The notes under the pieces: generated by a model
The model's input: the letters and a program-made list of their open reading frames with translations, nothing else
What the model was told of the DNA's origin: nothing
Databases searched by the model: none
Made by a program: the position numbers and the translations under genes
Part shown: piece by piece, positions 1 through 64,000 of the stretch
How positions within the stretch are numbered: position 1 is the first letter of the stretch
Layout of the letters: every line of letters starts with the position of its first letter
DNA from: Pseudofrankia coriaricola
GTDB taxonomy: Bacteria; Actinomycetota; Actinomycetes; Frankiales; Frankiaceae
Direction: 5' to 3'
Length of the DNA: 64,000 nucleotides
NCBI RefSeq assembly: GCF_001854805.1
Contig: NZ_MBLO01000235.1
Span: 1 to 64,000 of the forward strand

Positions 1-341
1 GTCCCACCGCCGCCGCGCATAGTGGACTTCCACGTGATCGGGTGAGGCACAAAGCTTGTGCCCGCAGCGCTGTCTGTCCGCAGGCCTCGAGACCGAGCGG
101 TGGACCGTGCTACCCGACATCCGCGCCCGACGACGCTCCACCAAGACAGCGAAAGCGGGGAAGGCCCCCGGCAAGCCCACACAGGGCTTGACACGCAACG
201 CGCCCGAAGCACGCGAACACGGGGCGACCTTCCCCGCCCACGATCGTCCGCGCCGCGCCGCGCCGCGCCGCGCCGCGACACGGCCAGGTCAAGCCAGCGC
301 ACCCGCCAGCCTCCGCTGGACAGACGATCCTCCATAGAGAA
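1..341. other. left edge, no gene supported
   Basis: Short overlapping frames here have no recognisable family. A plus-strand frame open from the left edge ends at 43-45, which could be the tail of a gene outside the window, but 14 residues are too few to judge. A run of about five CGCCG pentanucleotides lies at 249-275. The alcohol dehydrogenase gene on the minus strand ends at 342. Confidence 0.5.
249..276. repeat. CGCCG pentanucleotide microsatellite
   Basis: About five consecutive copies of CGCCG are visible. It lies in non-coding sequence just downstream of the alcohol dehydrogenase gene. No function can be read from it; such runs are prone to slippage. Confidence 0.8.
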
Positions 342-1460
342 TCAGTCGAAGCGGATCACTCCGCGAATGTTCCTGCCTGCGTGCATGTCCCGATAGCCCT
401 GCGCCACCTGGTCGAGCGTATAGGTGTTGGTGACCATGGCGTCGAGGTTGAGCTTGCCCTCCTGGTAGAGGCGTAGCTGACGAGGGATGTCCCTGGTGGG
501 ATTCGTCTCGCCGAAGAGGGAACCGACGAGTCGCTTCCCCGAGAGCACGAAGTCGAACAGCGGGATCTGAGCCCCGACGTCGACTGTCGGGGCGACCGCG
601 GTGAGCACGCAGGTGCCGGCCTTCCGGATGGCAGCAACCCCCTGTCCCACATGCTCGGGCTTGAGGACGCCGACCGTGATGACGACCGAGTCCGCCCCCT
701 GGCCGTTCGTGAACTGCCGGGCGATCTCGCTGGCCTCCTCCATCGACGCGACCGCATGTGTGGCGCCGAGCACCATCGCCTTCTCACGCTTGAAGGCCAA
801 CGGGTCCACGGCGATGATCTGGGACGCCCCGGCGTGCACCGCTCCCTGCAGTGCATTGGCGCCGATGCCGCCGATCCCCATCACGACGACGATGTCGCCC
901 GGCTGGACATTCGCGGAGTTGACCGCCGATCCCCAGCCGGTGCCGACAGCGCACCCGGCGAGGCATGCCTTGTCCAGGGGGATGTCTTTGTCGATCTTGA
1001 TGACCGACGTCACTGGCGCCGTCGTGGTCGCTGTGAATGTCGAGATGCCGCACATCTGCCCGACGGGAGTGCCGTCGGTGAGGTGCAACCGGTAACTGCC
1101 GTCACTCGACCGCACCCCTGCAAGCATGCCGGCACTGAGATTGCACAGCGTCTGCATTCCGGAAGCGCAGTAGCGGCAATGTCCGCACGAGGGCATCGAC
1201 GAGAAGACCACGTGGTCGCCTTCGTTGATCCCCCTATCGTTGGCGAACGCCTTCGTGACGATGCCTGCGCCCTCGTGTCCCGTGGCGAACGGATACGTGC
1301 CGACGGGTAGGTCGCCCGTCGCGATGTGGTCGTCCGAATGGCACATCCCCGACGCGACCAGTGTGACTTGGACTTCGTCGCGGCGCGGGTCGTCCAACTC
1401 GAGGTCCGCGACCTCGAACTCGCCCGGCGCCTGCCGAAGGATGGCTCCACGGGTCAGCAT
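342..1460 (-). CDS. NDMA-dependent-type zinc alcohol dehydrogenase
   Basis: A medium-chain zinc alcohol dehydrogenase of 372 residues. Catalytic-zinc residues appear in GMCHSDD near residue 40 and GHEGAG near residue 64. Structural-zinc cysteines have the spacing C-x2-C-x2-C-x7-C in CGHCRYCASGMQTLC, and the nucleotide fold carries GIGGIGANALQGA. The C-terminal SLFGETNPTRDIPRQL stretch is typical of the actinobacterial family that keeps a bound nicotinamide cofactor and uses NDMA as artificial acceptor; this subfamily call is from memory. The ATG at 1460 is preferred over the frame opening at 1499 because AAGGTGA lies about eight bases upstream and family alignment begins there. It lies downstream of a GntR/FCD gene, and an AT-rich promoter element is at 1492-1511. 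The physiological alcohol is unknown. Confidence 0.88.
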   Translation of the reverse strand: MLTRGAILRQAPGEFEVADLELDDPRRDEVQVTLVASGMCHSDDHIATGDLPVGTYPFATGHEGAGIVTKAFANDRGINEGDHVVFSSMPSCGHCRYCASGMQTLCNLSAGMLAGVRSSDGSYRLHLTDGTPVGQMCGISTFTATTTAPVTSVIKIDKDIPLDKACLAGCAVGTGWGSAVNSANVQPGDIVVVMGIGGIGANALQGAVHAGASQIIAVDPLAFKREKAMVLGATHAVASMEEASEIARQFTNGQGADSVVITVGVLKPEHVGQGVAAIRKAGTCVLTAVAPTVDVGAQIPLFDFVLSGKRLVGSLFGETNPTRDIPRQLRLYQEGKLNLDAMVTNTYTLDQVAQGYRDMHAGRNIRGVIRFD

Positions 1461-1787
1461 CAGATGGTCACCTTCAGTGAGAGGTTGATTGCATATCATA
1501 TTCTATATATGTCGGAAGGCGGCACCGAGACCGTGGAACGCTCAACTGAGCGCGCCAGAGCCTGCAGTTCCGCCGGGCCCTCCAACTTGGAAGCGCTGTC
1601 GACCGACGTGCGGATTCGCGACCCACGCGGCCAGCACTATGGCCCTGACCAAGCCAGGGCACGTCACAGATCAGGTCGGTGGTGCCGGCGCTCGGAAGTG
1701 TCCGAGCCGCCCTCGGCGGACCTGGCGGGGAGCGGGCCCGAGCAAAGGGCACCTGACGTTGCTACGCGTCGTGATCCCGCCGCGACG
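1461..1787. other. intergenic region with AT-rich promoter of the alcohol dehydrogenase
   Basis: This 327-base gap separates the alcohol dehydrogenase start from the end of the upstream GntR gene. The only structured part is the strongly AT-rich block at 1492-1511, unusual in this GC-rich sequence. The rest holds no recognisable coding or repeat signal. Confidence 0.5.
1492..1511. promoter_or_regulatory. AT-rich promoter/operator element, GntR candidate
   Basis: CATATCATATTCTATATATG lies about 32 bases upstream of the alcohol dehydrogenase start. A related element sharing ATCATA and TTCTAT lies upstream of the LLM oxidoreductase gene at 3489-3508. Because two GntR/FCD regulators lie in the same cluster, I infer that these are promoter or operator sequences of one regulon. 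The assignment is positional only. Confidence 0.4.
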
Positions 1788-2507
1788 TCAAGAAACTCGG
1801 CTGGGTGATGTTCCGGAAGCCGGCTCCGCGCCTTCCGGATCCCACAGACCTTGCTTCTCCAGCGTGTCGATGAGGCGGTCCGCACCTTCTAGGATGTGGA
1901 CCGCCATCAAGGATCGTGCTCTTCGGGCGTCGCCCCGCCGAAATGCCTCAACGATCATTGGGTGCTCGGCACGGGCACCCGCGACCTGGCCCTCGATGGT
2001 GGCGTAGAATCTGTTGGGCAGGTGCCTGACGACTGCACCCTGAAGCAATGCAAGGCGGTGCGAGTCTGCTGCCAAATTGACCTCGCGGTGGAACTGGTGG
2101 CCAATCTTGGCGATGGCTGCCTTGTCGTCGCTCGCGATGGCACGGTCATAGTCCTCCAGATTTTTTTCGAAAACCCTCAATCGTTCCGGTGTCATGTTCA
2201 TGGCGGCGCGGGCCGCGAGTTCGCTGCCCAGTTCTGCCTGTGCCCAGAACAGATCACGGATGTCCTGTTGGGTGAAGGGTGCTACGACGAAGCCGCGGCG
2301 AGGTTCGAGACGGACGAACCCCTCACTCCTCAGCGTAAGCAGTCCCTCACGCACCGGGGTATTGCTTACGCCCAGAGCCTCGGCGATCCGCTCCATGCGT
2401 AGGAACTCACCTGGGCGAACGGCCCCGGATATGATCAGCTCCCTGACGTACGTCGCGACCTCTTCTGGCAACTGCATCCGCTTGGATCCGCGGCCGCGAG
2501 CAGCCAC
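1788..2507 (-). CDS. GntR family regulator, FCD-type effector domain
   Basis: A 239-residue transcription factor. The N-terminal winged helix includes RIAEALGVSNTPVREGLL, the GntR recognition helix region. The C-terminal all-helical FCD domain carries the usual metal-binding histidines in GHQFHREV, in AEHPMI and near HILEG. FCD domains sense small carboxylates or related metabolites. I chose GTG at 2507 because GAGGGGGG lies just upstream; an internal ATG at 2477 is possible, and the longer upstream frame overlaps the LLM gene. It starts 26 bases after the LLM oxidoreductase gene, so the two are probably co-transcribed. It is a close paralogue of the regulator at 3814-4518. Confidence 0.87.
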   Translation of the reverse strand: MAARGRGSKRMQLPEEVATYVRELIISGAVRPGEFLRMERIAEALGVSNTPVREGLLTLRSEGFVRLEPRRGFVVAPFTQQDIRDLFWAQAELGSELAARAAMNMTPERLRVFEKNLEDYDRAIASDDKAAIAKIGHQFHREVNLAADSHRLALLQGAVVRHLPNRFYATIEGQVAGARAEHPMIVEAFRRGDARRARSLMAVHILEGADRLIDTLEKQGLWDPEGAEPASGTSPSRVS

Positions 2508-2532
2508 TACGCCCCCCTCGGCATCGGCAACA

Positions 2533-3444
2533 TCACAACCAGGTCCGTGCCGCCACCCGCTCGAGCGTCTCGACCGCGTCAGCCAGTCCGTTCGGCTCGT
2601 ACGGCATCTCGAGCACCACTTCGTGGAAGCCGAGCTCGGCGTATCCAGCAAGGTTGTCCTTGTCAATGGGGCCAGACCTCGGGTCCGGACCTGACCCCGG
2701 CTTTGCGACGAGCCGCAACTCGCTGAAGTCTCGGCCGACGTCGTCACAGGCTGCTTTAAGATGGCCGCGGTACCGCTCGAGGGCTTCCAGGCTCTGCTTT
2801 GCGGGGAGCCAGCCATCGCACGACGACGCGATGAGCCGCATCGCCATCCGGCTGAAACCTCCCCACAGGAACTCGACCGGTGCCGGAGCGGTCGGCCTCA
2901 TGAGGAAGGGCTTTTCGGCGGGTTCGTCGCCCTCAACGTGCACGGAGTAGCTACGATTGCCTGCGCTGATCAGCTGCTTGATCTCGGCGATGTCGGATCT
3001 TGCGCGAGTGCCACGTCGCTCGAAGGGCATGCCGACGGCGTCGTACTCGTCGCGGAGCCAGCCTGTCCCGACGCCGAGCGAGATCGGGCGCTCGGTCAGC
3101 CATGACACGCTAGCGATCTGCTTGGCGAGCAGTGCGGGCTTTCGTAGCGTCATGATGATGATGCTCGTCCCGATACGTGCCTCGGGAAGCTGCGCGGCCA
3201 GCCACGTCAGCGTGAGAAGCGGATCCAGCCACGGTGTGTCCGCACGGAAGGGACGCTGACCGTCCTCGGTGTGTGGGTAAGCCGAGGCGCTGGTCTCGGG
3301 TAGCAGCACGTGGTCGCCGACCCAGAACGAGCTGTACCCCATCTCCAGGGCGGCCCGGCACATCCCTAGCAGCTGAGCGGGCGGAAGCCTGTCGCTGGCG
3401 AGCGGGAGTCGGACGCCGACAGGGATGGGTGGACTGCTGACCAT
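2533..3444 (-). CDS. LLM-class F420-dependent oxidoreductase
   Basis: A luciferase-like TIM-barrel oxidoreductase of 303 residues, close to the usual length for TIGR03619-type F420 enzymes. Landmarks are GVRLPLASDRLPP at the N terminus, SFWVGDHVLLP for the first barrel segment, RIGTSIIIMTLRKPALLAKQIAS in the core, and RPISLGVGTGWLRDEYDAVGM, a hallmark of the F420-using group. The flavin-like cofactor F420 would supply hydride to an unknown substrate. The ATG at 3444 has GAGG about seven bases upstream. It is the first gene of a likely operon with the GntR gene, and an AT-rich promoter element lies at 3489-3508. Confidence 0.87.
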   Translation of the reverse strand: MVSSPPIPVGVRLPLASDRLPPAQLLGMCRAALEMGYSSFWVGDHVLLPETSASAYPHTEDGQRPFRADTPWLDPLLTLTWLAAQLPEARIGTSIIIMTLRKPALLAKQIASVSWLTERPISLGVGTGWLRDEYDAVGMPFERRGTRARSDIAEIKQLISAGNRSYSVHVEGDEPAEKPFLMRPTAPAPVEFLWGGFSRMAMRLIASSCDGWLPAKQSLEALERYRGHLKAACDDVGRDFSELRLVAKPGSGPDPRSGPIDKDNLAGYAELGFHEVVLEMPYEPNGLADAVETLERVAARTWL

Positions 3445-3813
3445 GGAAACCTCGGGGGTGTGGCGTGACCGACGCTGCTCAATGCGAGCATCATATATGT
3501 TCTATGTTCAGGGTGCCCGAGACGGCCGGACTGGTCCCCAGCCGGTACACACCATAGACGCGTCGTCCCTGCAGCGGGTGGTCGCTGGCTGGGGAAGGCG
3601 AGGTTCGGTTCGGGCGCGAAGGAGGCCTTGTCAGAGGGGTAGGGGAGGTGCACGGAGGCCGCTTGCGGGAGGGCTCGCTGTCGCTGTCACGGTTTGGGCG
3701 CGTGGACGGCCCGCGCGAGTGTCGCGAGCCTGGTCGCAGACTGGACACCGCTCATCGGCCTGAGCCGTGGGCCTGGTGCCGAGTCGACCGCAGAGTCGAC
3801 ACCGCACCCGGCG
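3445..3813. other. intergenic region carrying the LLM promoter
   Basis: This 369-base stretch separates the LLM oxidoreductase start from the end of the second GntR gene. Apart from the AT-rich element at 3489-3508 I see no conserved protein, repeat or RNA signal. Short frames on both strands look like compositional shadows. Confidence 0.5.
3489..3508. promoter_or_regulatory. AT-rich promoter/operator element, GntR candidate
   Basis: CATCATATATGTTCTATGTT lies about 45 bases upstream of the LLM oxidoreductase start. It shares ATCATA and TTCTAT with the element in front of the alcohol dehydrogenase at 1492-1511. It is probably the promoter and possibly the target of one of the two flanking GntR/FCD regulators. 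Confidence 0.4.
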
Positions 3814-4518
3814 TCATGAGGCCGACGCGTCTTCCGCTTTTTCTGTCCAGAGCCCCTGATCTTCGAGCCTCGCGATGAGGTGCTCGCCACCCTCCAGGAT
3901 GTGCTGCTCCATGAGCAGGCGCGCCTGGCGCGCATCCCGCTTTCGCAGGGCAGTCAGGATCATGGGGTGCTCGAAGTGGGCACCTTTGACCTGGCCCTCG
4001 ATCGTGGTGTAGAACCTGTTCGGCAGGTGTTTCACGACGGAAGCCAGCAAGAGGGCAAGGCGACGTGAGCCTGCAGCGAGGTTGACTTCGCGGTGGAACA
4101 AATGCCCGATTATCGTGATCTGCTCGCTGTCGCTGTTCGCCACTGCCTGGTCGTAGCGCTCAAGATTCGCCGCCAGCCGGTCTAGCTGCTCGTCGGTCCT
4201 ATTCTCGGCGGCGCGTGCGGCGAGTTCGCCGGCGAGTTGGGCCTGGGCCCAAAAGAGATCGCGGATGTCTCGCTGGGTGAACGGCGCCACGACGAACCCG
4301 TGGTGGGGCACCAGACGGACGAACCCCTCGCTTTGCAGGGTTAGGAGCCCTTCACGGACAGGAGTGTTGCTCACGCCTACTGCCTCTGCAATAGGCTCCA
4401 TCCGAAGATACTCACCGGGACGGACAGTCCCAGAGACGATCAGTTCGCGAACGTAGGATGCGACTTCGTCGGGGAGCTGTGTTCGTTTCGTTCTCCGCTC
4501 CGGGGTGATGCCAACCAT
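3814..4518 (-). CDS. GntR family regulator, FCD-type (second copy)
   Basis: A 234-residue GntR/FCD regulator, clearly paralogous to the one at 1788-2507. Both share LPDEV or LPEEV, RELI-SG-VRPGE, GVSNTPVREGLLTL, GFVVAPFTQ-DIRDLFWAQA, FHREVNLAA, HLPNRFY-TIEGQV and EHPMI. The FCD metal-site histidines are conserved (GHLFHREV, FEHPMI, EQHILEG). The two copies flank the LLM oxidoreductase gene, pointing to a local duplication and to control of the alcohol dehydrogenase/LLM cluster. The ATG at 4518 has no strong ribosome site, so the exact start is uncertain. A weak dyad GTAT-N10-ATAC at 4561-4578 lies upstream and could serve autoregulation. Confidence 0.85.
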   Translation of the reverse strand: MVGITPERRTKRTQLPDEVASYVRELIVSGTVRPGEYLRMEPIAEAVGVSNTPVREGLLTLQSEGFVRLVPHHGFVVAPFTQRDIRDLFWAQAQLAGELAARAAENRTDEQLDRLAANLERYDQAVANSDSEQITIIGHLFHREVNLAAGSRRLALLLASVVKHLPNRFYTTIEGQVKGAHFEHPMILTALRKRDARQARLLMEQHILEGGEHLIARLEDQGLWTEKAEDASAS

Positions 4519-4689
4519 GGCGCTCGTTGTGCCCTTCTCCCGGTTACTCTAGCGAACGGCAGTATTTTATCCAGGATACGCGATCCCATGGGGATCCGCC
4601 GCGGAGTGCCGGGCGTCCTCCGGCCGCGTGCGATCTCGTGTCCTGTCTCGGAACGGGCGTGGAGCGTGTCGCCGTGCTCGGTGGGCATG

Positions 4690-4885
4690 TCAGACCGGGG
4701 GCTCCAACGCCTGGACAAGATCCTCGAAGGCGCGGGAAGTGACGTTGTCGTCGGTAGCCTCGAACGTGCTGGGCCTGTCTGGCCGGGTGCTGCTCAAGGC
4801 GCCCGGGTCGGGAGCCACCGACCTGGTGGTCTTCTCGGAACTGGCCAGGAGGCAGCTGCTCCAGTCCGGTCGGGTCCGCCGGCAA
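4690..4885 (+). pseudogene. IS110-family transposase relic
   Basis: Two adjacent frames together read like the middle of an IS110-type DEDD transposase. One frame gives RLDKILEGAG; after a frameshift the next gives SSVASNVLGLSGRVLL and then TDLVVFSELARRQL. This follows the family pattern of an approximate RL-K-L-AGIKL, SVA-DVLGVSGRAML and DP-VLAELARG-LR. No start, no catalytic DEDD residues and no C-terminal Ser-Gly region remain, so it is a non-functional fragment. It lies between the second GntR gene and the TetR gene. Confidence 0.6.
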
Positions 4886-4995
4886 GTCCAAAGACGGCGG
4901 ATTGATGTGATGATTGGGCCGTGGACCGCAATCCGCAGTCGTGCCGATCTTCGGTGAGTGGCACCGAGCGGAGGACGCCGACAATGGTGCCCAGT

Positions 4996-5691
4996 TCACG
5001 CAGTTGGGCTGGTGGTGGTGGGCCAGTCCCCGGCGGAGGCGAATTCGGTGGCGAGGCCGGCGAAGGCGTCGTCCACGGTGGCCGCCAGGCTCCTGCCCGT
5101 GTCGGTGGTTCGCCACACGCGCACAGCGACGTCGAATGCGCTCACGGCGACCGACGCGACCACCGAGGCCCGCATCCCGGCATCGGCCTCGACGCCGAGC
5201 CGGTGCCCCAGCGCCTCGGCCAGCACCGCCCGCCAGTACTGGTACTTGCGCAGTTCCTGGGCGCCCAGCGAGGGAGTCGAGGCCACGAGCTGACCCAACG
5301 TGATCGAGCGTTCCCGGTCCTGCGAGAACGCCTCCACGAGCGGGTCCAGCGCCGCCCGCGCGACAACCATCAGGGGTTCACCCTGCGGGCGTGAGAGCGC
5401 GGTAGCGTGCAGCGCGTCGGCTCGGGCCTCCAGCTGCGCCAGGATGACGTCGTCTTTCTTGGCGAAGTACCGAAAGAAGGTGCTACGCGAGACCCCGGCC
5501 GCAGCCGCGATTTCGTCCACCGTCGTGGCGTCGAATCCGCGGTCGAGAAACAACTGCAACGCGACCGTCGACAGCTCGTCCCGAACGGTCTGGCGCAGCC
5601 GCTCGCGCAGGCCTACCGCCGCCGCGCCAGAAGTATCCGTCGGGTGCGAGCCCGCAGCTGTGCCTCCTGCAGCCGAGCCCGTAGCAGTCAT
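4996..5691 (-). CDS. TetR family repressor
   Basis: A 231-residue TetR-type regulator. The DNA-binding part reads ALQLFLDRGFDATTVDEIAA followed by AGVSRSTFFRYFAKKDDV, a textbook TetR helix-turn-helix ending near residue 80. The remaining helices form a ligand pocket of unknown specificity. The ATG at 5691 is favoured because AAGGAAGG lies eight to ten bases upstream; the longer frame to 5847 would run over the promoter. It is divergent from the MFS exporter at 5993, and the palindrome at 5862-5878 lies between the two genes, so it most likely represses the exporter and itself until a substrate drug or metabolite binds. Confidence 0.9.
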   Translation of the reverse strand: MTATGSAAGGTAAGSHPTDTSGAAAVGLRERLRQTVRDELSTVALQLFLDRGFDATTVDEIAAAAGVSRSTFFRYFAKKDDVILAQLEARADALHATALSRPQGEPLMVVARAALDPLVEAFSQDRERSITLGQLVASTPSLGAQELRKYQYWRAVLAEALGHRLGVEADAGMRASVVASVAVSAFDVAVRVWRTTDTGRSLAATVDDAFAGLATEFASAGDWPTTTSPTA

Positions 5692-5861
5692 CGGCCACCT
5701 TCCTTTCGCGCGTGCCGCCACCAGGGCACAACTTCTTGTACATCCTCCCTGGGCGTGCCCCTCGCGGTCGTCCGCTGGTGCAGCCCAGTGGGAACAAGCG
5801 CGGAGGGAAGCGCAGATCACACTGTGTTCGTCAATCATGCCATGCAAGACGGGATACAGTA

Positions 5862-5878
5862 CTGAGACTGAGTCTCAG
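5862..5878. promoter_or_regulatory. TetR operator palindrome
   Basis: The arms CTGAGACT and AGTCTCAG form a perfect 8-base inverted repeat around one central base. A second dyad element, ACTCAGT at 5885-5891, mirrors ACTGAGT at 5867-5873. The site lies in the divergent TetR/MFS intergenic region. Length and symmetry suit a TetR dimer; binding is inferred. Confidence 0.75.
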
Positions 5879-5992
5879 ATAGGTACTCAGTCCGCCTTCG
5901 CATCTCGACGGCTTCCGCCCCGGTCCGCGCCTGACGACCCAGGCATTCGGGGCCTAGCTCGCGTCGACGAGCCGGCCGGGTCTGCTTGAGGA

Positions 5993-7501
5993 GTGCGCTT
6001 GACGCGGGCAGCGAAGTCGATGATCGTGCAGCAGGCTTCGGCACCCGCCTACGGTGCGTCGACGGCGGTAGTCTTCGGCGTCCTGGTGCTGGCTGCGCTG
6101 ACTTATGCACTGCAGGCGTCGATGGTGTCCCCTGCCCTCCCCCAGATAGGAAGCGAACTCCATCTCAGTCCGGTCGGCCGATCGTGGATCATGACGTCCT
6201 TCCTGTTGAGTTCCTCTGTGGCGACGCCTCTGCTCGGCCGCCTGGGTGACGCTTGCGGCCGCAAGCGGATGCTGGTCTGCGCTCTGGCCGCCTTCGCCGT
6301 CGGAAGTCTGATCGCCGCACTGGCCACGTCACTGTCCGTCATGATTGTTGGGCGATTGGTGCAGGGTACGGCCGGTGCCATCTTTCCGATTGCCTTCGGC
6401 ATCATCCGTGAGACCTTCCCGCGAGAGCAGGTCGGCAGCCGGATCGGCGTACTCTCCGCGATGCTCGGCGGGGGCGCCGGCCTCGGCGTCACGCTCGCCG
6501 GCCCGATCGTCGACCACCTCGGCTACCAGTGGTTGTTCTGGCTGCCAGCCGGGCTGATCGGAGTTGTCACGATGGCGGCGGTCTTGGCGGTGCCGGATTC
6601 CGGCGTGCGAGCCGACCGCCGTGTCTCCTGGTTCGGCGGACTGTTGCTGGCGAGCTGGCTCGTTGCCCTGTTGCTCGGGGCCAGCGAGGGCCCGAGGTGG
6701 GGATGGACCTCGCCTCAGGTGATCGCGCTGTTCGTCGTCACCGCCCTGCTCGTGGCGGCTTGGGTAGCGACCGAACGGCGGGCCTCCAATCCAGTGGTCG
6801 ACATGCGGATGTTGTGCCACCCGACGGTCTTGCGGACGAACGTGATGGCGCTGCTGTTCGGGTTCGCTGTCTACTCCATGGTCGTGATCAACCCGCAGTT
6901 CGTGGAGACGCCGCCGTCTGCCGGCTACGGCTTCGGGGCCAGCGTCAGCGAGGCAGGCTCGTACCTGCTGCCTTCGACGCTGTGCATCCTGGTCGCGAGC
7001 GTCGTCGCGGCGGATCTCGCGGGCCGTTTCGGTTGGAAGACCGTCCTGGTCGCGGGGGCGCTGATCGCGGCTCTCGGCCCGGTCGTCCTGCTCGTCAACC
7101 ATGACCACAGTTTGTTGGTTTATGTGGCGACTGCTTTGTTCGGGACTGGGGTCGGGCTCGGGTTCTCGTCGATGTCGCAACTCGTCGTGGAGGCGGTGCC
7201 GGCCGAACAGACCGGCGTCGCGTCGGGGATGAACAACAACATCCGGACGATCGGTGGTTCGATCGGGACGACAGTCACTGCTGGCATCGTCGCGGGAGGC
7301 GCTACGTCGAGCGGCGTCCCGACCGAAGGCGGCTACGTTAACGCCTGGACGGTCATGGCGATTGGGTTCGTCGTCGCCGCGATAGTGGCGGGCCTGGCTC
7401 CGCGTAGACCCGCGCGGGCGTTGCGGATCGGAGCGCCTGGTACTTCGGTGCCTCCTGCGGTCGCCAGATCTGTGGCGGCCGGCGGCGGCGCTCGGTCGTA
7501 A
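5993..7501 (+). CDS. MFS drug exporter, DHA2-like (14 helices)
   Basis: A 502-residue proton-coupled major facilitator protein of the inner membrane. About 14 hydrophobic helices can be traced. Motif A after helix 2 reads GRLGDACGRKRML, the helix-4 arginine region reads GRLVQGTAGAIFPIAFGIIR, and the antiporter motif C region includes GGGAGLGVTLAGPIVD. These features fit EmrB/QacA-type multidrug exporters. The frame begins at GTG 5993; TTG at 5999, five bases behind GAGGAG, is an equally good start. It is divergent from the TetR gene with a strong operator between them, so export is probably induced by its own substrate. The substrate is unknown. Confidence 0.87.
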   Translation: MRLTRAAKSMIVQQASAPAYGASTAVVFGVLVLAALTYALQASMVSPALPQIGSELHLSPVGRSWIMTSFLLSSSVATPLLGRLGDACGRKRMLVCALAAFAVGSLIAALATSLSVMIVGRLVQGTAGAIFPIAFGIIRETFPREQVGSRIGVLSAMLGGGAGLGVTLAGPIVDHLGYQWLFWLPAGLIGVVTMAAVLAVPDSGVRADRRVSWFGGLLLASWLVALLLGASEGPRWGWTSPQVIALFVVTALLVAAWVATERRASNPVVDMRMLCHPTVLRTNVMALLFGFAVYSMVVINPQFVETPPSAGYGFGASVSEAGSYLLPSTLCILVASVVAADLAGRFGWKTVLVAGALIAALGPVVLLVNHDHSLLVYVATALFGTGVGLGFSSMSQLVVEAVPAEQTGVASGMNNNIRTIGGSIGTTVTAGIVAGGATSSGVPTEGGYVNAWTVMAIGFVVAAIVAGLAPRRPARALRIGAPGTSVPPAVARSVAAGGGARS

Positions 7502-7754
7502 GCGAGGAGGTGGCCAGCGTCCAGGTCCTCGATCGCTCGCCTGTTCGATCGTTCTGTCGCTGCTCCTAGGGAGGCCGCGTCCGGGGCCCGGCCGGCAGAC
7601 CCCTGGGGACGAGGCCGATCAGCCGGCGATCGCAGGGTGGCAGGCTCGAGATTGACATGCGGCTACTCCGGGCCTGTGGAATCATTATTTGTGCGGGAGG
7701 TGCCGATGGCGCGGTCAGGTGCATGTGGTTCGCATAATTACGAGGTGTGGGTTT

Positions 7755-10700
7755 ATGGTAGAGATTGTCATACCCGGCGTAGTCGTCAAGGAAGAGGTGG
7801 GGCGGGGTTCTTATTCCATTGTGTATCGGGCGGAACGGGCTGGTCGGAACTATGCGGTGAAGGTTCCGGTTCGGGCGGTCGCCTACGATGAGAGCACGGA
7901 TCGTGCTTTTGCTCGCGAAGCGACGATTCTGGCCTGCATGAATCATCCGAACATAGCCCCAGTTCGAGCTGCGGGGCGGACGGCGGACTATCCGTATCTC
8001 ATCCTGGATTTCATCGAGGGTGAGTCGTTGGAGTCGCGGATCCGGGCGGGGCCGCTGGATGTCGCCGAGACCGTGCGGATCGCGCTGAACGTGGCCTCGG
8101 CGCTGTCCGAGGCGCACCGGCGGGGCCTGGTTCATCAAGACGTCAAACCGCCGAACATCCTGATCGGTTCACATGGCGATGCGACGTTGCTGGATTTCGG
8201 CCTGATGGCCCGGGCCGGGGGCCTCTACGGTGACACCGCCGTCGGCACGGTACTCTACAGCGCCCCGGAGCAGACGGGGATGCTGCACCGACAGGTCGAC
8301 GCGCGCGCTGACCTGTACGCTCTGGGCGCGGTTTTATATCACTGCCTGGCTGGTTCGCCACCATTCCAGGCATCCGACACCGCCGAGCTGATGCGCATGC
8401 ACGCGGTCGTGGCGCCCTGTCCCTTGGCCCAGGTGCGCGCCGACATTCCGGAGACGCTCACCACTGTGGTGGCCAGGCTGCTGGCCAAGGACCCGGACGA
8501 TCGGTACCCGTCTGCACGGGACGTCGTCGTCGCCCTCGCCCCGCTCGCGCCACACTGGCCCGAAATGCCGATGCCACCCGCTGGAGCGGGTGGAGCGTGG
8601 GCCACCGGCTGCTTGGTCGGACGTCGACGCGAGCGTGCACTGCTCCGGCGAGCCTGGGCGGAATGTCTCGCGGGGGGATCTGGCGTCGTGACGGTCGCTG
8701 GACAAGCCGGCGCTGGAAAGACGCTCCTTATCCAGGAACTGCTCTCGTCGTCGGGCCTGGTGGCCGGACGCCAGGTGCTGCGTGGTCGGTGCGCCGTGCA
8801 CACCTCCGTTCCGTTCACGCTGTTGCGCGATCTGATCGACAGCTACTTTCATGACCTTCAGTCGGTGCCGGAGCCCGGTCGGCGGCAGTTGTCCGACAGG
8901 ATCGTGGCGGCGGCCGGAGCCGATGCCGGACATCTCGCCCGCCTGCATCCCATGCTCGCCCGCGCGCTCGGAGTGCACACGTCGAGCGTGGAGACGGCGG
9001 TGGGCGAGTCGGCCGCCGATGAGATGCAATTCCGTTCGGCCGTGGTCGGTTTTCTCAGCCGGCTGACAGAGCTGTCCAAAGGAATGATCATCTGGATTGA
9101 CGACGCCCACTGGCTGGGACCGGCGGACCAACAGGTGCTGGAGGATCTCACCGCGTCCATCAACACGCCAGGGCTAATGATCATCAATTCGACCCGGGAT
9201 GCCTCGTTGCGCGTCGCGGCCGGGCTCGCGACGAGTTGGGAAGTCACCCTTGGGCCGTTGGATACCAACGAGGTCACCCAGATAATCGGCTACTACCTCG
9301 GTGAGATCGCCGACGAGGCATTTGCGGACGAGGTCGCCGTCCGATCATCCGGAAATCCGCTGGCCGTGGTCGAGTACATGCGGGCGGTGATCGACGCGGG
9401 TCTGATCCGTCCTGACTGGGGGCGGTTCGTACTGGACCGGGCCAGCCTCGACTCCCTGCCGTTGCCGGTCGCGGTGCTCAATCTGATCCGTCATCGGTTG
9501 GACGGGCTCAGCCCAGTCGCGGCGTCGGTTCTTGGTGCGGCCGCGGTGATCGGCCGGCGTTTCCATCCCGCGCTGCTGGCGGATGCGAGCGCCAGCAGCA
9601 CCGCCGTGGTGGCCAGGGCGACCGCCGAGGCCGAAGCCCATCAGCTGGTCATATCGAGCGGCGGCGGGACGTGGTCGTTCGTGCACGACTGTGTGCACGA
9701 GGCCTTGCTGTCGACCATGAACGAGCAGGCACGGACAACGGTCCACCGGCGCATCGTCGATGTCCTCGAGGCCCCAGGGACAGATGTCCTCGGCGGAGTG
9801 GAGGCAGTGGAGTCATCCCGCCGTCCCTACGAACTCGCCCGGCACGCGGTCGCCGGGGAGGTGGCCCCGGAGCGTCGTTTCCGGCTGGCGGCCGCCGCCG
9901 CAGCGGCAGCGCTCGTCGCGCCGGCGCCCCACGAGGCAGTGGCTTTCTACCGCGCCGCGTCGACAGCGGCGGCTGAGGCCGGCATCGAGCCGGACGCCGA
10001 CTATGAGGAGGGTTTCGCGCTCGCCTGCACCCGCACGGTCCAATCCCTGGACGCTCGGAGACACTTCCTCCGCGCGCTTTGTGAGCAGAGTGATCCACGG
10101 CGGCGGGCGTGGATTTTCGAGGAGCTCGCCTGGGTCGAGTATGGCGAGTTCCACGTCGCCGCCGCGCGGGAGTACGTCCACCGGGGTCTGGCGGAGATCG
10201 GCCGGGGACTACCGGCCAACCCCGGGGCGATGGCGGCGGTCAGTGTGGGCCGGTGGGTGGTCGGCATGGCCTGCCGGTGGCGGTCGACCGGCTTCGGCCG
10301 GGCGGCCGGTGACACGAAGAAGCTTCATGAGATCCGCTGCCGTCTCTACGAGGTCGGTGCCCTGAGCGAATGGTACTGCGGGCGGATGGGGCCGGCGTTG
10401 GCCTTTCTGATGTCGGCTGTCGCACCCAGTAACCGACTTGGCTCGGGAGCGGAGTACCTGCGCGGTCACCTCTGCGCGCACCACATGGCGGCGGAATTCG
10501 GCCGAAGGCGAACCGTGCAGCGTGACATCGGCTGGCTGCACCGGCTCGGGGAAGAGAGCAACGATCCAGCGCTGCAGACAAAGATGTTCTTCTACACGGC
10601 CTCGACGCTGGTGTTCATCGGCCGCAATGTCGAGGGGGAGCGGGCGTTCGCGAGAGCGTTTCGCCGGGGAGCTCGGTTCATCGAGACCGCGCACTTCCTG

Positions 10701-13097
10701 AACTGCTACTCAACCTATGTGCGGAGTCTTGTCGTCCGTGGATGTTTCCAGGAGGCGTGGGATGTCTTCGAGGCCCAGGCGGGGGCAGCCGGAGGTGACC
10801 GCCTCCAGGCCGATTTCGCGATTATGCGGGCGCGGATCGCTAGGATACTCGGCTTCCCACCGGTTAAGCACGCCGGCCTGGCCGCCCTCGACGCCTACCC
10901 GGAGTCCGAACGGTTTCGTCGCTACATGATCTGTCATGACGTCGCCGAGCTTGAGGTGGAAGACGGCGAGTTCGGTCCGGCCTTCGACGCTGTGATCTCC
11001 GCCGGAGACGCTGTCGGTCTTCGTCCTTCTCAGGTACCGAAGTTCTTCCGGTCTTTTTGGATCGCGAAGGCGCGTGGCCGTCTCGAACAGGCGCGGGCCG
11101 CGCCGCCAGGACCGGAGCGGGCACGGCGCCACCGCGCCGCCCGGCAGGCCCTGCGTGCGGCGCGCTGGGCGGCGGCCTATCCGCCGTGTGCGGCCGACCT
11201 GCGGGTCCTACGTGCTGTCGACCGCCAACTCATCGGCGACCACGACGCCGCGCTGGATCTGCTGGACGCCGCGGAGCGGAGAGCGCGCGATCTCGACCTG
11301 CCTCGCGTCCGTTTCGACGCGCTCCTCGAGCGGGCCCGATGTCTGAGTGCGCAGGGCGAGACCGAGCGCGCGGAGACCGAAGCGGACCTCGCCGCCCAGT
11401 TCGCCCGGCAGCACGGCTGGGTCGGCCGGGAACGCAGGGTGCTACACGAGTTCAAAGGCCTCGAGCGTCGAGCGTCTCCTAAGGAACCGGCCGAAGCGTT
11501 GCCAACATCCAGCCGGGATCGACGTCGCCTCGACGCGGTCCTACGGGTCAGTGCCGCGGCTGGCCGGCAGACAGCTCCGGAAGCCGTGGCCACCGTCGCC
11601 CTCGACGAGATCATCAGCATTCTGGGTGCGGACCGGGCCCTGCTGCTGTTCCCCGCCCTGCCCGAAGGCACGCCCGCCTCCGGTCACCTTCCCGACTCGT
11701 CCGGAAGCGAGCCCGATCCCGGCCCGCTGCAGCTCTATGCGAGCCGCACAAGGAATCGCGGCAACGAACAGCACGAATCGGAGCCGCTCGATTGTGAGCT
11801 CACGCAGTTCGCCACGACGGTCGTCGAACACGTCCACGCCGAACAGCGACCGCTGGTGGTGACAGGCACGGATGAGGGGGCCGCCCTCGGCTCGCACAGC
11901 GCCGTCCAGTACGGCCTGCGCAGCATCCTCGCCGCACCGGTCCCGTTCGACGGGCATCGCAGCGGCGTCATATACGTCGACAGCCGCGTCGCCCGAGGCC
12001 TGTTCACCGAGGAGGACGCGCAAATTCTGATCACATTGGCAAAACAGGTCGGACAAGTTCTGCGAACCGCCGAAACCTCCCGGCTACAGGCCGTCATCGC
12101 GGCGGAACGACACCAACGCGAGTTCGCCGAGACCCTACGAGCGGTCACGGTCCAGGCGACGTCGACACTGGACACCCGGGACATCCCCGGCCGCGTGCTC
12201 ACCGCCGCTCGGAGGATCCTTCCCTTCGACGCCGCATGGGTGCTGACCCGCGCCTCTGGCACCATCCGCGTCGACTCCACCCACGGTGACGTCGACGACG
12301 TCGCCGACGCCGACGCCGAACCCGCCATCCCCGAGGGCTCGCCACTGTGGGGAGCCCTCCTCAGCGGACAGATCCTCGCCGCCGACGACAACGCCACTGA
12401 ACTGCCCGGCCAGCGTTACCCCGCGGAGAGTTGGCTGGTCGCGCCTTTACCGCTCCGCCGCAACACCGAGATCATCATCGTCCTGGCCTCCCGCGCACCG
12501 GGCTGCTACGGCGACACACGCATCCAGACCGCTCGCACCGTCATCGACCAGTCAATGATTGCCTACCGAAACGCACAACTGATCGAGGAACTGCGCCACC
12601 ACGCCGCCACCGACCCGCTTACCGGTCTCGCGAACCGGCGGCAATTTTTTGAACAGGCCGAACGAGCCCTTGCTCGCCGTACCGCCGCCGGCCTGCCGAC
12701 GAACGCGGCAATGATCGACATCGACCACTTTAAGCGGGTCAACGACACCTACGGGCACTCCATCGGCGACGAGGTCCTCACCAAGGTCACCCAGCGCATC
12801 CGAACCTCCCTGCGCGCCGACGACATCATCGGCCGGGTCGGCGGCGAGGAGTTCGCAGCCCTGCTGCCCGGATCCCTGCCCGTTGCTGAGATGATCACTG
12901 CACGACTACGGTACACGGTTTCCAACAGCCCGATCGACACCGTGGCAGGGCCACTCACCGTGCGCCTGAGTATCGGCCTGACCCCGCTGTCCCCCCACGA
13001 CAACGGCCTGGCCGACCTTCTTGACCGCGCCGACCGCGCGCTCTACACAGCCAAACGCGCCGGCCGCGACCGCGTCGTCATCGAGACCCGACCGTAG
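7755..13097 (+). CDS. multidomain Ser/Thr kinase - ATPase - GAF - GGDEF signalling protein
   Basis: A 1,780-residue cytoplasmic sensor. Residues 1-270 form a Hanks-type kinase: glycine loop GRGSYSIVYRAE, lysine in YAVKVPV, catalytic loop HQDVKPPNIL (HRD changed to HQD), DFG in LLDFGLMA, APE as SAPEQ. Near 315 a Walker A AGQAGAGKT and near 443 a Walker B MIIWIDDAHW define an AAA/STAND-like ATPase. About 700 helical, TPR-like residues follow, then two GAF-like domains (about 1260-1435 and 1455-1600). The C terminus is a diguanylate cyclase: GGEEF at 1696, with RADD exactly five residues before it, matching the product-inhibition I-site. ATG 7755 has GAGGTG upstream. The protein may link phosphorylation to c-di-GMP synthesis. 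It stands alone between an exporter and an IS relic. Confidence 0.9.
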   Translation: MVEIVIPGVVVKEEVGRGSYSIVYRAERAGRNYAVKVPVRAVAYDESTDRAFAREATILACMNHPNIAPVRAAGRTADYPYLILDFIEGESLESRIRAGPLDVAETVRIALNVASALSEAHRRGLVHQDVKPPNILIGSHGDATLLDFGLMARAGGLYGDTAVGTVLYSAPEQTGMLHRQVDARADLYALGAVLYHCLAGSPPFQASDTAELMRMHAVVAPCPLAQVRADIPETLTTVVARLLAKDPDDRYPSARDVVVALAPLAPHWPEMPMPPAGAGGAWATGCLVGRRRERALLRRAWAECLAGGSGVVTVAGQAGAGKTLLIQELLSSSGLVAGRQVLRGRCAVHTSVPFTLLRDLIDSYFHDLQSVPEPGRRQLSDRIVAAAGADAGHLARLHPMLARALGVHTSSVETAVGESAADEMQFRSAVVGFLSRLTELSKGMIIWIDDAHWLGPADQQVLEDLTASINTPGLMIINSTRDASLRVAAGLATSWEVTLGPLDTNEVTQIIGYYLGEIADEAFADEVAVRSSGNPLAVVEYMRAVIDAGLIRPDWGRFVLDRASLDSLPLPVAVLNLIRHRLDGLSPVAASVLGAAAVIGRRFHPALLADASASSTAVVARATAEAEAHQLVISSGGGTWSFVHDCVHEALLSTMNEQARTTVHRRIVDVLEAPGTDVLGGVEAVESSRRPYELARHAVAGEVAPERRFRLAAAAAAAALVAPAPHEAVAFYRAASTAAAEAGIEPDADYEEGFALACTRTVQSLDARRHFLRALCEQSDPRRRAWIFEELAWVEYGEFHVAAAREYVHRGLAEIGRGLPANPGAMAAVSVGRWVVGMACRWRSTGFGRAAGDTKKLHEIRCRLYEVGALSEWYCGRMGPALAFLMSAVAPSNRLGSGAEYLRGHLCAHHMAAEFGRRRTVQRDIGWLHRLGEESNDPALQTKMFFYTASTLVFIGRNVEGERAFARAFRRGARFIETAHFLNCYSTYVRSLVVRGCFQEAWDVFEAQAGAAGGDRLQADFAIMRARIARILGFPPVKHAGLAALDAYPESERFRRYMICHDVAELEVEDGEFGPAFDAVISAGDAVGLRPSQVPKFFRSFWIAKARGRLEQARAAPPGPERARRHRAARQALRAARWAAAYPPCAADLRVLRAVDRQLIGDHDAALDLLDAAERRARDLDLPRVRFDALLERARCLSAQGETERAETEADLAAQFARQHGWVGRERRVLHEFKGLERRASPKEPAEALPTSSRDRRRLDAVLRVSAAAGRQTAPEAVATVALDEIISILGADRALLLFPALPEGTPASGHLPDSSGSEPDPGPLQLYASRTRNRGNEQHESEPLDCELTQFATTVVEHVHAEQRPLVVTGTDEGAALGSHSAVQYGLRSILAAPVPFDGHRSGVIYVDSRVARGLFTEEDAQILITLAKQVGQVLRTAETSRLQAVIAAERHQREFAETLRAVTVQATSTLDTRDIPGRVLTAARRILPFDAAWVLTRASGTIRVDSTHGDVDDVADADAEPAIPEGSPLWGALLSGQILAADDNATELPGQRYPAESWLVAPLPLRRNTEIIIVLASRAPGCYGDTRIQTARTVIDQSMIAYRNAQLIEELRHHAATDPLTGLANRRQFFEQAERALARRTAAGLPTNAAMIDIDHFKRVNDTYGHSIGDEVLTKVTQRIRTSLRADDIIGRVGGEEFAALLPGSLPVAEMITARLRYTVSNSPIDTVAGPLTVRLSIGLTPLSPHDNGLADLLDRADRALYTAKRAGRDRVVIETRP

Positions 13098-13399
13098 GGG
13101 AGTGTCCGACGTTCGGTCGAGAGTGTCCGACGCGCGGTTCTGTCGCACTGTCGAGCTGTCGATGGTGACTGTGCGCCGAAATGAATCGAATGTCTCCTGA
13201 CCCCTTACCCGTTCGCCGTGACCACCAGTCGCTGCAAGTCGAAGGCAGGGACGGCATGGGCCCGGCGAAGAGACGGCCCGCCGCCGGAATTCGCCGTCTA
13301 CAGCTCTGGTCGGCCGCCGCTCGATCTCACCACCACCGGACAGGCGCGAGAGTGCCCGAGTCGGCCGGCGGAGTCATGCGGGCGGCGGGCCGAGTCGCC
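13098..13399. other. gap after the kinase gene, possible insertion-sequence debris
   Basis: No gene is supported. The block GAGTGTCCGAC occurs twice (13101-13111 and 13120-13130), directly after the kinase stop codon. Repeats of this kind often mark ends of insertion sequences, and transposase debris follows at 13400. Confidence 0.35.
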
Positions 13400-13662
13400 G
13401 GGCGCCTCGCCCAGCCGGCCGGCGTCGATCTTCTTGAACACCAGGCGGAACATCGACTTGCCCAGCGCCCGTCTGACGGTTCCCAGCACAGCCTGAGCGG
13501 CCTTGTCACAGTCCGCGGCACACTCGCCGGTCGCCGTTGGACAAGCAGGCGTCCGCCAGCACCGCACACGTCGCCAGCGTGAGTAGCACGCCCAGCCGAC
13601 GGCGTACCCGGATCGGAAACCGGGCGAACAACCCCAGCAGCGCTGCCGGACGCCGGCCATGT
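13400..13662 (-). pseudogene. ISAs1-family transposase N-terminal relic
   Basis: Read on the minus strand, one frame gives ALLGLFARFPIRVRRRLGVL then LTLATCAVLADA, like the conserved ISAs1 (H-repeat) N terminus. After a frameshift a second frame gives ECAADCDKAAQAVLGTVRRA and then FRLVFKKIDAGRLG, matching the family's EWAAD...F-R-L--ID---L pattern. A stop and at least one frameshift break it. It is a dead fragment between the kinase gene and the ABC transporter operon. The C-terminal part of a similar element lies at 18125-18645 on the far side of the operon. Confidence 0.5.
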
Positions 13663-13772
13663 CCAGGATGGTCAGCGTCCGGGGGTCATGTCTCCGAAAG
13701 CTCCCTGAAACTGACGGCGTCTCTCCGTGACCGACCCTCTGTTGAACCCCGAGGTCGTCAGCGAGTGGGGCG

Positions 13773-14984
13773 CTACCTTCTCGCCCTCATTGCGGTGGAA
13801 AGTGCGACCGCACCGACGAGCACGACCCCATTGACGACGGGGATCCACGTAGGGTCGACGCCCCCGAGGACGAACGCTTGGCCCACCCAGACCACGAAGA
13901 TTCCTCCGATGATCGTGCCTGGAACCGTGAAGCGCCCCTCGGAGAGCACGACCGTCGAGAGGAACGCAGCAGCGAACGCCGGAAGCAGGAAGCTCGCGGC
14001 CACGTCAGGGGCGGCCGAGCCCTGGCCGGCTGCCAGGACGACCCCTGAGACCGACGCGATGAATCCGCCCAGCACGAAACTCTTCATGACCTGGCGCCGC
14101 ACCTTCACACCCGCCAGAAGGGCCGCCGATCGGTTGGAACCGATGGCCTGAAGGTGCCGTCCGAAGGTCGTGTGCTGAAGCAGGACCGACAGCACCAACG
14201 CCATGACGAGCAAGAAGAAGATGATCCACGACACTGCCGAGAGCCACTGATGGGCCTGAAAGCCAAACACAAGCACTACTGCAATGACCGCCAGCGCGAC
14301 GGTCTTCACGGCGATCCATCGGTTTTGAGGCCATGAAGGTGGGCGCACCGAGTCGAGCCTCAAGAAGAGCGTAACGCCTGCGAGTAAGATACATACGGCC
14401 ATCAGCCAGCTGGGTGCCTTAGAACTGAAGGCTGCGAGGTTCACGAACCAGTGCGGAAGCTGAGGCCCGCCGGGAAGCGGGCCGACGTATGTGCCGCCAG
14501 AGTACACAGCCGACGCGCCGGTGCAGATGCCGCCCGTACCGAGGGTCGCGATGAAGGCGTTGACCTTGAACCGCTCGATCAGGAAGCCGTTGACCAGACC
14601 TACGGCCATACCGAGTCCCAGCGCCACCAGTAAGACGACCGGGAACGGCCATCCCTCGCGAACGGTCAGACCGATGGTCAGGAAGCACGAGAGCGTCGCG
14701 ACGCCGGCGACCGAGAGGTCGAACATCCCTGGCACGAGCGTGACGAGCACCGCAACGCCTAGCAGCATGATGGGCACGTTCTGGTGAACGTCCAGCATCC
14801 GCCCATCGACATTGAGGAAGACTTTGCCGAGCCAAAGCCCGAAGGCGACGAAGAGGCCAAGGAAGACAACGACGGTAATCGAGCTGTCGATGAGCTTCCG
14901 TCGAACGAGACTGGACTGCTGGCTCGCGACCTCCGCCGTCTCCTCGCTGGCCGGAGGCTTCGTGGCGGTAGCGGTGTTCACCAT
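13773..14984 (-). CDS. ribose-type ABC transporter permease
   Basis: A 403-residue integral membrane permease of the BPD_transp_2 (RbsC/XylH-like) family. Roughly ten hydrophobic segments are visible. The conserved cytoplasmic stretches include LSVAGVATLSCFL, NGFLIERFKVNAFIATLGT and GRHLQAIGSNRSAALLAGV, the last being the usual RbsC signature G-R---AIGGN--AA-L-GI. An extra charged loop near residue 210-225 is less common. It would form a homodimeric channel for a sugar or sugar-like solute. Its ATG overlaps the stop of the ATPase gene by one base (TGATG), indicating translational coupling. It is the last gene of the three-gene operon. Confidence 0.9.
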   Translation of the reverse strand: MVNTATATKPPASEETAEVASQQSSLVRRKLIDSSITVVVFLGLFVAFGLWLGKVFLNVDGRMLDVHQNVPIMLLGVAVLVTLVPGMFDLSVAGVATLSCFLTIGLTVREGWPFPVVLLVALGLGMAVGLVNGFLIERFKVNAFIATLGTGGICTGASAVYSGGTYVGPLPGGPQLPHWFVNLAAFSSKAPSWLMAVCILLAGVTLFLRLDSVRPPSWPQNRWIAVKTVALAVIAVVLVFGFQAHQWLSAVSWIIFFLLVMALVLSVLLQHTTFGRHLQAIGSNRSAALLAGVKVRRQVMKSFVLGGFIASVSGVVLAAGQGSAAPDVAASFLLPAFAAAFLSTVVLSEGRFTVPGTIIGGIFVVWVGQAFVLGGVDPTWIPVVNGVVLVGAVALSTAMRARR

Positions 14985-16438
14985 CAGACCATCAGCTCCA
15001 ATTCAGATGCTGTGAGTTCAGAGACGTGCCGAAGTGGTTGCAGCCGTCCGTCCTCAACCAGCGCGACTCGGTCGCACACGGAGAAGAGATCCTCTGCGTC
15101 CGAGCTCGCCACGAGGACGGCCGCGCCCTTCGCCGTGAGCTCCCGGATCAAGCGGTAGATCTCGGAGCGGGTCTGGACGTCGACCCCGCGAGTCGGCTCG
15201 CACAGGACGAAGACGTCGGGCTGGCGGAGCAGTGCGCGGCCGAATATAACCTTCTGCTTGTTACCGCCGGAAAGGACGTCGAACGGTGTGTCGATGGAGC
15301 GGGGCTTGACCGACAGCTCGCCTGCGATGTCCGCACATTCGCTCCTCTCGCGACGTGGGTCGATGAGGCGCCCGATCCGGCGCCACCGGGGTAAAGCCGA
15401 CACCGACATGTTCTCCCGAACGGTCAGGGTGCTGAAGCCACCCTGGCTCTCGCGGTGGGGAGGCACCAGCGCCCGCTTGAGACCAGGTCGGAGAGGTATG
15501 ACCTCCCCGCTGTCCGGCGCAAGGTTGCCGTTCACGGCGAAGGCGATGTCGTGCAGACCTGAGCCCGGCAGACCGCTGAGACCCACCACCTCTTCGGCGT
15601 TGAGCCTCAGGTTGACCGGGCCGAGTTTGCCGAGCCACACGTCACGCAGTTCGATGATGCCTTCGCCCGCCGAGCGACCGGCCGCCAGCGAGTCGGCGCC
15701 TGGGCCAGCCGCCTCGTGTTGCATCAGCATCCGCACAAGTGATGCGCGGTCGAGGCCTCGGGTAGGAGTGTCGTGCACGAGCTCGCCGTCGATCAGCACC
15801 AGGACGCGGTTCGACGCGTCCAAGATCTCGGACAGTTTGTGCGTCACCATGATCACCGTCGCGCCGCTCTCGGCTGCGGCCGAAAGCGACCGGATCACGC
15901 GGTTCGCCTCGGCGGGGGGAAGCGTCGATGTAGTCTCGTCGATCACCAGGATCTTGGCACCCCGGTCGAACACTCTCGCGACCGCCACGAGGGTCTTCTC
16001 GCCCGGGGTCAGGTCTCCGACTAGCATGTCGACGGGCAGCTTCAGTCCGACACGATTAAGTGCTCGCCGGGCCTCCTCGCGCTCGGCCCGCTTGTTGAGA
16101 ATTGGACCGAAAAGCCGCTTCGGCGGCGTCCCGAGGCTCAGGTTCTCGACGATCGAGAGCCAGTCGACCAGTCCGAGGTCTTGGTGGATGAAACCTACGT
16201 CCGGGCTGTCTGCCAGGGAACGGACGGCTGACCCTCCTAGCCGGATCGTACCGCTAGAGGCCTCGTACACGCCGGCGAGAATCTTGATAAGCGTCGACTT
16301 CCCAGCCCCGTTCGGACCCATCAACCCGACGAACTCACCCTTTCCAACGGTCAGGTCGATTCCCTTCAGAACCTGGTTAGGTCCGAAGGATTTCCGCATT
16401 TGGGAGATTTCGAGACTGTGTGAGCCGTCGTCATTCAT
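14984..16438 (-). CDS. sugar ABC transporter ATPase with two nucleotide-binding domains
   Basis: A 484-residue RbsA/XylG/MglA-type ATPase with two fused ABC domains. The first has Walker A GPNGAGKSTLIKI, a changed signature LTPGEKTL and Walker B KILVIDETTS. The second has a degenerate P-loop GLPGSGLHDIA, a full signature LSGGNKQKVIFGRALL and Walker B VFVLCEPTRGVDV. Such asymmetry is usual for this family. The total length is slightly below the usual 500. It powers solute uptake through the permease encoded immediately downstream and receives solute from the binding protein encoded upstream. A hairpin at 16473-16512 separates it from the binding-protein gene. Confidence 0.92.
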   Translation of the reverse strand: MNDDGSHSLEISQMRKSFGPNQVLKGIDLTVGKGEFVGLMGPNGAGKSTLIKILAGVYEASSGTIRLGGSAVRSLADSPDVGFIHQDLGLVDWLSIVENLSLGTPPKRLFGPILNKRAEREEARRALNRVGLKLPVDMLVGDLTPGEKTLVAVARVFDRGAKILVIDETTSTLPPAEANRVIRSLSAAAESGATVIMVTHKLSEILDASNRVLVLIDGELVHDTPTRGLDRASLVRMLMQHEAAGPGADSLAAGRSAGEGIIELRDVWLGKLGPVNLRLNAEEVVGLSGLPGSGLHDIAFAVNGNLAPDSGEVIPLRPGLKRALVPPHRESQGGFSTLTVRENMSVSALPRWRRIGRLIDPRRERSECADIAGELSVKPRSIDTPFDVLSGGNKQKVIFGRALLRQPDVFVLCEPTRGVDVQTRSEIYRLIRELTAKGAAVLVASSDAEDLFSVCDRVALVEDGRLQPLRHVSELTASELELMV

Positions 16439-16472
16439 GCCGCTTCCTTACTTCGTGCGCTTCGGAGTGACG

Positions 16473-16512
16473 GGAGTGGGTGCGCACCGAGGTCTCGGCG
16501 CACACCCACTCC
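16473..16512. terminator. intercistronic hairpin in ABC operon
   Basis: The arms GGAGTGGGTGCGC and GCGCACACCCACTCC form a 13-base-pair stem with a two-base bulge, located between the binding-protein stop and the ATPase start. No T-run follows. Such hairpins commonly stabilise or partly terminate transcripts so that more binding protein than membrane components is made; that role is inferred here. Confidence 0.6.
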
Positions 16513-16523
16513 AACCGGCTTGC

Positions 16524-17678
16524 TTAGGGCTTGCCCCAGAGCTTCAGGAAATTACCCTGCCAGGCGCCCGCGGGAGCGGGGTAGGACGATCCTGCCGGGT
16601 TGCCGTCAAGGTACTTTTGAGCGGTTGACCGGACGATCAGTGTGCTCGGAAGCTTGTCGGCGTTGGACCACAGTTTCTCACCCGCCTTGGTACGAGCCAG
16701 GAGGTCGGCCGCCGCCCACTCGGCGTATGTGTAGGGCTCGCCGATGGTGAACTCCAGAGGCGGGTTCTGTGAGACGATCGCTGCGAGCGCCTCAGGGCTT
16801 CCGTCATATCCGCTGACGGTGACGTCCGTCCGGCCGATCTGGCGGACCGTATTGGCAGCCGGAACGGCAAGCCCGTCGTACGTCGCCTGGAAGTTGGTGA
16901 TCGTGCCCTTCGGACGCGACGCAAGAAGGGAGGTGAACTGAGGGGGCCCCGGCTTCGAGACATCGATGGAAGGGAACTTCATCGCCGCGAACGCGCAGCC
17001 CGGGCAGTTCTCCTTAAAGATCTTCGTCATACCTATGCTGCGGTTGACCGACGACGAGAATGCCGGGTCGAAATATGTCACGGCCTTCGCGTCCTTGCCT
17101 CGGTCCGCGAGGATCTTCCAGGCCGCGATCTCGCCTTGCTGCTCAAAGTCGACGGTGACGTCTGTGACGCCCTTGCCTTCGTAATCCGGACCAGAAACGC
17201 ACATCGTGCACATGATGGGCATACCCGCGGCGATGGCTCGGTCGATCGAGGCCCTGATTCCGTTTACATCGACCGAGACGAGGATGATGCCGTCGAGTTT
17301 ATCTTGCACGGCACGATCGACGAAGCCGGCCTGAACCTGCGGCGAGAACTGGCCGTCAAATGCTGGTGGGCTTTCCCATCCCATCTTGTGGACTGCATCG
17401 ACCGCGAACCTGGCCTGCTCCGCGCAAACCGGCGCTCCGAAACCACAGGCCATCACAGCGGTCCTGCCGGTGCCCGGGTCGAACGGCGTCGTCGGACCGG
17501 GGTAGCTCTCGGGCACCGCTATGTAGCCATCGACCTTGGCCTTCGCCGTTTCCTGCAGGTTCGCGGCAGCGGTGCCGCCAGAGCCCGGCGTCCCCTCCGA
17601 GCCTCCGCTGGCCCCCCCGCAGCCGGCGAGGGCCACGACTAACCCGGCCGTGACCGCGGCAAGCCATCTGAACTTCAT
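16524..17678 (-). CDS. sugar-type ABC transporter substrate-binding lipoprotein
   Basis: A 384-residue periplasmic-binding-protein type I fold anchored as a lipoprotein. The N terminus shows a basic start, a hydrophobic stretch and a lipobox ending ALAGC near residue 20. Two Rossmann-like lobes follow: the first contains VDRAVQDKLDGIILVSVDVN, the second contains TDVTVSGYDGSPEALAAIV, both typical of ribose/galactose-type binding proteins. A pair of cysteines in MCTMC and in NCPGC is notable. It is the first gene of the transporter operon and probably the most abundant product. The ligand cannot be read from sequence; nearby dehydrogenases hint at an alcohol or polyol but they are not in the same operon. 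Confidence 0.9.
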   Translation of the reverse strand: MKFRWLAAVTAGLVVALAGCGGASGGSEGTPGSGGTAAANLQETAKAKVDGYIAVPESYPGPTTPFDPGTGRTAVMACGFGAPVCAEQARFAVDAVHKMGWESPPAFDGQFSPQVQAGFVDRAVQDKLDGIILVSVDVNGIRASIDRAIAAGMPIMCTMCVSGPDYEGKGVTDVTVDFEQQGEIAAWKILADRGKDAKAVTYFDPAFSSSVNRSIGMTKIFKENCPGCAFAAMKFPSIDVSKPGPPQFTSLLASRPKGTITNFQATYDGLAVPAANTVRQIGRTDVTVSGYDGSPEALAAIVSQNPPLEFTIGEPYTYAEWAAADLLARTKAGEKLWSNADKLPSTLIVRSTAQKYLDGNPAGSSYPAPAGAWQGNFLKLWGKP

Positions 17679-17702
17679 ACGACGGGTCTCCTAGCTATAT
17701 AG

Positions 17703-17714
17703 GTCCCTAGGGAC
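17703..17714. promoter_or_regulatory. 12-base palindrome upstream of the ABC operon
   Basis: GTCCCTAGGGAC is a perfect palindrome 25 bases before the binding-protein start, next to an AT-rich TATATAG block. Position suggests an operator or a repressor-controlled promoter for the transporter operon. No regulator gene is adjacent, so the partner is unknown. Confidence 0.5.
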
Positions 17715-18124
17715 GTCTCACCAGCCGGATCCGTGACGATAAGCCCAGTTCGGCCGCCGCGACTGTCCTACAACGCGACACTCCCGCCGACGCATGGGAG
17801 TGCTCGATGCCCGGCGTAACTGAATCGTGGCTATAGGTGATCGGCTAGTTGGTGGTGGTCGCGGCCAGGCGGCCTTCAAGGTGATCGCCATGGTTCAACA
17901 CGGACTTCCAACGGGCCGCCCGCTAGTCCCTGTCCTTTCGAGTGGTGTGACGGTGACGGCGTATCGGAGTTTTCCAGGGTCCTTCTTCGAGGCAGGGCCG
18001 ACGGTCCTCACGGGACGGAGCGCTCGATTCGGTAAAGATCGACCCGATCGCCGCCAGGTACGACATCCGTAACGAGGAGCGGCCCTCGTGCGTGACCCCT
18101 GGATCCAGGGCGCTGGCAAAGTTG
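17715..18124. other. non-coding stretch between ABC operon and ISAs1 relic
   Basis: I find no conserved protein or RNA signal here. The upstream part is presumably promoter sequence for the ABC operon; the remainder is probably debris next to the ISAs1 relic. Confidence 0.45.
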
Positions 18125-18645
18125 CTCGTTAGCGATTCAGATTCTTGATCGTTTGTGGGGCCGTTCGGGTGGCGAGCGCGGTGGCGTAGGGCCTGGGCGA
18201 TGTTGGTAGTGCCGGCCTGGCGCAGGATCGTGATCGCGAGGTTGCGGAGGCTGGCCATGACCCTTGGGACGTGGCCGGTGCGGGCCTGGTGGCGGTCCTC
18301 GTCGTAAATAACGTCGCGGACCCAGTGGAGCTGGTTCTGACCGTCCAGTGGCCACGGGCGATCTCAGCGAGCAGGGCGGGGTTGGCCTGGTGGGTCGGCA
18401 GGCTGGTGTCCGTGTGGATGGTCTCGGTCTTGGCCGGGCCGCCGGCGATCGGCTGGCGGTGGCGGGTGATCTGGATGGCCTGGACAGCATGGCGAAGCCG
18501 ATCCCGGCGCGGATCTCGGTGGCCTTCACGGTCCGGCGCTCGACGCGGCCTTGGCCGCGGCTGGTCGTGCGGGCTGCGGTGCGGACCTGGGACCAGGGCA
18601 GGGCGGTGAGCTGGGCGACCAGCGTCGGCTGGTTTCCCTAGACCC
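18125..18645 (-). pseudogene. ISAs1-family transposase C-terminal relic
   Basis: Three minus-strand frames together reconstruct an ISAs1 C terminus. The first reads QPTLVAQLTALPWSQVRTAA, the second HAVQAIQITRHRQPI and LLAEIARGHWT, the third NQLHWVRDVIYDEDRHQA and then MASLRNLAITILRQAGTTNI. The order and spacing match the family, where RGHW-IEN-LHWVRD--F-ED is the conserved DDE(glutamate) end. At least two frameshifts are required, so it is non-functional. Its N-terminal counterpart may be the relic at 13400-13662, in which case the ABC operon region lies between the halves. Confidence 0.75.
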
Positions 18646-18691
18646 CGCGGCGATGCCGGGCCTCCGGAAGACACGGCAGCAGCCAGCTGAC

Positions 18692-18718
18692 TGAGGTGCC
18701 CCGGAGTTTCCGGACAGG
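18692..18718 (+). repeat. putative left inverted repeat of an IS3-type element
   Basis: TGAGGTGCCCCGGAGTTTCC and the following CGGACAG precede the IS3 orfA relic by about 40 bases. The sequence resembles the terminal repeat visible at 21200-21224, which also starts TGA and ends in GACAG. Location and similarity support an IS3 terminal repeat. Confidence 0.5.
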
Positions 18719-18757
18719 GGATCCACTAGGATTCTTACTGGAAGGGAACGGGATCGA

Positions 18758-19066
18758 GTGTCGGGAAAGTCGAAGAATTTTACCCCGGAGTTCAAGGAAC
18801 AGGCCGTCAAGATGGTGGTCGACTCCTCGCCTCCACGGCCGATCGCTCAGGTAGCCAGGGAACTCGGGATCAACGAGACCACGCTCGGATTCTGGGCGAA
18901 GGCGTACCGAGCGAAGCGCGCAACCGACCCCCCGCCCTCGGGAATCCCCGAAAGTGATCGGGTACGAGATCTGGAGCGCCGCGTCCGCGAACTGGAGACC
19001 GAGAACACCTTCCTGAAAAAGCGGCGGCGTACTTCGCAAGGGAGCATCGGTGACGGAAAGATGTGA
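18758..19066 (+). pseudogene. IS3-family OrfA (helix-turn-helix), frameshifted end
   Basis: The N-terminal part of an IS3 OrfA: FTPEFKEQAVKMVVD, then IAQVARELGINETTLGFWAK, a helix-turn-helix, then a leucine-zipper-like LERRVRELETENTFLKK. The expected family ending (AAAYFA) appears only in another frame; a run of five A followed by G at the transition suggests a one-base loss or a programmed frameshift site. The GTG at 18758 is the start. OrfB follows but is cut off, so the element is not autonomous. Confidence 0.75.
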
Positions 19067-19199
19067 GTTCATCGATGCCGAGTACGCCGACATTCTCACG
19101 GAGCGCTACGCTCCCACGATCATTCAGATGTGCGAGTGGCTGGACGTCTCGAAATCCGGGTACTACGAGTGGAAGTCACGGCCGGAAAGCGCGGTGGGA
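19050..19199 (+). pseudogene. IS3-family OrfB, N-terminal fragment
   Basis: From GTG at 19050 the frame reads VTERCEFIDAEYADIL, then APTIIQMCEWLDVSKSGYYE, the typical OrfB N terminus with its MC-WL-VS-SGYY motif. The integrase catalytic DDE core is absent; about 15 residues later the sequence switches to an unrelated IS6-type C terminus. It is a truncated relic created by a deletion or a second insertion. Confidence 0.7.
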
Positions 19200-19350
19200 G
19201 GACAACCGGGTTGAATCCGACCACAGCCGACTGAAAGCCAGACTGCGGCCGACGCGTGGTCCCAAACGCCGCCGCTCCGCCCAGACCCTCGGCGCCGGGC
19301 GCGATTTCGTACGGAACATCCGCCGCTGTCATTACGAACTCGGCATCTGA
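19199..19350 (+). pseudogene. IS6-family transposase C-terminal fragment
   Basis: The frame reads EDNRVESDHSRLKARLRPTR, then GAGRDFVRNIRRCHYELG before the stop at 19348-19350. This matches the C-terminal end of IS6/IS240-type DDE transposases (N-VE-DH-RLK---RPM-G-K----A-----G--F--N-RRGHYEL), which contains the last catalytic residue. It is directly fused to the IS3 OrfB fragment. No upstream part of the IS6 gene is present. Confidence 0.7.
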
Positions 19351-19445
19351 TGTCGAGGCGTTGCTGTGGACCCCGTCGATGCGGACGGTCGAGGTGATGC
19401 GCGAACGGCGCTACCTCGCGAGGCTGTAGTGCGTTACCCCCGGGC

Positions 19446-20327
19446 TCACTTCTGGTTCGGTGCTCGCAGGGCGTCGGCTGGGTTGTGGGTGGCGGCCCAG
19501 CTGGCGAGGAACTTGAGGGCGTCGTCGTTGGGTGAGCCCGCTTCGGCGCTGAAGGCGATTAGGGCCAGGCCGGGGTCGGCGGGTAGTTCCAGGACCTCGT
19601 AGGACAGGTGCAGGTCGCCGACGAGGGGGTGGTGGAAGTGCTTGAGTCCTGTGCGGTGCAGGCGGACATCGTGGGCGGCCCAGCGGACGCGGAAGGCGTC
19701 GCTGCGGGTGCACAGTTCGCCGACGAGGTCGGACAGTGCCTTGTCGTAGGGGTCGCGGCCGGCTTCGAGGCGCAGCATGGCCACGCTGTCATCGGCGGCG
19801 CGTTCCCAGTCGATCCAGAAGTCACGCGCGCGGGGGTTGAGGAAGGTGAACCGGGCGTGGTTGACCGGTCGGGCCGGGTCGGCAAACACGGGCGCGAACA
19901 GTGCCTCCGCCAGGGGGTTGGCGGCGAGGACGTCGAGGCGCCCGTTGTTGACGAGGGCCGGTAGCTCGGTCATCCCGTCGAGGATGCGCGCCACGCTGGG
20001 CCGGATCTGGTGGGCCGTGGGCTTGCGCCGGGTGCGTGCGGCCGGGCCGGCGGCCCGGGCGAGGTCGACCAGGTGCGCCCGTTCGGCCTCGTCCAGTCGC
20101 AGCGCGCGGGCCAGGGCAACCAGCACGCTCTCGGAGACGCCGCCGAGGTTGCCCCGCTCGAGTCGGGCGTAGTACTCGACGCTGACTCCGGCCAGGTCGG
20201 CCACCTCGCTGCGGCGCAGTCCCGGCACGCGCCTGCTGCGGCCGTGAGTCGGCAGGCCAGCCTGCCCAGGGGTGATCCTGGCCCGGCGGGAGCTGAGGAA
20301 GGCCTTGACCTCGTCGCGGTTGTCCAC
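19446..20327 (-). CDS. XRE-family regulator with MmyB-like ligand domain
   Basis: A 293-residue regulator. Residues about 10-75 form an XRE helix-turn-helix, with LRRSEVADLAGVSVEYYARL followed by ERGN, a very common actinobacterial pattern. The C-terminal half is the MmyB-type PAS-like domain (ILDGMTELPALVNNGRLDVL, then ANPLAEALFAPVF, and a distal FHHPLVGDLHLSYEVLELP), which in characterised relatives binds a fatty acid or similar ligand. The GTG at 20327 starts the frame. Members of this family usually control a divergent short-chain dehydrogenase or oxidoreductase, but here the divergent side is IS debris and no partner gene survives. It is the only intact chromosomal-type gene inside the mobile-element graveyard. 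Confidence 0.87.
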   Translation of the reverse strand: MDNRDEVKAFLSSRRARITPGQAGLPTHGRSRRVPGLRRSEVADLAGVSVEYYARLERGNLGGVSESVLVALARALRLDEAERAHLVDLARAAGPAARTRRKPTAHQIRPSVARILDGMTELPALVNNGRLDVLAANPLAEALFAPVFADPARPVNHARFTFLNPRARDFWIDWERAADDSVAMLRLEAGRDPYDKALSDLVGELCTRSDAFRVRWAAHDVRLHRTGLKHFHHPLVGDLHLSYEVLELPADPGLALIAFSAEAGSPNDDALKFLASWAATHNPADALRAPNQK

Positions 20328-20790
20328 AGCCCCCAGGCTAGGTCGGGCCCGCTGGAGGAGGGATGCCCTGTCAGTACACCTCCCAGCAGTGGCTTCTTCG
20401 CGTTGCCGGCACCCGGTTGCATGGTGTCCACCGCCGCGGGCCGGGGCACGGGGAGACTACGAGTCCGCGTCGCGACCGAGCTGGGTTCGCACAACAAGTC
20501 AGAGATCCGTAACCAGAGCCGCCGGACCGGCGTCGCGCATCAATCCCACGGGCTCGCCGTTCCATGGCAGGCGGCCTCCTGCCGCAGGCTGGACACGGGC
20601 GCGATCACACGCGCCGGCTACGAGGGCCAGCGGCTCATCGACAACTTGATCTACGAGGGTCTTACCTTCTGAGCCTCCCACCGCGCATGCTCGTCACGCG
20701 CTGCGAAGGTATCTCCGCAGCCGGATCGGAAAGATTGCACTAGCTGAATGGCCGGTCCCGCGGAGCCTGGTGATCAACACGAGTGCAGCG
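20328..20790. other. gap upstream of the XRE gene, no gene seen
   Basis: No conserved coding signal is visible in about 460 bases. The normal divergent partner gene of an MmyB-type regulator is missing, consistent with deletion during insertion-sequence activity. Confidence 0.45.
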
Positions 20791-20820
20791 ATGTCGCGCC
20801 CAGCATGCTGGGGGCGACAT
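20791..20820. repeat. near-perfect 30-base palindrome
   Basis: The arms ATGTCGCGCCCAGCA and TGCTGGGGGCGACAT pair at 14 of 15 positions with no loop. It could be a terminator-like or element-end structure; there is no T-run and no adjacent intact gene. Its place inside IS debris suggests mobile-element origin. Confidence 0.6.
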
Positions 20821-20879
20821 GCGTCAAAACGACAGCCCAGCTGGCCCCGACGACGGACTGCTGCGCCTGATCGTCAGCG

Positions 20880-21005
20880 AGACCCCGAAGACCGCTCAAC
20901 GCGATCACCAGCCCGCCGGCCGCGGGTACTACTCCACCACGTCCTGCGCTGGTCACGCTGGCGCCGCGCCTCCAGGCCACTGCCGCCGGCGGCGGCACCG
21001 TCAGA
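20880..21005 (+). pseudogene. transposase C-terminal relic (IS701/ISL3-like tail)
   Basis: One frame gives LLHHVLRWSRWRRASRPLPP. It resembles the W-S-WRR-HQ-(R)A---HY-RR tail common to several actinobacterial DDE transposases. Only about 30 residues are recognisable, no catalytic residue is present, and frames are broken, so the assignment is weak. Confidence 0.35.
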
Positions 21006-21027
21006 TCACGAAAGGGCCGCTGCCGCA

Positions 21028-21199
21028 TCAGGCGTGGCCTGTTTCGGTGGTGTTCGCGGCGTTGAGGAGGTTGATGGCCTCTTCGCGCATCTGGATTTTG
21101 CGGATCTTGCCGGTGATGGTCATGGGGAACTGGTCCACGATGTGGACGTAGCGGGGGATTTTGTAGTGGGCGAGCCTGCCGGCGCAGTATTCGCGCAGG
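21028..21199 (-). pseudogene. acyl-CoA synthetase C-terminal fragment
   Basis: The minus-strand frame reads LREYCAGRLAHYKIPRYVHI, then FPMTITGKIRKIQMREEAI and ends HA at the stop 21028-21030. This is the C-terminal domain of an AMP-forming fatty-acyl-CoA synthetase, including the catalytic lysine in TGKIRK. All upstream sequence is replaced, beginning at 21200, by the terminal repeat and OrfB tail of an IS3 element. The gene was therefore decapitated by an insertion followed by loss of the rest. Confidence 0.8.
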
Positions 21200-21224
21200 T
21201 GAAGCGTTCCCAGTTTTGTAGACA
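21200..21224 (-). repeat. IS3-type terminal inverted repeat
   Basis: TGAAGCGTTCCCAGTTTTGT followed by AGACA lies exactly between the acyl-CoA synthetase fragment and the OrfB tail. It resembles the repeat at 18692-18718 in length and ends. It marks the border of the insertion. Confidence 0.6.
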
Positions 21225-21234
21225 GCCATCTAAA

Positions 21235-21452
21235 CTATGCCGCCAATGCGGCCTTTCTGTCAAATTTCTCCTCGTACTCGACGGGAGTCAGGTAGCCGAT
21301 GGTGGAATGTAGCCGTCTGCGGTTGTAGTACGTCTCGATGTAATCGAAGACGCCGGCGCGGAGGTGCCCTAGGCCGGTGAAGGCGTGGAGGTGAATGAAC
21401 TCCTTCTTCAACGTCGCCCAGAAGGACTCGGCGGCGGCGTTGTCGTAGCATT
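21235..21452 (-). pseudogene. IS3-family OrfB, C-terminal fragment
   Basis: The frame reads CYDNAAAESFWATLKKEFIH, then FDYIETYYNRRRLHSTIGYL and TPVEYEEKF before the stop at 21235-21237. It carries the last catalytic glutamate (AES-W) and the classical YN-RR-HS--GY-SP--YE ending of IS3 transposases. The frame is cut at 21452, where the end of a Tn554-like element begins. The orientation is opposite to the IS3 head at 18758-19199, so they are separate copies or rearranged halves. Confidence 0.85.
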
Positions 21453-21504
21453 ATCCGGCTAATAACGTGTGCTTTTGTCTGATTTTGTGGCTGGGCTTTC
21501 GGGA

Positions 21505-21816
21505 TCAGTTGGTGATGCTGGTGGGCCTTTTTTCGAGGCGGCGGAGTCGTTCTTCGTGCTGGCGGACGCGTGTGGCCAGGGCGTTGAGGGTGTCGGTGAG
21601 GTGTGCGATCTCGGTGGCGACGCTGGTGAGGGTGCGTGCGTTGCTCGCGTGGTTGCGGTGCTCCTCGACGAGGGCGCGTAGCTGGGCGTTGCGGTAGAGG
21701 GTGGTGCGCGAGATCCCGGTGGCCGCCGCGACGGCGGTGAAGGTGATCTGTCGGTTGGTGCTGGTCAGCGCGGCGAGAGCGCGCTCGACCTGGCCGTGGA
21801 TCGGCTCGTCGGTCAT
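21505..21816 (-). CDS. TnpC-like DUF6262 protein of a Tn554-type element
   Basis: A 103-residue protein with a short helix-turn-helix (ITFTAVAAATGISRTTLYRN) and a C-terminal coiled coil (LTDTLNALATRVRQHEERLR then RLEKRP). Small proteins of this kind, grouped as DUF6262, are found as the third gene after two tyrosine recombinases in Tn554-like transposons. Its ATG at 21816 overlaps the stop of the upstream recombinase fragment (ATGA), so they were translated together. The reading frame is intact although its partner recombinase is broken. Activity on its own is unlikely. Confidence 0.75.
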   Translation of the reverse strand: MTDEPIHGQVERALAALTSTNRQITFTAVAAATGISRTTLYRNAQLRALVEEHRNHASNARTLTSVATEIAHLTDTLNALATRVRQHEERLRRLEKRPTSITN

Positions 21817-22797
21817 CCGGCCTGTGCCTGGGCGATGAGGGCGTCGAGACGGGCGACGAGTTGGCGGTGCCGGTCGACCTCGGTGACCCAGCCGCGGGCA
21901 GCGGCGTCGTGGGCAAGGGCGTCGGCGTCGGCGCGCTGGGCGGAGAGGATCTGTAGGTGGGCGGTGTCGGTGTGGAAGCTTGGGCAGTGCTCGCAGATGT
22001 TCGCGTAGGTGCAGGCTCCCTGGGCTGGGGCGCGCAGGCAGAAGCCGCCGGCGAACCGGGTTTTGAGCGCGGGGCGTCTTTCCAGTCCGCTCCGCGGGTG
22101 ATGTCGAGCAGCGGGAGGCCGGGGCGCCCGGCGGGCAGGGTTCCGAGCTGGCTTTTCGCGAGGTCGAGGGCGCGCTGGTATTCGGCGCGGACGGTGGTGT
22201 CGAACAGCCGGCCGTAGCGCAGCTCATTTCCGCGGAGACGTGTCCGAGGAGGGCCATGAGTGCCTGGAGCGACACGCCTGCGTTGACGAGAGCGGTGGCA
22301 TAGGTGTGCCGGAGCTGGTGGGTCGTGATGTGGCCGAGTCCGGCGGTGTCCGCGGCGCGGGCGAGTTCCGCGCGCACCGCGTTCTGGGAAAGCCGGCGGC
22401 CGTGGTGGGTGAAAAGGAAATCGGCGGGCCGGCCGGTGCGCGGATGCGGGAGCGGCCGGCCAGGCGAGCGGGTCTCGGCGATGCGGTCGAGCAGGTCGAG
22501 GGTGTCGTCGTCGAGGGGGACCATCCGCTCGGTGTCGAGCTTGCCGAGCGGGACCTTCAGCCAGCTTCCCTGGGCGGGGACCTCGTGGACGCAGTCGAGC
22601 TCGAGGTCGAGCAGTTCGCCGATGCGCAGGCCGCAGGCACGCTGGAGCAGCAGCGCGTCGGCCGCGAGCCGGTTGGGTGAGCTGGCGAGCTCGTCGGTAA
22701 GGCGCCGGTCGGTGTCGAGTGGCAGGTAACGCGGCAGGGGCCGGGGCAGGCGGGGCAGGTCGGAACGGAACAGCAGGCGGCGGGGCGGTGTCTGCTC
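21813..22797 (-). pseudogene. Tn554-type tyrosine recombinase, truncated and frameshifted
   Basis: Three frames in succession rebuild the catalytic half of a tyrosine recombinase. Frame one: RACGLRIGELLDLELDCVHE, including the first catalytic arginine, then GHITTHQLRHTYATAL with the H-x2-R pair and LLGH. Frame two: LRYGRLFDTTVRAEYQRALD with the expected tyrosine-region context. Frame three: CLRAPAQGACTYANICEHCP, then SFHTD, the cysteine-rich tail seen in Tn554-type integrases. Two frameshifts and a missing N terminus make it non-functional. The sequence changes abruptly near 22797 into a MazG-like fragment. Confidence 0.8.
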
Positions 22798-22799
22798 CC

Positions 22800-23078
22800 A
22801 GCCCCACCCGCAGCGTCCACGACCAGACCTGGCGCCTCCTCGAAGAGGCCGGCGAACTCGCCCGCGCCGTCCGCAAAAACGACGGTCAACGCGCCCCGGC
22901 TGGAGAGGTCACGGGCAGCATCGACGAAGAACTCGTCGACATCCTGATCTTCGCCTGCTCCATCGCCAACCGCCTCGACCTCGACCTCGCTGACGCGCTC
23001 CGTGCCAAAGAAGCCCTCAACGAAACCCGCACCTGGCCCACCACGACCCAAGCCCCAGGAGGTCCCCCGGCACACTGA
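22800..23078 (+). pseudogene. MazG-like nucleotide pyrophosphohydrolase fragment
   Basis: The frame reads WRLLEEAGELARAVRKNDGQ, then IDEELVDILIFACSIANRLD, and ends with a short tail at 23078. The EE-GE and EE--DIL blocks are the metal-binding helices of MazG-like all-alpha NTP pyrophosphatases, which hydrolyse (d)NTPs to monophosphates. The N terminus is cut at the border with the recombinase fragment, with no plausible start codon in place. Such genes are frequent cargo of phages and mobile elements. Confidence 0.65.
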
Positions 23079-23171
23079 ACGTCACGGTCCCTCACTGCTG
23101 CGGCGACCCACGGCGGCTTCGCCAGCGTCCGGCTCGCGGTTCGCGCACACTCACGCGGGATCAGGAACCGT

Positions 23172-24533
23172 GTGGGCTTGATAGAAATCCTCGAATGCCT
23201 GGGCAACACGTCGGTCTCCGGCACCGTCACCCTGCTCGAAGAACTCGACCAGGCCGGCGTCGTGTTCCGCTCGGCGACCGAGCCGTTCGACACCGCGACC
23301 CCGATGGGCCGCATGCTGCTCCAGATGCTCGCGATGTTCGCGCAGTTCGAGCGCGACACGATCATCGACCGGGTCATCGGCGGCATGGAACGCAAAGCCG
23401 CCAAGGGTCTTTGGATGGGCGGCAACCGTCCCTTCGGCTACCAGGTCGACCGCGCCAACTGGAAACTGCTCGTCGACGAGAAGGAAGCGGCCATCGTCCG
23501 CCTGATCTTCAACCTCTACGTCCGCGACCGGCTCGGCACCCGCGCCATCGCCAAGACCCTCAACGAGCGCGGCCACCGCACCACCACCGGCGGCCACTGG
23601 TCCGGCCACCAGGTCATCCGCGTCCTGGACCACCGCGTCTACCTCGGCGAGCTGACTTTCCGCGAGATCACCGTCATCGACACCCACGAACCGATCATCG
23701 ACCAGGCCCTGTTCGCCGAAGCCGAGAAGATCCTCATCATCCGCACCGACGGACACGCCCACCGGGCCGCCAGCGACTCTGACTACTACCTCACCGGCCG
23801 CATGCGCTGCCCACAATGCACCAAGGCGATGCTCGGCTCCAACGCCAAAGGCCGCAACCGCACCTACCGCTACTACACCTGCTTCACCCGGCTGCGCTAC
23901 AGCCGCGACCGCTGCGACGCCCCCCGCCTCGACGCCGACGCCCTCGACCAGGCCGTCCTCACCGCGCTCGCCGGCTTCTACCGCGACCACCACCAGCTCA
24001 TCGCCGACGCCGTCCAGCACGCCCGTCAACGCCACGATGACGCCCACTCCGACCGCGCCGGCGAACTCACCACCGTCCAGACCGACCTGACCCAGACCGA
24101 CCAGGCCATCGACCGCTACCTGTCAGCATTCGAGCGTGGCACCCTCGACGAAGAAACCCTCGCCACCCGACTCGCCGCCCTGCGCATCAAGCAGAAGCAG
24201 CTCCGCCGCCGCCACACCGAACTCACCGCCCAGATCGGCGACGAACCCGTCATGCCCCCACGCGCGACCCTCCGCAAGATCGCGAACCACATCGATACGA
24301 TCATCGAAGTCGGCACCGATCTTCAGCGTAAGGCCCTCGTCGAAGCCCTCATAGACGAAGTCAAGATCCTCGGCCCCGGGCGGCTCCAACCGATCTTCCG
24401 AGTCCCAAGACCCGAACCGACAGAGGCCGCCACAGCCGCCCTACCAGCCACAACACCCTCGAAGGGGACGGTTCGTACAATGCCAAACATGGTGGGGCGG
24501 GTGGGGCTCGAACCCACGACCGGAGGACTGTGA
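23172..24533 (+). pseudogene. large serine recombinase lacking the catalytic N terminus
   Basis: A 453-residue frame from GTG 23172. It contains PFDTATPMGRMLLQMLAMFA then QFERDTIIDRV, the end of the resolvase domain, followed by a Recombinase domain (GNRPFGYQVD; LGTRAIAKTLNERGHRT), a zinc ribbon (MRCPQC...CDAPRLDADAL) and a C-terminal coiled coil. About 80 N-terminal residues, including the catalytic serine and the RVS-DEQ motif, are missing, so strand cleavage should be impossible. The last residues (VGLEPTTGGL) come from reading through an opposite-strand tRNA 3' half at 24490-24540. It closes the mobile-element region. Confidence 0.82.
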
Positions 24534-24540
24534 GCCTCTG
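24490..24540 (-). repeat. tRNA 3'-half, probable attachment-site remnant
   Basis: On the minus strand the sequence ends ACCA preceded by the acceptor half CCGCCCC, a T arm GTGGG-TTCGAGC-CCCAC, a variable region CGGTC and an anticodon-arm half TCCTC. The 5' half (D arm and 5' acceptor strand) is absent. The anticodon loop region reads CTCACAG with a stem that does not close, one base short compared with a normal arm. It resembles an elongator tRNA-Met-type arm, but that is tentative. A 3' tRNA half at the end of a recombinase gene is the classical look of an integration site remnant. Confidence 0.7.
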
Positions 24541-24541
24541 G

Positions 24542-25150
24542 TCAGGGGACCCGGTAGCCGTTGCGGGTGAGGAGGCGGACGGGGTCGGTGCCGTCCCACT
24601 GGGCGCAGGTGGCGGCGATGCGCGCCAGCTGCTCGAGGAATCCCGGTGACTGTTCGACGACCTCGGTGATGAACCCGAAGTCGTCGAGCGTGTCGAAGTA
24701 GCCGACCCGGATGCCGTCCGCGGAGGTGAGCTCGCAGGCGAGCTCGTAGCCGTGGCCCAGGTATAACGCCCGCTTGCTGTCGTAATCGGGCGTCACGGTG
24801 CAGAGCTGGTGGAAGCCCGCCCGGCCGGTAAGGGCCTGCTCGCGGAAGATGCTGTCGCGGTCACAGCGCTGGGTGATGAGCTCGATCTGCACCGGGCCGG
24901 CCTGGGCCACGCCGACCTGGAGGTTCACCCCGGTGGCGGCGCCCCGATACGTGCAGGCCTGCTCGATGGGTGGCAGCACATGAAACGGGCCGACGCCGAA
25001 CACCGTCGCCCATCGGCGGGCGGCGGCGACGAGATCGTCGACGACGAAGCCGAGCTGGAACAGCCTGTACTCGCCCTCCGGCCAGGGCTGTTGGAAGAGA
25101 TGGTGCTGGAACGCGAGTGGCGCGGGCGGGCCAGCCGGAATGCTGGTCAT
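24542..25150 (-). CDS. VOC (glyoxalase/bleomycin-resistance fold) family protein
   Basis: A 202-residue vicinal-oxygen-chelate protein of the Glyoxalase_4 type. Two beta-alpha-beta modules can be traced: LFQLGFVVDDLVAAARRWAT, then FGVGPFHVLPP, and later FHQLCTVTPDYDSKRALYLG followed by IRVGYFDTLDDFGFITEVVE. Metal-site candidates are a histidine in the second module and the late glutamate of ITEVVE. The substrate is unknown; related actinobacterial proteins are often encoded with steroid or fatty-acid degradation genes. The ATG at 25150 overlaps the TGA of the thioesterase gene (ATGA), so the two are translationally coupled. Its 3' end lies next to the tRNA remnant at the mobile-region border. 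Confidence 0.85.
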   Translation of the reverse strand: MTSIPAGPPAPLAFQHHLFQQPWPEGEYRLFQLGFVVDDLVAAARRWATVFGVGPFHVLPPIEQACTYRGAATGVNLQVGVAQAGPVQIELITQRCDRDSIFREQALTGRAGFHQLCTVTPDYDSKRALYLGHGYELACELTSADGIRVGYFDTLDDFGFITEVVEQSPGFLEQLARIAATCAQWDGTDPVRLLTRNGYRVP

Positions 25151-26127
25151 TGCGTCAACGCTCCGTGCTGGCCGCTCTCGCCGTTCGGGCCCTTCAGGAT
25201 CTTCGGGCGCACGAGCACCTCCTGAGCGACGGTGGCCACCAGGTGCCCGTCGGCGTCGTGGATCGCTCCGCGCACGAGGCCGCGGTGGCCCGCGACGACG
25301 ACCGTCTCCTGGGTGTGCCGATGCCAGCGATCGAACCGTACCGGGCGGTGCAGCCAGATGGCGTGGTCGAGGCTGCAGGCCGACGCGTAGTCCGGCACGT
25401 AGTCCGGGTCTGCGCCGCCGGGGTAGGACCGGAAGGCCATGTCGAGCAGGAAGTAGTCGCTCGCGTAGGTGAGCAGTGCCGCGTGCAGGCCCGGGTCGGC
25501 GCCGACGTCGCGGGGCAGGCGCATCCAGTGCGAACGTTCCCCGGCGGCCGGGGAGCCGCCCATGAAGACGACCGGTTCGGCCAACCGCATCTCGAGCGGC
25601 GGCGGGCGGTCGACCCAGGCCAGCGCCTGCGGCCGCAGCTCCGGCGGAGCCTTTTCCGCCCAGTCCTGCAGCAGTGGCAGCCGCTCCGGGTCCGCCGCCG
25701 GGACGGAGGGGTCGGCCGGGGGCTCGGGGCCGGCGCCGTCCGCGTGGAACGTGACGATCGCGACCAGGAGCACGCGATCGCCCTGCTGGACCGTCACCCG
25801 CCGCGTCGACATCGTCCGGCCGTCGCGTATCCGGTCGACCACCAGCTCCACCGGGACGCCTGGCTTCCCCGCCTGGACGAAGGACGCGTGCAGGGAGCAC
25901 GGCTCCTGGCCGGTGACGGTCACGTGCGCCGCCACGAGTGCCTGGGCGAGCGACTGCCCGCCGAAGATGCGGTTGAACCGGGCCGGCTCGGAGCGGACCC
26001 GGAACAGGTCGGTGCCGGCTGGCTCGGTGCCGGGCGGCCCGAGGCTGAGCGGCTCGAGGTCGAAGGCCGCGAGCAGCCCGTCGAGCGACCCGAGGATCGC
26101 CCGGCGTAGGGCGGGGTCGATGCTCAT
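25147..26127 (-). CDS. acyl-CoA thioesterase II, TesB-like
   Basis: A 326-residue double-hotdog thioesterase that would hydrolyse acyl-CoA to free acid and CoA. The N-terminal hotdog has FRVRSEPARFNRIFGGQSLA then QALVAAHVTV, the classical RIFGGQ-LAQAL motif. The C-terminal hotdog has ASACSLDHAIWLHRPVRFDR and ends IHDADGHLVATVAQEVLVR, carrying the catalytic aspartate and glutamine region. I chose the ATG at 26127, where homology begins, over the longer frame to 26181. It forms a two-gene operon with the VOC gene and is divergent from the epimerase/sulfotransferase operon, with the dyad at 26170-26181 in between. A role in clearing acyl-CoA intermediates of the neighbouring pathway is inferred. 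Confidence 0.9.
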   Translation of the reverse strand: MSIDPALRRAILGSLDGLLAAFDLEPLSLGPPGTEPAGTDLFRVRSEPARFNRIFGGQSLAQALVAAHVTVTGQEPCSLHASFVQAGKPGVPVELVVDRIRDGRTMSTRRVTVQQGDRVLLVAIVTFHADGAGPEPPADPSVPAADPERLPLLQDWAEKAPPELRPQALAWVDRPPPLEMRLAEPVVFMGGSPAAGERSHWMRLPRDVGADPGLHAALLTYASDYFLLDMAFRSYPGGADPDYVPDYASACSLDHAIWLHRPVRFDRWHRHTQETVVVAGHRGLVRGAIHDADGHLVATVAQEVLVRPKILKGPNGESGQHGALTQ

Positions 26128-26169
26128 ACGGCCATCACACCATCCGCCCACGGTTTGGATCAAATATCC

Positions 26170-26181
26170 GTGACTGGTCAC
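26170..26181. promoter_or_regulatory. inverted repeat in thioesterase/epimerase divergent promoter
   Basis: GTGAC-TG-GTCAC is a short dyad centred between the two divergent operons. It sits 44 bases from the thioesterase start and 58 bases from the epimerase start. A TetR- or GntR-type repressor could use it; no regulator gene lies next to it. Confidence 0.4.
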
Positions 26182-26238
26182 AGTGATGGCTCCAAACTAG
26201 GCTCCACGTCCCGTGAGATGCCAAGAAGGACGATTGCC

Positions 26239-27201
26239 GTGTTGACCGGCGAGAAGATCCTGATCACGGGACCGGCTGGCCGCATCGCCTACGGGCTGGC
26301 CCGCTCGCTGGCTCGCGAAAACGAGGTCTGGGGCATCGCCCGCTTCACCGATCCGTCCTCTCGGGCGAAGGTCGAGGCGCTCGGCGTGACGACCAGGGCG
26401 GTCGACATCGCCGACGGCCCGCTCGACGCGCTGCCCACGGACTTCACCCACCTGCTGCACCTCGCGGCCGACTTCAGCGCGGACGACTACGACCGGGCGA
26501 TCCGGGTGAACGCCGAGGCGACCGGCCGCCTGCTGGAGCACTGCCGGTCCGCGAAGGCCGCGCTCGTGATGTCGACGGTCTCGACATACAAGCCGCACCC
26601 CGACCCATGGCACGCCTTCCAGGAGAACGATCCCCTCGGGGACGCGATGGCGCCCCCGTCGGCGCCGTACTCGGTCTCCAAGATCGCCCAAGAGGCGGTC
26701 GCCCGGTACTGCGCCCGCTCGTTCGGCCTCCCGGTGACCATCGCCCGGATGGGCTGCGCCTACAGCGACCAGGGCGGCCTCCCGGTCTGGCACCTGGAAG
26801 CCGTCGCGGCTGGGCAGCACATCCGGACTCGCTGGGACCCGATGCCGTACAGCCCGATCCACGACGACGACATCTGCGCGCAGGTCGAGCCCCTGCTGGC
26901 CGCCGCGAGCGTGCCGGCGACGATCGTGAACTGGGCCGGCGACCAGGCCGTGAGCGTCCAGCAGTGGGCGGCGTACTTCGGTGAGCTCCTCGGAGGCCCG
27001 GCGGTGGTGGACGTCGAGCCGATCCCGGGCGCGTCCGTCGGCTCCGTCGGCGACCGCACCAGGCGCGCCTCGATCACCGGTCCCTGCCAGGTCGGCTGGC
27101 GGGAGGGCTTCCGCCGGGTCGCCGAACAGCTGCTCCCAGACCGGCTGACCGCCGGCGAGCTGACCGTCGGCGGGCTGTCCGCGGGCGAGCCGAGGAGCTG
27201 A
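26239..27201 (+). CDS. NAD-dependent epimerase/dehydratase, extended SDR
   Basis: A 320-residue extended short-chain dehydrogenase. The dinucleotide loop is ILITGPAGRIAYGLARSLA, the active-site serine region is ALVMSTVSTYKPH, and the catalytic pair is Y-x3-K in APYSVSKIAQEAVARY. The family oxidises or epimerises NDP-sugars, sterols or related alcohols; the exact substrate is not visible. GTG at 26239 is chosen because AAGGA lies eight bases upstream; an in-frame ATG at 26218 has no ribosome site. It heads an operon with the sulfotransferase gene three bases downstream, then the DUF1214-like and nitroreductase genes. Confidence 0.87.
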   Translation: MLTGEKILITGPAGRIAYGLARSLARENEVWGIARFTDPSSRAKVEALGVTTRAVDIADGPLDALPTDFTHLLHLAADFSADDYDRAIRVNAEATGRLLEHCRSAKAALVMSTVSTYKPHPDPWHAFQENDPLGDAMAPPSAPYSVSKIAQEAVARYCARSFGLPVTIARMGCAYSDQGGLPVWHLEAVAAGQHIRTRWDPMPYSPIHDDDICAQVEPLLAAASVPATIVNWAGDQAVSVQQWAAYFGELLGGPAVVDVEPIPGASVGSVGDRTRRASITGPCQVGWREGFRRVAEQLLPDRLTAGELTVGGLSAGEPRS

Positions 27202-27204
27202 GCG

Positions 27205-28359
27205 ATGCGCTACCCGACCAGCGAGCAGCTGCTCGACGCGGCGGCCGCGGCGACCGGCCTCGCCGACTTCGGCCCCGGCGACTTCCGCGCGGGCCTCGAC
27301 GTCCTGCTCGACAGCCTCGAACGGGACGGGGACCTGAGCCCAGGCACCGACGCCACCGTCGTCGGGGTCTTCCACCGCCGGCTGGTCAACCGCCTCGAAC
27401 TGGAGGCGTGGTACCGCGAGCACCCCGAGACCGCGGACCTGCCAGTGCGCGGGCCGGTGGACGTCAACGGCCTGCCGAGAACCGGCACCACGGCGCTCGC
27501 GAACATCCTGTCGCTTGACCCGCAGTTCCGCGGGCTGCGCGGCTGGGAGCAGTCGAAGCCCTGCCCGCCCCCGGAGTTCGACACCGAGCTGACGGACCCG
27601 CGGCGGTTGGAGCTGGTGAAGGAGTACGAAGAGGTCCCCGCCCACCTGAAGGCGATGCATCTTTACGACGCGGACGCGACGATGGAGGACAGCGAGGTCC
27701 TCGGCATGTCGTTCCACGGCCAGCAGATGACGTTGCCGGTGTACGGCTATCACGCCTGGTGGCGCGGCGCCGACCTGACGGACACGTTCGCGTACCACCG
27801 GCGCGTCATCCAGCTCCTGCAGTCGCGCCGGCCGCCGAACCTGTGGCTGTTCAAGGCGCCGCACCACAAGTTCCACCTGGAGCCGCTGGCCGCCGCCTAC
27901 CCGGACGCGCGGTTCGTCATGACACACCGCGACCCCGCGAAGGTGGTTCCGTCCTACGCGAGCATCGTGTCCGCGATCCTCCCGCCGCCGACGGGGGAGC
28001 GGGACCACCGGCGGCTCGGCCGGGAGATCAGCGAGCACCTGCGCGTCGGCATGGAGAACGCCATCGCGTCGCGCGCCCGCCTGGGCGAGGACCGGTTCTT
28101 CGACGTCCACCATCGCGAGCTGGTCAGGGACCCGATCGGGACCGTGTACCGGGTCTACGACTTCCTCGGCCTGGACCTGCGACCGGAGGTCGAGCGGGCG
28201 ATGGCCGACTGGCACGAGGCCAACCGGTCCGGCGCCCACGGGGTCCACCGGTACACCGCCGAGCAGTTCGGCCTGGACGAAGAGCAGATCCGCGCCGACT
28301 ACGAGTTCTACATCCGCCGCTTCGGCATCGAGGTCGAGCGCAAGAAGGTCGAGCGCTGA
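27205..28359 (+). CDS. sulfotransferase family protein
   Basis: A 384-residue PAPS-type sulfotransferase-fold protein. The 5'-phosphosulfate-binding loop appears as VNGLPRTGTTALANIL, and the 3'-phosphate site as DARFVMTHRDPAKVVPSYAS. Actinobacteria of the Mycobacterium/Frankia type carry many members next to lipid and xenobiotic genes; only some transfer sulfate, so activity is inferred. The ATG at 27205 is preceded by GAGGAG inside the end of the epimerase gene. The 15-base tandem repeat at 28355-28436 begins over its stop codon. Confidence 0.88.
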   Translation: MRYPTSEQLLDAAAAATGLADFGPGDFRAGLDVLLDSLERDGDLSPGTDATVVGVFHRRLVNRLELEAWYREHPETADLPVRGPVDVNGLPRTGTTALANILSLDPQFRGLRGWEQSKPCPPPEFDTELTDPRRLELVKEYEEVPAHLKAMHLYDADATMEDSEVLGMSFHGQQMTLPVYGYHAWWRGADLTDTFAYHRRVIQLLQSRRPPNLWLFKAPHHKFHLEPLAAAYPDARFVMTHRDPAKVVPSYASIVSAILPPPTGERDHRRLGREISEHLRVGMENAIASRARLGEDRFFDVHHRELVRDPIGTVYRVYDFLGLDLRPEVERAMADWHEANRSGAHGVHRYTAEQFGLDEEQIRADYEFYIRRFGIEVERKKVER

Positions 28360-28436
28360 GAAGCCGGGTGTCGAGAAGCCGAGCGCCGAGAAGTCGAGTG
28401 TCGAGAAGTCGAATGCTGAGAAGTCGAATGCTGAGG
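28355..28436 (+). repeat. 15-base tandem repeat between sulfotransferase and DUF1214-like genes
   Basis: Five units of GCTGAGAAGTCGAAT-like sequence (variants GTCGAGAAGCCGAGC, GCCGAGAAGTCGAGT) run head to tail, starting over the sulfotransferase stop and ending in GCTGAGGGG. The last partial unit provides the purine-rich ribosome site of the next gene. The in-register 15-base period keeps the frame open on both strands. Copy number may vary between strains. Confidence 0.85.
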
Positions 28437-28447
28437 GGATACGGACG

Positions 28448-29629
28448 ATGAGCCTGCCCACCTGGTCCGAGCAGCTGAAGGCGCTCGACGGCGTCGCCGA
28501 CAACCTGATCGCCCAGTGGCGGCCGGGCGGCGCCTCCGAGGCCGAGACACAGGACATGAACAAGCTCGCGCTGTCGATCCTGGCCGGCGGCTACCTGTGC
28601 CGGGTCTACACCGACGCCCGCCGACCCGTGTTCATGCCGCTGTGGAACTACGCCTTCAACCAGGGCGGCCCTGACCCCGACTACGTCTACTCGACGGCCG
28701 AGGTCGACGTCGACGGCGTGTACGAGATCTCCGGCTACCGCGGCACGACGCGGTTCGTCGAGATCACGCAGCAGAGCTTCGACATCATGAGCCCGGCGGA
28801 CATGAGCGGGGGACCGGTCCCGTCCACCCACGACCTGGACGAGCTCCGGCTCGGCGACGACGGCTCCTTCCGCGTCCTGCTCAGCGCCGAGCGCCCGGAC
28901 GGCCACACCGGGGACTGGTGGCGGCTGGAGCCGACCACCCGCCGCCTGCTCATGCGGAAGTGCTCTTGTGACTGGATCCGGGAGGACGACGCCCGGGTGG
29001 CCATCAACCGGCTGGACGACGGGGGAGCCGACATGTCGCCGGCGGAGACTGCCCGGCGTTTCTCGGACCTGGCCGCCTGGGTCGAAGGCATGATCGCCTT
29101 CGACATGAAGCTGGTGCGTTACTACCGCGAGCACCACGGCATCAACACGCTGCTGCGCTCGAAGAAGATCGACGAGATGGGCGGGCTGCCGAAGCAGGTC
29201 TACTACGACGGCATCCACGAGATCAACGATGACGAGGTCCTGATCATCGAGACCGAGGTGCCAAGGCAGAGCCGCTACTGGCAGGCACTTGTCGCCGACG
29301 ACCGCTTCTGCACCGTCGACTGGGTGAACAGGCAGTCCAGTCTCAACGACGCGCAGGCCCGCCTCGACGGGGACGGGAAGTTCCGCGCCGTCATCTCGCG
29401 GCTCGACCCGGGCGTGCCCAACTGGCTCGACAAGGCGGACTATCCCTGGGGGGTCATCCAGCTGCGCTGGAACCACGCCAGCGACCATCCCGACCCCACC
29501 ATCATGAAGGTGCCGTTCGCCGGCATTCGCGAACACCTGCCCGCCGACACGCCCCAGGTCACCCTGGCCGAGCGCGCGGCACAGCTGCGTGCTCGCCGGG
29601 AGGGCGCACAGCTCCGCCGGATCTGGTGA
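28448..29629 (+). CDS. DUF1214-like protein of unknown function
   Basis: A 393-residue soluble protein. The pattern fits the DUF1254/DUF1214 group: GYLCRVYTDARRPVFMPLWN, then PDPDYVYSTAEVDVDGVYEI, STHDLDELRLGDDGSFRVLL and late NWLDKADYPWGVIQLRW. These domains occur in secreted or cytoplasmic proteins with no firmly known reaction; in actinobacteria they accompany lipid and steroid clusters. There is no signal peptide. The ATG at 28448 uses the AGGGG supplied by the tandem repeat. It is third in the operon, so it probably acts on the same pathway as the epimerase and sulfotransferase. Confidence 0.8.
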   Translation: MSLPTWSEQLKALDGVADNLIAQWRPGGASEAETQDMNKLALSILAGGYLCRVYTDARRPVFMPLWNYAFNQGGPDPDYVYSTAEVDVDGVYEISGYRGTTRFVEITQQSFDIMSPADMSGGPVPSTHDLDELRLGDDGSFRVLLSAERPDGHTGDWWRLEPTTRRLLMRKCSCDWIREDDARVAINRLDDGGADMSPAETARRFSDLAAWVEGMIAFDMKLVRYYREHHGINTLLRSKKIDEMGGLPKQVYYDGIHEINDDEVLIIETEVPRQSRYWQALVADDRFCTVDWVNRQSSLNDAQARLDGDGKFRAVISRLDPGVPNWLDKADYPWGVIQLRWNHASDHPDPTIMKVPFAGIREHLPADTPQVTLAERAAQLRARREGAQLRRIW

Positions 29630-29765
29630 CCGGCCCGCCGCCCTCCGGGTCAATGATCGGCCACCGACCAGAATCATGATCGGCCATGCCGCCGGGCCGG
29701 CGGCGAGAATCGCCGGAGGCCGACCGGCGGCCTTGAAGAGGCTTGAAGAGATCGGAGAGATCGGC

Positions 29766-30431
29766 ATGGAGATCCACGAGGCGCTCTACACGACGAGGGC
29801 GATGCGGCGGGTGCGTCCCGACCAGATCCCGGCCGATGCCCAGGCCCGCATTCTCGATGCGGCCATCCGGGCCCCGAGCGGTGGCAACACACAGGGGTGG
29901 CGTTTCCTCCTCGTCGACGACCCCGCGGTCAAGGGCCAGCTGGCGCCGCTGTACCGCCGTGCCCTGACGACCTTGTGGGAGACCTTCTACGCCGACCGCC
30001 TGGCGGCCGCCCGAGCCGATCCGGGCTCCGAGGACAGCGCCACGCTGCTGCGGATCCAGCGCTCGTCGGACTGGCTGGCCGACCACTTCGCCGAGGTGCC
30101 GCTCTTCCTCTTCGCGTTCGTGCGGCACGACCCGACCGGTGGCTCGATCTACCCGGCCGTCTGGAACGCCCAGCTCGCCGCCAGGGCGGAAGGCATCGGG
30201 AGCTCGCTTACCAGCGTGCTGGGGGCGTTCGCGAAGGAGGAGGTGCTGGAGATCCTGGAGGTTCCTCCGGGCGAGGGTTGGATCAACGCCTGCTGCGTCA
30301 GTTTCGGCTACCCGACCGGGCGCTGGGGTGTCGCCGGGCGGCGGCCGGTGCACGAGGTGGCGGCGCGCAACCGCTGGGACGGCCCGCTGGGCTTCGAGGT
30401 GCCGTCGCCGCTCTGGCCGCCGAGCGAGTAA
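29766..30431 (+). CDS. nitroreductase family protein
   Basis: A 221-residue FMN-dependent oxidoreductase fold. The N terminus MEIHEALYTTRAMRRVRPD, then RILDAAIRAPSGGNTQGWRF, is diagnostic: TTRAMRR and AP-GGN-Q--RF form the FMN phosphate site. SIYPAVWNAQLAARAEGIGS is the dimer and flavin region. It reduces an unknown electrophile with NAD(P)H; nitro compounds are only the laboratory substrate. ATG 29766 is chosen because GGAGAG lies about nine bases upstream and homology starts there. It is the last gene of the operon starting at 26239, after a 136-base gap that may contain a secondary promoter. Confidence 0.88.
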   Translation: MEIHEALYTTRAMRRVRPDQIPADAQARILDAAIRAPSGGNTQGWRFLLVDDPAVKGQLAPLYRRALTTLWETFYADRLAAARADPGSEDSATLLRIQRSSDWLADHFAEVPLFLFAFVRHDPTGGSIYPAVWNAQLAARAEGIGSSLTSVLGAFAKEEVLEILEVPPGEGWINACCVSFGYPTGRWGVAGRRPVHEVAARNRWDGPLGFEVPSPLWPPSE

Positions 30432-30671
30432 CCAGCCACCTCCACGGAGTTCGCCGATCTCGCCGAGGCGCCGACGATAGCTCTCCGTGATATTTGGCAG
30501 ATGGCGTGGAGGCTCGCCGCGTGCCACGGATCGCCGTTTGATGCTGTCCTGTCTGGTGGACGAGGCCTCCTGCGCGCGCGTCGCCGACCGAAAATCCCGC
30601 ATGGTCGCACCGACAAGACCCCTGGTTGCTGTGAGCCTGGGTGCGGTCAACGAGAGATGAGGAGTGTCGAG

Positions 30672-30950
30672 ATGGCAACTATGAAGGCTGCGGTGATCCC
30701 GGCGGGGTATTAGAGGACGTCCCAATGCCCGTGGCAGAACCTCACCAGGTGCTCGTCAGAATCCATGCCAGCGGCATCTGCTACACCGATGGGCTCCTGG
30801 CGCAGATGGTCCTGTCGTTCTGGGATTTTCCGTTCGTTCTCGGGCACGAAGGCGTCGGCGAGGTCGTCGCGGTCGGCGAAAGCGTCACAACGCGCAAGGT
30901 AGGTGACCGAGTCGGCCTCCCCATCACCACATTGTCAGCTGGGGGTACTC
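30672..30950 (+). pseudogene. zinc alcohol dehydrogenase N-terminal fragment
   Basis: The start MATMKAAVIPAG is followed by a stop; after a one-base frameshift the next frame reads LEDVPMPVAEPHQVLVRIHA, then SGICYTDGLLAQMVLSF and GHEGVGEVVAVGESV before the sequence diverges at about 30950. These are the GroES-like domain and zinc residues (C in GICYTD, H-E in GHEGVG) of a medium-chain alcohol dehydrogenase. Two thirds of the gene, including the nucleotide-binding fold, are missing. It is a clear relic. Confidence 0.8.
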
Positions 30951-31074
30951 GCCGTGTTCGCGGTCGACAGCACGATCAAGACGTATCTGGCCTTCGGCCC
31001 GCCGCGACAGCGAGTTCCACACCCATCGGATCCCGGCGCCGGCTCGACGGCCGGCTCGCTCGTGGGGTTGCCGT

Positions 31075-31345
31075 GGCCACCGGGCGTCGAGGTCGCGGCA
31101 CGCTGCCGGGCCGGCCGGGACGGTGTTCCCGGTGATTTCTTCGGCCTGTTTCGGTCCGGCGCCGGCCGTGGCCGCTCAGGACGTCACCTGTTCGGCCGGG
31201 CACGACTCGACGAGGCGAGCTGCGCATTGGTCGTCGGCGACGTGTGCGGCAACGGGGTGCGGGCGGCTCGCGTCGCCCGAGCGGCGCTACGTACAGTTCG
31301 GGAACACGCAGGTCAGAAGCTGCCAGCGGGTGGACCTTGCCTATC
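31075..31345 (+). pseudogene. SpoIIE/PP2C-type phosphatase fragment
   Basis: One frame reads VEVAARCRAGRDGVPGDFFG, then CALVVGDVCGNGVRAARVAR and ALRTVREHAGQ. This matches the start of a SpoIIE-type serine phosphatase (A-RYRP---G-VGGDF-D and WALV-GDVCGKG--AA), with a metal aspartate in GDVCG. Upstream sensor domains and most of the phosphatase domain are absent. It lies directly after the alcohol dehydrogenase relic and 200 bases before the TIR/HSP90 gene. Confidence 0.65.
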
Positions 31346-31546
31346 AGCATCCGATCCGATTGATCGTGCTTGTAGGAGTTGAGATCACGATCCACCCGGT
31401 CGGCGCCCGGGCGGCGCCCGGGCGGTCTGAGGACCGCGGTCGCTGCGTGGCGTGGATGAGAACAGTCCGCGACCGCTGCTGACGGGTCGGCGGCGTACCG
31501 CCGTCGGCAAGGTCGCACTTTCAGCCGGGAATCGTATGCGAGCTGC

Positions 31547-31558
31547 CATACTTACCCT
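31547..31558 (+). promoter_or_regulatory. possible -10 element of a leaderless promoter
   Basis: CATACT at 31547-31552 precedes the GTG start at 31559 by six bases. There is no purine-rich ribosome site between. This arrangement fits a leaderless mRNA, which is common in actinobacteria. The -35 region is not convincing. Confidence 0.35.
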
Positions 31559-34500
31559 GTGTTCGACGGGGGTCACCACACCACAGGATCCGCTGATCGG
31601 TGGGACTTCTTTGTCTCCTACACCCAGGCGGATCGTGCCTGGGCCGAGTGGATCTCCTGGCAGCTCGAGGCGGCAGGCTTCCGCGTCCATCTCCAAGCAT
31701 GGGACATGGTGGCCGGGACCAACTGGACGCATGCCATGCAGGACGCCATCCGAGACTCAGCCCGCACCCTGGCCGTGTTGTCGGCTGCATACCTCGACTC
31801 GGCCTATGGAACGCAGGAATGGCAGGCAGCCGTCGCTGCGGACCCGGACAGCGCCCGCCGACGGCTGATTCCGGTCCGAATCGAGGACTGCGACCGCCCT
31901 GGTCTGCTCGGGCAGGTTATCTCGTTCGATTTGTTCGGTATGGCCGAGCACCGCGCCCGCGGCGAGCTGCTGATGAGGGTCCGCGAAGTGATCGCGGGCC
32001 GCGCCAAGCCGACCCATGAGCCCGTCTTTCCCGGTGTGTCTGTCTTGTCTGGACCGGGCGTGACCTCGCCGGCCTTCCCCGGCGCCGAGAGCTATCACAG
32101 CGCGTCGACACAGGACCGGCCGGCGGAATTTCAGGCCCTGCTCATTGGCATCGGCTCCTACGAGGACGAACGGCTCCCCGCACTGCCGTGGCTGTCGGGC
32201 ATGCTCGACAGCGCGGCGGAGCGTTTGGAGTCCGTCGGCTACCGCACCGAAATCCACGATCGCTCCCGGTCGGGCGCGAGCGCCGTGAAAGCGGCTGTCC
32301 ACGGTTTTCTTCGCAGCGCCGCGGCCGGCTCCACCCTGCTTCTCCTTCTTGCGGGAAACGCGGTCCATCGCGCTGCGCGGGGCGCGGACGTTGGCCGCGA
32401 CTTCCTTGTTCCTGCGGACGCCACCGTGGGATACCAGCCCTTCTGGGACCTGTGCGTGCCTGTCGACTGGTCCGGACCGCTCGCCCACACCGCAGCCGCT
32501 CGGGTGCTGGTGCTCGTCGACGGCATCACCGAGTACGACGACGTCGTCTGCGGTGCGGTCACGGACCTGGGCTGGGCAACCGGCCGCATCGAGCCCGCGC
32601 CCGGAGTCGACGTCGCTTACGTCTACCGCAGCCGGGCCGCCGGCGGTGGGGGCGACGACGCTCCCGATCCTGCGGCTCGCCCCTCGCTCACGCGCGCGCT
32701 GATCGACGTGCTCGCGACCCGCCCGCTGCCTCGGACACTAGCGGATTTGCACGCGGCGCTCGAAGGCGTCATGGCGAGTCCCGCGCCGGGTTCTGGGGCC
32801 GGTAGCGCATCGGATGGTCGGCTCGCCGTCTTTGACCAGCCGAACGCGCAGGGTAGACCTGCCTCGGGCAGGGACGACGGCGCGGGCACAGATCAGTGCT
32901 GTCTGCTCCGTCCACTGTCACCCTGCGACCCGCTCCGCTTCCTCCCCTTCCCCGCGCTGCCCGACGAAGACGCCGCGGATCCTCCTCCACACGCCTGGAC
33001 TACGGCCGCCGAACACCATCGCGCCTGGGAGCGCACAGCCGACACCCTCGCGACCGCCGCGCTTCGGGCTGCCACCGGCGACCTCGTGGACCGGCTTGGC
33101 CGGGCACACCACACTGCGGCCGAGGTTCTCGCCGGCGATCCTTGGCACGATCCCGATCTCGCCCGTCGGATGGCGCGCCGCGTCGAGTTCCTCATAGGCA
33201 AACTGCCCGCCGGGCCCGAGGAGCTGTCCGCCGCTGAGGCGGCGTTGCTCGTGGTCGGGCCCTACCTGCATCAGACCGTCTGGACGGTTCTCGTCGCCCA
33301 GGCAACGGTCGCTCATCCTGGCTGGACCGATGATCTGACCGGCCGAGCCGAACGCGCCGACTTTGACGCGTTCACGACCGGCCACCCCCGGCTTGTCCGC
33401 CGGATCGAGAGGGCCGGGCTAGCGGGTGACCAGCCCGCGGCCTCGGCCGTCACCTGGTGGCTCGCGCACAAATGGTGCGAGTCTCATGTGACTGCCCGCT
33501 GGGAGAACGTACTACTAGAGCTGCTCCCCGGCGTAACCGCTGAAGGCGGCCAGGAGAGCCTCGCGGCCGAGGTGTTCCGGACGGAACGGCTGGCAGAGAT
33601 CCTTACCGCGCTGCGCGCGACGGCCACGTTCCTGAACCAGTCGGGGCGGGTCGGGGCGCTGCGGGACGTGGTGATGGTCGCTCCGGCGACGAGTGAGGAG
33701 ATGCCGCTACGGGAGCGGCTCGTCGGCTACCTCCTCGCGATCGGGCAGAAGATGGCGCTGGAGCTGGCGGCGCTGCCGGCCGTCCTTGTCGAGCACCTCG
33801 GCGTCGCGGACGCTGTCGACCTGACGGACGTCCAAACGGCGCTGCGGCGCGCTCAGTGGCAGGGCAGAGGCCGCTCCACCCGCGCCCTCGCGGTCGAGTG
33901 CCGCCACCCGGCGCTGCAGGTCGCCCTGGAACGGCACACCGCGGGACTCGACGCCCTCCTCGCGGAGGCCCATCGCGCGACCGCCGAGATCCCGGCGCTT
34001 GCAGGGCTGCCCACCCATGCCACGGCCGATGGCGTCCGCGCCACCGAGATCGATGGCCACCCCAGCTACACTTCCGCCGGCGCGCAGTTCCGCCTCGCGG
34101 AGGACCGGGTGCAGGAACTGCTCATGGGCGAACAGCTCTATGAGAACCGCGCGCTCGCGGTACGCGAGCTTTACCAGAACGCGCTTGACGCCTGCCGCTA
34201 CCGTCGCGCCCGCACCGAGTATCTGGCCAGGACCACCGGCCGGCCGTCTTCCTGGACCGGCCGGATCGACTTCCGGCAGGGGTTTGAGCCCGACGGCACG
34301 CCCTACGTTGAGTGCCGTGACAACGGCATCGGTATGGGCTACCGGGAGATCTCCGACGTCTTCGCCGAAGCCGGTACACGGACCGTCGACCTTCCCGAGG
34401 TCGTCGAGGAGATGGGCCGCTGGGCGGCCTGCGACCCGCCAATCGAGTTCCACCCGAACAGCCGTTTCGGCGTCGGTGTGCTGAGCTATTTCATGATTGC

Positions 34501-37500
34501 CGACGAGATCCGGGTCGAGACGTGCCGCCTGGGCCCCGACGGGCGTCCGGGTGAGCTATTGCGCGTCACGATCGCCGGCCCGGGCAATCTCTTCCGCATC
34601 GAGCCGCTGGGCCCGGGGCGGGAGAGCGGCACCACGGTCAGACTCTATCTGAGCCGGGATCCCAAACGGCCGTCGATCTCGTGCGTGGACATCCTGCGAC
34701 GGATTCTTTGGGTTGCCGAATTCGACACGTATGCCGCCGAGGGCGCGGCGCTCGAAAAATGGCCCGCCGGTCGGCTCGCTCCTTCGGCACCCGTGGGGAC
34801 TCTTGACCCGTTCCAGGAACTACTGCGTCGCATGACGACGCAGATCGTCGCGGCCGGTGGTGGCGTATGGTGGTGCAACGGTGTTGGCGCCATCCTCGCC
34901 GATGGGCTATGGGCCGGCGAGGCTATCTTCGGCGTTGTGCTGGATCTGACCGGTCCTTTGGTCCCAGAGTTGTCGGTCGACCGCAACAAGATCCGAAAAT
35001 TGTTGGACGAACCAGCGGTCGATGTCGTGCTTACGGCCGCACTTACCGTCCTGCGGTCGTCCAATGCATTAGAAGTGACGGTCGAATGGTTGACAGCATT
35101 CGCCTATTCGTTCCCTCTGGTGGCCGATGCCTTGGTCGAATTGATGGCTGCGGATGGCGAATCTTGGGCGGGAGTCGGGAAAGGACGTGTGCCTGTTAGT
35201 CGAAGCGGTCTACTCGCCACGGACAGTGCACTCTGGCTCTTCAATCCCCTTAATCGCCCTGCCGCCCGATCGGGTGTTAGCGCGATCTATCCATTCAGAG
35301 TCCCTGACACCATTTTCTTTTCGCGCCTTGCTATCTGGGCGCACGGCGAACCGGGCGGAGACAGCGAACGCGATCACGGACGTCGCGAACGGGTAGTGCC
35401 AAGCGACCTGGAAGTAATTCTGATTGCGAGTTACCGCAATAAGCTCGCGCCTGTAGTTATAAGATCGGATGTCGGCTTCCTAGCCGGTAGTCTGCGAACG
35501 ACGCCGCAGGCGGTCGGTCGGCGAATTCGTCGACTTGGCTTCCAAGTACCCAGCCTGAAGGGCATGGAAACAGCGGACATCTCCGAGCTTGAAAAGACAG
35601 TATTGAGTAGGGACCTTGACGGTCAATCTCCCTTGCTGGGCTGGAGATGGCGCGACGATGGCGTGAGTCCCGGCCACGTCCTCGCAGCTGCGAGTCGCCT
35701 GATGCTACCGCCCGAGGAGATATGCAATCGTCTCGATCTCCTGGGAGTCGCGGTGTGGCCGCCCCTTGTCGGTCCTGTCGCCGTAGTCCCAATGGACCTC
35801 GTTCTGCAGAGCGCCAAGCTGGACGGACGAGGTCCCTGGCTCTCGCCGGGCAGAGTGAGCCGAGCACATGTGCTGCGATCCGCCCTCTACACAGAACTCA
35901 GCCCGGCCGAGGTCTCCGACCGTTTGCATAGGTTCGGCTATCGGGTGCCAAGAGCTGAGGGCCTGGAAGGCATCGTCCTCGGTGAAGGCGATGCACTCAT
36001 CGTGAGTCGGGACACGTCTGACGGGCTGGGCGAGACCCCGGTTCCTACGAGCTATCTCCGCAGCCTGCTACCTGAGGAGCGGGGATCTCGTAGTCACAAC
36101 GTTGACAGGCTCCGCGAGCTTGGATTTCCGGTCGCGAGAACAATTCGTCTACCGAAAGATCCGTCACCAGATTTTGCGGATCATTTTCCGCAAGTCGGGA
36201 AGAGCCACCCACTGTGGACGATGGGGAGCGCCGTAAATCGGGTTCACCTCCTCGGCCTTGCGGGCGTCACCAAGGTCGCTTATCCGGCGTTGATCGAAAT
36301 GCTGCGCGCGGAAGGCTACACCGTGGCTCGCGTTGCCGAGCCGAGAGGATCTCGTGTCGCGCGGCTCGCCGAGATCAGCTCGTTCAGTCTTGAAAAAATG
36401 TTCGCCGGAGGCAGGTGTGAAATTAATGATTTGCTGTATATGGTTGGTGCGGATGGAATTTCGATAGGCGACGTTCTCGCGCTGTTGGAGGAGACTGGAA
36501 TCGCGTTCCCGGAACTTGGTGGCATGGAGATCACGCACGACGACGGCGTAGTGCTGAGCTCGTCATTTACTGGCTGGGCGGATCTTGCCCACGTGGGAAA
36601 TTTCATTCCCGCAGCGCAGGTACACGCTGCTGCGAATCGCCTGCGTCGACCTCCTGGGGAGGTCGCGTCTCGTTTGCGCCAACTCGGGCTGGCGGCGGCC
36701 GACCCAGCAGGGCTGATGGCATCGCCTATTCGCCCGACCGACATCGTCCTGCTGGCGCGAGACTTCGACGACCAGGACGCTTTTGTTCTCGATGCGCGTG
36801 TGCCTGGCGCGCACGTCCTGCGCGCAGCGGCGCAGTCGGGGCAGGAACCGCGCGCCGCCGCCGGCAGGCTCAGCGAGCTCGGCTTTGACGTCGACGCGGT
36901 GAGGGATACGGAGCTGACCGCGGCGGAGGAGCGCACGGTCGTTGACCTGCTCGATGTAACGAATGATCCCTTGCTCAAGCAGGGCTGGGCGGGGCTCAGT
37001 CGGGCCAGCATCTTAGCGACCGCGTTCCGCGACGCGGCTCGGCGCCAGTCGCGCGGTCCGGCGGAGCTGGCGGCGTGGATCGGTGGGCTGGGAGCAGGCC
37101 TCGCCGTCTACGCAGGAGCGAACTTCCCGGATGAGTTGAGCTTTGACGACATCGACCTCCTGACCTGGGCGCTGGACGGCGAGCCGCCGTGGCTGGCGGA
37201 CGACGACATCGGCCTCGGACACGTCCTGGCTGCGGCCGGGATCACCGGCCGGTCGCCAAGCGACATAGCCAGCCGACTCGGGAGCCTCGGCTTCACCCTC
37301 GCCGAGCTTCCTGCCAAGACGCCGGACGACGTGGACGCCGTCGACGTCGTGCTCCTGAGTAAGCATCTTGACGGGAAGGCGCCCCGCCTGACGGACCCAC
37401 GGGTGCCGTTGGCGCACGTTTACCACGCGGCGTGCGTCCTAGCCTGCGACGTGGCCGAGGTCCGGGAACGGTACGAGCGGCTCGGTCTTGACTTGGTGGG

Positions 37501-38143
37501 AGTGCCGAGGGAACTGGACCGGATGGGGCGTGAGCACGCGACGGTCGTATTCCATGCGATGGACACCGCCGGGCCGGACGCTGACCAGCTCTGTCCAGCC
37601 CAGATCCTGGCTGTGGCCCAGTTTACTGGGTGTGACATCGAGACTGTCCGCACCTCGTTCGCCGACCTCGGTCTGTCCGTGCCGGCCTCGGGCACCCTTC
37701 CCGATTTGCCGGCAAGCGCGCTGACTGCCCGGGACGTCATCCTGCTCAGTTCCCGCCTCGATGGACGGGGCCCTTGGCTGCGCGCGGGCGTCGCGCCGGT
37801 CGCCCACGTCATCGCCGCGGCCGGTTACCTCCGCTGGTCGCCCCGTCGTGTCGTCGACAGGCTGGCTGAGCTTGGCTGCGCCGTGCCCAGTCTGGTCGAC
37901 TCCGCACTCGAAACCTTCGTGGACGGCGTGGACCGCCGGCTCGCCGACCTGCTCATCGATTCGGCCGAGGCATTCGTGGACCGGCCGGTCTCACGCGCCG
38001 AGGTGCTGGCCTCATCGTTCCGGTTCCGTTGGACCCCAGCGCGGATCGCCCAGCGCATGATCGAGCTTGGCTTCGCCGTTCCCTGTGCCAGCTCGTTGCC
38101 GTCCCAGGACGCAGCCGATGAGCACCGGACGGGCGGGAGCTAG
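31559..38143 (+). CDS. TIR - inactive caspase-like - HSP90-type ATPase - wHTH-repeat protein
   Basis: A 2,194-residue single-chain protein. Residues 14-150: TIR domain (WDFFVSYTQADRAWAEWISW; conserved NADase-type glutamate E87). Residues about 190-345: caspase-like fold (FQALLIGIGSYEDERLPAL, FLVPADA, VPVDW) with the histidine replaced by N267 and the cysteine by I323. About 450-830: helical region, perhaps an inactive HD-type domain. About 840-1150: HSP90/GHKL ATPase with N box ELYQNALDA (E870, N874), DNGIGM at 921, FGVG at 970 and LSVDRNKIRK near 1139. About 1280-2185: about 14 repeats of 50-70 residues with LDGRGPWL, AHVLRAA and RL-ELGF-VP, like small winged helices. GTG 31559; no ribosome site. 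Probably an NAD-depleting conflict effector gated by an HSP90-like switch; not demonstrated. Confidence 0.85.
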   Translation: MFDGGHHTTGSADRWDFFVSYTQADRAWAEWISWQLEAAGFRVHLQAWDMVAGTNWTHAMQDAIRDSARTLAVLSAAYLDSAYGTQEWQAAVAADPDSARRRLIPVRIEDCDRPGLLGQVISFDLFGMAEHRARGELLMRVREVIAGRAKPTHEPVFPGVSVLSGPGVTSPAFPGAESYHSASTQDRPAEFQALLIGIGSYEDERLPALPWLSGMLDSAAERLESVGYRTEIHDRSRSGASAVKAAVHGFLRSAAAGSTLLLLLAGNAVHRAARGADVGRDFLVPADATVGYQPFWDLCVPVDWSGPLAHTAAARVLVLVDGITEYDDVVCGAVTDLGWATGRIEPAPGVDVAYVYRSRAAGGGGDDAPDPAARPSLTRALIDVLATRPLPRTLADLHAALEGVMASPAPGSGAGSASDGRLAVFDQPNAQGRPASGRDDGAGTDQCCLLRPLSPCDPLRFLPFPALPDEDAADPPPHAWTTAAEHHRAWERTADTLATAALRAATGDLVDRLGRAHHTAAEVLAGDPWHDPDLARRMARRVEFLIGKLPAGPEELSAAEAALLVVGPYLHQTVWTVLVAQATVAHPGWTDDLTGRAERADFDAFTTGHPRLVRRIERAGLAGDQPAASAVTWWLAHKWCESHVTARWENVLLELLPGVTAEGGQESLAAEVFRTERLAEILTALRATATFLNQSGRVGALRDVVMVAPATSEEMPLRERLVGYLLAIGQKMALELAALPAVLVEHLGVADAVDLTDVQTALRRAQWQGRGRSTRALAVECRHPALQVALERHTAGLDALLAEAHRATAEIPALAGLPTHATADGVRATEIDGHPSYTSAGAQFRLAEDRVQELLMGEQLYENRALAVRELYQNALDACRYRRARTEYLARTTGRPSSWTGRIDFRQGFEPDGTPYVECRDNGIGMGYREISDVFAEAGTRTVDLPEVVEEMGRWAACDPPIEFHPNSRFGVGVLSYFMIADEIRVETCRLGPDGRPGELLRVTIAGPGNLFRIEPLGPGRESGTTVRLYLSRDPKRPSISCVDILRRILWVAEFDTYAAEGAALEKWPAGRLAPSAPVGTLDPFQELLRRMTTQIVAAGGGVWWCNGVGAILADGLWAGEAIFGVVLDLTGPLVPELSVDRNKIRKLLDEPAVDVVLTAALTVLRSSNALEVTVEWLTAFAYSFPLVADALVELMAADGESWAGVGKGRVPVSRSGLLATDSALWLFNPLNRPAARSGVSAIYPFRVPDTIFFSRLAIWAHGEPGGDSERDHGRRERVVPSDLEVILIASYRNKLAPVVIRSDVGFLAGSLRTTPQAVGRRIRRLGFQVPSLKGMETADISELEKTVLSRDLDGQSPLLGWRWRDDGVSPGHVLAAASRLMLPPEEICNRLDLLGVAVWPPLVGPVAVVPMDLVLQSAKLDGRGPWLSPGRVSRAHVLRSALYTELSPAEVSDRLHRFGYRVPRAEGLEGIVLGEGDALIVSRDTSDGLGETPVPTSYLRSLLPEERGSRSHNVDRLRELGFPVARTIRLPKDPSPDFADHFPQVGKSHPLWTMGSAVNRVHLLGLAGVTKVAYPALIEMLRAEGYTVARVAEPRGSRVARLAEISSFSLEKMFAGGRCEINDLLYMVGADGISIGDVLALLEETGIAFPELGGMEITHDDGVVLSSSFTGWADLAHVGNFIPAAQVHAAANRLRRPPGEVASRLRQLGLAAADPAGLMASPIRPTDIVLLARDFDDQDAFVLDARVPGAHVLRAAAQSGQEPRAAAGRLSELGFDVDAVRDTELTAAEERTVVDLLDVTNDPLLKQGWAGLSRASILATAFRDAARRQSRGPAELAAWIGGLGAGLAVYAGANFPDELSFDDIDLLTWALDGEPPWLADDDIGLGHVLAAAGITGRSPSDIASRLGSLGFTLAELPAKTPDDVDAVDVVLLSKHLDGKAPRLTDPRVPLAHVYHAACVLACDVAEVRERYERLGLDLVGVPRELDRMGREHATVVFHAMDTAGPDADQLCPAQILAVAQFTGCDIETVRTSFADLGLSVPASGTLPDLPASALTARDVILLSSRLDGRGPWLRAGVAPVAHVIAAAGYLRWSPRRVVDRLAELGCAVPSLVDSALETFVDGVDRRLADLLIDSAEAFVDRPVSRAEVLASSFRFRWTPARIAQRMIELGFAVPCASSLPSQDAADEHRTGGS

Positions 38144-38200
38144 CGTTCCGCGCCGGACGCGTGCTGGGTGCATAGTCCTTTGTCTGTTAAAGCGGCCCGG

Positions 38201-39037
38201 TCAGGGCCTCCCAGCGCCGGGCGCGGGCGCAGGGAACGCCACGACCCGCCCGGTGGGCTGCGCCGGCCCGGGCCCACCCCAGGCCTGGCCGACGACGAAC
38301 AGGCGAGGGTCCTCGCCGCGGCTGAGCGCGCAGGCGAACGCGCCGTGGTCCAGGTCGATCGTGGCCAGCACCTCGCCGCCCTCGCGGACCCGGACGCAGT
38401 GCTGGTTGCCGACGTCGGCGTACCAGACGGCGCCCTCGGCATCCATGCAGATGCCGTCGGGGTGGTCACCGGGCGTCGGCGCCCACACGCGCCGGTCGCC
38501 GAGGCCGCCGTCGGCGCCGATGTCGTAGGCGGTGAGCTGGTTCGCGTACGACTCGGCGACGATGAGCGTCGCGCCGTCCGGGCTGATCGCCATGCCGTTG
38601 GGGAACGCGAGACCGTCGGCGACCTCGTCGACGCAGCCCTCCGGCGTGACGAGCACGACCAGGCCCGGGGCGAAGTCCCCGCCGGGAAAGTCGAAACCGA
38701 TGGTGTTGACGTAGGCGTTGCCCCGGTCGTCGACCACGATCTCGTTCCACGGCTTCTCCGAGACCTTGGAAAGGTCGGCATGCTCGACCAGGGATCCGTC
38801 CGGCTCATGGCGCAGGATCCGCCGCCGCGCCGAGTCCACGACGAGCAGCCGCCCGTCGGGCAGGAAGTCGATGCACATCGGGAACGAGGGGACGGACACC
38901 ACCACCTCGTGGCCGCCGCCGGCGCCGAGCGCGATCACCTGGTTCGCTCCCCAGTCGGAGAACCAGATCCGTCCATCGTGCCAGCGCGGTGACTCACCGA
39001 ACACGACGCCGTCCATCAGCACCTCGGGCGCGCTCAT
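38201..39037 (-). CDS. SMP-30/gluconolactonase-like beta-propeller hydrolase
   Basis: A 278-residue six-bladed propeller of the SGL family. The metal ligands can be placed: the glutamate in FGESPRWHDGRIWFSDWGAN, the asparagine in KPWNEIVVDDRGNAYVNTIG, a second asparagine in FPNGMAISPDG and the aspartate in HPDGICMDAEGAVWYADVGN. These enzymes are lactonases, hydrolysing sugar lactones or related esters in the cytoplasm. The ATG at 39037 follows a purine-rich AGGGAGGGA ribosome site. It converges with the TIR/HSP90 gene, only 57 bases apart. The physiological lactone is unknown. Confidence 0.9.
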   Translation of the reverse strand: MSAPEVLMDGVVFGESPRWHDGRIWFSDWGANQVIALGAGGGHEVVVSVPSFPMCIDFLPDGRLLVVDSARRRILRHEPDGSLVEHADLSKVSEKPWNEIVVDDRGNAYVNTIGFDFPGGDFAPGLVVLVTPEGCVDEVADGLAFPNGMAISPDGATLIVAESYANQLTAYDIGADGGLGDRRVWAPTPGDHPDGICMDAEGAVWYADVGNQHCVRVREGGEVLATIDLDHGAFACALSRGEDPRLFVVGQAWGGPGPAQPTGRVVAFPAPAPGAGRP

Positions 39038-39173
39038 GCCGTCCCTCCCTCTCCCTTTCCTTTCTTCGGTTCTGGGACAGACCGAGCGGGGCGCCGGAAC
39101 TCATCGCTCGTTGTTCAGTGCCCGTTCCTCAGCCATGATCGCGGCGGGGTGTCGCGCGTGCTAGCGTTCGGCC

Positions 39174-39542
39174 ATGAACGCGGGCCGGGTCAGTAGTGCG
39201 GCGCTGATGGTGTCGGGGGCGGCCGGGGTCGTGATGCCGGTTCGGTTTGCCACCGCGCTCGACCTGCCGGCCACGACCGGCCGTGGCCGCGCCGAGACGA
39301 GAGCCGGCCTGGGCGGTACCTACGCGGCTCTCGGCGGATGGGCGCTCGTCAGCCGCGCCCCGGCCGCCCGCACCGCCGTCGGCGTGACCTGGCTGGGCGC
39401 GGCCGCGGCCCGGCTGGTCTCGTTGAAGGTCGACCGCCCGCGCACCGACTGGATCTTCTGGCTCTCCCTCGCCATGGAGGTCGGGCTGGGGACGGCGGCG
39501 CTGGTATCCAGGCCCGAGGCGGGGGAGCTACCGGCCGACTGA
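39174..39542 (+). CDS. small membrane protein, DUF4345-like
   Basis: A 122-residue protein with about four hydrophobic helices (first: SAALMVSGAAGVVMPVRFAT; last: IFWLSLAMEVGLGTAALVS). The arrangement with a polar TRAGLGGTYAALGGW between helices fits small DUF4345-type membrane proteins. The function is unknown. It is divergent from the SMP-30 gene with 136 bases between the starts. The ATG at 39174 has only a weak ribosome site. Confidence 0.7.
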   Translation: MNAGRVSSAALMVSGAAGVVMPVRFATALDLPATTGRGRAETRAGLGGTYAALGGWALVSRAPAARTAVGVTWLGAAAARLVSLKVDRPRTDWIFWLSLAMEVGLGTAALVSRPEAGELPAD

Positions 39543-39906
39543 CGCTCACGGGCCGGCGCGGCGCGGGCGCGCGACCCGCGTGACCGTGTCCGGCGCCCGG
39601 GACAAGGCGGCGTCGCGGTGAGGACCTCGGCCACGGGCCGAGATCCTCCCGTGTAGATCCCCCGCCCAGATCCGTCCGCGGCCGGGCAAGGCCGACCTGC
39701 CGGGAACGTGGCTTGGTCCCCGCACGCGTTGGCGTTGCTCGCGTCGCCGTCGCCCGGTTCCGTGTCGGCCTTCCGTTGTGGCCTGACATCTCCCCAGGTG
39801 ATCATCTTTTCTGTGTGGAGGATTTCCATCCGCTTGTGGCTAGTGCGCGACATCACCGCCTCTACATGCATGTAGCATGCATGTCGACGCCCGCGGAAGG
39901 AAGACC
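39543..39906. other. intergenic region with MarR-type operator
   Basis: Between the small membrane protein and the DHA2 exporter, the last 45 bases hold the palindrome at 39864-39884 and a strong GGAAGGAAG ribosome site. The upstream 300 bases show no gene or repeat. Confidence 0.5.
39864..39884. promoter_or_regulatory. operator palindrome upstream of exporter, MarR candidate
   Basis: ACATGCATG and CATGCATGT form a perfect 9-base inverted repeat around TAG, 22 bases before the exporter ATG. The length and AT/GC pattern suit a MarR dimer, and the MarR gene follows the exporter. It overlaps the likely transcription start, so binding would repress. Confidence 0.7.
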
Positions 39907-41367
39907 ATGATTCTTGCTGCAGGAGCCAGGAGCACGCCGCCGGCCGTCTCGGTAGCCGTGCTGTGCGCCGGCGGGATGACGGTCTCCTTCACGCAGACGC
40001 TCGTCATCCCGATCCAGTCGGAGCTGCCGCAACTGCTCGGCACCTCGCCGTCCAACGCCCCCTGGGTCGTCACCATCACCTTGCTGGCCGCCGCGGTGGC
40101 CATGGTCGTCGCGGGCCGCCTCGCCGACCTGTTCGGCAAGCAACGGGTCCTCGTCGTGAGCGCGGCCCTCCTCGTCGCGGGGTCGTTGGTGTGCGCGCTC
40201 TCGAGCACGCTTACGCCGATGTTGGTCGGCCGCGCCCTGCAGGGCGTTTCGTTGGGCTTCATTCCGGTGGGAATCTCGCTCATCCGCGAGATCACCCCGC
40301 CGCGTATGGCCCCTACCGCCCTGGCCACGATGAGCGCCACGCTGGGTGTCGGCGGCGCGATCGGCCTCCCGCTGGCCGCGTGGATCGTCCATGTCGGCAG
40401 CTGGCACACCCTGTTCTGGGTCTCGACGGTCGTGGCCGCCGTCATACTCGTGCTCACGATCGTCGCGATCCCGCACGTCCACGACAGCCACGGCGGCCGT
40501 TTCGACCTGGTCGGCGCGCTCGGCCTCGCGGTGGGACTGGTCGTGTTCCTGATCGGCATCTCGAAGGCCACCGACTGGGGCTGGGGCAGTGCCCGCACGC
40601 TCGGCGCCATCGCCGGCGGCCTGGTCGTGCTGGTGGCCTGGGGCGCCTTCGAGCTGCGCCAGCCCGAGCCGCTGGTCGACCTGAGGTCCACCGCGAAGCT
40701 GCCGGTGCTGATGACCAACGTCGCCGCCATGGCCGTCGGCTTCGGCATGATGGCGCAGTCCATCGTGATTCCGCAGCTGCTCGGGCTGCCCAAGGGCACC
40801 GGCTACGGTCTTGGGCAGTCCATCCAGGCGGTCGGGCTGTGGATGGCGCCCGCCGGCCTGATGATGCTGCTGTTCGCGCCGATCTCCAGCGCGCTGATCG
40901 GTGGCATCGGCCCCAGGATCACCCTCATGATCGGCGCCCTCGTCATCGCCGCCGGCTACGGCCTCGGAACCCTCCTCATGGACGCCTCGTGGCAGCTGCT
41001 CATCGTCACGTGCGTCGCGTCGGCCGGCGTCGGCATCGGCTACGCCGCCATGCCCACCCTCATCCTGGACGCCACGCCGGCGGCCAAGGCCGCCGCCGCG
41101 GTCGGCCTCAACTCCCTGTCCCGCTCGGTGGGCAGCAGCGTGGCCGCCGCGCTCATGGGTACCCTGCTGACCAGCAACACCACCGCTTTCGGGCCGACGG
41201 AGCTGCCCAGTCAGCGCGCGTTCACGCTGTGCTTCGGTGTCGGCGCCGCCGCGGCCCTCCTCGGTGCCGGGCTCGCCGCGTTCATCCCCCGCCGTCGGCC
41301 GGACAGGGCCGGCACCGCCGCGGCGGTCGTGGCCGCCGGCAAGGAGGACGTCCCCTCCGCCGTGTGA
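39907..41367 (+). CDS. MFS exporter, DHA2 type (14 helices)
   Basis: A 486-residue membrane exporter with about 14 helices. Motif A is GRLADLFGKQRVLVVSA, the helix-4 segment is GRALQGVSLGFIPVGISLIR, and motif C is GVGGAIGLPLAAWIV. The family pumps hydrophobic drugs or metabolites in exchange for protons. The ATG at 39907 lies seven bases behind GGAAGGAAG; the frame opening at 39877 would begin inside the operator palindrome. The MarR gene follows 77 bases after the stop. Substrate induction through MarR release from the palindrome is the likely control. Confidence 0.88.
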   Translation: MILAAGARSTPPAVSVAVLCAGGMTVSFTQTLVIPIQSELPQLLGTSPSNAPWVVTITLLAAAVAMVVAGRLADLFGKQRVLVVSAALLVAGSLVCALSSTLTPMLVGRALQGVSLGFIPVGISLIREITPPRMAPTALATMSATLGVGGAIGLPLAAWIVHVGSWHTLFWVSTVVAAVILVLTIVAIPHVHDSHGGRFDLVGALGLAVGLVVFLIGISKATDWGWGSARTLGAIAGGLVVLVAWGAFELRQPEPLVDLRSTAKLPVLMTNVAAMAVGFGMMAQSIVIPQLLGLPKGTGYGLGQSIQAVGLWMAPAGLMMLLFAPISSALIGGIGPRITLMIGALVIAAGYGLGTLLMDASWQLLIVTCVASAGVGIGYAAMPTLILDATPAAKAAAAVGLNSLSRSVGSSVAAALMGTLLTSNTTAFGPTELPSQRAFTLCFGVGAAAALLGAGLAAFIPRRRPDRAGTAAAVVAAGKEDVPSAV

Positions 41368-41444
41368 ACCGCCGTATCCCGCCCCGCGGCTCGCGGAGAG
41401 CATGATCGGGGCACGTCGGACGGGGCGCAGGCGAGGTGGGACAG

Positions 41445-41954
41445 GTGAGCGCGAAGGTCAGAGCGGACGGCGCGCCGGGGGAGCAGCCGCCCATCGAGGA
41501 GACGCTGCTGCGGGCCATCGGGCGCGAGGTCCTGCGGCTCAGCCGGCGTCGGGTCCAGACGCCCGAGGGGTCGATACTCGACCGGTCCAGCTTCCGGATC
41601 CTGTGGGCGCTGACGGAGATGGGCCCCTCGTCGATGGGGGATCTGGAGAACGTGCTGCAGCTGGAGCAGTCCACGGTCAGCCGCCAGGTGAAGTCCGCGA
41701 TCAGCCGTGGGCTCATCGAGCTCCACCCCGTGCCCGGCACCCGGCGCCGCCTGCTGAGGCCGACCCCCCAGGGCGAGAGCGCCTACCTGCACGAAGGCAC
41801 CCTGCGGGGCGAGGTCTTCAGGAAGGCGCTCGCCGAGTTCGGGCGCGACCGCGTCCAGGCGCTCGCGGCCGAGCTGGGCGCCCTCAACGACGCCCTCGAC
41901 CACGCGACCGCCACCACCGCGACGACCGCCGACGTGCCGCCAGCCGGCAGCTGA
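41445..41954 (+). CDS. MarR family regulator
   Basis: A 169-residue winged-helix regulator. The core reads LDRSSFRILWALTEMGPSSM, then DLENVLQLEQSTVSRQVKSA, the recognition helix, and ISRGLIELHPVPGTRRRLL for the wing. MarR proteins form dimers that release DNA on binding phenolic or other ligands, sometimes after cysteine oxidation; no cysteine is present here. GTG at 41445 is favoured, with GAGGTG six bases upstream, over GTG 41436. It follows the DHA2 exporter on the same strand and probably controls the palindrome at 39864-39884. Confidence 0.87.
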   Translation: MSAKVRADGAPGEQPPIEETLLRAIGREVLRLSRRRVQTPEGSILDRSSFRILWALTEMGPSSMGDLENVLQLEQSTVSRQVKSAISRGLIELHPVPGTRRRLLRPTPQGESAYLHEGTLRGEVFRKALAEFGRDRVQALAAELGALNDALDHATATTATTADVPPAGS

Positions 41955-41984
41955 CCCGCCGGTTCCGGTCGTTACCGCTCGTCG

Positions 41985-42181
41985 GCGGTCGAGGGCAGCT
42001 CGGCGAGGACCAGCGCGAGCAGGCCTCGGTGTGCCGCAGGCTCTGTGCTCGGCGCGTCAACAGCCTGCTCGCGCTCGGCTTCACCGACGACGACGTGGCG
42101 GGTGACGGCAGCGGCCGGCTCGTTGACGCGCTCGTCGCCCGGGGTTCCGCGGACCAGGTGTGGACCCGGAGTTCTGGATGA
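41985..42181 (+). pseudogene. LLM-class oxidoreductase C-terminal fragment
   Basis: One frame reads VNSLLALGFTDDDVAGDGSG, then RLVDALVARGSADQVW before the stop at 42179. This resembles the C-terminal helix region of F420-dependent luciferase-like proteins (GF-DDD-A-GGSDRLVDALVA-G). No barrel sequence precedes it. It is a short, weakly supported relic. Confidence 0.45.
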
Positions 42182-42193
42182 AGAGTGAAATAC

Positions 42194-42235
42194 TTGTGGA
42201 TCTGTCGCCGGCGTGCACCCGCCTTCGTCCAGCGC
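42194..42235 (+). repeat. imperfect repeat, copy A
   Basis: A stretch beginning TTGTGGATCTGTCGCCGGCG recurs in modified form at 43947-43989 (TTGTGGATCTGGCGCCGACG), with about three quarters of positions matching by eye. The two copies flank the YhgE-like gene. The origin is unknown. Confidence 0.5.
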
Positions 42236-42264
42236 TCGTCAAGAACCCGGCTCTACGCTGACCC

Positions 42265-42305
42265 TTGTTCGAGGTTGAGAACAACAAACATCGAAGCTCG
42301 ATGTT
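42265..42305. promoter_or_regulatory. two dyads upstream of the YhgE-like gene
   Basis: TTGTTC-N8-GAACAA at 42265-42284 is followed by AACATCGA-AGC-TCGATGTT at 42287-42305, the second a perfect 8-base inverted repeat. Both lie in an AT-richer block about 180 bases before the membrane-protein start. They look like regulator sites; no regulator gene is adjacent. Confidence 0.5.
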
Positions 42306-42481
42306 GGAGGGTCCGCATTGGTGACGGTGACTCACAGACGTTGCCCACCGGACTGGCGGCGGTATCGACCGGCACGGTGCTCGCAGCGCCCGCCGAGCAC
42401 GCGAACACCCTTGTCCGCGCGTCCCGTGGTGGGCTGGCGGCCTTTGGTCGGCCCACAGACCGAGCGGCCCAGAGGGTCTGA

Positions 42482-43849
42482 GTGAAACGAGACGGCCTGT
42501 TGAGTCCGGAGAACGGGACACCGCGGGATGAATTTCCGGTCCGCGCGCGCGACCTTCTTCGGCAACGCCCGGTGTGGGTGCTGCCGCTAATCCTGGCCTC
42601 GGTCGTCGTCACGGCGATGACCGCGCTGTACCTCGGGTCAGCGGTAGACCCGCTGGCTCATGTGCGCGGCCTGCCGGTCGAGGTGGTGAACAGCGACCGC
42701 GGGGCCACGCTGGGAACAGAACACCTCGACATCGGCGGGCAGGTCGAGGCCGGCCTGCGGGCGAGCCCCGCGGTGTCCCACCGGCTGCGCCTGGAGCCCG
42801 TGACCCTGTCCGAGGCCGAACGAGCCATGAACCGCGGGCGTGCGTACGCGACCATCGTGATCCCGCCTGACTTCACCGCCTCGCTCCTGGCGGCGGCCGG
42901 TCTGCCGACGGCCGGGACGACGGGTGGCGGGGCAATCCAACTGCTGACCAACCCGCGCGCCGGCACGCTGGGCGCGAGCCTGGCCACCGGCATCCTGCAA
43001 CCCGCTGTCGCCGCCGCCTCGCGGACGATCAGCGGCCAGCTCACGGCGGCCGCCGGTGCGGGGACCCGGGACGCCGCGACGACGGCGTTCCTGGCCCACC
43101 CGGTGACGGTCACGACCAGCCAGTTCCACCCCCCGCCGCAGAACAGCGCGCTGGGCCTGAGCGCCTTCTACCTGGCCCTGCTGACCCTCATGTGCGGGTT
43201 CCTGACCGGGACCATCCTGCACGCCACCGTGGACGCGGCGCTCGGCTACGGCACCTCCGAGGTCGGTCCCCGGTGGACCCAGCTCCAGCCGAAAGCGATC
43301 AGCCGGTGGCGGACCCTGCTGACGAAATGGGCGATGGCGGCGGTCCTGACCGCGGTGGTGACTGGTCTGATGCTCGTGGTGGCGGCCGGCGCTGTGGGCA
43401 TGGACGCTCCGAATCCGCTGCTGTTGTGGCTTTACGCGTGGCTGTGCTCGGCCAGCGTCGCCGCCGGAACGATCGTGCTCTTCGCGGTGCTCGGCACCCC
43501 CGGGCAGCTGGTCGCCATCCTGCTGTTCGTCTACGCAGGCCTGGCCTCGGCCGGCGGGACCGTGCCCATCGAGGCACTACCCGACTTCTTCCGGCTGCTC
43601 AGCGAGGCCGAGCCGTTGCGGCAGATCCTCGCCGGCGACCGGGCCATCCTGTACTTCGATGCCCAGGCCGACGCGGGCCTGGCCCGTGGCCTCGTCGCGG
43701 CCGCGATCGGCCTGCTCTGCTGGCTCGCCGCGGGCACCCTGATCGTCCGCTGGTACGACCGCCGGGCCATGCACCGGATGACTCCGGAGCTCCTGGCACA
43801 CGTCGACCGCGCCGTCCAGGACTACCGCGCCCAGGAACGGACCGAATGA
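42482..43849 (+). CDS. YhgE/Pip-like (ABC-2 related) membrane protein
   Basis: A 455-residue membrane protein with one N-terminal helix (VWVLPLILASVVVTAMTALY), a large extracytoplasmic domain (residues about 60-220, with LPVEVVNSDRG and IVIPPDFTASLL) and five or six C-terminal helices. This layout is that of the YhgE/Pip and DUF3533 groups within the ABC-2 permease superfamily. The phrase PVEVVNSD is characteristic. Roles in phage reception and toxin or protein secretion are known for distant relatives; the function here is unknown. The GTG at 42482 follows AGAGGG. The gene is flanked by imperfect repeats, and an ABC ATPase relic lies downstream at 44027. Confidence 0.82.
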   Translation: MKRDGLLSPENGTPRDEFPVRARDLLRQRPVWVLPLILASVVVTAMTALYLGSAVDPLAHVRGLPVEVVNSDRGATLGTEHLDIGGQVEAGLRASPAVSHRLRLEPVTLSEAERAMNRGRAYATIVIPPDFTASLLAAAGLPTAGTTGGGAIQLLTNPRAGTLGASLATGILQPAVAAASRTISGQLTAAAGAGTRDAATTAFLAHPVTVTTSQFHPPPQNSALGLSAFYLALLTLMCGFLTGTILHATVDAALGYGTSEVGPRWTQLQPKAISRWRTLLTKWAMAAVLTAVVTGLMLVVAAGAVGMDAPNPLLLWLYAWLCSASVAAGTIVLFAVLGTPGQLVAILLFVYAGLASAGGTVPIEALPDFFRLLSEAEPLRQILAGDRAILYFDAQADAGLARGLVAAAIGLLCWLAAGTLIVRWYDRRAMHRMTPELLAHVDRAVQDYRAQERTE

Positions 43850-43946
43850 GAGCACGGGGCCCGTCGTGGTGACCCTCAATACCGGCCCGGTTTGTTCGCT
43901 GTCATTGCCGCAGACTAGATCGGCGTACTTGATGGCCGGTTGAATG

Positions 43947-43989
43947 TTGTGGATCTGGCGCCGACGTGCGCTCTTTCCTCGTTCAGTGC
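43947..43989 (+). repeat. imperfect repeat, copy B
   Basis: The second copy of the repeat at 42194-42235, beginning TTGTGGATCTGGCGCCGACG. It lies about 100 bases after the YhgE-like gene stop. Confidence 0.5.
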
Positions 43990-44026
43990 TGTTCGGCCGG
44001 ACCTGGGCCGGCGCGGGCTCGGCCAT

Positions 44027-44145
44027 GCCGGACGGGGTCGGCGGGTTCGTCGAGAGCCCGAGGTTCTGTTCTACCCGTATCTGTCGGGCCGTCGGAACAT
44101 GGAGCTGCTGGCCGGGCTGGACGGCGGGGTCGCTGGCGGGCCGCC
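44027..44145 (+). pseudogene. ABC transporter ATPase fragment
   Basis: One frame gives GVGGFVESPRF; after a frameshift the next gives FYPYLSGRRNMELLAGLDGG. Together they match the Q-loop to alpha-helical region of ABC-type drug/antibiotic export ATPases (G-(V/L)VE-P-FYP-LSGR-NL--LA). Walker A, signature and Walker B are absent. It may be the remains of an ATPase partner for the adjacent YhgE-like/ABC-2 protein. Confidence 0.65.
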
Positions 44146-44494
44146 GCGATCCTGCTGCGGTTGTGGGATGATCGGCTCGTGACGACGCGCGGCACCGTTC
44201 GGGAGTGGTCGAACGAGGCAGCTTCAGTAGCACCTCACGATCAACCGGGAGGACGACCCAGCCCCGACCTGACCACACGGCGCCCCCGATGAGACCGATC
44301 GCGTGCCGAAACAGCCGGCAAGCGAGCCGCCGCCGACCGCAAACGGACGTGATCAGTAGCCGGGCCGGGTTGGAAGATCCGATGAACAGCGGCCTATCTC
44401 GGCGGACCGATCCTCTGGCCCGCCCGCCGGCCGCGGGCGGATCGTTTCCCGGCGGCCGACGACGGTCGGTGACCGCAGTGGGAGGACTCCACCC
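44146..44494. other. gap before LtrA gene, nothing recognised
   Basis: About 350 bases without a recognisable gene, repeat or RNA. The final part holds the GGGAGGA ribosome site of the LtrA gene and presumably its promoter. Confidence 0.5.
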
Positions 44495-45859
44495 GTGACC
44501 GCATCGGACCAGGCACCCACGCCCGCTGGCCCCGCCGGTGGCGACAGCCCGGACGTCCCGGCCCCGCCGGCCGGCCGGCGCCGGGCGCCGGTGAGGATGA
44601 CGGGCCGGATCGTCCCGACCGACTCCACGCACCGGGTCACCACCCTCGAGCTCTTCTTCGACCTCGTCTTCGTCTTCGCCTTCACCCAGGTGACCGCGCT
44701 GGTCGCCGACGACCCGACAGCGCGCGGCGCCCTGCGCGGCCTGCTGCTCCTCGCGATCCTGTGGTTCGCCTGGATCAGCTACGCCTGGCTGGGCAATCAG
44801 GCGCGGGCAGACGAAGGTGTGCTGCGGGCGGCGTTGATCGCCGCCATGGTGGCGATGTCCGCGGCGTCGCTGGCGGTGCCGGAGGCGTGGAACGACCTGC
44901 CCGGCGGCCTTGACGCCCCGGTGGTGCTCGCGCTGGCGATCGTCGTCGTCCGCGTCGAGCATCTCCTGGTTTACGCGGTAGCGGCGCGTGGGGATGCCGT
45001 GCTGTTGCGCCAGATCGTGGTTGCGGCCGTGCCCGTCGCCGTGGCCGCGGTCCTGCTCGTCGTCGGCGCGTTCGCCGACGACGGGACTCGGACCTTGATC
45101 TGGCTCGCCGCGCTCGCCGTCGACTACGGCGGCATCTTCGTGACCGCGGGCGAGGGCTGGCGGGTGCATGCCCCGGGGCACTTCTCCGAGCGGCACGGGC
45201 TGATCGTGATCGTGGCACTGGGCGAGTCCGTCGTCGCCCTCGGCGCCGGCGCCGCGGCGTATCCGGTGAGCTGGGCCGTTCTCGCCACGATGGCGCTGGC
45301 GATCGCGGTGTCGGCGACGATGTGGTGGCTGTACTTCGACGTGGTCGCGCTCGTCGGTGAGCGGATCCTGCGCCGACGAACCGGCGCAGCCCGGACGGCG
45401 ATGGCCCGCGACACCTACACCTACCTGCATTTCCTGTTGGTCCTCGGGATCCTGACGACCGCGCTCGGCATAAAGAAGGTGGCCGGCTATGTCGCGGACA
45501 CGACCGACCATGACCTGACCGATCCGGTCAAGGGTCTCGCCGCCGTGACGCTCGGGCTGGGACCGGCGCTGTATCTCATTGGTGTCAGTTCCATCCGGTG
45601 GCGCAACGTCGGAAAGCCGAATCTGCCGAGGCTGGTCGTCGCTGTGCTGCTGCTCGCGATCATCCCCGCGCTGAGCCATCTGCCCGCGCTCGCCGCACTC
45701 GGGCTGGTCGCGGTGACGATGGCCGGCGTGACCGCGTTCGACGACATCCGCCTTGCCAAATCGCGGGACGTCATCCGCCACCATGATGGCCTCGCGCACC
45801 TCACCCCGGCGGACCTCGCCGAACCAGTCCCGCAACCCCGCCAGGAACCCAGCCGATAG
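44495..45859 (+). CDS. ltrA: low temperature requirement protein A (LtrA) family membrane protein
   Basis: A 454-residue integral membrane protein of the LtrA family. The conserved start TTLELFFDLVFVFAFTQVTA is diagnostic, as is LLAILWFAWISYAWLGNQ and later ERHGLIVIVALGESVVALG. About ten to twelve helices are visible. The name comes from a Listeria gene needed for growth at 4 degrees; the biochemical activity is not known. A 35-residue proline/alanine-rich cytoplasmic N terminus precedes the first helix. The GTG at 44495 has GGGAGGA about ten bases upstream. It converges with the TetR gene at 45926, and no operon partner is visible. Confidence 0.88.
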   Translation: MTASDQAPTPAGPAGGDSPDVPAPPAGRRRAPVRMTGRIVPTDSTHRVTTLELFFDLVFVFAFTQVTALVADDPTARGALRGLLLLAILWFAWISYAWLGNQARADEGVLRAALIAAMVAMSAASLAVPEAWNDLPGGLDAPVVLALAIVVVRVEHLLVYAVAARGDAVLLRQIVVAAVPVAVAAVLLVVGAFADDGTRTLIWLAALAVDYGGIFVTAGEGWRVHAPGHFSERHGLIVIVALGESVVALGAGAAAYPVSWAVLATMALAIAVSATMWWLYFDVVALVGERILRRRTGAARTAMARDTYTYLHFLLVLGILTTALGIKKVAGYVADTTDHDLTDPVKGLAAVTLGLGPALYLIGVSSIRWRNVGKPNLPRLVVAVLLLAIIPALSHLPALAALGLVAVTMAGVTAFDDIRLAKSRDVIRHHDGLAHLTPADLAEPVPQPRQEPSR

Positions 45860-45925
45860 GGGCCGACACCGGCACCATCACCACAGTGGCTGGAACCGGC
45901 GTCGAGGGGTATTCCGGTGTCGCCG

Positions 45926-46780
45926 TCACCGGGTTCCGGGGAGCTGGCTGGCCACGCCGTCGAGAAAGATGGCCATGCTGTGGTCGAAGACGTCGTCAGC
46001 CCCCGCGGAGACGTAGGTGCTCCCGGACGCGCGCAGGGCGGTGAACTGGTCGGCCGGTAGCCGGTCGAGCAGCTCGTCGAACCCGTCGGATCCCATCGCC
46101 CCACCCGGGCCCTGGCCGCGGTGGGCCCGCAGGATCACGGCGCTGGCCATGAGCTCCAGCATCGTGATGGTCGCGTAGCCCGCCTGTTCGGCGCTCAGCC
46201 CGGCCTCGAGGAACAGGCCGAGGGCCGCGTCGACGACGCGCAGCATGTTCGGCCCGTAGCCCGATCTGCTCCGCGCCGAGGGCGGCAACGGCTGGTCGAG
46301 ACTGATCCGGCGGAAGTCGCGCATCAACGCCTCGACGTCGGCCCGCCAGCCTCGGCCGGTGCGGTCGAGCCGGATGTCGCCCATGACGTGGTCGGCGATC
46401 AGCGCGATCAGCTCGTCGCGGCTGGCGATGTGCCGGTAGAGCGAGGCGATGGTGGTGTCGAGCCGCTCGGCGACGCAGCGCAGGGTCAACGCGTCGAACC
46501 CGCCCTCCCGCAGGACGTCCAGCGCCGCCTCGACGATGCGGTCCGAGGACAGCCCTCCCGGACGCGGGCGTCGCCTGCTCGCGGATGCCGCCCGCTGGGC
46601 CCACCAGCGGGCCGATCCCGCCTCGGGCGGTGCGATCCCGCGTCGGGGGGCTGCCGGCCCAGGGGTGGAAGAACCGATGTCGCACGCGTGTGTGCTGGCC
46701 TCGCGCTCAGGCGCGTCGAGCCGGGTGTCGCCGCCGGTCTCCGCGAGTGATCGCCGCTCCATTCCACTATTCAAACCCAT
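45926..46780 (-). CDS. TetR family regulator of the P450 locus
   Basis: A 284-residue TetR-type regulator. The helix-turn-helix is LTLRCVAERLDTTIASLYRH followed by IASRDELIALIADHVM, and the C-terminal helices follow the TetR_C pattern (VDAALGLFLEAGLSAEQAGY). The first 80 residues are disordered and arginine/proline-rich, which is unusual; a later start near residue 70 is possible because no good ribosome site precedes the ATG at 46780. It is divergent from the P450 gene at 46979. Two identical-format palindromes at 46792-46806 and 46825-46839 lie immediately upstream of its start, implying autorepression and P450 control. Confidence 0.83.
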   Translation of the reverse strand: MGLNSGMERRSLAETGGDTRLDAPEREASTHACDIGSSTPGPAAPRRGIAPPEAGSARWWAQRAASASRRRPRPGGLSSDRIVEAALDVLREGGFDALTLRCVAERLDTTIASLYRHIASRDELIALIADHVMGDIRLDRTGRGWRADVEALMRDFRRISLDQPLPPSARSRSGYGPNMLRVVDAALGLFLEAGLSAEQAGYATITMLELMASAVILRAHRGQGPGGAMGSDGFDELLDRLPADQFTALRASGSTYVSAGADDVFDHSMAIFLDGVASQLPGTR

Positions 46781-46791
46781 CTTGACGGTGC

Positions 46792-46839
46792 GCGATCGGC
46801 GATCGCATACTCCATCCACGGAAGGCGATCGTCGATCGC
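46792..46839. promoter_or_regulatory. pair of TetR operators
   Basis: GCGATC-GGC-GATCGC at 46792-46806 and GCGATC-GTC-GATCGC at 46825-46839 are two copies of one dyad. Centres are 33 bases apart, about three helical turns, so two dimers would lie on the same face. They sit between the divergent TetR and P450 genes. Confidence 0.75.
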
Positions 46840-46978
46840 ATCTTGGGTGAGGTGTGCGGTCCTGGACGCGGTCTCGCGACCGCCGACCGGGAGTCGTGCC
46901 CGTGTCGAGCGGCGGTGTCTCACCGCTGCCTCGCCATCTCCGCCGTGCTGTGACCACCGCGAGCGAAGGAAGGCCAGC

Positions 46979-48169
46979 GTGACCGAGGATCTGTACTGGG
47001 ATCCGTACGACAAGGCGATCGACCTGGATCCGCACCCGCTGTGGCGGCGGATGCGCGACGAGCGGCCCGTCTACCGGAACGACAAGTTCGACTTCTACGC
47101 GTTAGCGCGGTTCGAGGACGTCGACGGCGCCCACCTGGACCCGGCCACCTACAGTTCCCGCTACGGCACCGTGCTGGAGGTCATGACCCCGGAGCCCTGG
47201 GACACCGGGCAGATGATCTTCATGGATCCGCCGGCCCACACGACCCTGCGGGTGCTGGTCTCCCGGGCCTTCACCCCGCGCCGAGTCGGCGGCCTGGAAG
47301 GTGTCATCCGCGAGACCTGCGCGGAGCTGCTCGATCCTCGGGTCGGCGGCGATGGGTTCGACTACGTGCAGGACTTCGCCGCGCAGCTGCCTTCCATCGT
47401 CATCTCCCGGCTCATCGGGGTCGACCCGCGGGACCGCGAAGAGGTCCGTCACATGATCGACGGGACCTTCTACCACGACGAGACCGCCGGGATGGCCAAC
47501 GAGATCGCCGTCGCCGCCGCCAGGAAGCTGCACGAGTACTTCACCGAGCAGATCGAGGCCCGGCGTGCCGCACCTCGCGACGACCTGATGACCGCCCTCG
47601 TCCAGGCCGAGGTCCGCGCCGCCGACGGCGGCACCCGGCGGCTGTCCACGCGGGAGGCCGCCGACTTCACCGTCCTGCTCACCGCGGCTGGCACAGAGAC
47701 CGTCGCCCGCCTCCTCGGCTGGGCCGCCGACATCCTCGCTGCCCACCCTGACCAGCGGGCCGAGCTGGCCGCCGACCCGTCCCTCGTCCGGAACGCGGTC
47801 GAGGAGACGCTGCGCTACGAGGCGCCCTCGCCCGTCCAGGGCCGGGTCACCACCCGCGACGTCGAACTGCACGGGATCACGATCCCGGCCAAGTCCAAGA
47901 TCCTTCTGCTGACCGGCTCGGCCAACCGCGATGACCGCGAGTACGACAGCCCCGACGTCTACGACATCCACCGCCGCGTCGACAGCCACGTCTCCCTCGG
48001 CCACGGCATCCACTTCTGCCTCGGCGCCGGGCTCGCCCGCCTGGAGAGCCGGGTAGCGATCGAGGAGACCCTGAGGCGTTTCCCGACCTGGGAGGTCGAC
48101 CACGAGAACGCCGTGCGCCTGCACACCAGCACGGTCCGCGGCTACGAGAAGCTCCCCATCGTGACCTGA
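46979..48169 (+). CDS. cytochrome P450
   Basis: A 396-residue soluble class I bacterial P450. The I-helix oxygen-binding motif is AAGTET (LLTAAGTETVARLLGW), the K-helix ExxR is EETLRYEAP, and the heme loop is LGHGIHFCLGAGLARLESR with the proximal cysteine in FCLG. The enzyme would hydroxylate a hydrophobic substrate using ferredoxin and a reductase encoded elsewhere. GTG 46979 is chosen because GAAGGAAGG lies just upstream; the frame extending to 46847 contains no P450 homology. It is divergent from the TetR regulator with the double operator between. No ferredoxin gene is adjacent. The substrate is unknown. Confidence 0.93.
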   Translation: MTEDLYWDPYDKAIDLDPHPLWRRMRDERPVYRNDKFDFYALARFEDVDGAHLDPATYSSRYGTVLEVMTPEPWDTGQMIFMDPPAHTTLRVLVSRAFTPRRVGGLEGVIRETCAELLDPRVGGDGFDYVQDFAAQLPSIVISRLIGVDPRDREEVRHMIDGTFYHDETAGMANEIAVAAARKLHEYFTEQIEARRAAPRDDLMTALVQAEVRAADGGTRRLSTREAADFTVLLTAAGTETVARLLGWAADILAAHPDQRAELAADPSLVRNAVEETLRYEAPSPVQGRVTTRDVELHGITIPAKSKILLLTGSANRDDREYDSPDVYDIHRRVDSHVSLGHGIHFCLGAGLARLESRVAIEETLRRFPTWEVDHENAVRLHTSTVRGYEKLPIVT

Positions 48170-48213
48170 GCCCGCGTAGAGGTCAGGCCACGTCCGGTCA
48201 CCGGTGGGGTCGG

Positions 48214-48450
48214 CTAGCCCGCCACCAGGGGGCGAGGTTCGTGGATGTCCCGCAGTTCCGGGTCGGTGATGAGGGTTAGCTCGCCCCGCATGCCGTCCGG
48301 GTCACGGAACCAGAAGCTGTGGAACGCGCCGAGGTCCTCGACCGTGCCGTCGCTCATTCCGCGCGCGACGAGGCGGTCGCGGGCGGCGCGGAAGGCCTCC
48401 GGCGACGCGGCGGTGAGCGCGAGGTGATCCAGGTGCCCGCGGTCGAACAT
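48214..48450 (-). pseudogene. VOC family protein, C-terminal half
   Basis: The frame reads MFDRGHLDHLALTAASPEAF, then FHSFWFRDPDGMRGELTLI, the second module of a glyoxalase-fold protein with metal-site HLDH and the E of RGEL. The preceding codons (VEVTGNPHGAA) continue the same fold but no first module is found upstream, so the gene is truncated or starts abnormally late. Whether the 78-residue remainder is expressed is unknown. It converges with the P450 gene. Confidence 0.6.
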
Positions 48451-48565
48451 GGCGGGGACCGCGGCGCCGTGTGGGTTGCCGGTGACCTCGACGGGATGCA
48501 GCCCCCTCTGACTGATCTTTGACTTGCTGGAGCAGGCCGCGGGGCGAACGTTCGTTGAAGCGGCA

Positions 48566-49156
48566 CTAGATCCCCTCGCGCACCATGCGGAGGACCTCGG
48601 CGAGGCCGACCTCTCGCTCGGCGGGTGAGGCAGCGCTCAGCGGGCCGTCGAGGACGAGCATGGCGAAGCCGTGCACCGCCGACCAGGCCCCGATCTCGGC
48701 GTTCTGGCGCCGGGCAGGGGTGATCGCCCCGGTGGCGACGAGCTCGTCGAGGCGTTCCGAGAGCTGGACGTAGGGATGGCGGACGTCATCGTCCGGGGTG
48801 ATGCTGCCAAGCGACCAGATGCAGACCATGCGGAACAGCCCGGGGCGCGTCGTGGCGAACTCGACGTAGGCCCGCCCCGATGCCTCGAGCCGGGCCATCG
48901 CGGCCTCCATGCTGTCGCCGGTGGCCGCCTCGGTGACCCGGTCGGCCACCAGCCGGCCGAACTCGGTCATGGCCCTCGCGGACACGGCGCGCAGCAGGGC
49001 GTCGCGGTCGGCGAAGTGCCGGTACGCGGCGTTGTGCGAGACGCCTACCCGGCGCGCGGCCTCGCGCAGCACGACCGCGTCGGGGCCGTGCTCGGCGGCG
49101 AGCTCCGCGGCGGCGGCGATGAGCGCCTCGCGCAGGTTCCCGTGGTGGTAAGGCAT
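48566..49156 (-). CDS. TetR family repressor
   Basis: A 196-residue TetR protein. The N terminus YHHGNLREALIAAAAELAAE is the well-known YHHGNL start of one TetR subgroup, followed by VVLREAARRVGVSHNAAYRH and FADRDALLRAV as the DNA-binding helices. The TetR_C_33-like effector part (SGRAYVEFATTRPGLFRMVC) follows. ATG 49156 is preceded in frame by GTG 49159; either may be used. It is divergent from the MFS exporter at 49248, and TTGACA-containing inverted repeats lie in the 91-base gap. It probably represses that exporter. Confidence 0.88.
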   Translation of the reverse strand: MPYHHGNLREALIAAAAELAAEHGPDAVVLREAARRVGVSHNAAYRHFADRDALLRAVSARAMTEFGRLVADRVTEAATGDSMEAAMARLEASGRAYVEFATTRPGLFRMVCIWSLGSITPDDDVRHPYVQLSERLDELVATGAITPARRQNAEIGAWSAVHGFAMLVLDGPLSAASPAEREVGLAEVLRMVREGI

Positions 49157-49163
49157 CACCTAG

Positions 49164-49220
49164 ATGTTGACACAGGTAACTTCCTTGGTCCACCATGCCG
49201 GAAGTACCCACTGTCAACAT
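49164..49220. promoter_or_regulatory. divergent TetR/MFS promoter with inverted TTGACA blocks
   Basis: ATGTTGACA at 49164-49172 and its mirror TGTCAACAT at 49212-49220 face each other across 39 bases. Each contains TTGACA, so they may be the -35 elements of the two divergent promoters as well as operator halves. GTCGACAC at 49228 is a related block. Confidence 0.5.
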
Positions 49221-49247
49221 TGAGGCTGTCGACACTAAGGATCTGGG

Positions 49248-50780
49248 ATGGCGAGCAACCGATACGCCGTACTGACGGTCGCGTGTCTCGCAACCTTCGC
49301 GATCAATCTCGACACCAACCTCGTGAACGTCGCGCTGCCGTCCCTGACCCGAGAGATCGGCGCCAGCACGCGGGACCTGCAGTGGGTCGTCGACGCCTAC
49401 AACCTCGCCTTCGCCGCGCTGGTGCTGGGCGCTGGCAGCCTTGGTGACCGGTTCGGGCGGCGCCCCGCGCTGATCATCGGCCTGCTCGGCTTCGGCGCCG
49501 CCAGCGGCCTCGGCGCGTTGTGTACCGGGTCCGGGCAGCTCACCGCCGCGCGGGCGGTGATGGGCGTGTTCGCGGCGTTGATCTTCCCGACCACGCTGTC
49601 GATCATCACCAACGCCTTCCCCGTCCGGCGCGAGCGGGCCAAGGCCATCGGGATCTGGGGCGCCGTCACCGGCGTCGCCGTCGCCACCGGCCCCGTCATC
49701 GGCGGCCTGCTGCTCGAGAACTTCTGGTGGGGCAGCGTGTTCGTCGCGCTCGTACCCGTCGCGATCGTCACCGCGGGGCTCGCGGTCTGGCTGGTTCCCG
49801 AGTCGCGCGACCCGGCGGCTCCCGGCATCGACGTGCCCGGCGTGCTCGCCGGCTCCGCGACGATCGGCCTGCTCGTCTACACGATCATCGAAGCGCCGCA
49901 CCGGGGCTGGCATGCCCCGCTCACGATCGCCGGCTTCGCCGCGACCGCCGTGCTCGCCGCCGTGTTCGTGATGATCGAGCGCCGCGTGGCGCACCCGATG
50001 CTCGACGTGTCGGTGTTCGCCACCCGGGCGTTCACCGCCGCGAGCATGTCGGTCACGGTGGCTTTCTTCGCCCTGTTCGGCTTCATCTTCCTGGTGACGC
50101 AGTACTTCCAGTTCGTGCGCGGTTATGGCCCGCTGTCCACGGGTGTGCGCATCCTGCCGGTCGCGGGCACCATCGCCGCCGGCTCCGCGGCCGGACCGGT
50201 GCTGGTGGCCCGGTTCGGCACCCGCCCCGTCGTGATGACCGGGCTCACCCTGCTCGGCGGCTCGTTCGCCTGGATCGCCGCGTCGCCGCTGGATGTGAGC
50301 TACCTGCTGATCGTCGGACAGATGGTGCTGATGGGCCTCGGTCTCGGCCTCACCCAGGTCCCGGCCACCGAGTCCATCCTCTCCGTCCTCCCACCCGCGA
50401 AGGCCGGCGTCGGTTCGGCGATCAACGACGCCACCCGGGAAGCGGGCGGCACCCTCGGCGTGGCCGTGGTGGGTAGCGTCTACACCTCGATCTTCGTCAG
50501 CCACCTCAGCGACTCCAGCCTCGCGCAGCTGCCCGCCGGGCTCCTCGCCCAGGCGACCTCGTCGGTGGGCGCGGCCCTTGACGTGGCCACGCGGGCCGGC
50601 GGCGGGCCGCTCGTCGACGCCGTCCACAGCTCGTTCCTGTCGGCGTTCCACATCGGGTGCATCGTCGGCGCCGCCGTCTGCTGGGCCGGTGCCCTCGCGG
50701 CGTCCGCCCTGCCGGGACGGCCGCGGCCGCTGCCGCTGGTCGCTGAGCCGGAGGCGACGCCCAGCTCCGTGCCCGCGTGA
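49248..50780 (+). CDS. MFS exporter, DHA2 type (14 helices)
   Basis: A 510-residue EmrB/QacA-like exporter. Helix 1 ends with the DHA2 pattern LDTNLVNVALPSL, motif A is GSLGDRFGRRPALIIG, and motif C lies in GVTGVAVATGPVIGGLLLE. About 14 hydrophobic helices are present, with a longer loop after helix 13. It would export antibiotics or endogenous metabolites using the proton gradient. The ATG at 49248 follows AAGGATCTGGG. It is divergent from the YHHGNL-type TetR gene and is the third 14-helix exporter paired with a dedicated regulator in this window. A strong hairpin follows the gene at 50816-50844. Confidence 0.9.
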   Translation: MASNRYAVLTVACLATFAINLDTNLVNVALPSLTREIGASTRDLQWVVDAYNLAFAALVLGAGSLGDRFGRRPALIIGLLGFGAASGLGALCTGSGQLTAARAVMGVFAALIFPTTLSIITNAFPVRRERAKAIGIWGAVTGVAVATGPVIGGLLLENFWWGSVFVALVPVAIVTAGLAVWLVPESRDPAAPGIDVPGVLAGSATIGLLVYTIIEAPHRGWHAPLTIAGFAATAVLAAVFVMIERRVAHPMLDVSVFATRAFTAASMSVTVAFFALFGFIFLVTQYFQFVRGYGPLSTGVRILPVAGTIAAGSAAGPVLVARFGTRPVVMTGLTLLGGSFAWIAASPLDVSYLLIVGQMVLMGLGLGLTQVPATESILSVLPPAKAGVGSAINDATREAGGTLGVAVVGSVYTSIFVSHLSDSSLAQLPAGLLAQATSSVGAALDVATRAGGGPLVDAVHSSFLSAFHIGCIVGAAVCWAGALAASALPGRPRPLPLVAEPEATPSSVPA

Positions 50781-50801
50781 CCGGCAGTTCCCGCGTGACC
50801 G

Positions 50802-50844
50802 GCGCCGTCCACGCGACGGCGCCGTTCGCGTGACGGCGCCGTCC
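50802..50844. terminator. bidirectional hairpin between convergent genes
   Basis: GACGGCGCCGT and ACGGCGCCGTC form an 11-base-pair stem with a seven-base loop at 50816-50844; an overlapping alternative stem uses GGCGCCGTC at 50802-50810. It separates the MFS exporter (plus) from the GAF-EAL gene (minus). There is no T-run, as is usual for actinobacterial terminators. Confidence 0.65.
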
Positions 50845-50883
50845 GCGTCACCGGGTCCTGACAGAACAGTCCCTGCCGGGCTG

Positions 50884-52122
50884 TCAGCTCTGGCCGGCGG
50901 ACACGAGGGCCGGCCGGGTCACCAGGCAGGCGGTGTCGAGGTCGGCGGTGGGGCGGCCGAGGAAGAATCCCTGGCCGTAGTCGATGCCGGCGGTGCGTGC
51001 GGCGGTGAGATCGGCGGCGGATTCGATGCCTTCCGCGACGACCTGCGCGCCGATGCCATGGGCGATTCTGGCGAGGCCTTCGGCGACGGCCCAGTGGGCG
51101 GGATCGGTGGCCATGCCGCGGACGATGTACCGGTCGATTTTGATCACGTCTGGGCGTAGCTGGAGCAGGAGCTGGAGGCCCGAGTAGCAGGTGCCCATGT
51201 CGTCGATGACGATGTGCACCCCATGACCCCGCAGGATGGCGAGGGCGGCGAGCAGGTCGTGGTTCTCGTCGACGTACTCATGTTCTGTGATCTCCAGGGC
51301 GAGGCGCCTCGGGGCGCCGGTGGAGAGGAGGACGTCGATCAGCCCACTGGTCACGGTCGTGGGCGAGGCGTTCACCTCCAGCCGCACGTAGGGAGGGAGA
51401 TCCGGGAGCAAAGCCAGGGCGCGGTGCACGGCGGTCGTCTCCAGCTCGGGGCCGAGACCGACCGCCGCGGCGTCGGCGAACAGCGATCCCGGGCGGGTGG
51501 AGTCCGGGAACCGGGACAGTGCCTCCACCGCGACGGCCTGGCCGGAGTGCAGGTCGACGATGGGCTGAAGGTGGATCTGCGGGCCGCCGCCGTCGATCAG
51601 GTCATGGACGCGGCGCCACATCCGGCTGCGCGCCTCCCACATGCCGTGCAGGTCGCTCACATACTCGGTGAGGAAATCCGCCAGGAGGCCCAGGAACCGG
51701 ATGTCGCGGGGCCCGAGGAAGGGCAGCGGCTCCCGGCTCAGGCACCCGACCGCACCGTAGACGGCCCCATCGGCGTCGAATACCGGCATCGCCGCGTATG
51801 CGCCGATGCCGAGTTCGAGGACAGAGGCGGCGTTGGCCGTCCGCGGGTCGCGGTGGGTGTCCGGGATCAGCGACGGCAGCTCGCCGGTCAGGACACGGCC
51901 GAACAGCCCCTGTTCGCGGCGCATGCTGCACCCCGGCGCCAGCCCGAACATGCGGGCGTTGCCGCTGGCCTCCTGCATGATGAGCAGGTTCCCGTCGAGC
52001 CGGCCGAGACCGGCCAAATCCATCCGCATCCGCCGCCGCAGCAGCTCGAGCAGGTCTATGACGGCCGCGCTCGGTTCACGAACCTCGGTGTGCGGTCCCA
52101 GACAGGTCGGGCAGCTCGACAT
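50884..52122 (-). CDS. GAF-EAL c-di-GMP phosphodiesterase
   Basis: A 412-residue cytoplasmic protein. Residues about 20-160 form a GAF-like sensor (ELLRRRMRMDLAGLGRLDG; VLELGIGAYAAMPVFDADG; YGAVGCLSREP). Residues about 175-400 form an EAL domain: EAL in VAVEALSRF, the asparagine in VNASP, the glutamate in LEITEHE, DDMGTCYSG, IKIDRYIV and VAEGIES. All catalytic acids are present, so hydrolysis of c-di-GMP to pGpG is expected. A CPTC motif near residue 4 could bind metal or sense redox. ATG 52122 has GAGGGGAGA upstream. It opposes the GGDEF activity encoded at 7755-13097, although the genes are 38 kb apart. Confidence 0.9.
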   Translation of the reverse strand: MSSCPTCLGPHTEVREPSAAVIDLLELLRRRMRMDLAGLGRLDGNLLIMQEASGNARMFGLAPGCSMRREQGLFGRVLTGELPSLIPDTHRDPRTANAASVLELGIGAYAAMPVFDADGAVYGAVGCLSREPLPFLGPRDIRFLGLLADFLTEYVSDLHGMWEARSRMWRRVHDLIDGGGPQIHLQPIVDLHSGQAVAVEALSRFPDSTRPGSLFADAAAVGLGPELETTAVHRALALLPDLPPYVRLEVNASPTTVTSGLIDVLLSTGAPRRLALEITEHEYVDENHDLLAALAILRGHGVHIVIDDMGTCYSGLQLLLQLRPDVIKIDRYIVRGMATDPAHWAVAEGLARIAHGIGAQVVAEGIESAADLTAARTAGIDYGQGFFLGRPTADLDTACLVTRPALVSAGQS

Positions 52123-52230
52123 CCGTCTCCCCTCGATGCCAGAACTACCCGACCACGCAATCCCCACACACGGCCACGCTGAGTGAGCGCTGACCGGTCG
52201 TGCTGGCGGCATCCGCTGTGCCCTGGCCAA

Positions 52231-52301
52231 GCGTCCGCGGGGCGATGCGTCCGCGGGTGACGCGTCCGCGGGGTCGACCAGGACCTCGACCGCGTCCGCG
52301 G
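52231..52301. repeat. GCGTCCGCGG repeat array with 15-base period
   Basis: GCGTCCGCGG occurs at 52231, 52247, 52262 and 52292, that is at spacings of 16, 15 and 30 bases. It lies between the EAL gene start and the RibD-like gene. It may be a degenerate minisatellite or part of a promoter region. Confidence 0.7.
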
Positions 52302-52386
52302 CGTGTCGAGATCGTGAGGTTGGCTCCGACCAGAGGATGGGACGGCCGCGGCGGGCGGCCGGAGTCGATCCAGAATGGAGACGCGG

Positions 52387-52971
52387 ATGAGGATTCGGGC
52401 GCGGTTGGCGATCAGTGTCGACGGATTCGTGACGACGCCGACCGGGTGGCCGGCGCACACGGCCGACCCGGCGTTCGTCAGCGGGGAAAGCCACGGGATC
52501 AGGGAGTTCCTCGTCGGCTGCGAGGCGGCGCTGATGGGGCGGACGACCTTCGAGCCGGCGCTGAGCAACGACCGGTGGCCCTGGCCGGGCCTCGACGTCT
52601 TCGTACTCGGCTCGCAGCTACCGCCCGGCACGCCCAGCGATGTCGTCGCCGACAGCGACCCGGCGCGGCTGCTCGAGCGGATCCGGGCGACGAACCGCGG
52701 CGGGGACGTCCACCTCATCGGCGGACCGCGCACGATCAATGCGTTCCGCGTCCTCGGCGCGCTCGACACGCTGGAACTGGTCGTTGTCCCGCTGCTGTTC
52801 GGAGCCGGTCTCCGACTCACTCCGGCGCTCTCGCCCGACGCCGGGCTGACGTTCGAGAGCACCAGGCCCCTGCCCGGCGGTTCGGTCGAGATCGTCTATT
52901 CATGCCACGCCGACCGCGCCACGCTCCCCCCGCGGCCGGCCAGCCAGACCTCGCCGATGACCGGGGCCTGA
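52387..52971 (+). CDS. dihydrofolate reductase/RibD C-terminal family protein
   Basis: A 194-residue reductase-fold protein (RibD_C). Typical landmarks are RIRARLAISVDGFVTTPTGW at the N terminus, CEAALMGRTTFEPAL in the middle, VFVLGSQLPPG, and GGDVHLIGGPRTINAFRVLG, the NADPH-binding GG-x2 motif. The C-terminal ELVVVPLLFGAGLRL is the usual dimer strand. The family includes riboflavin-pathway reductases and many orphan NADPH enzymes; the substrate here is unknown. ATG 52387 has GGAGA upstream; ATG 52375 in the same frame is less well placed. It is divergent from the GAF-EAL gene. Confidence 0.85.
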   Translation: MRIRARLAISVDGFVTTPTGWPAHTADPAFVSGESHGIREFLVGCEAALMGRTTFEPALSNDRWPWPGLDVFVLGSQLPPGTPSDVVADSDPARLLERIRATNRGGDVHLIGGPRTINAFRVLGALDTLELVVVPLLFGAGLRLTPALSPDAGLTFESTRPLPGGSVEIVYSCHADRATLPPRPASQTSPMTGA

Positions 52972-53093
52972 GCCCGGCGACGGGGAGCATGGGCGGGGGG
53001 CCACCGTGGCCGCGGCGATCAGGGCGACCGCGGCGGTCAGCGACCGCCGCCGGCCGCCGGTCGCGTGCTCCGCGTTCATCGGCTGGCCCCTCA

Positions 53094-53930
53094 TCAACGA
53101 ACCCCTCCCGAGGGACGAACATCGAAGGTGCGGCCGGGGGCGGCGAGGTGGACCGGTCCCCGGAAGGCGCGCTCGGCGTCCGCCTTGCGCGCTTTCAGCC
53201 AGGTCTCGTCGGCGGTGACGAAGTGGGTCAGAACGAGCTGCCGCACGTCGGCGGCGGCGGCCACGTCGCCTGCCTCGGCCGCGCAGAGGTGGCCGTGCGA
53301 GGTCACGTCGGGCTCCTCGAGGGTCGCCTCGGACAGGAGCAGATCGACGTTCTGGGCGAGCGGGACGAGATCGGGCGTGTAGGCGGTGTCCCCGGTGAAG
53401 GCGAACGATCCTTCCGGGCTCTCGATGCGCGTCCCGCAGTTGGGCAGTGAGTGGTTCAACCCGTGCATGCTGATCGCGCAGTCGCCGACGGTGAACGCGT
53501 CGGCCGGCTCGTACTCGTGGACCACGAACGCGACATCGAAAGACCGGTCCAGCATGGGAAACGACGGGACCGGGAAGGCCGAGGCGAGGATATCGAGCCT
53601 GGCCCGGCCGCCTTTCGGCACGTACAGCGGAACCGGAGGCCACTCGACCTGCGCCGCGCCGCGCAGGGTGGGAAGAAGTCTCGGGTCGCGGAGGCGGCCG
53701 GAAAGCAACGTCTTGCCCAGGGTCAGCAGGTCGTAGCAGTGATCCGCGTGAAGATGGCTGATTATGATCGCGTCCAGCTCGCTCGGGTGCGTGAGCGCGC
53801 TGAGCGCAGTGGCCGCGCCGGGGCCGCAGTCCAGCAGGAGCTTGGTCCTCCCCGTCGAGACGAGGTAACCGGAGCTGGCCTGGCCGTCCGCGGGCATTCC
53901 CTGACGGCAGCCCAAAACGGTCAACCGCAT
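53094..53930 (-). CDS. MBL-fold metallo-hydrolase, RNase Z-like
   Basis: A 278-residue metallo-beta-lactamase-fold protein. The metal motif is HLHADHCYDLL (HxHxDH), with further ligands in HGLNHSLPN, TGDTAYTPDL (the aspartate) and the late histidine of LVLTHFV. The topology resembles the RNase Z/arylsulfatase branch; homologues hydrolyse phosphodiesters, lactones or cyclic nucleotides, so the substrate is open. The start MRLTVLGCRQGMPADGQASS at ATG 53930 is where homology begins; an ATG four codons earlier has its purine block too close. The nearest upstream gene is the LysR gene. Confidence 0.87.
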   Translation of the reverse strand: MRLTVLGCRQGMPADGQASSGYLVSTGRTKLLLDCGPGAATALSALTHPSELDAIIISHLHADHCYDLLTLGKTLLSGRLRDPRLLPTLRGAAQVEWPPVPLYVPKGGRARLDILASAFPVPSFPMLDRSFDVAFVVHEYEPADAFTVGDCAISMHGLNHSLPNCGTRIESPEGSFAFTGDTAYTPDLVPLAQNVDLLLSEATLEEPDVTSHGHLCAAEAGDVAAAADVRQLVLTHFVTADETWLKARKADAERAFRGPVHLAAPGRTFDVRPSGGVR

Positions 53931-53942
53931 GTGTGGTCCCAT

Positions 53943-54194
53943 TTCTCCCGATCGGGTTCAAGCCGACCTCGGCCGGTCGGTTCCGGGGAAATGGTGTCAG
54001 CGGGGAAACCGGCCTTCAATCACAGATCGACGATCGGTCGATCGCGAACCAGATTTCGAGTTGTTAACCTCCGCGCCGTCGGTTCGACGAACCTGGTCGC
54101 GACGATGTGCGACGGTTGGACGGCCACGCACGAACTGGCGGCCCACGGTTGACGCGGCCGAGGTGTTCGGTCGAGCCCGAGCCGGACCGGTGCC
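53943..54194. other. gap between MBL and LysR genes
   Basis: About 250 bases without a recognisable gene. The GATCGATCGATCG-like block near 54023-54046 (ATCGACGATCGGTCGATCGC in outline) is the only conspicuous pattern. It presumably carries the MBL gene promoter. Confidence 0.4.
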
Positions 54195-54240
54195 GGCGCC
54201 CGAAGGCGAGCGCCGCTCGCGCTACTCGCCTTCGGGCGCC
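54195..54240. terminator. 16-base-pair hairpin at the end of the LysR gene
   Basis: GGCGCCCGAAGGCGAG and CTCGCCTTCGGGCGCC pair perfectly around a 14-base loop. The structure spans the LysR stop codon at 54222 and is a strong terminator candidate for the LysR transcript. Confidence 0.7.
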
Positions 54241-55172
54241 GGGGCGAAGGCGTGCCCTTCCCGTTCACCGAGCGGCGAGGGGAACGGCGCCACCGCGGCC
54301 AGGCTGGCGAGGAAGGCACCGACGGCCGGCCGCGAATCCTGGCGCCAGATGGCTCGCACGTCGACCCGGGGGACCGGGTTGACGATCGGCATCGCGACCA
54401 GGTCGTCGGTGGGCCGCCGGGGCCGGGTATCCGAGACGAAGGCGACCGCCTGCAGCGTCTCCACCATCATCGCCGTCGCCCCGCTGTCCTCGACCTCGGC
54501 CGCGACCGTCAGGGAGATTCCGCGGCGCTCGGCCGCCGCGAACACGGTGTCGTGCATGGCGGGGCTGCGTTCCCGGCGCAGGAGCACGATCGGCTGGTCG
54601 GCGAGCTCGCCGAAGTCGACCTGCTCGCGGTCGGCCCAGGGATGGTGACGGGACACCATTGCGACGAGCGAGGCGGTCGAGACCCGCTGGGCCAGCAGCG
54701 GCCTGGGCGGCGTGGCGGCGTAGATGAGCGCTATGTCGATCTTGCCGTCGGACACGGCCGTGAGCTGCGGGCCGCTCAGGCCTTCCCACAGGATCGTCGA
54801 CAACTCCGGATAGTCCTTGTTGAGCCGCCGGAGGGTCGGCCGGAGGACCTGCTGGCCGGCGGCGAAGTTGAAGCCGATCGTGATCTTGCCCAGCCGGCCG
54901 GACGCGGCCTCGCGCGCCGCGTCCACGGCCTTCTGCGCGTGTTCCAGTACCTGCTCGGCCTCGACGCGGAATGCCTCCCCGGCCGGCGTGAGGCGCACCG
55001 AGTGCGAGGTCCTGGCCAGCAACATCACGCCGAGCTGGCGCTCGAGGCGCTGCAGCTGCTGGCTCAGCGTGGGCTGGCCGATGAACAGCTTGGCGGCGGC
55101 CCGCCCGAAGTGCCTTTCGTCCGCGACCGCCAGGAAGTACATCAGCTGCTTGAGCTCCAGCCGGGTGTCCAT
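54222..55172 (-). CDS. LysR family transcriptional regulator
   Basis: A 316-residue LysR-type regulator. The winged helix-turn-helix is LKQLMYFLAVADERHFGRAA then AKLFIGQPTLSQQLQRLERQ, followed by the linker helix (AEQVLEHAQKAVDAAREAAS) and a two-lobed periplasmic-binding-protein-like effector domain (KITIGFNFAAGQQVLRPTLR; PAMHDTVFAAAERRGISLTV). These proteins form tetramers that activate or repress a divergent gene when an inducer binds. The ATG at 55172 lies a few bases behind GGGGAGG. No divergent partner gene is present; the opposite side holds a 250-base gap and the AT-richer membrane protein, so the target is unknown. Confidence 0.9.
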   Translation of the reverse strand: MDTRLELKQLMYFLAVADERHFGRAAAKLFIGQPTLSQQLQRLERQLGVMLLARTSHSVRLTPAGEAFRVEAEQVLEHAQKAVDAAREAASGRLGKITIGFNFAAGQQVLRPTLRRLNKDYPELSTILWEGLSGPQLTAVSDGKIDIALIYAATPPRPLLAQRVSTASLVAMVSRHHPWADREQVDFGELADQPIVLLRRERSPAMHDTVFAAAERRGISLTVAAEVEDSGATAMMVETLQAVAFVSDTRPRRPTDDLVAMPIVNPVPRVDVRAIWRQDSRPAVGAFLASLAAVAPFPSPLGEREGHAFAPAPEGE

Positions 55173-55419
55173 CGCGCCTCCCCGGGCCACTGTAGGCGGG
55201 CCGCGGCAACAGCGGATGAATCGGACGTGGAGGCGGGCTGGCCGCCTGGCGCGCCGGGTGGCTCACCCCGTTGGATGACGCCCGGCACACGGTGACGCCG
55301 CGGTCGGGCCACCTCCTCCTGAGACGAGAGGGCCGGGGCATGGGCGGAGCCCCATTCGTCCTCCAGGCGTCGATGCCGGTGCGTGCTGGCCGGCCGCGGG
55401 CGGCCAATCGGCGAACGAC

Positions 55420-56340
55420 CTACCCGGAGGAATTCTGCGAAACAAGATCTTCCTCGAATTCTTTTTCGGTTACCCAGGCCCCGTTTTTCACGAGGTAAGA
55501 ATCTCTGTTCTTTGCCGCCGAAGTGCCACTTACCTCGTGCACCCCGAGAGTGAAGTTCTCCGGCTTCCCGTCTACGAAGTAGCTGATAGAGCCACTCCAT
55601 TTGACGTACTGATCCGTGGTGGCCGAGATGAGGAGGGACAGGGTGTCGCCCTTGCTGAGATTCAATTGAAGTGACGGCGAGGTGGATATCTCTCCCCCGT
55701 CGGAGTTGCTTCTCGTGTATTCTGTGGTGGGAGGGTTCGCGTCCAGATTTATTCTCAATACGACTGGAAATATGGCCCCGCCGCTGCAGACGACCTCTGA
55801 ACCGTCCAGTGGTGGTTGCCGGGAGATCAGATTGACATTCGTTCGGCCAAAATTGACGACGACATCGTCCAGTACTTGAATGTTAACGTATTCGACATTG
55901 GAGATCGCATCGACAGCCGAAGGTGCGTGGACCGTCTCTTCTGAGTCGCAAATCGATGTCGGAAGGGAGGGTCGCGATCCTGCGGGAATCGGCGTTCGGG
56001 TAATAAGAATACCTGAGCTGCCGCGCGCGTGGGTCAGTTTGACCGGAGATATCTGAGCGGTTCCCGTTGGCTGCGGACTTTCGGATTGGCCACCGGCAAA
56101 GCGCAGAGCAATGAGCGCGAAGATGCCCGAAATGACCGCGCCGGCAATGGCCGCAATAATTTGCTCGGACCGAGACAGTCGACGGATAAAGCCCCCGCCG
56201 GACGGAGCGCCTCCCCCGGAAGGGCCGTCTCCGCTGTCGCCAGGCGGAGCGCCTCCGCCGGAAGGGCCGTCTCCGCCGGAAGGGCCGTCTCCGCTGTCGC
56301 CGGGCGGAGTGCCTCCGCCGGAAGGGCCGCCACCGCTCAT
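55420..56340 (-). CDS. membrane-anchored protein with Gly/Pro/Ser-rich repeat N terminus
   Basis: A 306-residue protein not recognised as a known family. Residues 1-50 are built from repeats around GGAPPGDSGDGPSG. One transmembrane helix follows (QIIAAIAGAVISGIFALIAL), then an extracytoplasmic domain of about 220 residues that looks beta-rich (VEYVNIQVLDDVVVNFGRTN; LQLNLSKGDTLSLLISATTD; SGSISYFVDGKPENF) with two cysteines that could form a disulfide. Codon use is visibly AT-richer than the neighbours, with many AAT, ATA and TCG codons, which suggests recent acquisition or weak expression selection. ATG 56340 starts the repeats; longer frames lack a ribosome site. The function is unknown. Confidence 0.7.
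   Translation of the reverse strand: MSGGGPSGGGTPPGDSGDGPSGGDGPSGGGAPPGDSGDGPSGGGAPSGGGFIRRLSRSEQIIAAIAGAVISGIFALIALRFAGGQSESPQPTGTAQISPVKLTHARGSSGILITRTPIPAGSRPSLPTSICDSEETVHAPSAVDAISNVEYVNIQVLDDVVVNFGRTNVNLISRQPPLDGSEVVCSGGAIFPVVLRINLDANPPTTEYTRSNSDGGEISTSPSLQLNLSKGDTLSLLISATTDQYVKWSGSISYFVDGKPENFTLGVHEVSGTSAAKNRDSYLVKNGAWVTEKEFEEDLVSQNSSG
56195..56335 (-). repeat. direct repeats encoding the Gly/Pro-rich N terminus
   Basis: Blocks such as GAAGGGCCGTCTCCGCTGTC and GGCGGAGCGCCTCC recur several times at about 21- to 42-base intervals. They encode the low-complexity head of the membrane-anchored protein at 55420-56340. In-frame length variation between strains is likely. Confidence 0.7.
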
Positions 56341-56704
56341 CGCATCCCCGTTCTGAGCATCGCTGGCACAAACATATTCGGAGCTGCGTCGGCGGATGGC
56401 AGTTAACCAATATTTCTGATGTGGTGGCTCGCCGGAGAGCGTCGCGTGCCGGCGTCGCGCAGCCGCCACGTGGCGTTGACGTGAGCCATGTCTCGAGGTG
56501 TGGGTCCGGACTACCAGGACGGCGTCAGTGCGCGTCATCGCCGGCCTCCTGCGCGACGGCGCCCAGACCGGCGGTCCTGGAGATCCGCCCGCGTGGGCTC
56601 GCGTGGTGATTCTCGAAGCCGAGGCCTGACGGCCGGGGCGCTGTTCTCGCGCAGAAGGCCGACGGGCTCCCGTCGAACCCCTGCCTTGCCTAATATCCTG
56701 TAAT
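56341..56704. other. gap upstream of PadR gene
   Basis: About 360 bases with no recognisable gene. The far end carries the AT-rich PadR promoter (TAATATCCTGTAATCC). The near end is presumably the promoter of the membrane-anchored protein. Confidence 0.45.
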
Positions 56705-56718
56705 CCGATATATATCGG
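56705..56718. promoter_or_regulatory. PadR-type operator palindrome
   Basis: CCGATAT and ATATCGG form a perfect 14-base palindrome two bases before the first possible ATG of the PadR gene. Sites of the CGATATATATCG kind are typical for PadR repressors in actinobacteria (from memory). It suggests tight autoregulation. Confidence 0.7.
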
Positions 56719-56738
56719 GCATGGTAACCGGACGGACC

Positions 56739-57071
56739 ATGACCGAACCCGCGTTCTTCATCCTGACCGCGCTGGTGGGTGCGCCGTGTCACGGCTACGG
56801 CATCGTCGCCGAGGTCCGCGAGCTCTCCCAGGGCAGGGTGCATCTCAAGGTCGGAACGCTCTACGGGGTGCTGGATCGCCTCGTCGCCGACGGCCTGGTC
56901 GGGCTGGATCGGGAAGAGATCCAACAGGGCAGGCTGCGTCGGTACTACCGGCTTACCGAGCAGGGAGCCGATGCCCTGGCCGCGGAGGTGGCGCGCCAGA
57001 CCGCCAACGCCGACGTCGCCTCGCGGCGGCTGCGCGCGCTGCGCGCCGCGAGCGCCGGCGGTTCCGCGTGA
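56739..57071 (+). CDS. PadR family transcriptional regulator
   Basis: A 110-residue winged-helix PadR protein, with LTALVGAPCHGYGIVAEVRE at the N terminus, KVGTLYGVLDRLVADGLVGL as recognition helix and turn, and RRYYRLTEQGADALAAEV as the wing and dimer helix. ATG 56739 is preferred; the earlier ATG at 56721 lies almost on the operator and would require a leaderless transcript. Its stop overlaps the start of the following membrane-protein gene (GTGA), so the two are translationally coupled. In this family such pairs often mean the regulator controls its membrane partner. Confidence 0.88.
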   Translation: MTEPAFFILTALVGAPCHGYGIVAEVRELSQGRVHLKVGTLYGVLDRLVADGLVGLDREEIQQGRLRRYYRLTEQGADALAAEVARQTANADVASRRLRALRAASAGGSA

Positions 57072-58165
57072 ACATGCTCGAACAGCGTTACCGCGCCGTC
57101 CTGAGGCTCCTGCCCCGTGCCTACCGGCAGGCGTGGGAGGACGACATGGTGGACACCTTCCTATCCGGTGTGCCGGAGTCCGACGATCCCGAGTTCGCCG
57201 AGATCGCGCGGCCGAGCTGGCCCGAGATCGCCAGTGTGGTCGCCCTGGCCGTGCGCCTGCGTCTCGACGCGGTCCGTTCCCACCTGGGCGGGGCGGGCGC
57301 CTCGCCCAGGGATCTGGTCTGGGGGGACGCGGTCCGGCTGATCGCTCTCGCCGGGCTGCTCGTCCACTCGGTGGCGGCGACGCTCGCCGTGGCGAACATG
57401 CTGTGGCTGAATGGGCGAATCCCCGGGCTCGCACCGCCCGATTTCGCCGTCGCGTTCGGTTTCCATACCGGCTGGCGCGACCTGTGGACCAGCGGGTTCG
57501 TCTGGATACCGGCCTTCGTCGCTCTCCTGCTCGGGTATCGACGGGTGGCTCAAGGCCTGGCCGTGGTCGCCGTCGTGCCCGCGCTGCTGAACGCCGTCGC
57601 GAACGTCTCGGCACTCATCGACAGCTCGCCGCCGGTCGCCGTCCAGGTAAGCGGGCTCGCCGCAGAGGTGCTGCTCAACACCGCGTCTGTGTTTGCCGTG
57701 CTCGCCGGTTTTCATCGCGACGCCCCGCTGGTCCGGCGCCCCGCGTGGTGGCTGGCCGCCTATGCGGCCCTCTTTGCCGGCATTCTTGGTGTGGAGGTCA
57801 CCAGCTTCCATGGCGGGCTCCCGCTCGACGATTCCTTCATCTACACCCTTCCGTTCCTGACTGCCGCCGTTGTCTGCCTCGGCGGCCACGCTCGCCGGTC
57901 GGCGAGCGAGGGCCCACCCTGGGCGCTGGCCCTCGCGATACTAGCTCCGGTGATGCTGGCTACCCAGACGACGACCGTGCTCGAAAACGACCTCCTGCCG
58001 CTCGGCACGACCCGCTCCACGCTGATGGCCCTGGCCCTGGCAAAGATCGTGGCCATTCTCCTCGTCACCGGGCCACTCGCGTTTCTCGCGGTGCGCTCAC
58101 TGCGTCGACGGCCACCGGCGCCCGCGGCGCCCGCCGTGCCGTCAGGACCGCCTGCGGCCCGATGA
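57068..58165 (+). CDS. polytopic membrane protein coupled to PadR
   Basis: A 365-residue protein. A cytoplasmic N terminus of 80 residues carries MLEQRYRAVLRLLPRAYRQA then WEDDMVDTFL, a pattern common to actinobacterial proteins encoded after PadR regulators. Eight or so hydrophobic helices follow (AVRLIALAGLLVHSVAATLA; FVWIPAFVALLLGYRRVAQG; IVAILLVTGPLAFLAVRS). No transport or enzymatic motif was recognised. GTG 57068 overlaps the PadR stop. The function is unknown; membrane stress or lipid homeostasis is a guess from the gene pairing. Confidence 0.8.
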   Translation: MNMLEQRYRAVLRLLPRAYRQAWEDDMVDTFLSGVPESDDPEFAEIARPSWPEIASVVALAVRLRLDAVRSHLGGAGASPRDLVWGDAVRLIALAGLLVHSVAATLAVANMLWLNGRIPGLAPPDFAVAFGFHTGWRDLWTSGFVWIPAFVALLLGYRRVAQGLAVVAVVPALLNAVANVSALIDSSPPVAVQVSGLAAEVLLNTASVFAVLAGFHRDAPLVRRPAWWLAAYAALFAGILGVEVTSFHGGLPLDDSFIYTLPFLTAAVVCLGGHARRSASEGPPWALALAILAPVMLATQTTTVLENDLLPLGTTRSTLMALALAKIVAILLVTGPLAFLAVRSLRRRPPAPAAPAVPSGPPAAR

Positions 58166-58360
58166 CCGGAACCCGATGACGGAGACTGAGCGCATGGCGT
58201 CGGCCCGGGTCCGGCCATGGCCTGTGGGGTGGATCTCGGCTTCCTAGGCGCCATAACCGATGAATGGATGGCTGCGGCCGGGGGCGCGGTTCTGTTCGGA
58301 GCCGGGACTCCGACGATCCCACCCGATCCGCGTGGTGTGGTTATCGCGTGCCGCTGGCGG

Positions 58361-59146
58361 TCAGGCGGTCGCCACGAACGTCCAGACATGGGAGTCCGGT
58401 GTGGGCGACAGCCCGGCCTGGTAGTCGGCGTGCACGGTGACGGCGGTGAAGCCGGCCTCCCGGAGCAGGGCGGCGAACCCGTCCAGGTCGTACCGCTGGA
58501 GGCTGAAGTTCTGCAGCTCGGTCTCGACCAGCCGGCCGTCGCGCCAGCGCTCGTAGCGCAGCCAGCTGCTCACGACGCCTTCCTCCGGCTGCGCCGGGGG
58601 AAGGGAGCTGAGCGTCAGCATCTCGTCGCCGAGCCACCAGTGCCGCAACGGCCCAGGGCTGGTGGACTGTTCGAGCGGCTCGACGTCGACGATCAGCCGC
58701 CCGCCCGGCCGCAGGCTTTCCCGGAGGTTGCGCAAGGCCTGGGCGGCGCGCTCACGGCCGGTCACCAATGCGAACGACCCGGTCGGGATCACGACCGCGG
58801 CAAAGGCGGCCGGTTCCTGAAAGGTCACCAGGTCGGCCTCGAACAACACGGGGTCCAGCCCGTGGGCGGCGCAGTTGTCGCGGCAGATCGTGAGCATGGC
58901 GGGCGAGGGGTCGAACCCGCGTACCCGGAATCCCGCCTGCAGCAGGGGAATGAGTATCCGGCCGGTCCCGACCGCCGGTTCCAGGATTTCGCCGGAAGTC
59001 CCGGCCAGCAGGTCCCGGTAGAACTCGACATCGCCAGAGGACGTCCCGACGGGCTTGTCGAGCTGGTAGACCAGCGAACAGAGCGGACCGTAGTCCGAGG
59101 AAGTCCTGGACGACCTGTCCACCCGCTCCGGTTCTCCCGTCGTCAT
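58361..59146 (-). CDS. class I SAM-dependent methyltransferase
   Basis: A 261-residue methyltransferase. Motif I is ILEPAVGTGRILIPLLQAGF, the acidic residue after strand 2 lies in RVRGFDPSPAMLTICRDNCA, and the motif IV region reads FAAVVIPTGSFALV. The C-terminal half (YERWRDGRLVETELQNFSLQ; LLREAGFTAVTVHADYQ) fits the small-molecule methyltransferase group. The acceptor is unknown. Its ATG overlaps the stop codon of the phosphotransferase-like gene in that gene's corrected frame (ATGA), so the two form an operon and may act on the same compound. Confidence 0.88.
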   Translation of the reverse strand: MTTGEPERVDRSSRTSSDYGPLCSLVYQLDKPVGTSSGDVEFYRDLLAGTSGEILEPAVGTGRILIPLLQAGFRVRGFDPSPAMLTICRDNCAAHGLDPVLFEADLVTFQEPAAFAAVVIPTGSFALVTGRERAAQALRNLRESLRPGGRLIVDVEPLEQSTSPGPLRHWWLGDEMLTLSSLPPAQPEEGVVSSWLRYERWRDGRLVETELQNFSLQRYDLDGFAALLREAGFTAVTVHADYQAGLSPTPDSHVWTFVATA

Positions 59147-60425
59147 GCTTCGGCGGCGGCGCTGGTGGCGGCGGCGCTGGTGGTGGCGACGGCGGAGGCC
59201 TCGCGCAGCGCGGCACGGACGGTCGCGGCCGGGTCACCGGCGTGGTAGATGCGCTCGCTGGGCTCGATGTTGTCCAGGAACTCCTGGTACCTGACCGCGT
59301 AGGAGAGCTGGCCGAGGGGCGCGGCGACGGCCAGCGCGCGGGCCGGGTCGCTGCCGGGCATGCGGTCTTCCACGCCGTCACCCACGTGTCGGCGGCGTAC
59401 GCCGCCGACACGTGGTCGGTCAGGAAGTCGCGGAGACGCAGGCCGTCGAGGACCGGATTGCCCACATGACTGTCGGCGAAGTCGAGGATCGTCGTGCGCC
59501 GCCCGTCCGATCTCCAGTTCCCCGGGTGCAGGTCGCCGTGGACGAGGGTGTCCGGCAGCCCGCAGGCGGCCAGCTCCGCCATCAGGCCGGGCAGGCGTCC
59601 GGCGAGGTCGCGGGCGGCGGTGAGATCGTCCGGGCCGAGCTCGCCGCCCGTCTCACCGTCGAGCAGCTTCGCGACCTGCTCGACCAGCGTGGGCATGGTC
59701 CGGTCCGGCAGGCCGCGGGGCAGCGCCGCGGGGTCGCGGGCCAGCACCGCCTGGGCGGCCACCAGCTGGCCGACGGCCGCGCGGATGGCGGCCGGTGACG
59801 CCTCCCACCTGTCGGTGCCGGGCGCGTGTTCCAGCAGCATGCGGCCGGCGGCGGGGTCCGCCGCGATCACGCGCGGTACCAGCTCGGGGTCCACCCGTCC
59901 GAAGGCGCCGATCACGGCGGCCTCCGGGGCGGCGAACGGGGGAGTGGTCTTCAGCCAGGCCGGCCCCCGCGCGGTCGGGAACCGGAACAGCCCCGCCAGG
60001 TTCCAGGTCTTGACCTGCTCCGCCGGCCCGCCCGCCGGTCGGCCAGCGGTAGCCAGCGCCACCCGCGCCCGGTCCAGGATCTCGGCGAGGCCGTCGGGCG
60101 TCGCCCAGCTCGCCCGCGACGCGACGTGCCCGGCCAGCTCGTCCTGGTCGCCTGGCTGGTCGCCGGGCCAGGGCGTGAGCCGCCGGGTATTCGGCCGGCC
60201 GAAGGCTTCGACGTGGTAGCGGACATGTCCATGGCGGGCACCGTCACCGCCGTCGACGCCTGGCAGGCGCAGCACCAGCACCGGCGCGCCGAGCTCCTGG
60301 CGCAGCCGGGCGACGACCGGTTCGACGTCGGCCCACCACGGGGTGTCCGCCGGAAAGGGACCGCAGGTCCCGAGGCAGTCGTCGCCCGCGGTCACCACCG
60401 CGCTGAACGTCCGGCCTCGCGTCAC
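59143..60425 (-). CDS. aminoglycoside phosphotransferase family protein, frameshifted
   Basis: An APH/choline-kinase-fold protein of about 425 residues. The catalytic loop is LVHGDLHPGNWRSD (HGDLHxGN) and the metal motif is TILDFADSHVGNP. The original frame runs correctly through DFLTDHVSAAYAADTWVTAW and then diverges near 59358, while another frame continues with MPGSDPARALAVAAPLGQLS, then RYQEFLDNIEPSERIYH, exactly the expected tail. One missing base in a CCGG run explains it; this is either a real mutation or a sequence error. A perfect 34-base palindrome at 59382-59415 lies just upstream of the shift. The corrected stop overlaps the methyltransferase start (ATGA). The substrate is unknown and need not be an antibiotic. 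Confidence 0.75.
59382..59415. repeat. perfect 34-base palindrome inside the phosphotransferase gene
   Basis: The arm CCACGTGTCGGCGGCGT is followed directly by its exact complement, with no loop. It encodes part of HVSAAYAADTW. Such cruciform-forming sequence is mutagenic, and the probable frameshift lies about 20 bases further along the gene. Confidence 0.9.
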
Positions 60426-60583
60426 CTGGCCAGTGTCGAGGGTCGATGGTCACCCGGCAAAGCATTTTGCCGTTCCATCCCACCTGACGTATGCAGAAAG
60501 ATGCCTGCATAATCGGCGGAACCGCGGGCCGCCCGGGCGCCTCGCTTCCCGGAAGCCGACGCTCGGTGGGGACGGGAGACCGC

Positions 60584-61156
60584 ATGATCCGACAGGGCTG
60601 TCCACGGTGGTTGGCGCTCGCTGTGCCGCTGGTAGCGCTGTTCGTCGCGACCACGGCCGCGGGCTGCGGAGGTGGCGTTTCGGCCATCCCGACGTCCGGG
60701 CAGGACACACCAACCGGTTCAGGTGGGCCGTTCTCAACACGGCTTGTGGTGCCGGACGCGCCGATCGTCCAGGGAACGACCGTCGAGGCGCGTCTCGAGG
60801 TGACAAACCATACTGGCGAGCCACGCGACCTCGCGCCGCCGGGCACGTGCAAGCAGAAATGGGGCCTCGGCCTGCGGGGCGCCACCGCCGAGGCGGCGCC
60901 GTACGTCACCCTCCTCTGCGAACGGGGGCCCCTCGTCATCCCAGCGGGCACCACCAGGTTCCCGCTCAGCATCCGCGCGAGTTACACGGCCTGTTCCCAG
61001 AGCACCCCCGCACCCACCGCGAACCCCTCCTCCCCGCTCTGCGGGCCGGGCAACACCATGCCGCTACTCCCCGCCGGCGACTACGAAGCCCGCGTATACG
61101 GCCTCTCCGGCATCCCCGAACCCGCCCCGGTCACCGTCCATCTCGTGCCCCGCTGA
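60584..61156 (+). CDS. secreted lipoprotein of unknown function
   Basis: A 190-residue exported protein. The N terminus has a basic start (MIRQGCPRW), a hydrophobic core (LALAVPLVALFVATTAAGC) and a lipobox ending AAGC near residue 26. The mature part reads like one immunoglobulin-like or Intracellular-proteinase-inhibitor-type domain (VVPDAPIVQGTTVEARLEVT, NHTGEPRDL; YEARVYGLSG). Four cysteines in the mature part could form two disulfides. ATG 60584 has GGGAGA upstream; the frame extending to 60491 adds no homology. The function is unknown. It is divergent from the phosphotransferase gene. Confidence 0.75.
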   Translation: MIRQGCPRWLALAVPLVALFVATTAAGCGGGVSAIPTSGQDTPTGSGGPFSTRLVVPDAPIVQGTTVEARLEVTNHTGEPRDLAPPGTCKQKWGLGLRGATAEAAPYVTLLCERGPLVIPAGTTRFPLSIRASYTACSQSTPAPTANPSSPLCGPGNTMPLLPAGDYEARVYGLSGIPEPAPVTVHLVPR

Positions 61157-61835
61157 CCATCGGAGCGCCGGAGGAAATGCTGGTGACCGGCGGCCGGGGC
61201 GGCGCGGCAATCCCGTCAGACCACCACCGGTCCCATGATCCGGTGAAATGTTCAGTGCCAGAGCGAGGAAGGCTAGTTGCTCGACTGATCGGCGTGATGT
61301 GGGTGCTGCCTCGGGCGATGTGTGCCCGGTCGACGGGTAGAGCGGAGCGGCGGCTCGGTTGCTTCTCTCCCTCGTCGTGGCAGGTGCCCGGGGGATTTCG
61401 GGCGTCGTGTCAGACGCCAGGGGCGCGAAACGGTGCTGGTTGTGACTCTGATGTCGGACAGGATGAGCTCGCGGCCGCGCGAGCGCCCGGTCGGCGCTCC
61501 GACTGAGTCCGGGCCGGGCTCCAGGCGGGGTTGGCTCTGCGATCGCCAAGGCGTTCCCCGGGTGATTGCGTTCTTGCGTGCCAGAGCGAGGAAACGAAAT
61601 TACTCAGTTCTCGCCCAAGAGGCATGCGATGCGAGGCGCGTAACGGTCCGCCTGTCAGGATGTCTCACTTAGGGAGATCTTGATGCATGCGAGCGAGAGG
61701 CCGGCGGCCTTGGCGATTTCCGGGATGGTATGGGTGAACGCCGACAGGCCTTGGTTTCGCCCCCGCCGGTCGACGATGCCGGCCGGTACGAGCCGGTCAC
61801 ACCGGCCGGTTGGTCCTGCGTCAGGGGGTCGTGTC
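61157..61835. other. 679-base stretch without a supported gene
   Basis: No intact gene is visible. A 16-base direct repeat (GTGCCAGAGCGAGGAA) occurs at 61255 and 61578. A minus-strand frame near 61675-61790 reads HTIPEIAKAAGLSLACIKIS, which resembles the helix-turn-helix tail of a resolvase, so recombinase debris is possible but weakly supported. Confidence 0.45.
61255..61593 (+). repeat. 16-base direct repeat pair
   Basis: GTGCCAGAGCGAGGAA occurs at 61255-61270 and 61578-61593, with the intervening 307 bases non-coding. This could be a duplicated target or a remnant of an excised element. No terminal inverted repeats were found beside it. Confidence 0.6.
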
Positions 61836-62729
61836 TTACGGGTGGTCGGTCCGGTAGGTGAGCCAGGTCCGTCCGGCCGCGGCGGCGCGGGCGCGGTGCG
61901 GACGCTGGTCCTTCGGTCCGAGCCGGGCCTTGTACTCGCGGAACAGTGACCACAACGCGGCCAGGCCGGCGACCGCGTTCGGCGGGGCGGTCTCCCATGC
62001 GGGCATTTCGGCGACGAGAGCCTCGGCCCGGGCCGGGGAATGTCCGGCTTCGATGAGGCGTGGGACGACCATCGCGGCGTCGATCCACGGTGCGCCCTGG
62101 CAGGCGAACGCCCAGTCGAGGATCTGCGGGCCGTCCGCGGTCATGCGGATGTTGCCCGAGTGCAGGTCGTAGTGGAGCAGGCTGTCGCCGTCGAAGGCGT
62201 CGGCGGGCAGCGCGTTGAGGGCGGCGGCGTAGAGGTCCAGGTCGGGGACGTCCAGGTCGGTTCGGCCGAGAAGACGGTGCGCCTTCTCGAACAGGCCGTC
62301 GATGCGGCTCGTGACGGGCGGTGCCTCGGGCCACGTGCAGGATGTCATGACCTTGCCCAGGCCGCGGAGCAGGTCACCGATGGCGGGCAGGTCCGGCGAG
62401 CCGGGGTGGAGGTCGGCTGACCGCCCGTCGAGGAAGGGGAACGCCAGCAGGACCCAGCCGTCGAGTTCGGCTGTCCACAGCAGCCGTGGCGCGGGTACGC
62501 CGCGCGGCAGATGTCCGTTGGCGTCTCGTTCGGTGAGATAGAGGCTGGCCGCGGGGCTGTCGAGGTCGACACCCTTGAGGAAGACGTCGCCGCTATGGCA
62601 GCCGTGGAGGTGGCAGGCCAGGCCCGGCATGAGCCCGCCCGGGATGTCCTCGACCATGTCCGGGCCGAACACGGCTTCGGTCGCGGCGTGGACCGAGTCC
62701 GGGAGATCGTTCCAGGTCGCCCGCAGCAC
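61836..62729 (-). CDS. phosphotransferase family protein (APH fold)
   Basis: A 297-residue kinase-like protein. The catalytic loop reads LLHYDLHSGNIRM (H-x-D-LH-x-GN) and the metal aspartate appears in QILDWAFACQGAPWIDAAM. The N lobe shows SGDVFLKGVDLD with the candidate ATP lysine. It would phosphorylate a small hydroxyl compound; resistance need not be its role. GTG 62729 follows GGGAGGTC by about eight bases. It begins two bases after the stop of the Cys-tailed upstream gene, so they are co-transcribed under the promoter with the triple palindrome at 63355-63420. Similar gene pairs seem common in Streptomyces relatives (from memory). Confidence 0.87.
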   Translation of the reverse strand: MLRATWNDLPDSVHAATEAVFGPDMVEDIPGGLMPGLACHLHGCHSGDVFLKGVDLDSPAASLYLTERDANGHLPRGVPAPRLLWTAELDGWVLLAFPFLDGRSADLHPGSPDLPAIGDLLRGLGKVMTSCTWPEAPPVTSRIDGLFEKAHRLLGRTDLDVPDLDLYAAALNALPADAFDGDSLLHYDLHSGNIRMTADGPQILDWAFACQGAPWIDAAMVVPRLIEAGHSPARAEALVAEMPAWETAPPNAVAGLAALWSLFREYKARLGPKDQRPHRARAAAAGRTWLTYRTDHP

Positions 62730-62730
62730 G

Positions 62731-63195
62731 TCAGACCTCCCTGGGGTCGTCGTGGCAGCCCTGGTAGCACTGCGAGCATTTGCCGTTGCAGTCGGCTGCG
62801 TGGCCCCACAGGTCCGCGTCGACCTCGTATCCGGCCTGCCGCATCGCGACCACGGTAGTGCCCAGCGCGCAGACGTTGACCGGCCTGTCGCGCGCCGGGT
62901 CGTCGTCCGGGACATGATCCAGGAACCGGCCCGCGGCCCGCTGGCAGAAATCGGCGTAGTCACGGGTGTACATGAGAGCGATGTGCCATCCGTAGTCGAT
63001 GGTCCGTGACGGGCGGAGCGGGATGGCACTGGTGGCGGCCGTCGCGAGGAACGCGAACGTCTGGTCGACGACCCGTTCGGCCATGTCGGCCAGGTCCGGG
63101 TGGTCGGTGGCGAGCCGGGTCGTCAGCCGGGCGAATAGACCTGGATCGATCAGATCGCGGCCCGTGCGAGGTGGGGAAAGCGCAAGGGTTGACAC
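62731..63195 (-). CDS. GRDP-like (glycine-rich-domain-type) protein with Cys-rich tail
   Basis: A 154-residue small protein. The central part YGWHIALMYTRDYADFCQRA, then GRFLDHVPDD, follows the GRDP/DUF1399 pattern of W-H---L-T--Y--FC---G-F--H-P. The C terminus contains DCNGKCSQCYQGCHDD, four cysteines spaced C-x3-C-x2-C-x3-C plus a histidine, a plausible zinc or iron-sulfur site. No enzyme activity is known for this type. GTG 63195 has a near-perfect AAGGAGG ribosome site. It is first in a two-gene operon with the phosphotransferase and is divergent from the GntR gene, whose operators lie in between. Confidence 0.75.
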   Translation of the reverse strand: MSTLALSPPRTGRDLIDPGLFARLTTRLATDHPDLADMAERVVDQTFAFLATAATSAIPLRPSRTIDYGWHIALMYTRDYADFCQRAAGRFLDHVPDDDPARDRPVNVCALGTTVVAMRQAGYEVDADLWGHAADCNGKCSQCYQGCHDDPREV

Positions 63196-63354
63196 GAGGC
63201 CTCCTTGAGGATTCGCGCCTGGGCCGGGCCGTTGTTCACCCGGGTGGGCGCGGGCGTGTGGAACGGGGTGCGGGTGGCCAGGTCAGCAGCGGTCGATGCC
63301 GACATAGGTCGGATCAAAACGCTTGTCTGAGTGTTCGAACGCCGGCCGTTCAGT

Positions 63355-63420
63355 CCTTCCTAGGAAGGTGCCGCAACGGTGACACAATCTTCCTAGGAAG
63401 GTCAAGGCCTTCCTAGGAAG
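63355..63420. promoter_or_regulatory. three-copy GntR operator array
   Basis: The palindrome CTTCCTAGGAAG occurs at 63356-63367, 63389-63400 and 63409-63420; the first copy extends to 14 bases (CCTTCCTAGGAAGG). Centres are 33 and 20 bases apart. The array lies between the divergent GRDP-like and GntR genes, 18 bases before the GntR start, and is probably bound by the GntR product. Confidence 0.85.
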
Positions 63421-63437
63421 CATTTAGACTCGGGTCT

Positions 63438-64000
63438 GTGACCAGCGGCAACCGAGGAGCGTCGGATCGCATCGCGGCCGAACTCCGCGAGCAGATCAAC
63501 TCCGGTGCTCTGCGTCCAGGTGCCGCGCTCCCGTCGACCGCTGAACTGGCCCGGCGCTACGGAGTCGCCTCGGAGACCGCCCGCTTGGCCGTTGCGCGGC
63601 TAAAGGAGCAGGGACTCCTGATCGGCCGCGCCGGCGCCGGTGTGTACGTCCGGCCTCGGCCGCCCCTGCGCCGGCTCGGCATCGATCGATACGACAAGGC
63701 GAAGTGGCGTGACGCGGACGTTGTGGCCTTCGCGGCTGATCGCGAGGCCTCCGGGCGATCGTGGGAGCCCTCCGACCAGACGCAGACGGTGAGCCGGATT
63801 CCGGCGCCCGACAGGGTCGCTGCCGCCCTCGGTCTACCGTCGGGCGCCGATGTGTACGAGCGCGCCCGGATAGTGCGCGAACAGGGCGAACCCACCCACA
63901 CGCTCACCAGCTACTACCGGCTCGAGCACGTGGAGGGGACGCGCCTGGTCAACGCGACCGCCGGACCGGCTGGACCAGGCGGGGGGTTCCGGGTCCTGTA
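63438..64000 (+). CDS. GntR family regulator, HutC/UTRA-type, partial at window edge
   Basis: The frame is open from GTG 63438 to the window end. The N terminus is a GntR winged helix (RIAAELREQINSGALRPGAA; LARRYGVASETARLAVARLK; GRAGAGVYVRPRPPL). The remaining visible residues (GADVYERARIVREQGEPTHT, then LTSYYRLEHVEGTRL) match the start of a UTRA ligand domain, as in HutC-type regulators. It is not an FCD regulator like the two at the left end of the window. The start directly follows the operator array, suggesting autoregulation together with the divergent GRDP/phosphotransferase operon. The C terminus lies outside the window. Confidence 0.87.
   Translation, partial: MTSGNRGASDRIAAELREQINSGALRPGAALPSTAELARRYGVASETARLAVARLKEQGLLIGRAGAGVYVRPRPPLRRLGIDRYDKAKWRDADVVAFAADREASGRSWEPSDQTQTVSRIPAPDRVAAALGLPSGADVYERARIVREQGEPTHTLTSYYRLEHVEGTRLVNATAGPAGPGGGFRVL

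Follow-up and report, generated by a model that had tools for sequence, protein, structure and literature searches.

A Pseudofrankia protein joining a Ser/Thr kinase, a putative STAND ATPase, helical repeats and a GAF pair to a predicted diguanylate cyclase

The window analyzed here is a stretch of 64,000 nucleotides from Pseudofrankia coriaricola (contig NZ_MBLO01000235.1, positions 1 to 64,000), the source genome of which comprises 11.2 Mb. Between positions 7755 and 13097 of the plus strand, we found a single unbroken reading frame of 1780 residues. Its ATG start codon is preceded by a GAGG ribosome-binding-like site about 9 bases upstream, and the start region is kept among relatives. A preliminary description of this DNA had read the protein as a Hanks-type kinase, an ATPase with Walker A and B motifs, long helical repeats, two GAF-like domains and a seemingly active GGEEF cyclase with a correctly spaced RxxD site. 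When the complete chain was searched with Pfam and modeled with AlphaFold2, this domain order proved to be correct, and the evidence for the individual parts is given below. The features of the gene are as follows:

7755..13097, plus strand: whole gene, 1780 aa (ATG, upstream GAGG)
7776..8540, plus strand: Hanks-type Ser/Thr kinase domain, residues 8-262 (Pfam, motifs, PknB-like fold)
8610..9194, plus strand: AAA_16 nucleotide-binding domain, residues 286-480, with Walker A at 316-323 and Walker B at 444-450 (Pfam, motifs)
9195..9794, plus strand: region of helices and winged-helix-like elements, as would be expected for a STAND NOD, residues 481-680 (AlphaFold2 secondary structure)
9795..11474, plus strand: TPR-like helical repeat superhelix, residues 681-1240 (AlphaFold2, pLDDT about 90)
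11532..12074, plus strand: GAF1, residues 1260-1440 (Pfam, alignment)
12009..12164, plus strand: long helix joining GAF1 to GAF2, residues 1419-1470 (AlphaFold2)
12165..12512, plus strand: GAF2, residues about 1471-1586, weak by sequence (second Pfam stretch, AlphaFold2, Foldseek)
12513..12605, plus strand: helix joining GAF2 to GGDEF, residues 1587-1617 (AlphaFold2)
12585..13082, plus strand: GGDEF diguanylate cyclase domain, residues 1611-1776 (Pfam, TM 0.88 to 3ign and 4zmm)
12813..12824, plus strand: RADD motif of the inhibitory site (I-site), residues 1687-1690, with five residues between it and GGEEF
12840..12854, plus strand: GGEEF active-site motif, residues 1696-1700

An MFS transporter encoded on the same strand precedes the gene, and a sugar-type ABC transporter on the opposite strand follows it. 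When the orthologous loci were compared, no common neighboring gene and no conserved operon or partner was found; thus, the gene appears to stand alone and its context does not name a pathway. Matches to antisense open reading frames merely mirror the conserved gene. A plasmid origin was considered and rejected, since a search for similar plasmid DNA retrieved none. Elsewhere in the window, a 2194-aa open reading frame (31559-38143, plus strand) combines TIR_2, iHD-CE and HD-CE with eight wHTH-HSP90_Na-assoc stretches, a set of domains as in conflict or defence proteins. A large serine recombinase (23172-24533, plus strand; Resolvase, Recombinase, zinc ribbon) may be truncated because its N-terminal resolvase match begins at profile position 79 of 145. 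On the minus strand (1788-4518), two GntR/FCD regulators flank a luciferase-like monooxygenase frame, and here the long frame 1788-2816 overlaps 2533-3444.

The kinase domain was matched by the Pkinase profile over residues 11-251 (5.5e-41, Pfam), and the motifs AVK, HQDVKPPN, DFG and APE can all be read from the sequence. Thus, the protein carries the VAIK lysine, HxD, the lysine and asparagine of the catalytic loop, DFG and APE, as expected for a Hanks-type enzyme. In structure comparisons, the modeled domain came out close to PknB (Z 25, 2.7 A over 245 residues), and kinases took up the match list of the N-terminal model. Since the catalytic loop reads HQD in place of HRD, the enzyme belongs to the non-RD class, a feature that the preliminary description did not contain. 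Kinases of this class are often independent of activation-loop phosphorylation. Among the domains of the protein, the kinase is the most conserved one (75% to the single-contig genome G012).

The ATPase domain follows with an AAA_16 match (residues 287-477, 7e-20, Pfam), a Walker A motif reading GQAGAGKT and a Walker B motif reading IIWIDD. The secondary structure that AlphaFold2 predicted behind the nucleotide-binding domain fits a helical domain, a winged-helix domain and then a repeat arm. When a profile of the ATPase region was compared with the PDB, it gave matches only of Walker A length (ABC transporters and F1-ATPase), and for this reason the assignment leans on Pfam and on predicted secondary structure. 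Neither this profile nor the fold comparison of the N-terminal model retrieved a solved STAND protein. On this basis, and by comparison with MalT and PknK (PMC4381067), we infer that the ATPase is probably a member of the STAND class. For the stretch between AAA_16 and GAF, Pfam returned neither a TPR call nor another family name. Here, the long helical repeats of the preliminary description correspond to about 30 successive helices (residues about 690-1235), which were modeled with a pLDDT near 90 from ten aligned sequences.

Of the two GAF-like domains, GAF1 was identified by Pfam (residues 1275-1436, 4e-15) and holds a highly conserved block, VTGT(D/A)xGA.LGS.SAV..GLRSIL.AP, in the alignment. 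It was modeled poorly, with a pLDDT mostly below 60, and therefore no ligand can be named. GAF2 corresponds in sequence to a second, weak Pfam stretch, and it was modeled between two long helices adjoining the GGDEF domain. The cyclase domain gave a strong match (residues 1617-1773, 7e-42, 143 bits, Pfam) and reads RADD-x5-GGEEF, which combines the GG(D/E)EF signature with the optional RxxD motif at the proper distance. The isolated fold compared with solved GGDEF domains at TM-scores of 0.80-0.88. From these data, the cyclase is predicted to be active, as had been supposed. In Foldseek comparisons, the C-terminal half matched the GAF-type cyclases IsPadC (5llw) and DcsBis (4zmu), but whole-chain TM-scores were low because the relative placement of the domains differs. 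When codons were compared with four relatives, dN/dS amounted to 0.15-0.28 for the kinase and to 0.33-0.50 for the GGDEF domain, and thus both ends of the protein are under purifying selection, as are all of its modules.

To define the distribution of the family, we searched other genomes for the same architecture, as the preliminary description had proposed for actinobacteria. The layout was recovered in 10 of 34 other Frankiaceae (11 of 35 including the source) and in at least two genomes further away, one of which carries it on a single contig of 5.6 Mb. It was absent from the seven other genomes of the source's own genus that were sampled, and in a sample of 296 genomes of the phylum a match was obtained in the source genome and one other only. 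A scan of named genomes identified orthologues in Frankia gtarii, F. tisae, F. torreyi, F. canadensis, Frankia sp. QA3, AiPs1 and AiPa1 and in Parafrankia EUN1f, as well as a 33%-identical copy in an Acidimicrobiaceae bin. In the latter, unknown bases interrupt GG(D/E)EF, and its active site was therefore left out of the count. GGEEF was kept in all 13 family members with a readable site. The kinase-ATPase parts of the family form one clade (99/99 support).

The source genome itself contains a second full-length copy (73% identical) on contig C71. This copy also bears on the suspicion, raised in the preliminary description, that the apparent fusion might be an artefact of assembly joining two genes. 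The source genome is a draft of 280 contigs, and no point in favor of such an artefact was found. The same full-length layout recurs on C71 and in the single-contig genomes G012, G024 and G266; since homologues thus occur on other contigs and in genomes of one contig each, misassembly is contradicted and we consider its probability negligible.

Several family members carry altered kinase motifs. In the copy on C71, the glycine loop is lost and reads ARSSYS, and in the homologue L036 the catalytic loop is HQDVTPTN; both proteins keep GGEEF. The homologue on the 5.6-Mb contig (G266, L078:1326-6935) has HRD but DVG for DFG, and its Walker A motif is altered to GDPGSGRNT. The RxxD motif is lost in L036 (RGEE) and in L078 (GPGD, no I-site arginine).

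In addition, we detected in the source genome eight further proteins of about 1650 aa, which combine a kinase-like domain, AAA_16, GAF and GGEEF:

L020:10787-15748 and contigs C68, C10, C258, C191, C267, C124 and C39: eight HstK-like proteins

The label HstK-like is presumptive and follows the general layout of these proteins. Because the catalytic-loop lysine is replaced by N or S (e.g., HRDINPAN) and DFG by DFA or DFS, these proteins look like pseudokinases, while GGEEF is intact in 8 of 8. In the kinase-ATPase tree, they form a clade of their own (100/100) apart from the query. When a common origin of the GGDEF domains in the two scaffold types was considered, the GGDEF tree likewise kept the eight paralogues apart and joined them to another GGDEF of the genome (97/88), but the deep branches, on which that question depends, are weak. 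Of 35 Frankiaceae genomes, 17 carry this second set, with a maximum of eight copies per genome, and thus a GGDEF ending of kinase-ATPase-GAF proteins is common in this family of bacteria and not exceptional. The statement of the preliminary description that related proteins usually end in a histidine kinase or another output therefore needs to be restricted. For cyanobacterial HstK-type proteins (PMC2176072) it is correct, as it is for two relatives that we detected, but not for Frankiaceae, where all readable family members and the eight paralogues end in GGDEF. Another gene of the source genome (L028:1443-5399, contig C206) encodes a kinase with an HQDVKPAN loop followed by WD40 repeats.

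Since decayed kinase motifs sit beside intact GGEEF motifs, kinase activity is perhaps dispensable in some members. Judged from these motifs, the cyclase is the constant output of the family. This bears on how the query should be read. We give a probability of roughly one half to the reading that the query works in the cytoplasm as a diguanylate cyclase of the STAND type, which integrates signals and in which the kinase acts as modulator or second output. A stronger version of the optional-kinase argument would make the kinase domain a regulatory, largely non-catalytic module for binding nucleotides or partners and c-di-GMP the sole real output. The altered loops of L036, C71 and L078 and the replaced residues in all eight paralogues point in this direction, but the query itself keeps every kinase residue, and its kinase is the best conserved domain with the low dN/dS given above. 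We regard this explanation as rather unlikely for the query.

Alternatively, the two ends might work in parallel, with a PknK-like kinase acting on separate substrates and an independently regulated cyclase, so that they share only oligomerisation. PknK is a STAND Ser/Thr kinase (PMC4381067), and many kinase-ATPase relatives of about 1200 aa lack a C-terminal output domain, which fits such an arrangement. Against it, the cyclase is kept by every readable member in Frankiaceae and in more distant genomes, and because of this constancy a coupling of kinase and cyclase has probably been selected; we rate parallel outputs as unlikely. GGDEF domains that have no enzymatic activity are frequently used as c-di-GMP effectors (PMC9239204), and the C-terminal domain of the query might likewise be an inactive receptor. 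With GGEEF and RxxD intact and a fold close to that of active cyclases, this would be very surprising.

For the preferred reading of a signal-integrating cyclase, the following sequence of events can be envisaged. At rest, ADP would keep the STAND nucleotide-binding module shut. Binding of a ligand or partner by the TPR-like arm and of further ligands by the GAF pair would jointly open the module, and ATP-bound protomers would then oligomerise. The GAF pair and the coiled coils would bring two GGDEF domains together, and c-di-GMP would be synthesized until feedback at the RxxD site sets in. Targets of the clustered kinase domains might be the platform itself (in trans) or substrates close by, and their phosphorylation would tune or extend the response. 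The c-di-GMP formed would in turn affect regulators of development, among them BldD; c-di-GMP controls development in sporulating actinomycetes, and the c-di-GMP-dependent developmental regulator BldD has been reported in Frankia (PMC4151990). One may go further and suppose that, inside a STAND oligomer of the NLR-like kind, autophosphorylation of the kinase controls the cyclase of its own chain. The protein would then be a one-protein relay from phosphorylation to c-di-GMP, diversified in Frankiaceae alongside pseudokinase-bearing STAND-GAF-GGDEF paralogues, and this proposal strikes us as rather improbable.

The preliminary description supposed a direct link between protein phosphorylation and c-di-GMP. 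That Ser/Thr phosphorylation is wired directly to the synthesis of c-di-GMP has been proposed from architecture alone (PMC1262709), and our search of open-licence papers retrieved neither a test of such wiring nor experiments on a kinase-GGDEF fusion. The present family is soluble and contains both intact kinases and naturally decayed ones, which would make this question testable. Moreover, symbiotic or developmental cues may be linked to c-di-GMP through the numerous kinase-like STAND cyclases of Frankiaceae.

When we compared the protein with known systems, a close precedent was found in Clostridium thermocellum, for which Krupa and Srinivasan (2005, PMC1262709) described a protein of 1826 aa (gi 23020879) with a Ser/Thr kinase, six TPR and a C-terminal GGDEF domain and proposed a role of such kinases in c-di-GMP production. 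Compared by description and not by sequence, both proteins have an N-terminal Ser/Thr kinase, helical repeats, a C-terminal GGDEF domain and nearly equal length, but for the clostridial protein, which comes from another phylum, neither GAF nor AAA_16 was reported. Thus, the fusion of Ser/Thr kinase, TPR and GGDEF was already published in 2005 and the GAF-bearing Frankiaceae version is a variation of it.

STAND proteins such as MalT and PknK consist of NOD, arm, repeat sensor and effector and are activated by inducer-dependent assembly (PMC4381067), and a kinase joined to a MalT-like protein in M. tuberculosis is included in PMC1262709. PknK of Mycobacterium tuberculosis shares with the query a kinase joined to a STAND ATPase, again when judged by description and not by sequence. 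To our knowledge, PknK has neither a GAF pair nor a cyclase output. The dual kinases HstK and cbSTKIII of cyanobacteria also unite kinase, GAF and a signaling output on one chain (PMC2176072, PMC1262709). Their C-terminal output is a histidine kinase (PMC2176072), whereas Pfam found GGDEF instead of HisKA/HATPase at the C terminus of the query.

The idea of a kinase-ATPase-cyclase chain recurs in the TOMM system kinase/cyclase fusion (TIGR03903), but the cyclase of the query is a GGDEF domain, and membership was rejected because its ATPase region scored 192 bits, far below the cut-off of 705.75 bits. IsPadC and DcsBis, the best structural matches of the C-terminal half, share with it the succession of GAF-type sensor, coiled coil and GGDEF, but they have no kinase, STAND or TPR part, and IsPadC is a phytochrome-activated photoreceptor.

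What the first reader, a model, noticed from the sequence alone, without database searches (positions are those of the whole stretch)
61836..63195. GRDP-like Cys-tailed protein coupled to an APH-fold kinase
The small protein ends in a C-x3-C-x2-C-x3-C-H cluster and is co-transcribed, two bases apart, with a phosphotransferase. Both are under a dedicated GntR. The trio looks like a compact functional module whose substrate and purpose I cannot name; the Cys tail could bind metal or even be modified.
Basis: partly seen in the sequence, partly recalled or inferred. Interest (0 to 1): 0.55.

Follow-up and report, generated by a model that had tools for sequence, protein, structure and literature searches.

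The report
Cys-tailed RiPP-like precursor with kinase
A small protein with a cysteine-rich floppy tail and the kinase encoded right after it look like a substrate-and-modifier pair in which the kinase chemically modifies the tail, an uncatalogued relative of peptide natural-product pathways.

Summary
The sequence observation holds. A 154-residue protein (62731-63195, minus strand) ends in C136-x3-C140-x2-C143-x3-C147-H. An APH-fold kinase starts one base after its stop codon. The 'dedicated GntR' does not hold: seven close orthologues keep the operator array and a following DUF218-type gene, without this pair beside them.

The small protein belongs to a mostly actinobacterial, partly phage-borne family that no Pfam, NCBIfam or PHROGs model reaches. 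AlphaFold gives a helical domain whose best fold match is a GRDP-like protein, plus a poorly ordered Cys-rich tail. All 111 scored members have a tail Cys; 105 have two or more. The downstream enzyme is exchanged between loci: this kinase subfamily, a methyltransferase, a protein kinase-like protein or an unknown.

The kinase subfamily also occurs beside short peptides ending CSCNAGDDNPY or GCNDDNPYK, mostly with a radical-SAM protein, and in the window's own genome with the curated 'FxLD system' methyltransferase. One tail type is scattered on the core-domain tree (AU p 4e-6, group named after seeing a tree) but nearly one clade on the kinase tree.

Best reading: a RiPP-like substrate with a folded GRDP-like leader and a Cys-rich core, modified by a dedicated kinase. 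The chemistry is not shown.

The parts
62731..63195 (-). Cys-tailed GRDP-like protein, 154 aa: helical domain (helices between residues 12 and 137) plus low-confidence tail
   Evidence: ORF and translation; family alignments A1 and A2; AlphaFold2 mean pLDDT 86.3, tail blocks 60, 47, 50; Foldseek to GRDP-like viral proteins
62752..62790 (-). Cys cluster of the tail, residues 136-148 (CNGKCSQCYQGCH): proposed core or modified segment
   Evidence: Direct reading; 111 of 111 scored members have a tail Cys; CSQCYQGCHDDP identical in L051 and L052, with synonymous differences in three codons among the three genes
61836..62729 (-). APH-fold kinase, 297 aa, GTG start one base after the stop of the Cys-tailed gene; HYDLHSGN and LDW motifs, a Lys and a Glu in the N-terminal lobe invariant in its subfamily
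   Evidence: PF01636 56.3 bits; alignment A3; AlphaFold2 pLDDT 92.1; Foldseek and VIA-align to APH, homoserine and choline kinases
63438..64000 (+). Divergent GntR/UTRA regulator (runs to 64229 in the contig): neighbour, probably not part of the module
   Evidence: PF00392 and PF07702; close orthologues elsewhere without the pair
63355..63420 (.). Three CTTCCTAGGAAG palindromes (63356-63367, 63389-63400, 63409-63420): probable operator array of the GntR module
   Evidence: the repeat finder; the only exact copies in the 11.2 Mb assembly; 2-3 copies, one mismatch allowed, beside 7 of 7 close GntR orthologues

Best explanation
The Cys-tailed protein is a RiPP-like substrate: a folded GRDP-like domain acts as leader or carrier and the disordered Cys-rich C-terminus is the modified segment. 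The kinase encoded next to it recognises this protein and phosphorylates the tail, most likely on a Ser/Thr (S141 of CSQC in the window; the Ser of the ASG-x-[DE]-[GC]-x-EN tails in the sister clade). No elimination enzyme was found, so the phosphate may be kept, may activate a ring closure onto Cys, or may be followed by unlinked steps. In other loci a methyltransferase or another kinase takes the enzyme slot. Shown: gene pairing, tail conservation, enzyme exchange, co-segregation of tail and kinase, and the kinase subfamily's second home beside RiPP-type peptides. Inferred: that the tail is the substrate, the acceptor residue, any maturation or release, and the biological role.
For: (1) Of 60 whole-genome loci (60 of the 87 places listed), 32 have this kinase subfamily within 1 kb downstream on the same strand and 11 have a methyltransferase (one locus has both); 6 and 3 more have two other recurring partners. 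(2) Tails: 111 of 111 scored have Cys, 105 of 111 two or more; 41 of 41 scored kinase-linked tails have at least two Cys and a Ser/Thr. (3) In 393 genomes (at most 6 candidates scored in each), the 55 kinase hits of 200 bits or more split into 31 with a GRDP gene upstream, 12 with a short Cys/Asp-rich peptide and 12 others. (4) 13 of the 36 kinase loci fetched carry such a peptide, 10 directly before the kinase, 12 of the 13 with a start codon and ribosome-binding motif; 12 of 36 carry the same radical-SAM type at 400 bits or more; in the window's own genome (G000:C22) the operon also holds TIGR04364 'methyltransferase, FxLD system', 502.7 bits over cut-off 320 (this one locus was tested). (5) Tail type follows the kinase, not the core domain: the 14 ASG rows are rejected as one clade on the core tree (AU p 4e-6), but ASG tails fall on one side of a 99* branch of the kinase tree (18 rows: 16 ASG, one CxQC, one frameshifted tail); 13 of 13 ASG-linked kinases that can be read (3 cannot) carry Q and 19 of 20 CxQC-linked carry N at the last position of HxDxxxxN. 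L072 and L074, from one genome: core 105/119 identical, tail 6/24, kinases 98/260. (6) APH-like CaoK phosphorylates Ser/Thr of a RiPP precursor (PMC9486802, abstract and passages).
Against: No protease, exporter or cleavage site was noticed (no systematic search). No HopA1-type lyase in the genome. No Ser/Thr position is shared by all tail types, and in L096 no Ser/Thr follows the first Cys. The core domain has many invariant residues (P62, D67, W70, H71, T77, G89, H94, P96, G122, W130 in A2), which would also suit an enzyme or metal site. The fusion L084 joins the domain to the kinase without a tail. In L059 and L110 the radical-SAM gene has its own short peptide and the GRDP gene lies further on. 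Twelve of 55 strong kinase hits have neither neighbour. The methyltransferase family did not repeat the peptide link. Tail and kinase are adjacent in DNA, so plain linkage after recombination within the core could also make them co-segregate; the ASG group was named after a first tree was seen, and the core tree rests on 130 columns. Only 8 of 49 viral contigs show the kinase (16 of 49 end within 900 bases after the gene).
Confidence: 0.55

Rival explanations
1. The Cys-tailed protein is a metal- or redox-active partner: the tail (C-x2-C-x3-C-H) and the conserved Asp/His/Cys of the helical domain bind a metal, and the kinase acts on a small molecule handled by the pair.
For: Cys and His in the tail; highly conserved D67, W70-H71, C84, H93-H94; the nearest solved folds to the kinase are small-molecule kinases (APH, homoserine, choline).
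Against: Tails with very different Cys number and spacing serve similar cores, unlike one metal site; one Cys only in 6 of 111; tail type follows the kinase clade; many of the kinase subfamily's other neighbours are short peptides.
Confidence: 0.2
2. Reversible protein phosphorylation: the kinase switches the GRDP-like protein on or off (signalling, toxin-antitoxin-like or phage-related control) and the tail is the regulatory switch, not a product.
For: Three loci have a protein kinase-like protein in the enzyme slot (L078, L081, L088, one cluster; L078: Pkinase 31.5 bits, just under cut-off 31.7); presence in phage Kromp three genes from the integrase and in 49 viral contigs; DUF5753- and DUF6879-type neighbours in 17 and 12 loci (representatives named).
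Against: Methyltransferases take the same slot; kinase relatives pair with peptide operons that hold radical-SAM and, in L198, FxLD-system genes; no PADLOC match for either window protein.
Confidence: 0.17
3. The trio GntR-GRDP-APH is a dedicated regulated metabolic module, as first proposed.
For: Divergent promoter region with three palindromes.
Against: GntR orthologues of 75-78% identity in six genomes, and a 94% partial one, keep the palindromes and a following DUF218-type gene without a GRDP gene nearby; the palindromes end 17 bases before the GntR start; no other pair tested has this GntR within 900 bases.
Confidence: 0.03
4. Carrier-protein logic: the tail is a scaffold on which a small product is assembled and from which it is released (as in pearlin-type carrier peptides, recalled).
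For: Exchangeable enzymes on a conserved carrier with a C-terminal Cys segment; the peptide relatives end in a recurring PY/PF C-terminus.
Against: No ligase or release enzyme was noticed in the pair loci; the C-terminal residue is not conserved in the GRDP tails.
Confidence: 0.05

Closest known systems
Folded-leader RiPP precursors: NHLP (nitrile hydratase-like) and Nif11 families
   Same: A protein-sized leader domain followed by a variable C-terminal segment rich in modifiable residues, paralogues within one genome, different modifying enzymes with related leaders (PMC2887384 and PMC12455567, abstracts and section lists only).
   Different: GRDP-like helical domain instead of nitrile hydratase or Nif11; no Gly-Gly site or ABC exporter noticed; the enzymes are an APH kinase or a methyltransferase instead of YcaO or lanthionine enzymes; no match to the Nif11 leader model beyond one chance-level hit.
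Class V lanthipeptide and thioamitide kinases (CaoK, LxmK, TvaC)
   Same: APH-fold kinase acting on a ribosomal substrate (PMC9486802 abstract and passages, PMC12141560 passages).
   Different: No HopA1-type lyase in the window's genome; substrate has a globular domain; sequence relation between the kinases was not tested beyond the common PF01636 fold.
TIGR04222 / MNIO-associated Cys-tailed proteins
   Same: Protein domain with C-terminal Cys-rich low-complexity tail, mostly actinobacterial, subsets proposed to be modified (PMC12452194, passages).
   Different: TIGR04222 proteins have transmembrane segments (same passages); no TIGR04222 match in 66 members; MNIO genes were not searched for by model.
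FxLD-system / radical-SAM short-peptide operons (loci L197-L201, L205-L207, L213, L214, L216-L218)
   Same: Same kinase subfamily after a gene whose product ends in a Cys/Asp-rich tail, directly in 10 of 13.
   Different: There the substrate candidate is a 43-73-aa peptide and the radical-SAM protein is present in 12 of these 13; among the GRDP loci scanned only L059 and L110 hold either.
Plant, fungal and giant-virus GRDP-like (DUF1399, PF07173) proteins
   Same: Fold match to giant-virus members.
   Different: The Pfam model reaches none of 66 members; the papers on plant GRDP concern growth and stress (search listing only).

Membership tests
RiPP precursor | Ribosomal substrate with a conserved N-terminal recognition part and a variable C-terminal core | tested here: met
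   Conserved helical domain, variable Cys-rich low-confidence tail; meets the form, not proof of function
RiPP precursor | Post-translational modification of the core by an enzyme of the cluster | not testable with these tools
   Needs biochemistry; only co-segregation of tail and kinase is shown
RiPP precursor | Leader removal and release or export | not tested
   No systematic search for proteases or exporters was run; none was noticed among the neighbour clusters, most of which were not named
Class V lanthipeptide | LanK kinase together with LanY (HopA1-like) lyase | tested here: not met
   No PF17914 match at E up to 0.01 in the window's genome; of 14 control genomes it rings in one, Corynebacterium glutamicum
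GRDP-like (PF07173) | Sequence match to the Pfam model over its cut-off | tested here: not met
   0 of 66 members at E up to 0.5; the model rang in none of 41 genomes nor in the 14 controls, so that genome search is no evidence of absence
GRDP-like (PF07173) | Shared fold with annotated GRDP-like proteins | tested here: met
   Foldseek BFVD rank 1, E 1.1e-3, prob 1.00, TMq 0.54, 119 columns, 23% identity; rank 4, also named glycine-rich domain-containing, E 0.62
APH phosphotransferase superfamily (PF01636) | Model match and catalytic HxDxxxxN and D residues | tested here: met
   56.3 bits; H188, D190, D207 invariant in the 28 rows of A3, the N is Q in the ASG clade; fold Z up to 19.1, rmsd 3.2 over 278 residues
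TIGR04222 | Match to the NCBIfam model | tested here: not met
   No match in 66 members at E up to 0.5
NHLP / Nif11 leader families | Match to the NCBIfam leader models | tested here: not met
   Window protein: none; one of 66 members hits leader_Nif11 at E 0.017, chance level

The most novel reading that the evidence does not exclude
GRDP-like domains are a third great family of folded RiPP leaders, unrecognised by present catalogues, carried by actinobacteria and their temperate phages, with a kinase as the sole dedicated modifier in many loci: a class of phospho- or kinase-cyclised Cys peptides made on a protein-sized scaffold and exchanged as tail-plus-enzyme cassettes.
Probability: 0.33. 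Interest if true: 0.82.

Novelty: new variant of a known kind. Interest (0 to 1): 0.62.

Why it matters
If true, RiPP genome mining misses a large family because its precursors are long and protein-like and none of the models tried here covers them. It would give APH-fold kinases, usually annotated as resistance or sugar kinases, a further substrate class, and it links phage-borne genes with peptide modification. The two-gene size makes it cheap to test in E. coli. Ten paper searches (open-licence PMC library only, listings read) showed no description of it.

Tried and rejected
GntR as partner: rejected. Class V lanthipeptide: no HopA1 lyase. PADLOC: no match for either window protein; matches for the neighbour methyltransferase, kinase-like and radical-SAM proteins are superfamily level; other family members were not scanned there. 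Family scans of the 66 members gave only chance-level best E-values (Pfam 0.023, NCBIfam 0.016, PHROGs 0.0088). PDB by sequence: one match at E 0.61 for the small-protein profile, none for the kinase at E up to 0.01. PDB by fold for the small protein: Foldseek best E 2.6, VIA-align best Z 2.4 (phycobilisome proteins and a reductase), not meaningful and no proof of a new fold. Sigma-70 promoters and terminators by consensus at 62700-64000: none found. MNIO link of the Gly/Cys-tailed relative L117: no MNIO-like gene was noticed in its 7.9 kb surroundings by reading, not tested by model. Methyltransferase family as a second test of the peptide link: 18 of 36 places lie just after a GRDP gene by comparison by eye, 3 more after a weaker GRDP piece (L231, L234, L236), none of the 18 fetched stretches holds a short peptide of the DNPY kind, so this enzyme does not repeat the peptide link; G341:C56 (L242/L229) does hold a methyltransferase, a radical-SAM protein with a Cys tail, and a kinase in one stretch.

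Limits and rows dropped: 60 of the 87 places listed were fetched (the 59 best and one more); the whole-genome searches scored at most 9, 6 and 7 candidates per genome, so counts are lower bounds. From alignment A1 (66 rows) L003 (same contig as L051), L013, L066, L101 (tails out of frame) and L084 (fusion) were left out, and L013, L066, L084 and L101 are therefore not in the tail counts. A2 leaves out cut or near-copy viral rows. In one search L003 and L142 were dropped as copies, and kinases in more than one frame (L061, L062, L068, L082, L086) went in as single open pieces. In one search, L098 and L170 could not be scored and the cut contigs L175 and L184 were left out. Tail types and the peptide patterns were written after seeing examples. 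In the first scan L060 was missed through my span rule; one search shows its kinase (314 bits).

Full report
WHAT IS THERE. On the minus strand, 62731-63195 encodes a 154-residue protein and 61836-62729 an APH-family kinase of 297 residues; the junction is TGA-C-GTG. The kinase passes PF01636 (56.3 bits, cut-off 23.2), has the catalytic HYDLHSGN and LDW motifs, and is predicted with pLDDT 92.1 in the APH fold. The genome is a Frankia-type actinobacterium (inference): a genome classed as same genus (G007) holds a 7,467-base contig with the same Cys-tailed protein as a 7,467-base record named Frankia sp..

THE GntR IS A NEIGHBOUR, NOT A PARTNER. Among 71 other loci with the Cys-tailed gene, none has a homologue of this GntR within 900 bases, as far as their flanks are held; five have weak or more distant hits. 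The GntR has orthologues of 75-78% identity in six genomes and a 94% partial one in G006. Beside all seven lie two or three copies of CTTCCTAGGAAG, one mismatch allowed, and a DUF218-type gene follows, as in the window's contig (the window's copy passes PF02698 at 57.1 bits; the others by likeness). None of the seven has a GRDP gene in the 3.5-3.8 kb held. The three window palindromes are the only exact copies in the 11.2 Mb assembly. So array, GntR and DUF218 gene form a module, probably autoregulated, that happens to lie divergent to the pair; control of the pair by it in this strain cannot be excluded.

THE FAMILY. The class search found the Cys-tailed protein in 63 of 393 genomes, with up to four matches in one genome. 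The named-genome scan gave 12 loci in Frankia, Actinomadura, Micromonospora, Streptomyces, Actinokineospora, Catellatospora and one Paceibacterota. 49 viral contigs encode it, and gp33 of Streptomyces phage Kromp lies three genes from its integrase. Of 66 members scanned none has more than a chance-level Pfam, NCBIfam or PHROGs match (best E 0.023, 0.016 and 0.0088). AlphaFold2 on the window protein with 44 relatives gives a helical domain at high confidence and a low-confidence tail. Foldseek's best viral match is a Harvfovirus 'Glycine-rich domain-containing protein-like' (E 1.1e-3, prob 1.00, TMq 0.54), followed by four further giant-virus proteins, one of them also named glycine-rich domain-containing. 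The name GRDP-like is thus supported by fold, not by the Pfam model.

THE TAIL. Over 111 scored members every tail has Cys, 105 have two or more, and Cys makes up 10.3% of tail against 1.4% of the remaining residues. Tail types include CSQCYQGCHDDP and CTQCHAGCTDSP, CADEGNCSASGKDGDEN...RIP, CNPPACCGDGDGC, CCPENC, CNTTCNHP, CDSDCGRPYGQ, CGPCHPGNDSH and CQHAPDCTIVIIPKPK. Between the window and its two nearest relatives the stretch CSQCYQGCHDDP is identical while three codons differ synonymously. The exact four-Cys spacing of the finding is variable; a Cys tail as such is not. Four fetched members (L013, L066, L084, L101) lack a readable tail in frame and are not in these counts.

THE ENZYME SLOT IS EXCHANGED. 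This kinase subfamily lies within 1 kb downstream on the same strand in 32 of 60 whole-genome loci (31, L060 added; L084 is a fusion, in L076 a methyltransferase gene lies between). A class I methyltransferase is directly downstream in 11 (PF08241 in the representative), an unknown protein of about 126 residues in 6 and a protein kinase-like protein in 3. On the core-domain tree the six labels, 'none' included, need 10 changes (least possible 5; shuffled mean 29.5); well-supported branches force only 2 for the kinase and 3 for the methyltransferase. The partner is thus inherited in clades but has been replaced several times.

THE KINASE'S OTHER HOME. A profile of 28 partner kinases was run on 393 genomes, at most six candidates scored in each. 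Of its 55 hits at 200 bits or more, 31 have a GRDP gene upstream. I fetched 36 neighbourhoods, among them all 24 of the 55 without an upstream GRDP match; three of the 36 proved to hold a GRDP gene or remnant. In 13 of the 36 there is a short peptide such as MTAVLVEITPGPTVDNEIVFIDDVDALVESSKCSCNAGDDNPY or one ending GCNDDNPYK, directly before the kinase in 10; 12 of the 13 have a start with a ribosome-binding motif. Twelve of the 36 hold the same kind of radical-SAM protein at 400 bits or more. In the window's own genome (G000:C22, locus L198) the order is FxLD-system methyltransferase (TIGR04364, 502.7 bits, cut-off 320) - radical-SAM protein - 47-aa peptide - kinase. Five further kinases follow a gene with a C-terminal CSPGxPxSxCxPRN-like tail (L219, L220, L222, L227, L229); L229's product passes the Radical_SAM and SPASM models and L219's matches radical-SAM models weakly, the others were judged by likeness. 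Twelve of the 55 hits have neither neighbour; of these G009:C133 keeps a remnant of a GRDP tail and G007:C179 is cut by the contig end. So in most cases the kinase is preceded by a gene whose product ends in a Cys-containing tail, and in one set of cases the surroundings are those of a RiPP system.

TAIL TRAVELS WITH KINASE. On the kinase tree the ASG-x-[DE]-[GC]-x-EN tails lie on one side of a branch of support 99* (18 rows: 16 ASG, one frameshifted tail L066, one CxQC exception L144; 3 changes of this label against 14.3 in shuffles). Where the residue can be read (3 cannot), 13 of 13 ASG-linked kinases, and L144 and L066, have Gln in place of the Asn of HxDxxxxN, and 19 of 20 CxQC-linked kinases have Asn. 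On the core-domain tree of 34 kinase-linked rows the 14 ASG rows need 6 changes and are rejected as one clade (AU p 4e-6); the group had been named after a first tree was seen, and the tree rests on 130 columns. L072 and L074 come from one genome: cores 105/119 identical, tails 6/24, kinases 98/260. Because tail and kinase are neighbours in DNA, recombination inside the conserved core would also move them together; the data show co-transfer, and suggest but do not prove selection for matching.

MECHANISM. Best supported: the helical domain is a folded leader or carrier, the tail is the modified segment, and the kinase phosphorylates it. Precedent for each half exists: structured leaders (NHLP, PMC12455567 and PMC2887384, abstracts and section lists read) and APH-like kinases phosphorylating RiPP precursors (CaoK, PMC9486802, abstract and passages; LxmK, PMC12141560, passages). 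All 41 kinase-linked tails scored contain Ser or Thr, but no position is shared by all types and L096 has none after its first Cys. The window's genome has no HopA1-type lyase, so dehydration in the class V manner is unlikely.

AGAINST THIS READING. In the two loci where a GRDP gene and the radical-SAM protein are near each other (L059, L110), the radical-SAM gene has its own short peptide (...GCGNDNPF or ...GCGEDNPF) and no kinase or methyltransferase follows the GRDP gene; the GRDP protein is then at best a second substrate. The methyltransferase family did not repeat the peptide link. The core domain's invariant residues (P62, D67, W70, H71, T77, G89, H94, P96, G122, W130) would suit a metal site or an enzyme. 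Only 8 of 49 viral contigs show the kinase and 3 the methyltransferase, though 16 of the 49 end within 900 bases after the gene. No exporter or protease was noticed, without a systematic search, and the fusion L084 lacks the tail.

NOVELTY. In form it is a new variant of a known kind, a folded-leader RiPP-like system, if the tail is the substrate. Ten paper searches in the held open-licence library, including one for five tail or peptide strings (no paper) and one for the GRDP domain's database names (13 papers; by title plant, fungal, animal and general), showed no description of it.

Noticed in passing
L197-L201, L205-L207, L213, L214, L216-L218; also L059 and L110: Uncatalogued short peptides ending CSC[SNQ]A[GD]DD-PY-like, GC[NG]DDNPY[RK] or GCG[NE]DNPF, mostly beside a radical-SAM protein and an APH kinase: apparently a RiPP-type operon without a model for its peptide, present in the window's own genome (G000:C22).
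   Followed up: partly
L219, L220, L222, L227, L229: A gene directly before an APH kinase encodes a C-terminal Cys tail (CSPGxPxSxCxPRN-like), in L229 on a radical-SAM/SPASM protein; the tail may be a built-in substrate or only an extended cluster-binding end.
   Followed up: partly
window 63355-64000 and contig to 64889 (L050 8272-8889): GntR - DUF218 gene module with two or three CTTCCTAGGAAG sites, conserved in seven other genomes of the family; the only exact copies of the site in this assembly.
   Followed up: partly
L187 (Streptomyces phage Kromp gp33); viral contigs L138-L186; L188 (Klebsiella phage 05F01): GRDP-like genes in a phage with integrase and in 49 viral contigs, some with kinase (8 of 49) or methyltransferase (3 of 49); five contigs end three bases after the gene, as if at a predicted provirus edge: possible lysogeny cargo.
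   Followed up: partly
window 58361-60425, minus strand: Another APH-domain gene (PF01636 53.3 bits) whose reading frame seems to shift near its C-terminus, followed by a class I methyltransferase gene.
   Followed up: no
L084: In-frame fusion of the GRDP-like domain with the kinase, lacking the Cys tail.
   Followed up: no
L014 4261-4764 and 5851-6249: A Paceibacterota contig carries two GRDP-like genes about 1.1 kb apart, both with Cys near the C-terminus.
   Followed up: no
L117 1222-2097: A more distant relative in the same phylum carries a long Gly/Cys-rich tail (..CGGGCGSGGGCGSSCGGGCGG..).
   Followed up: partly
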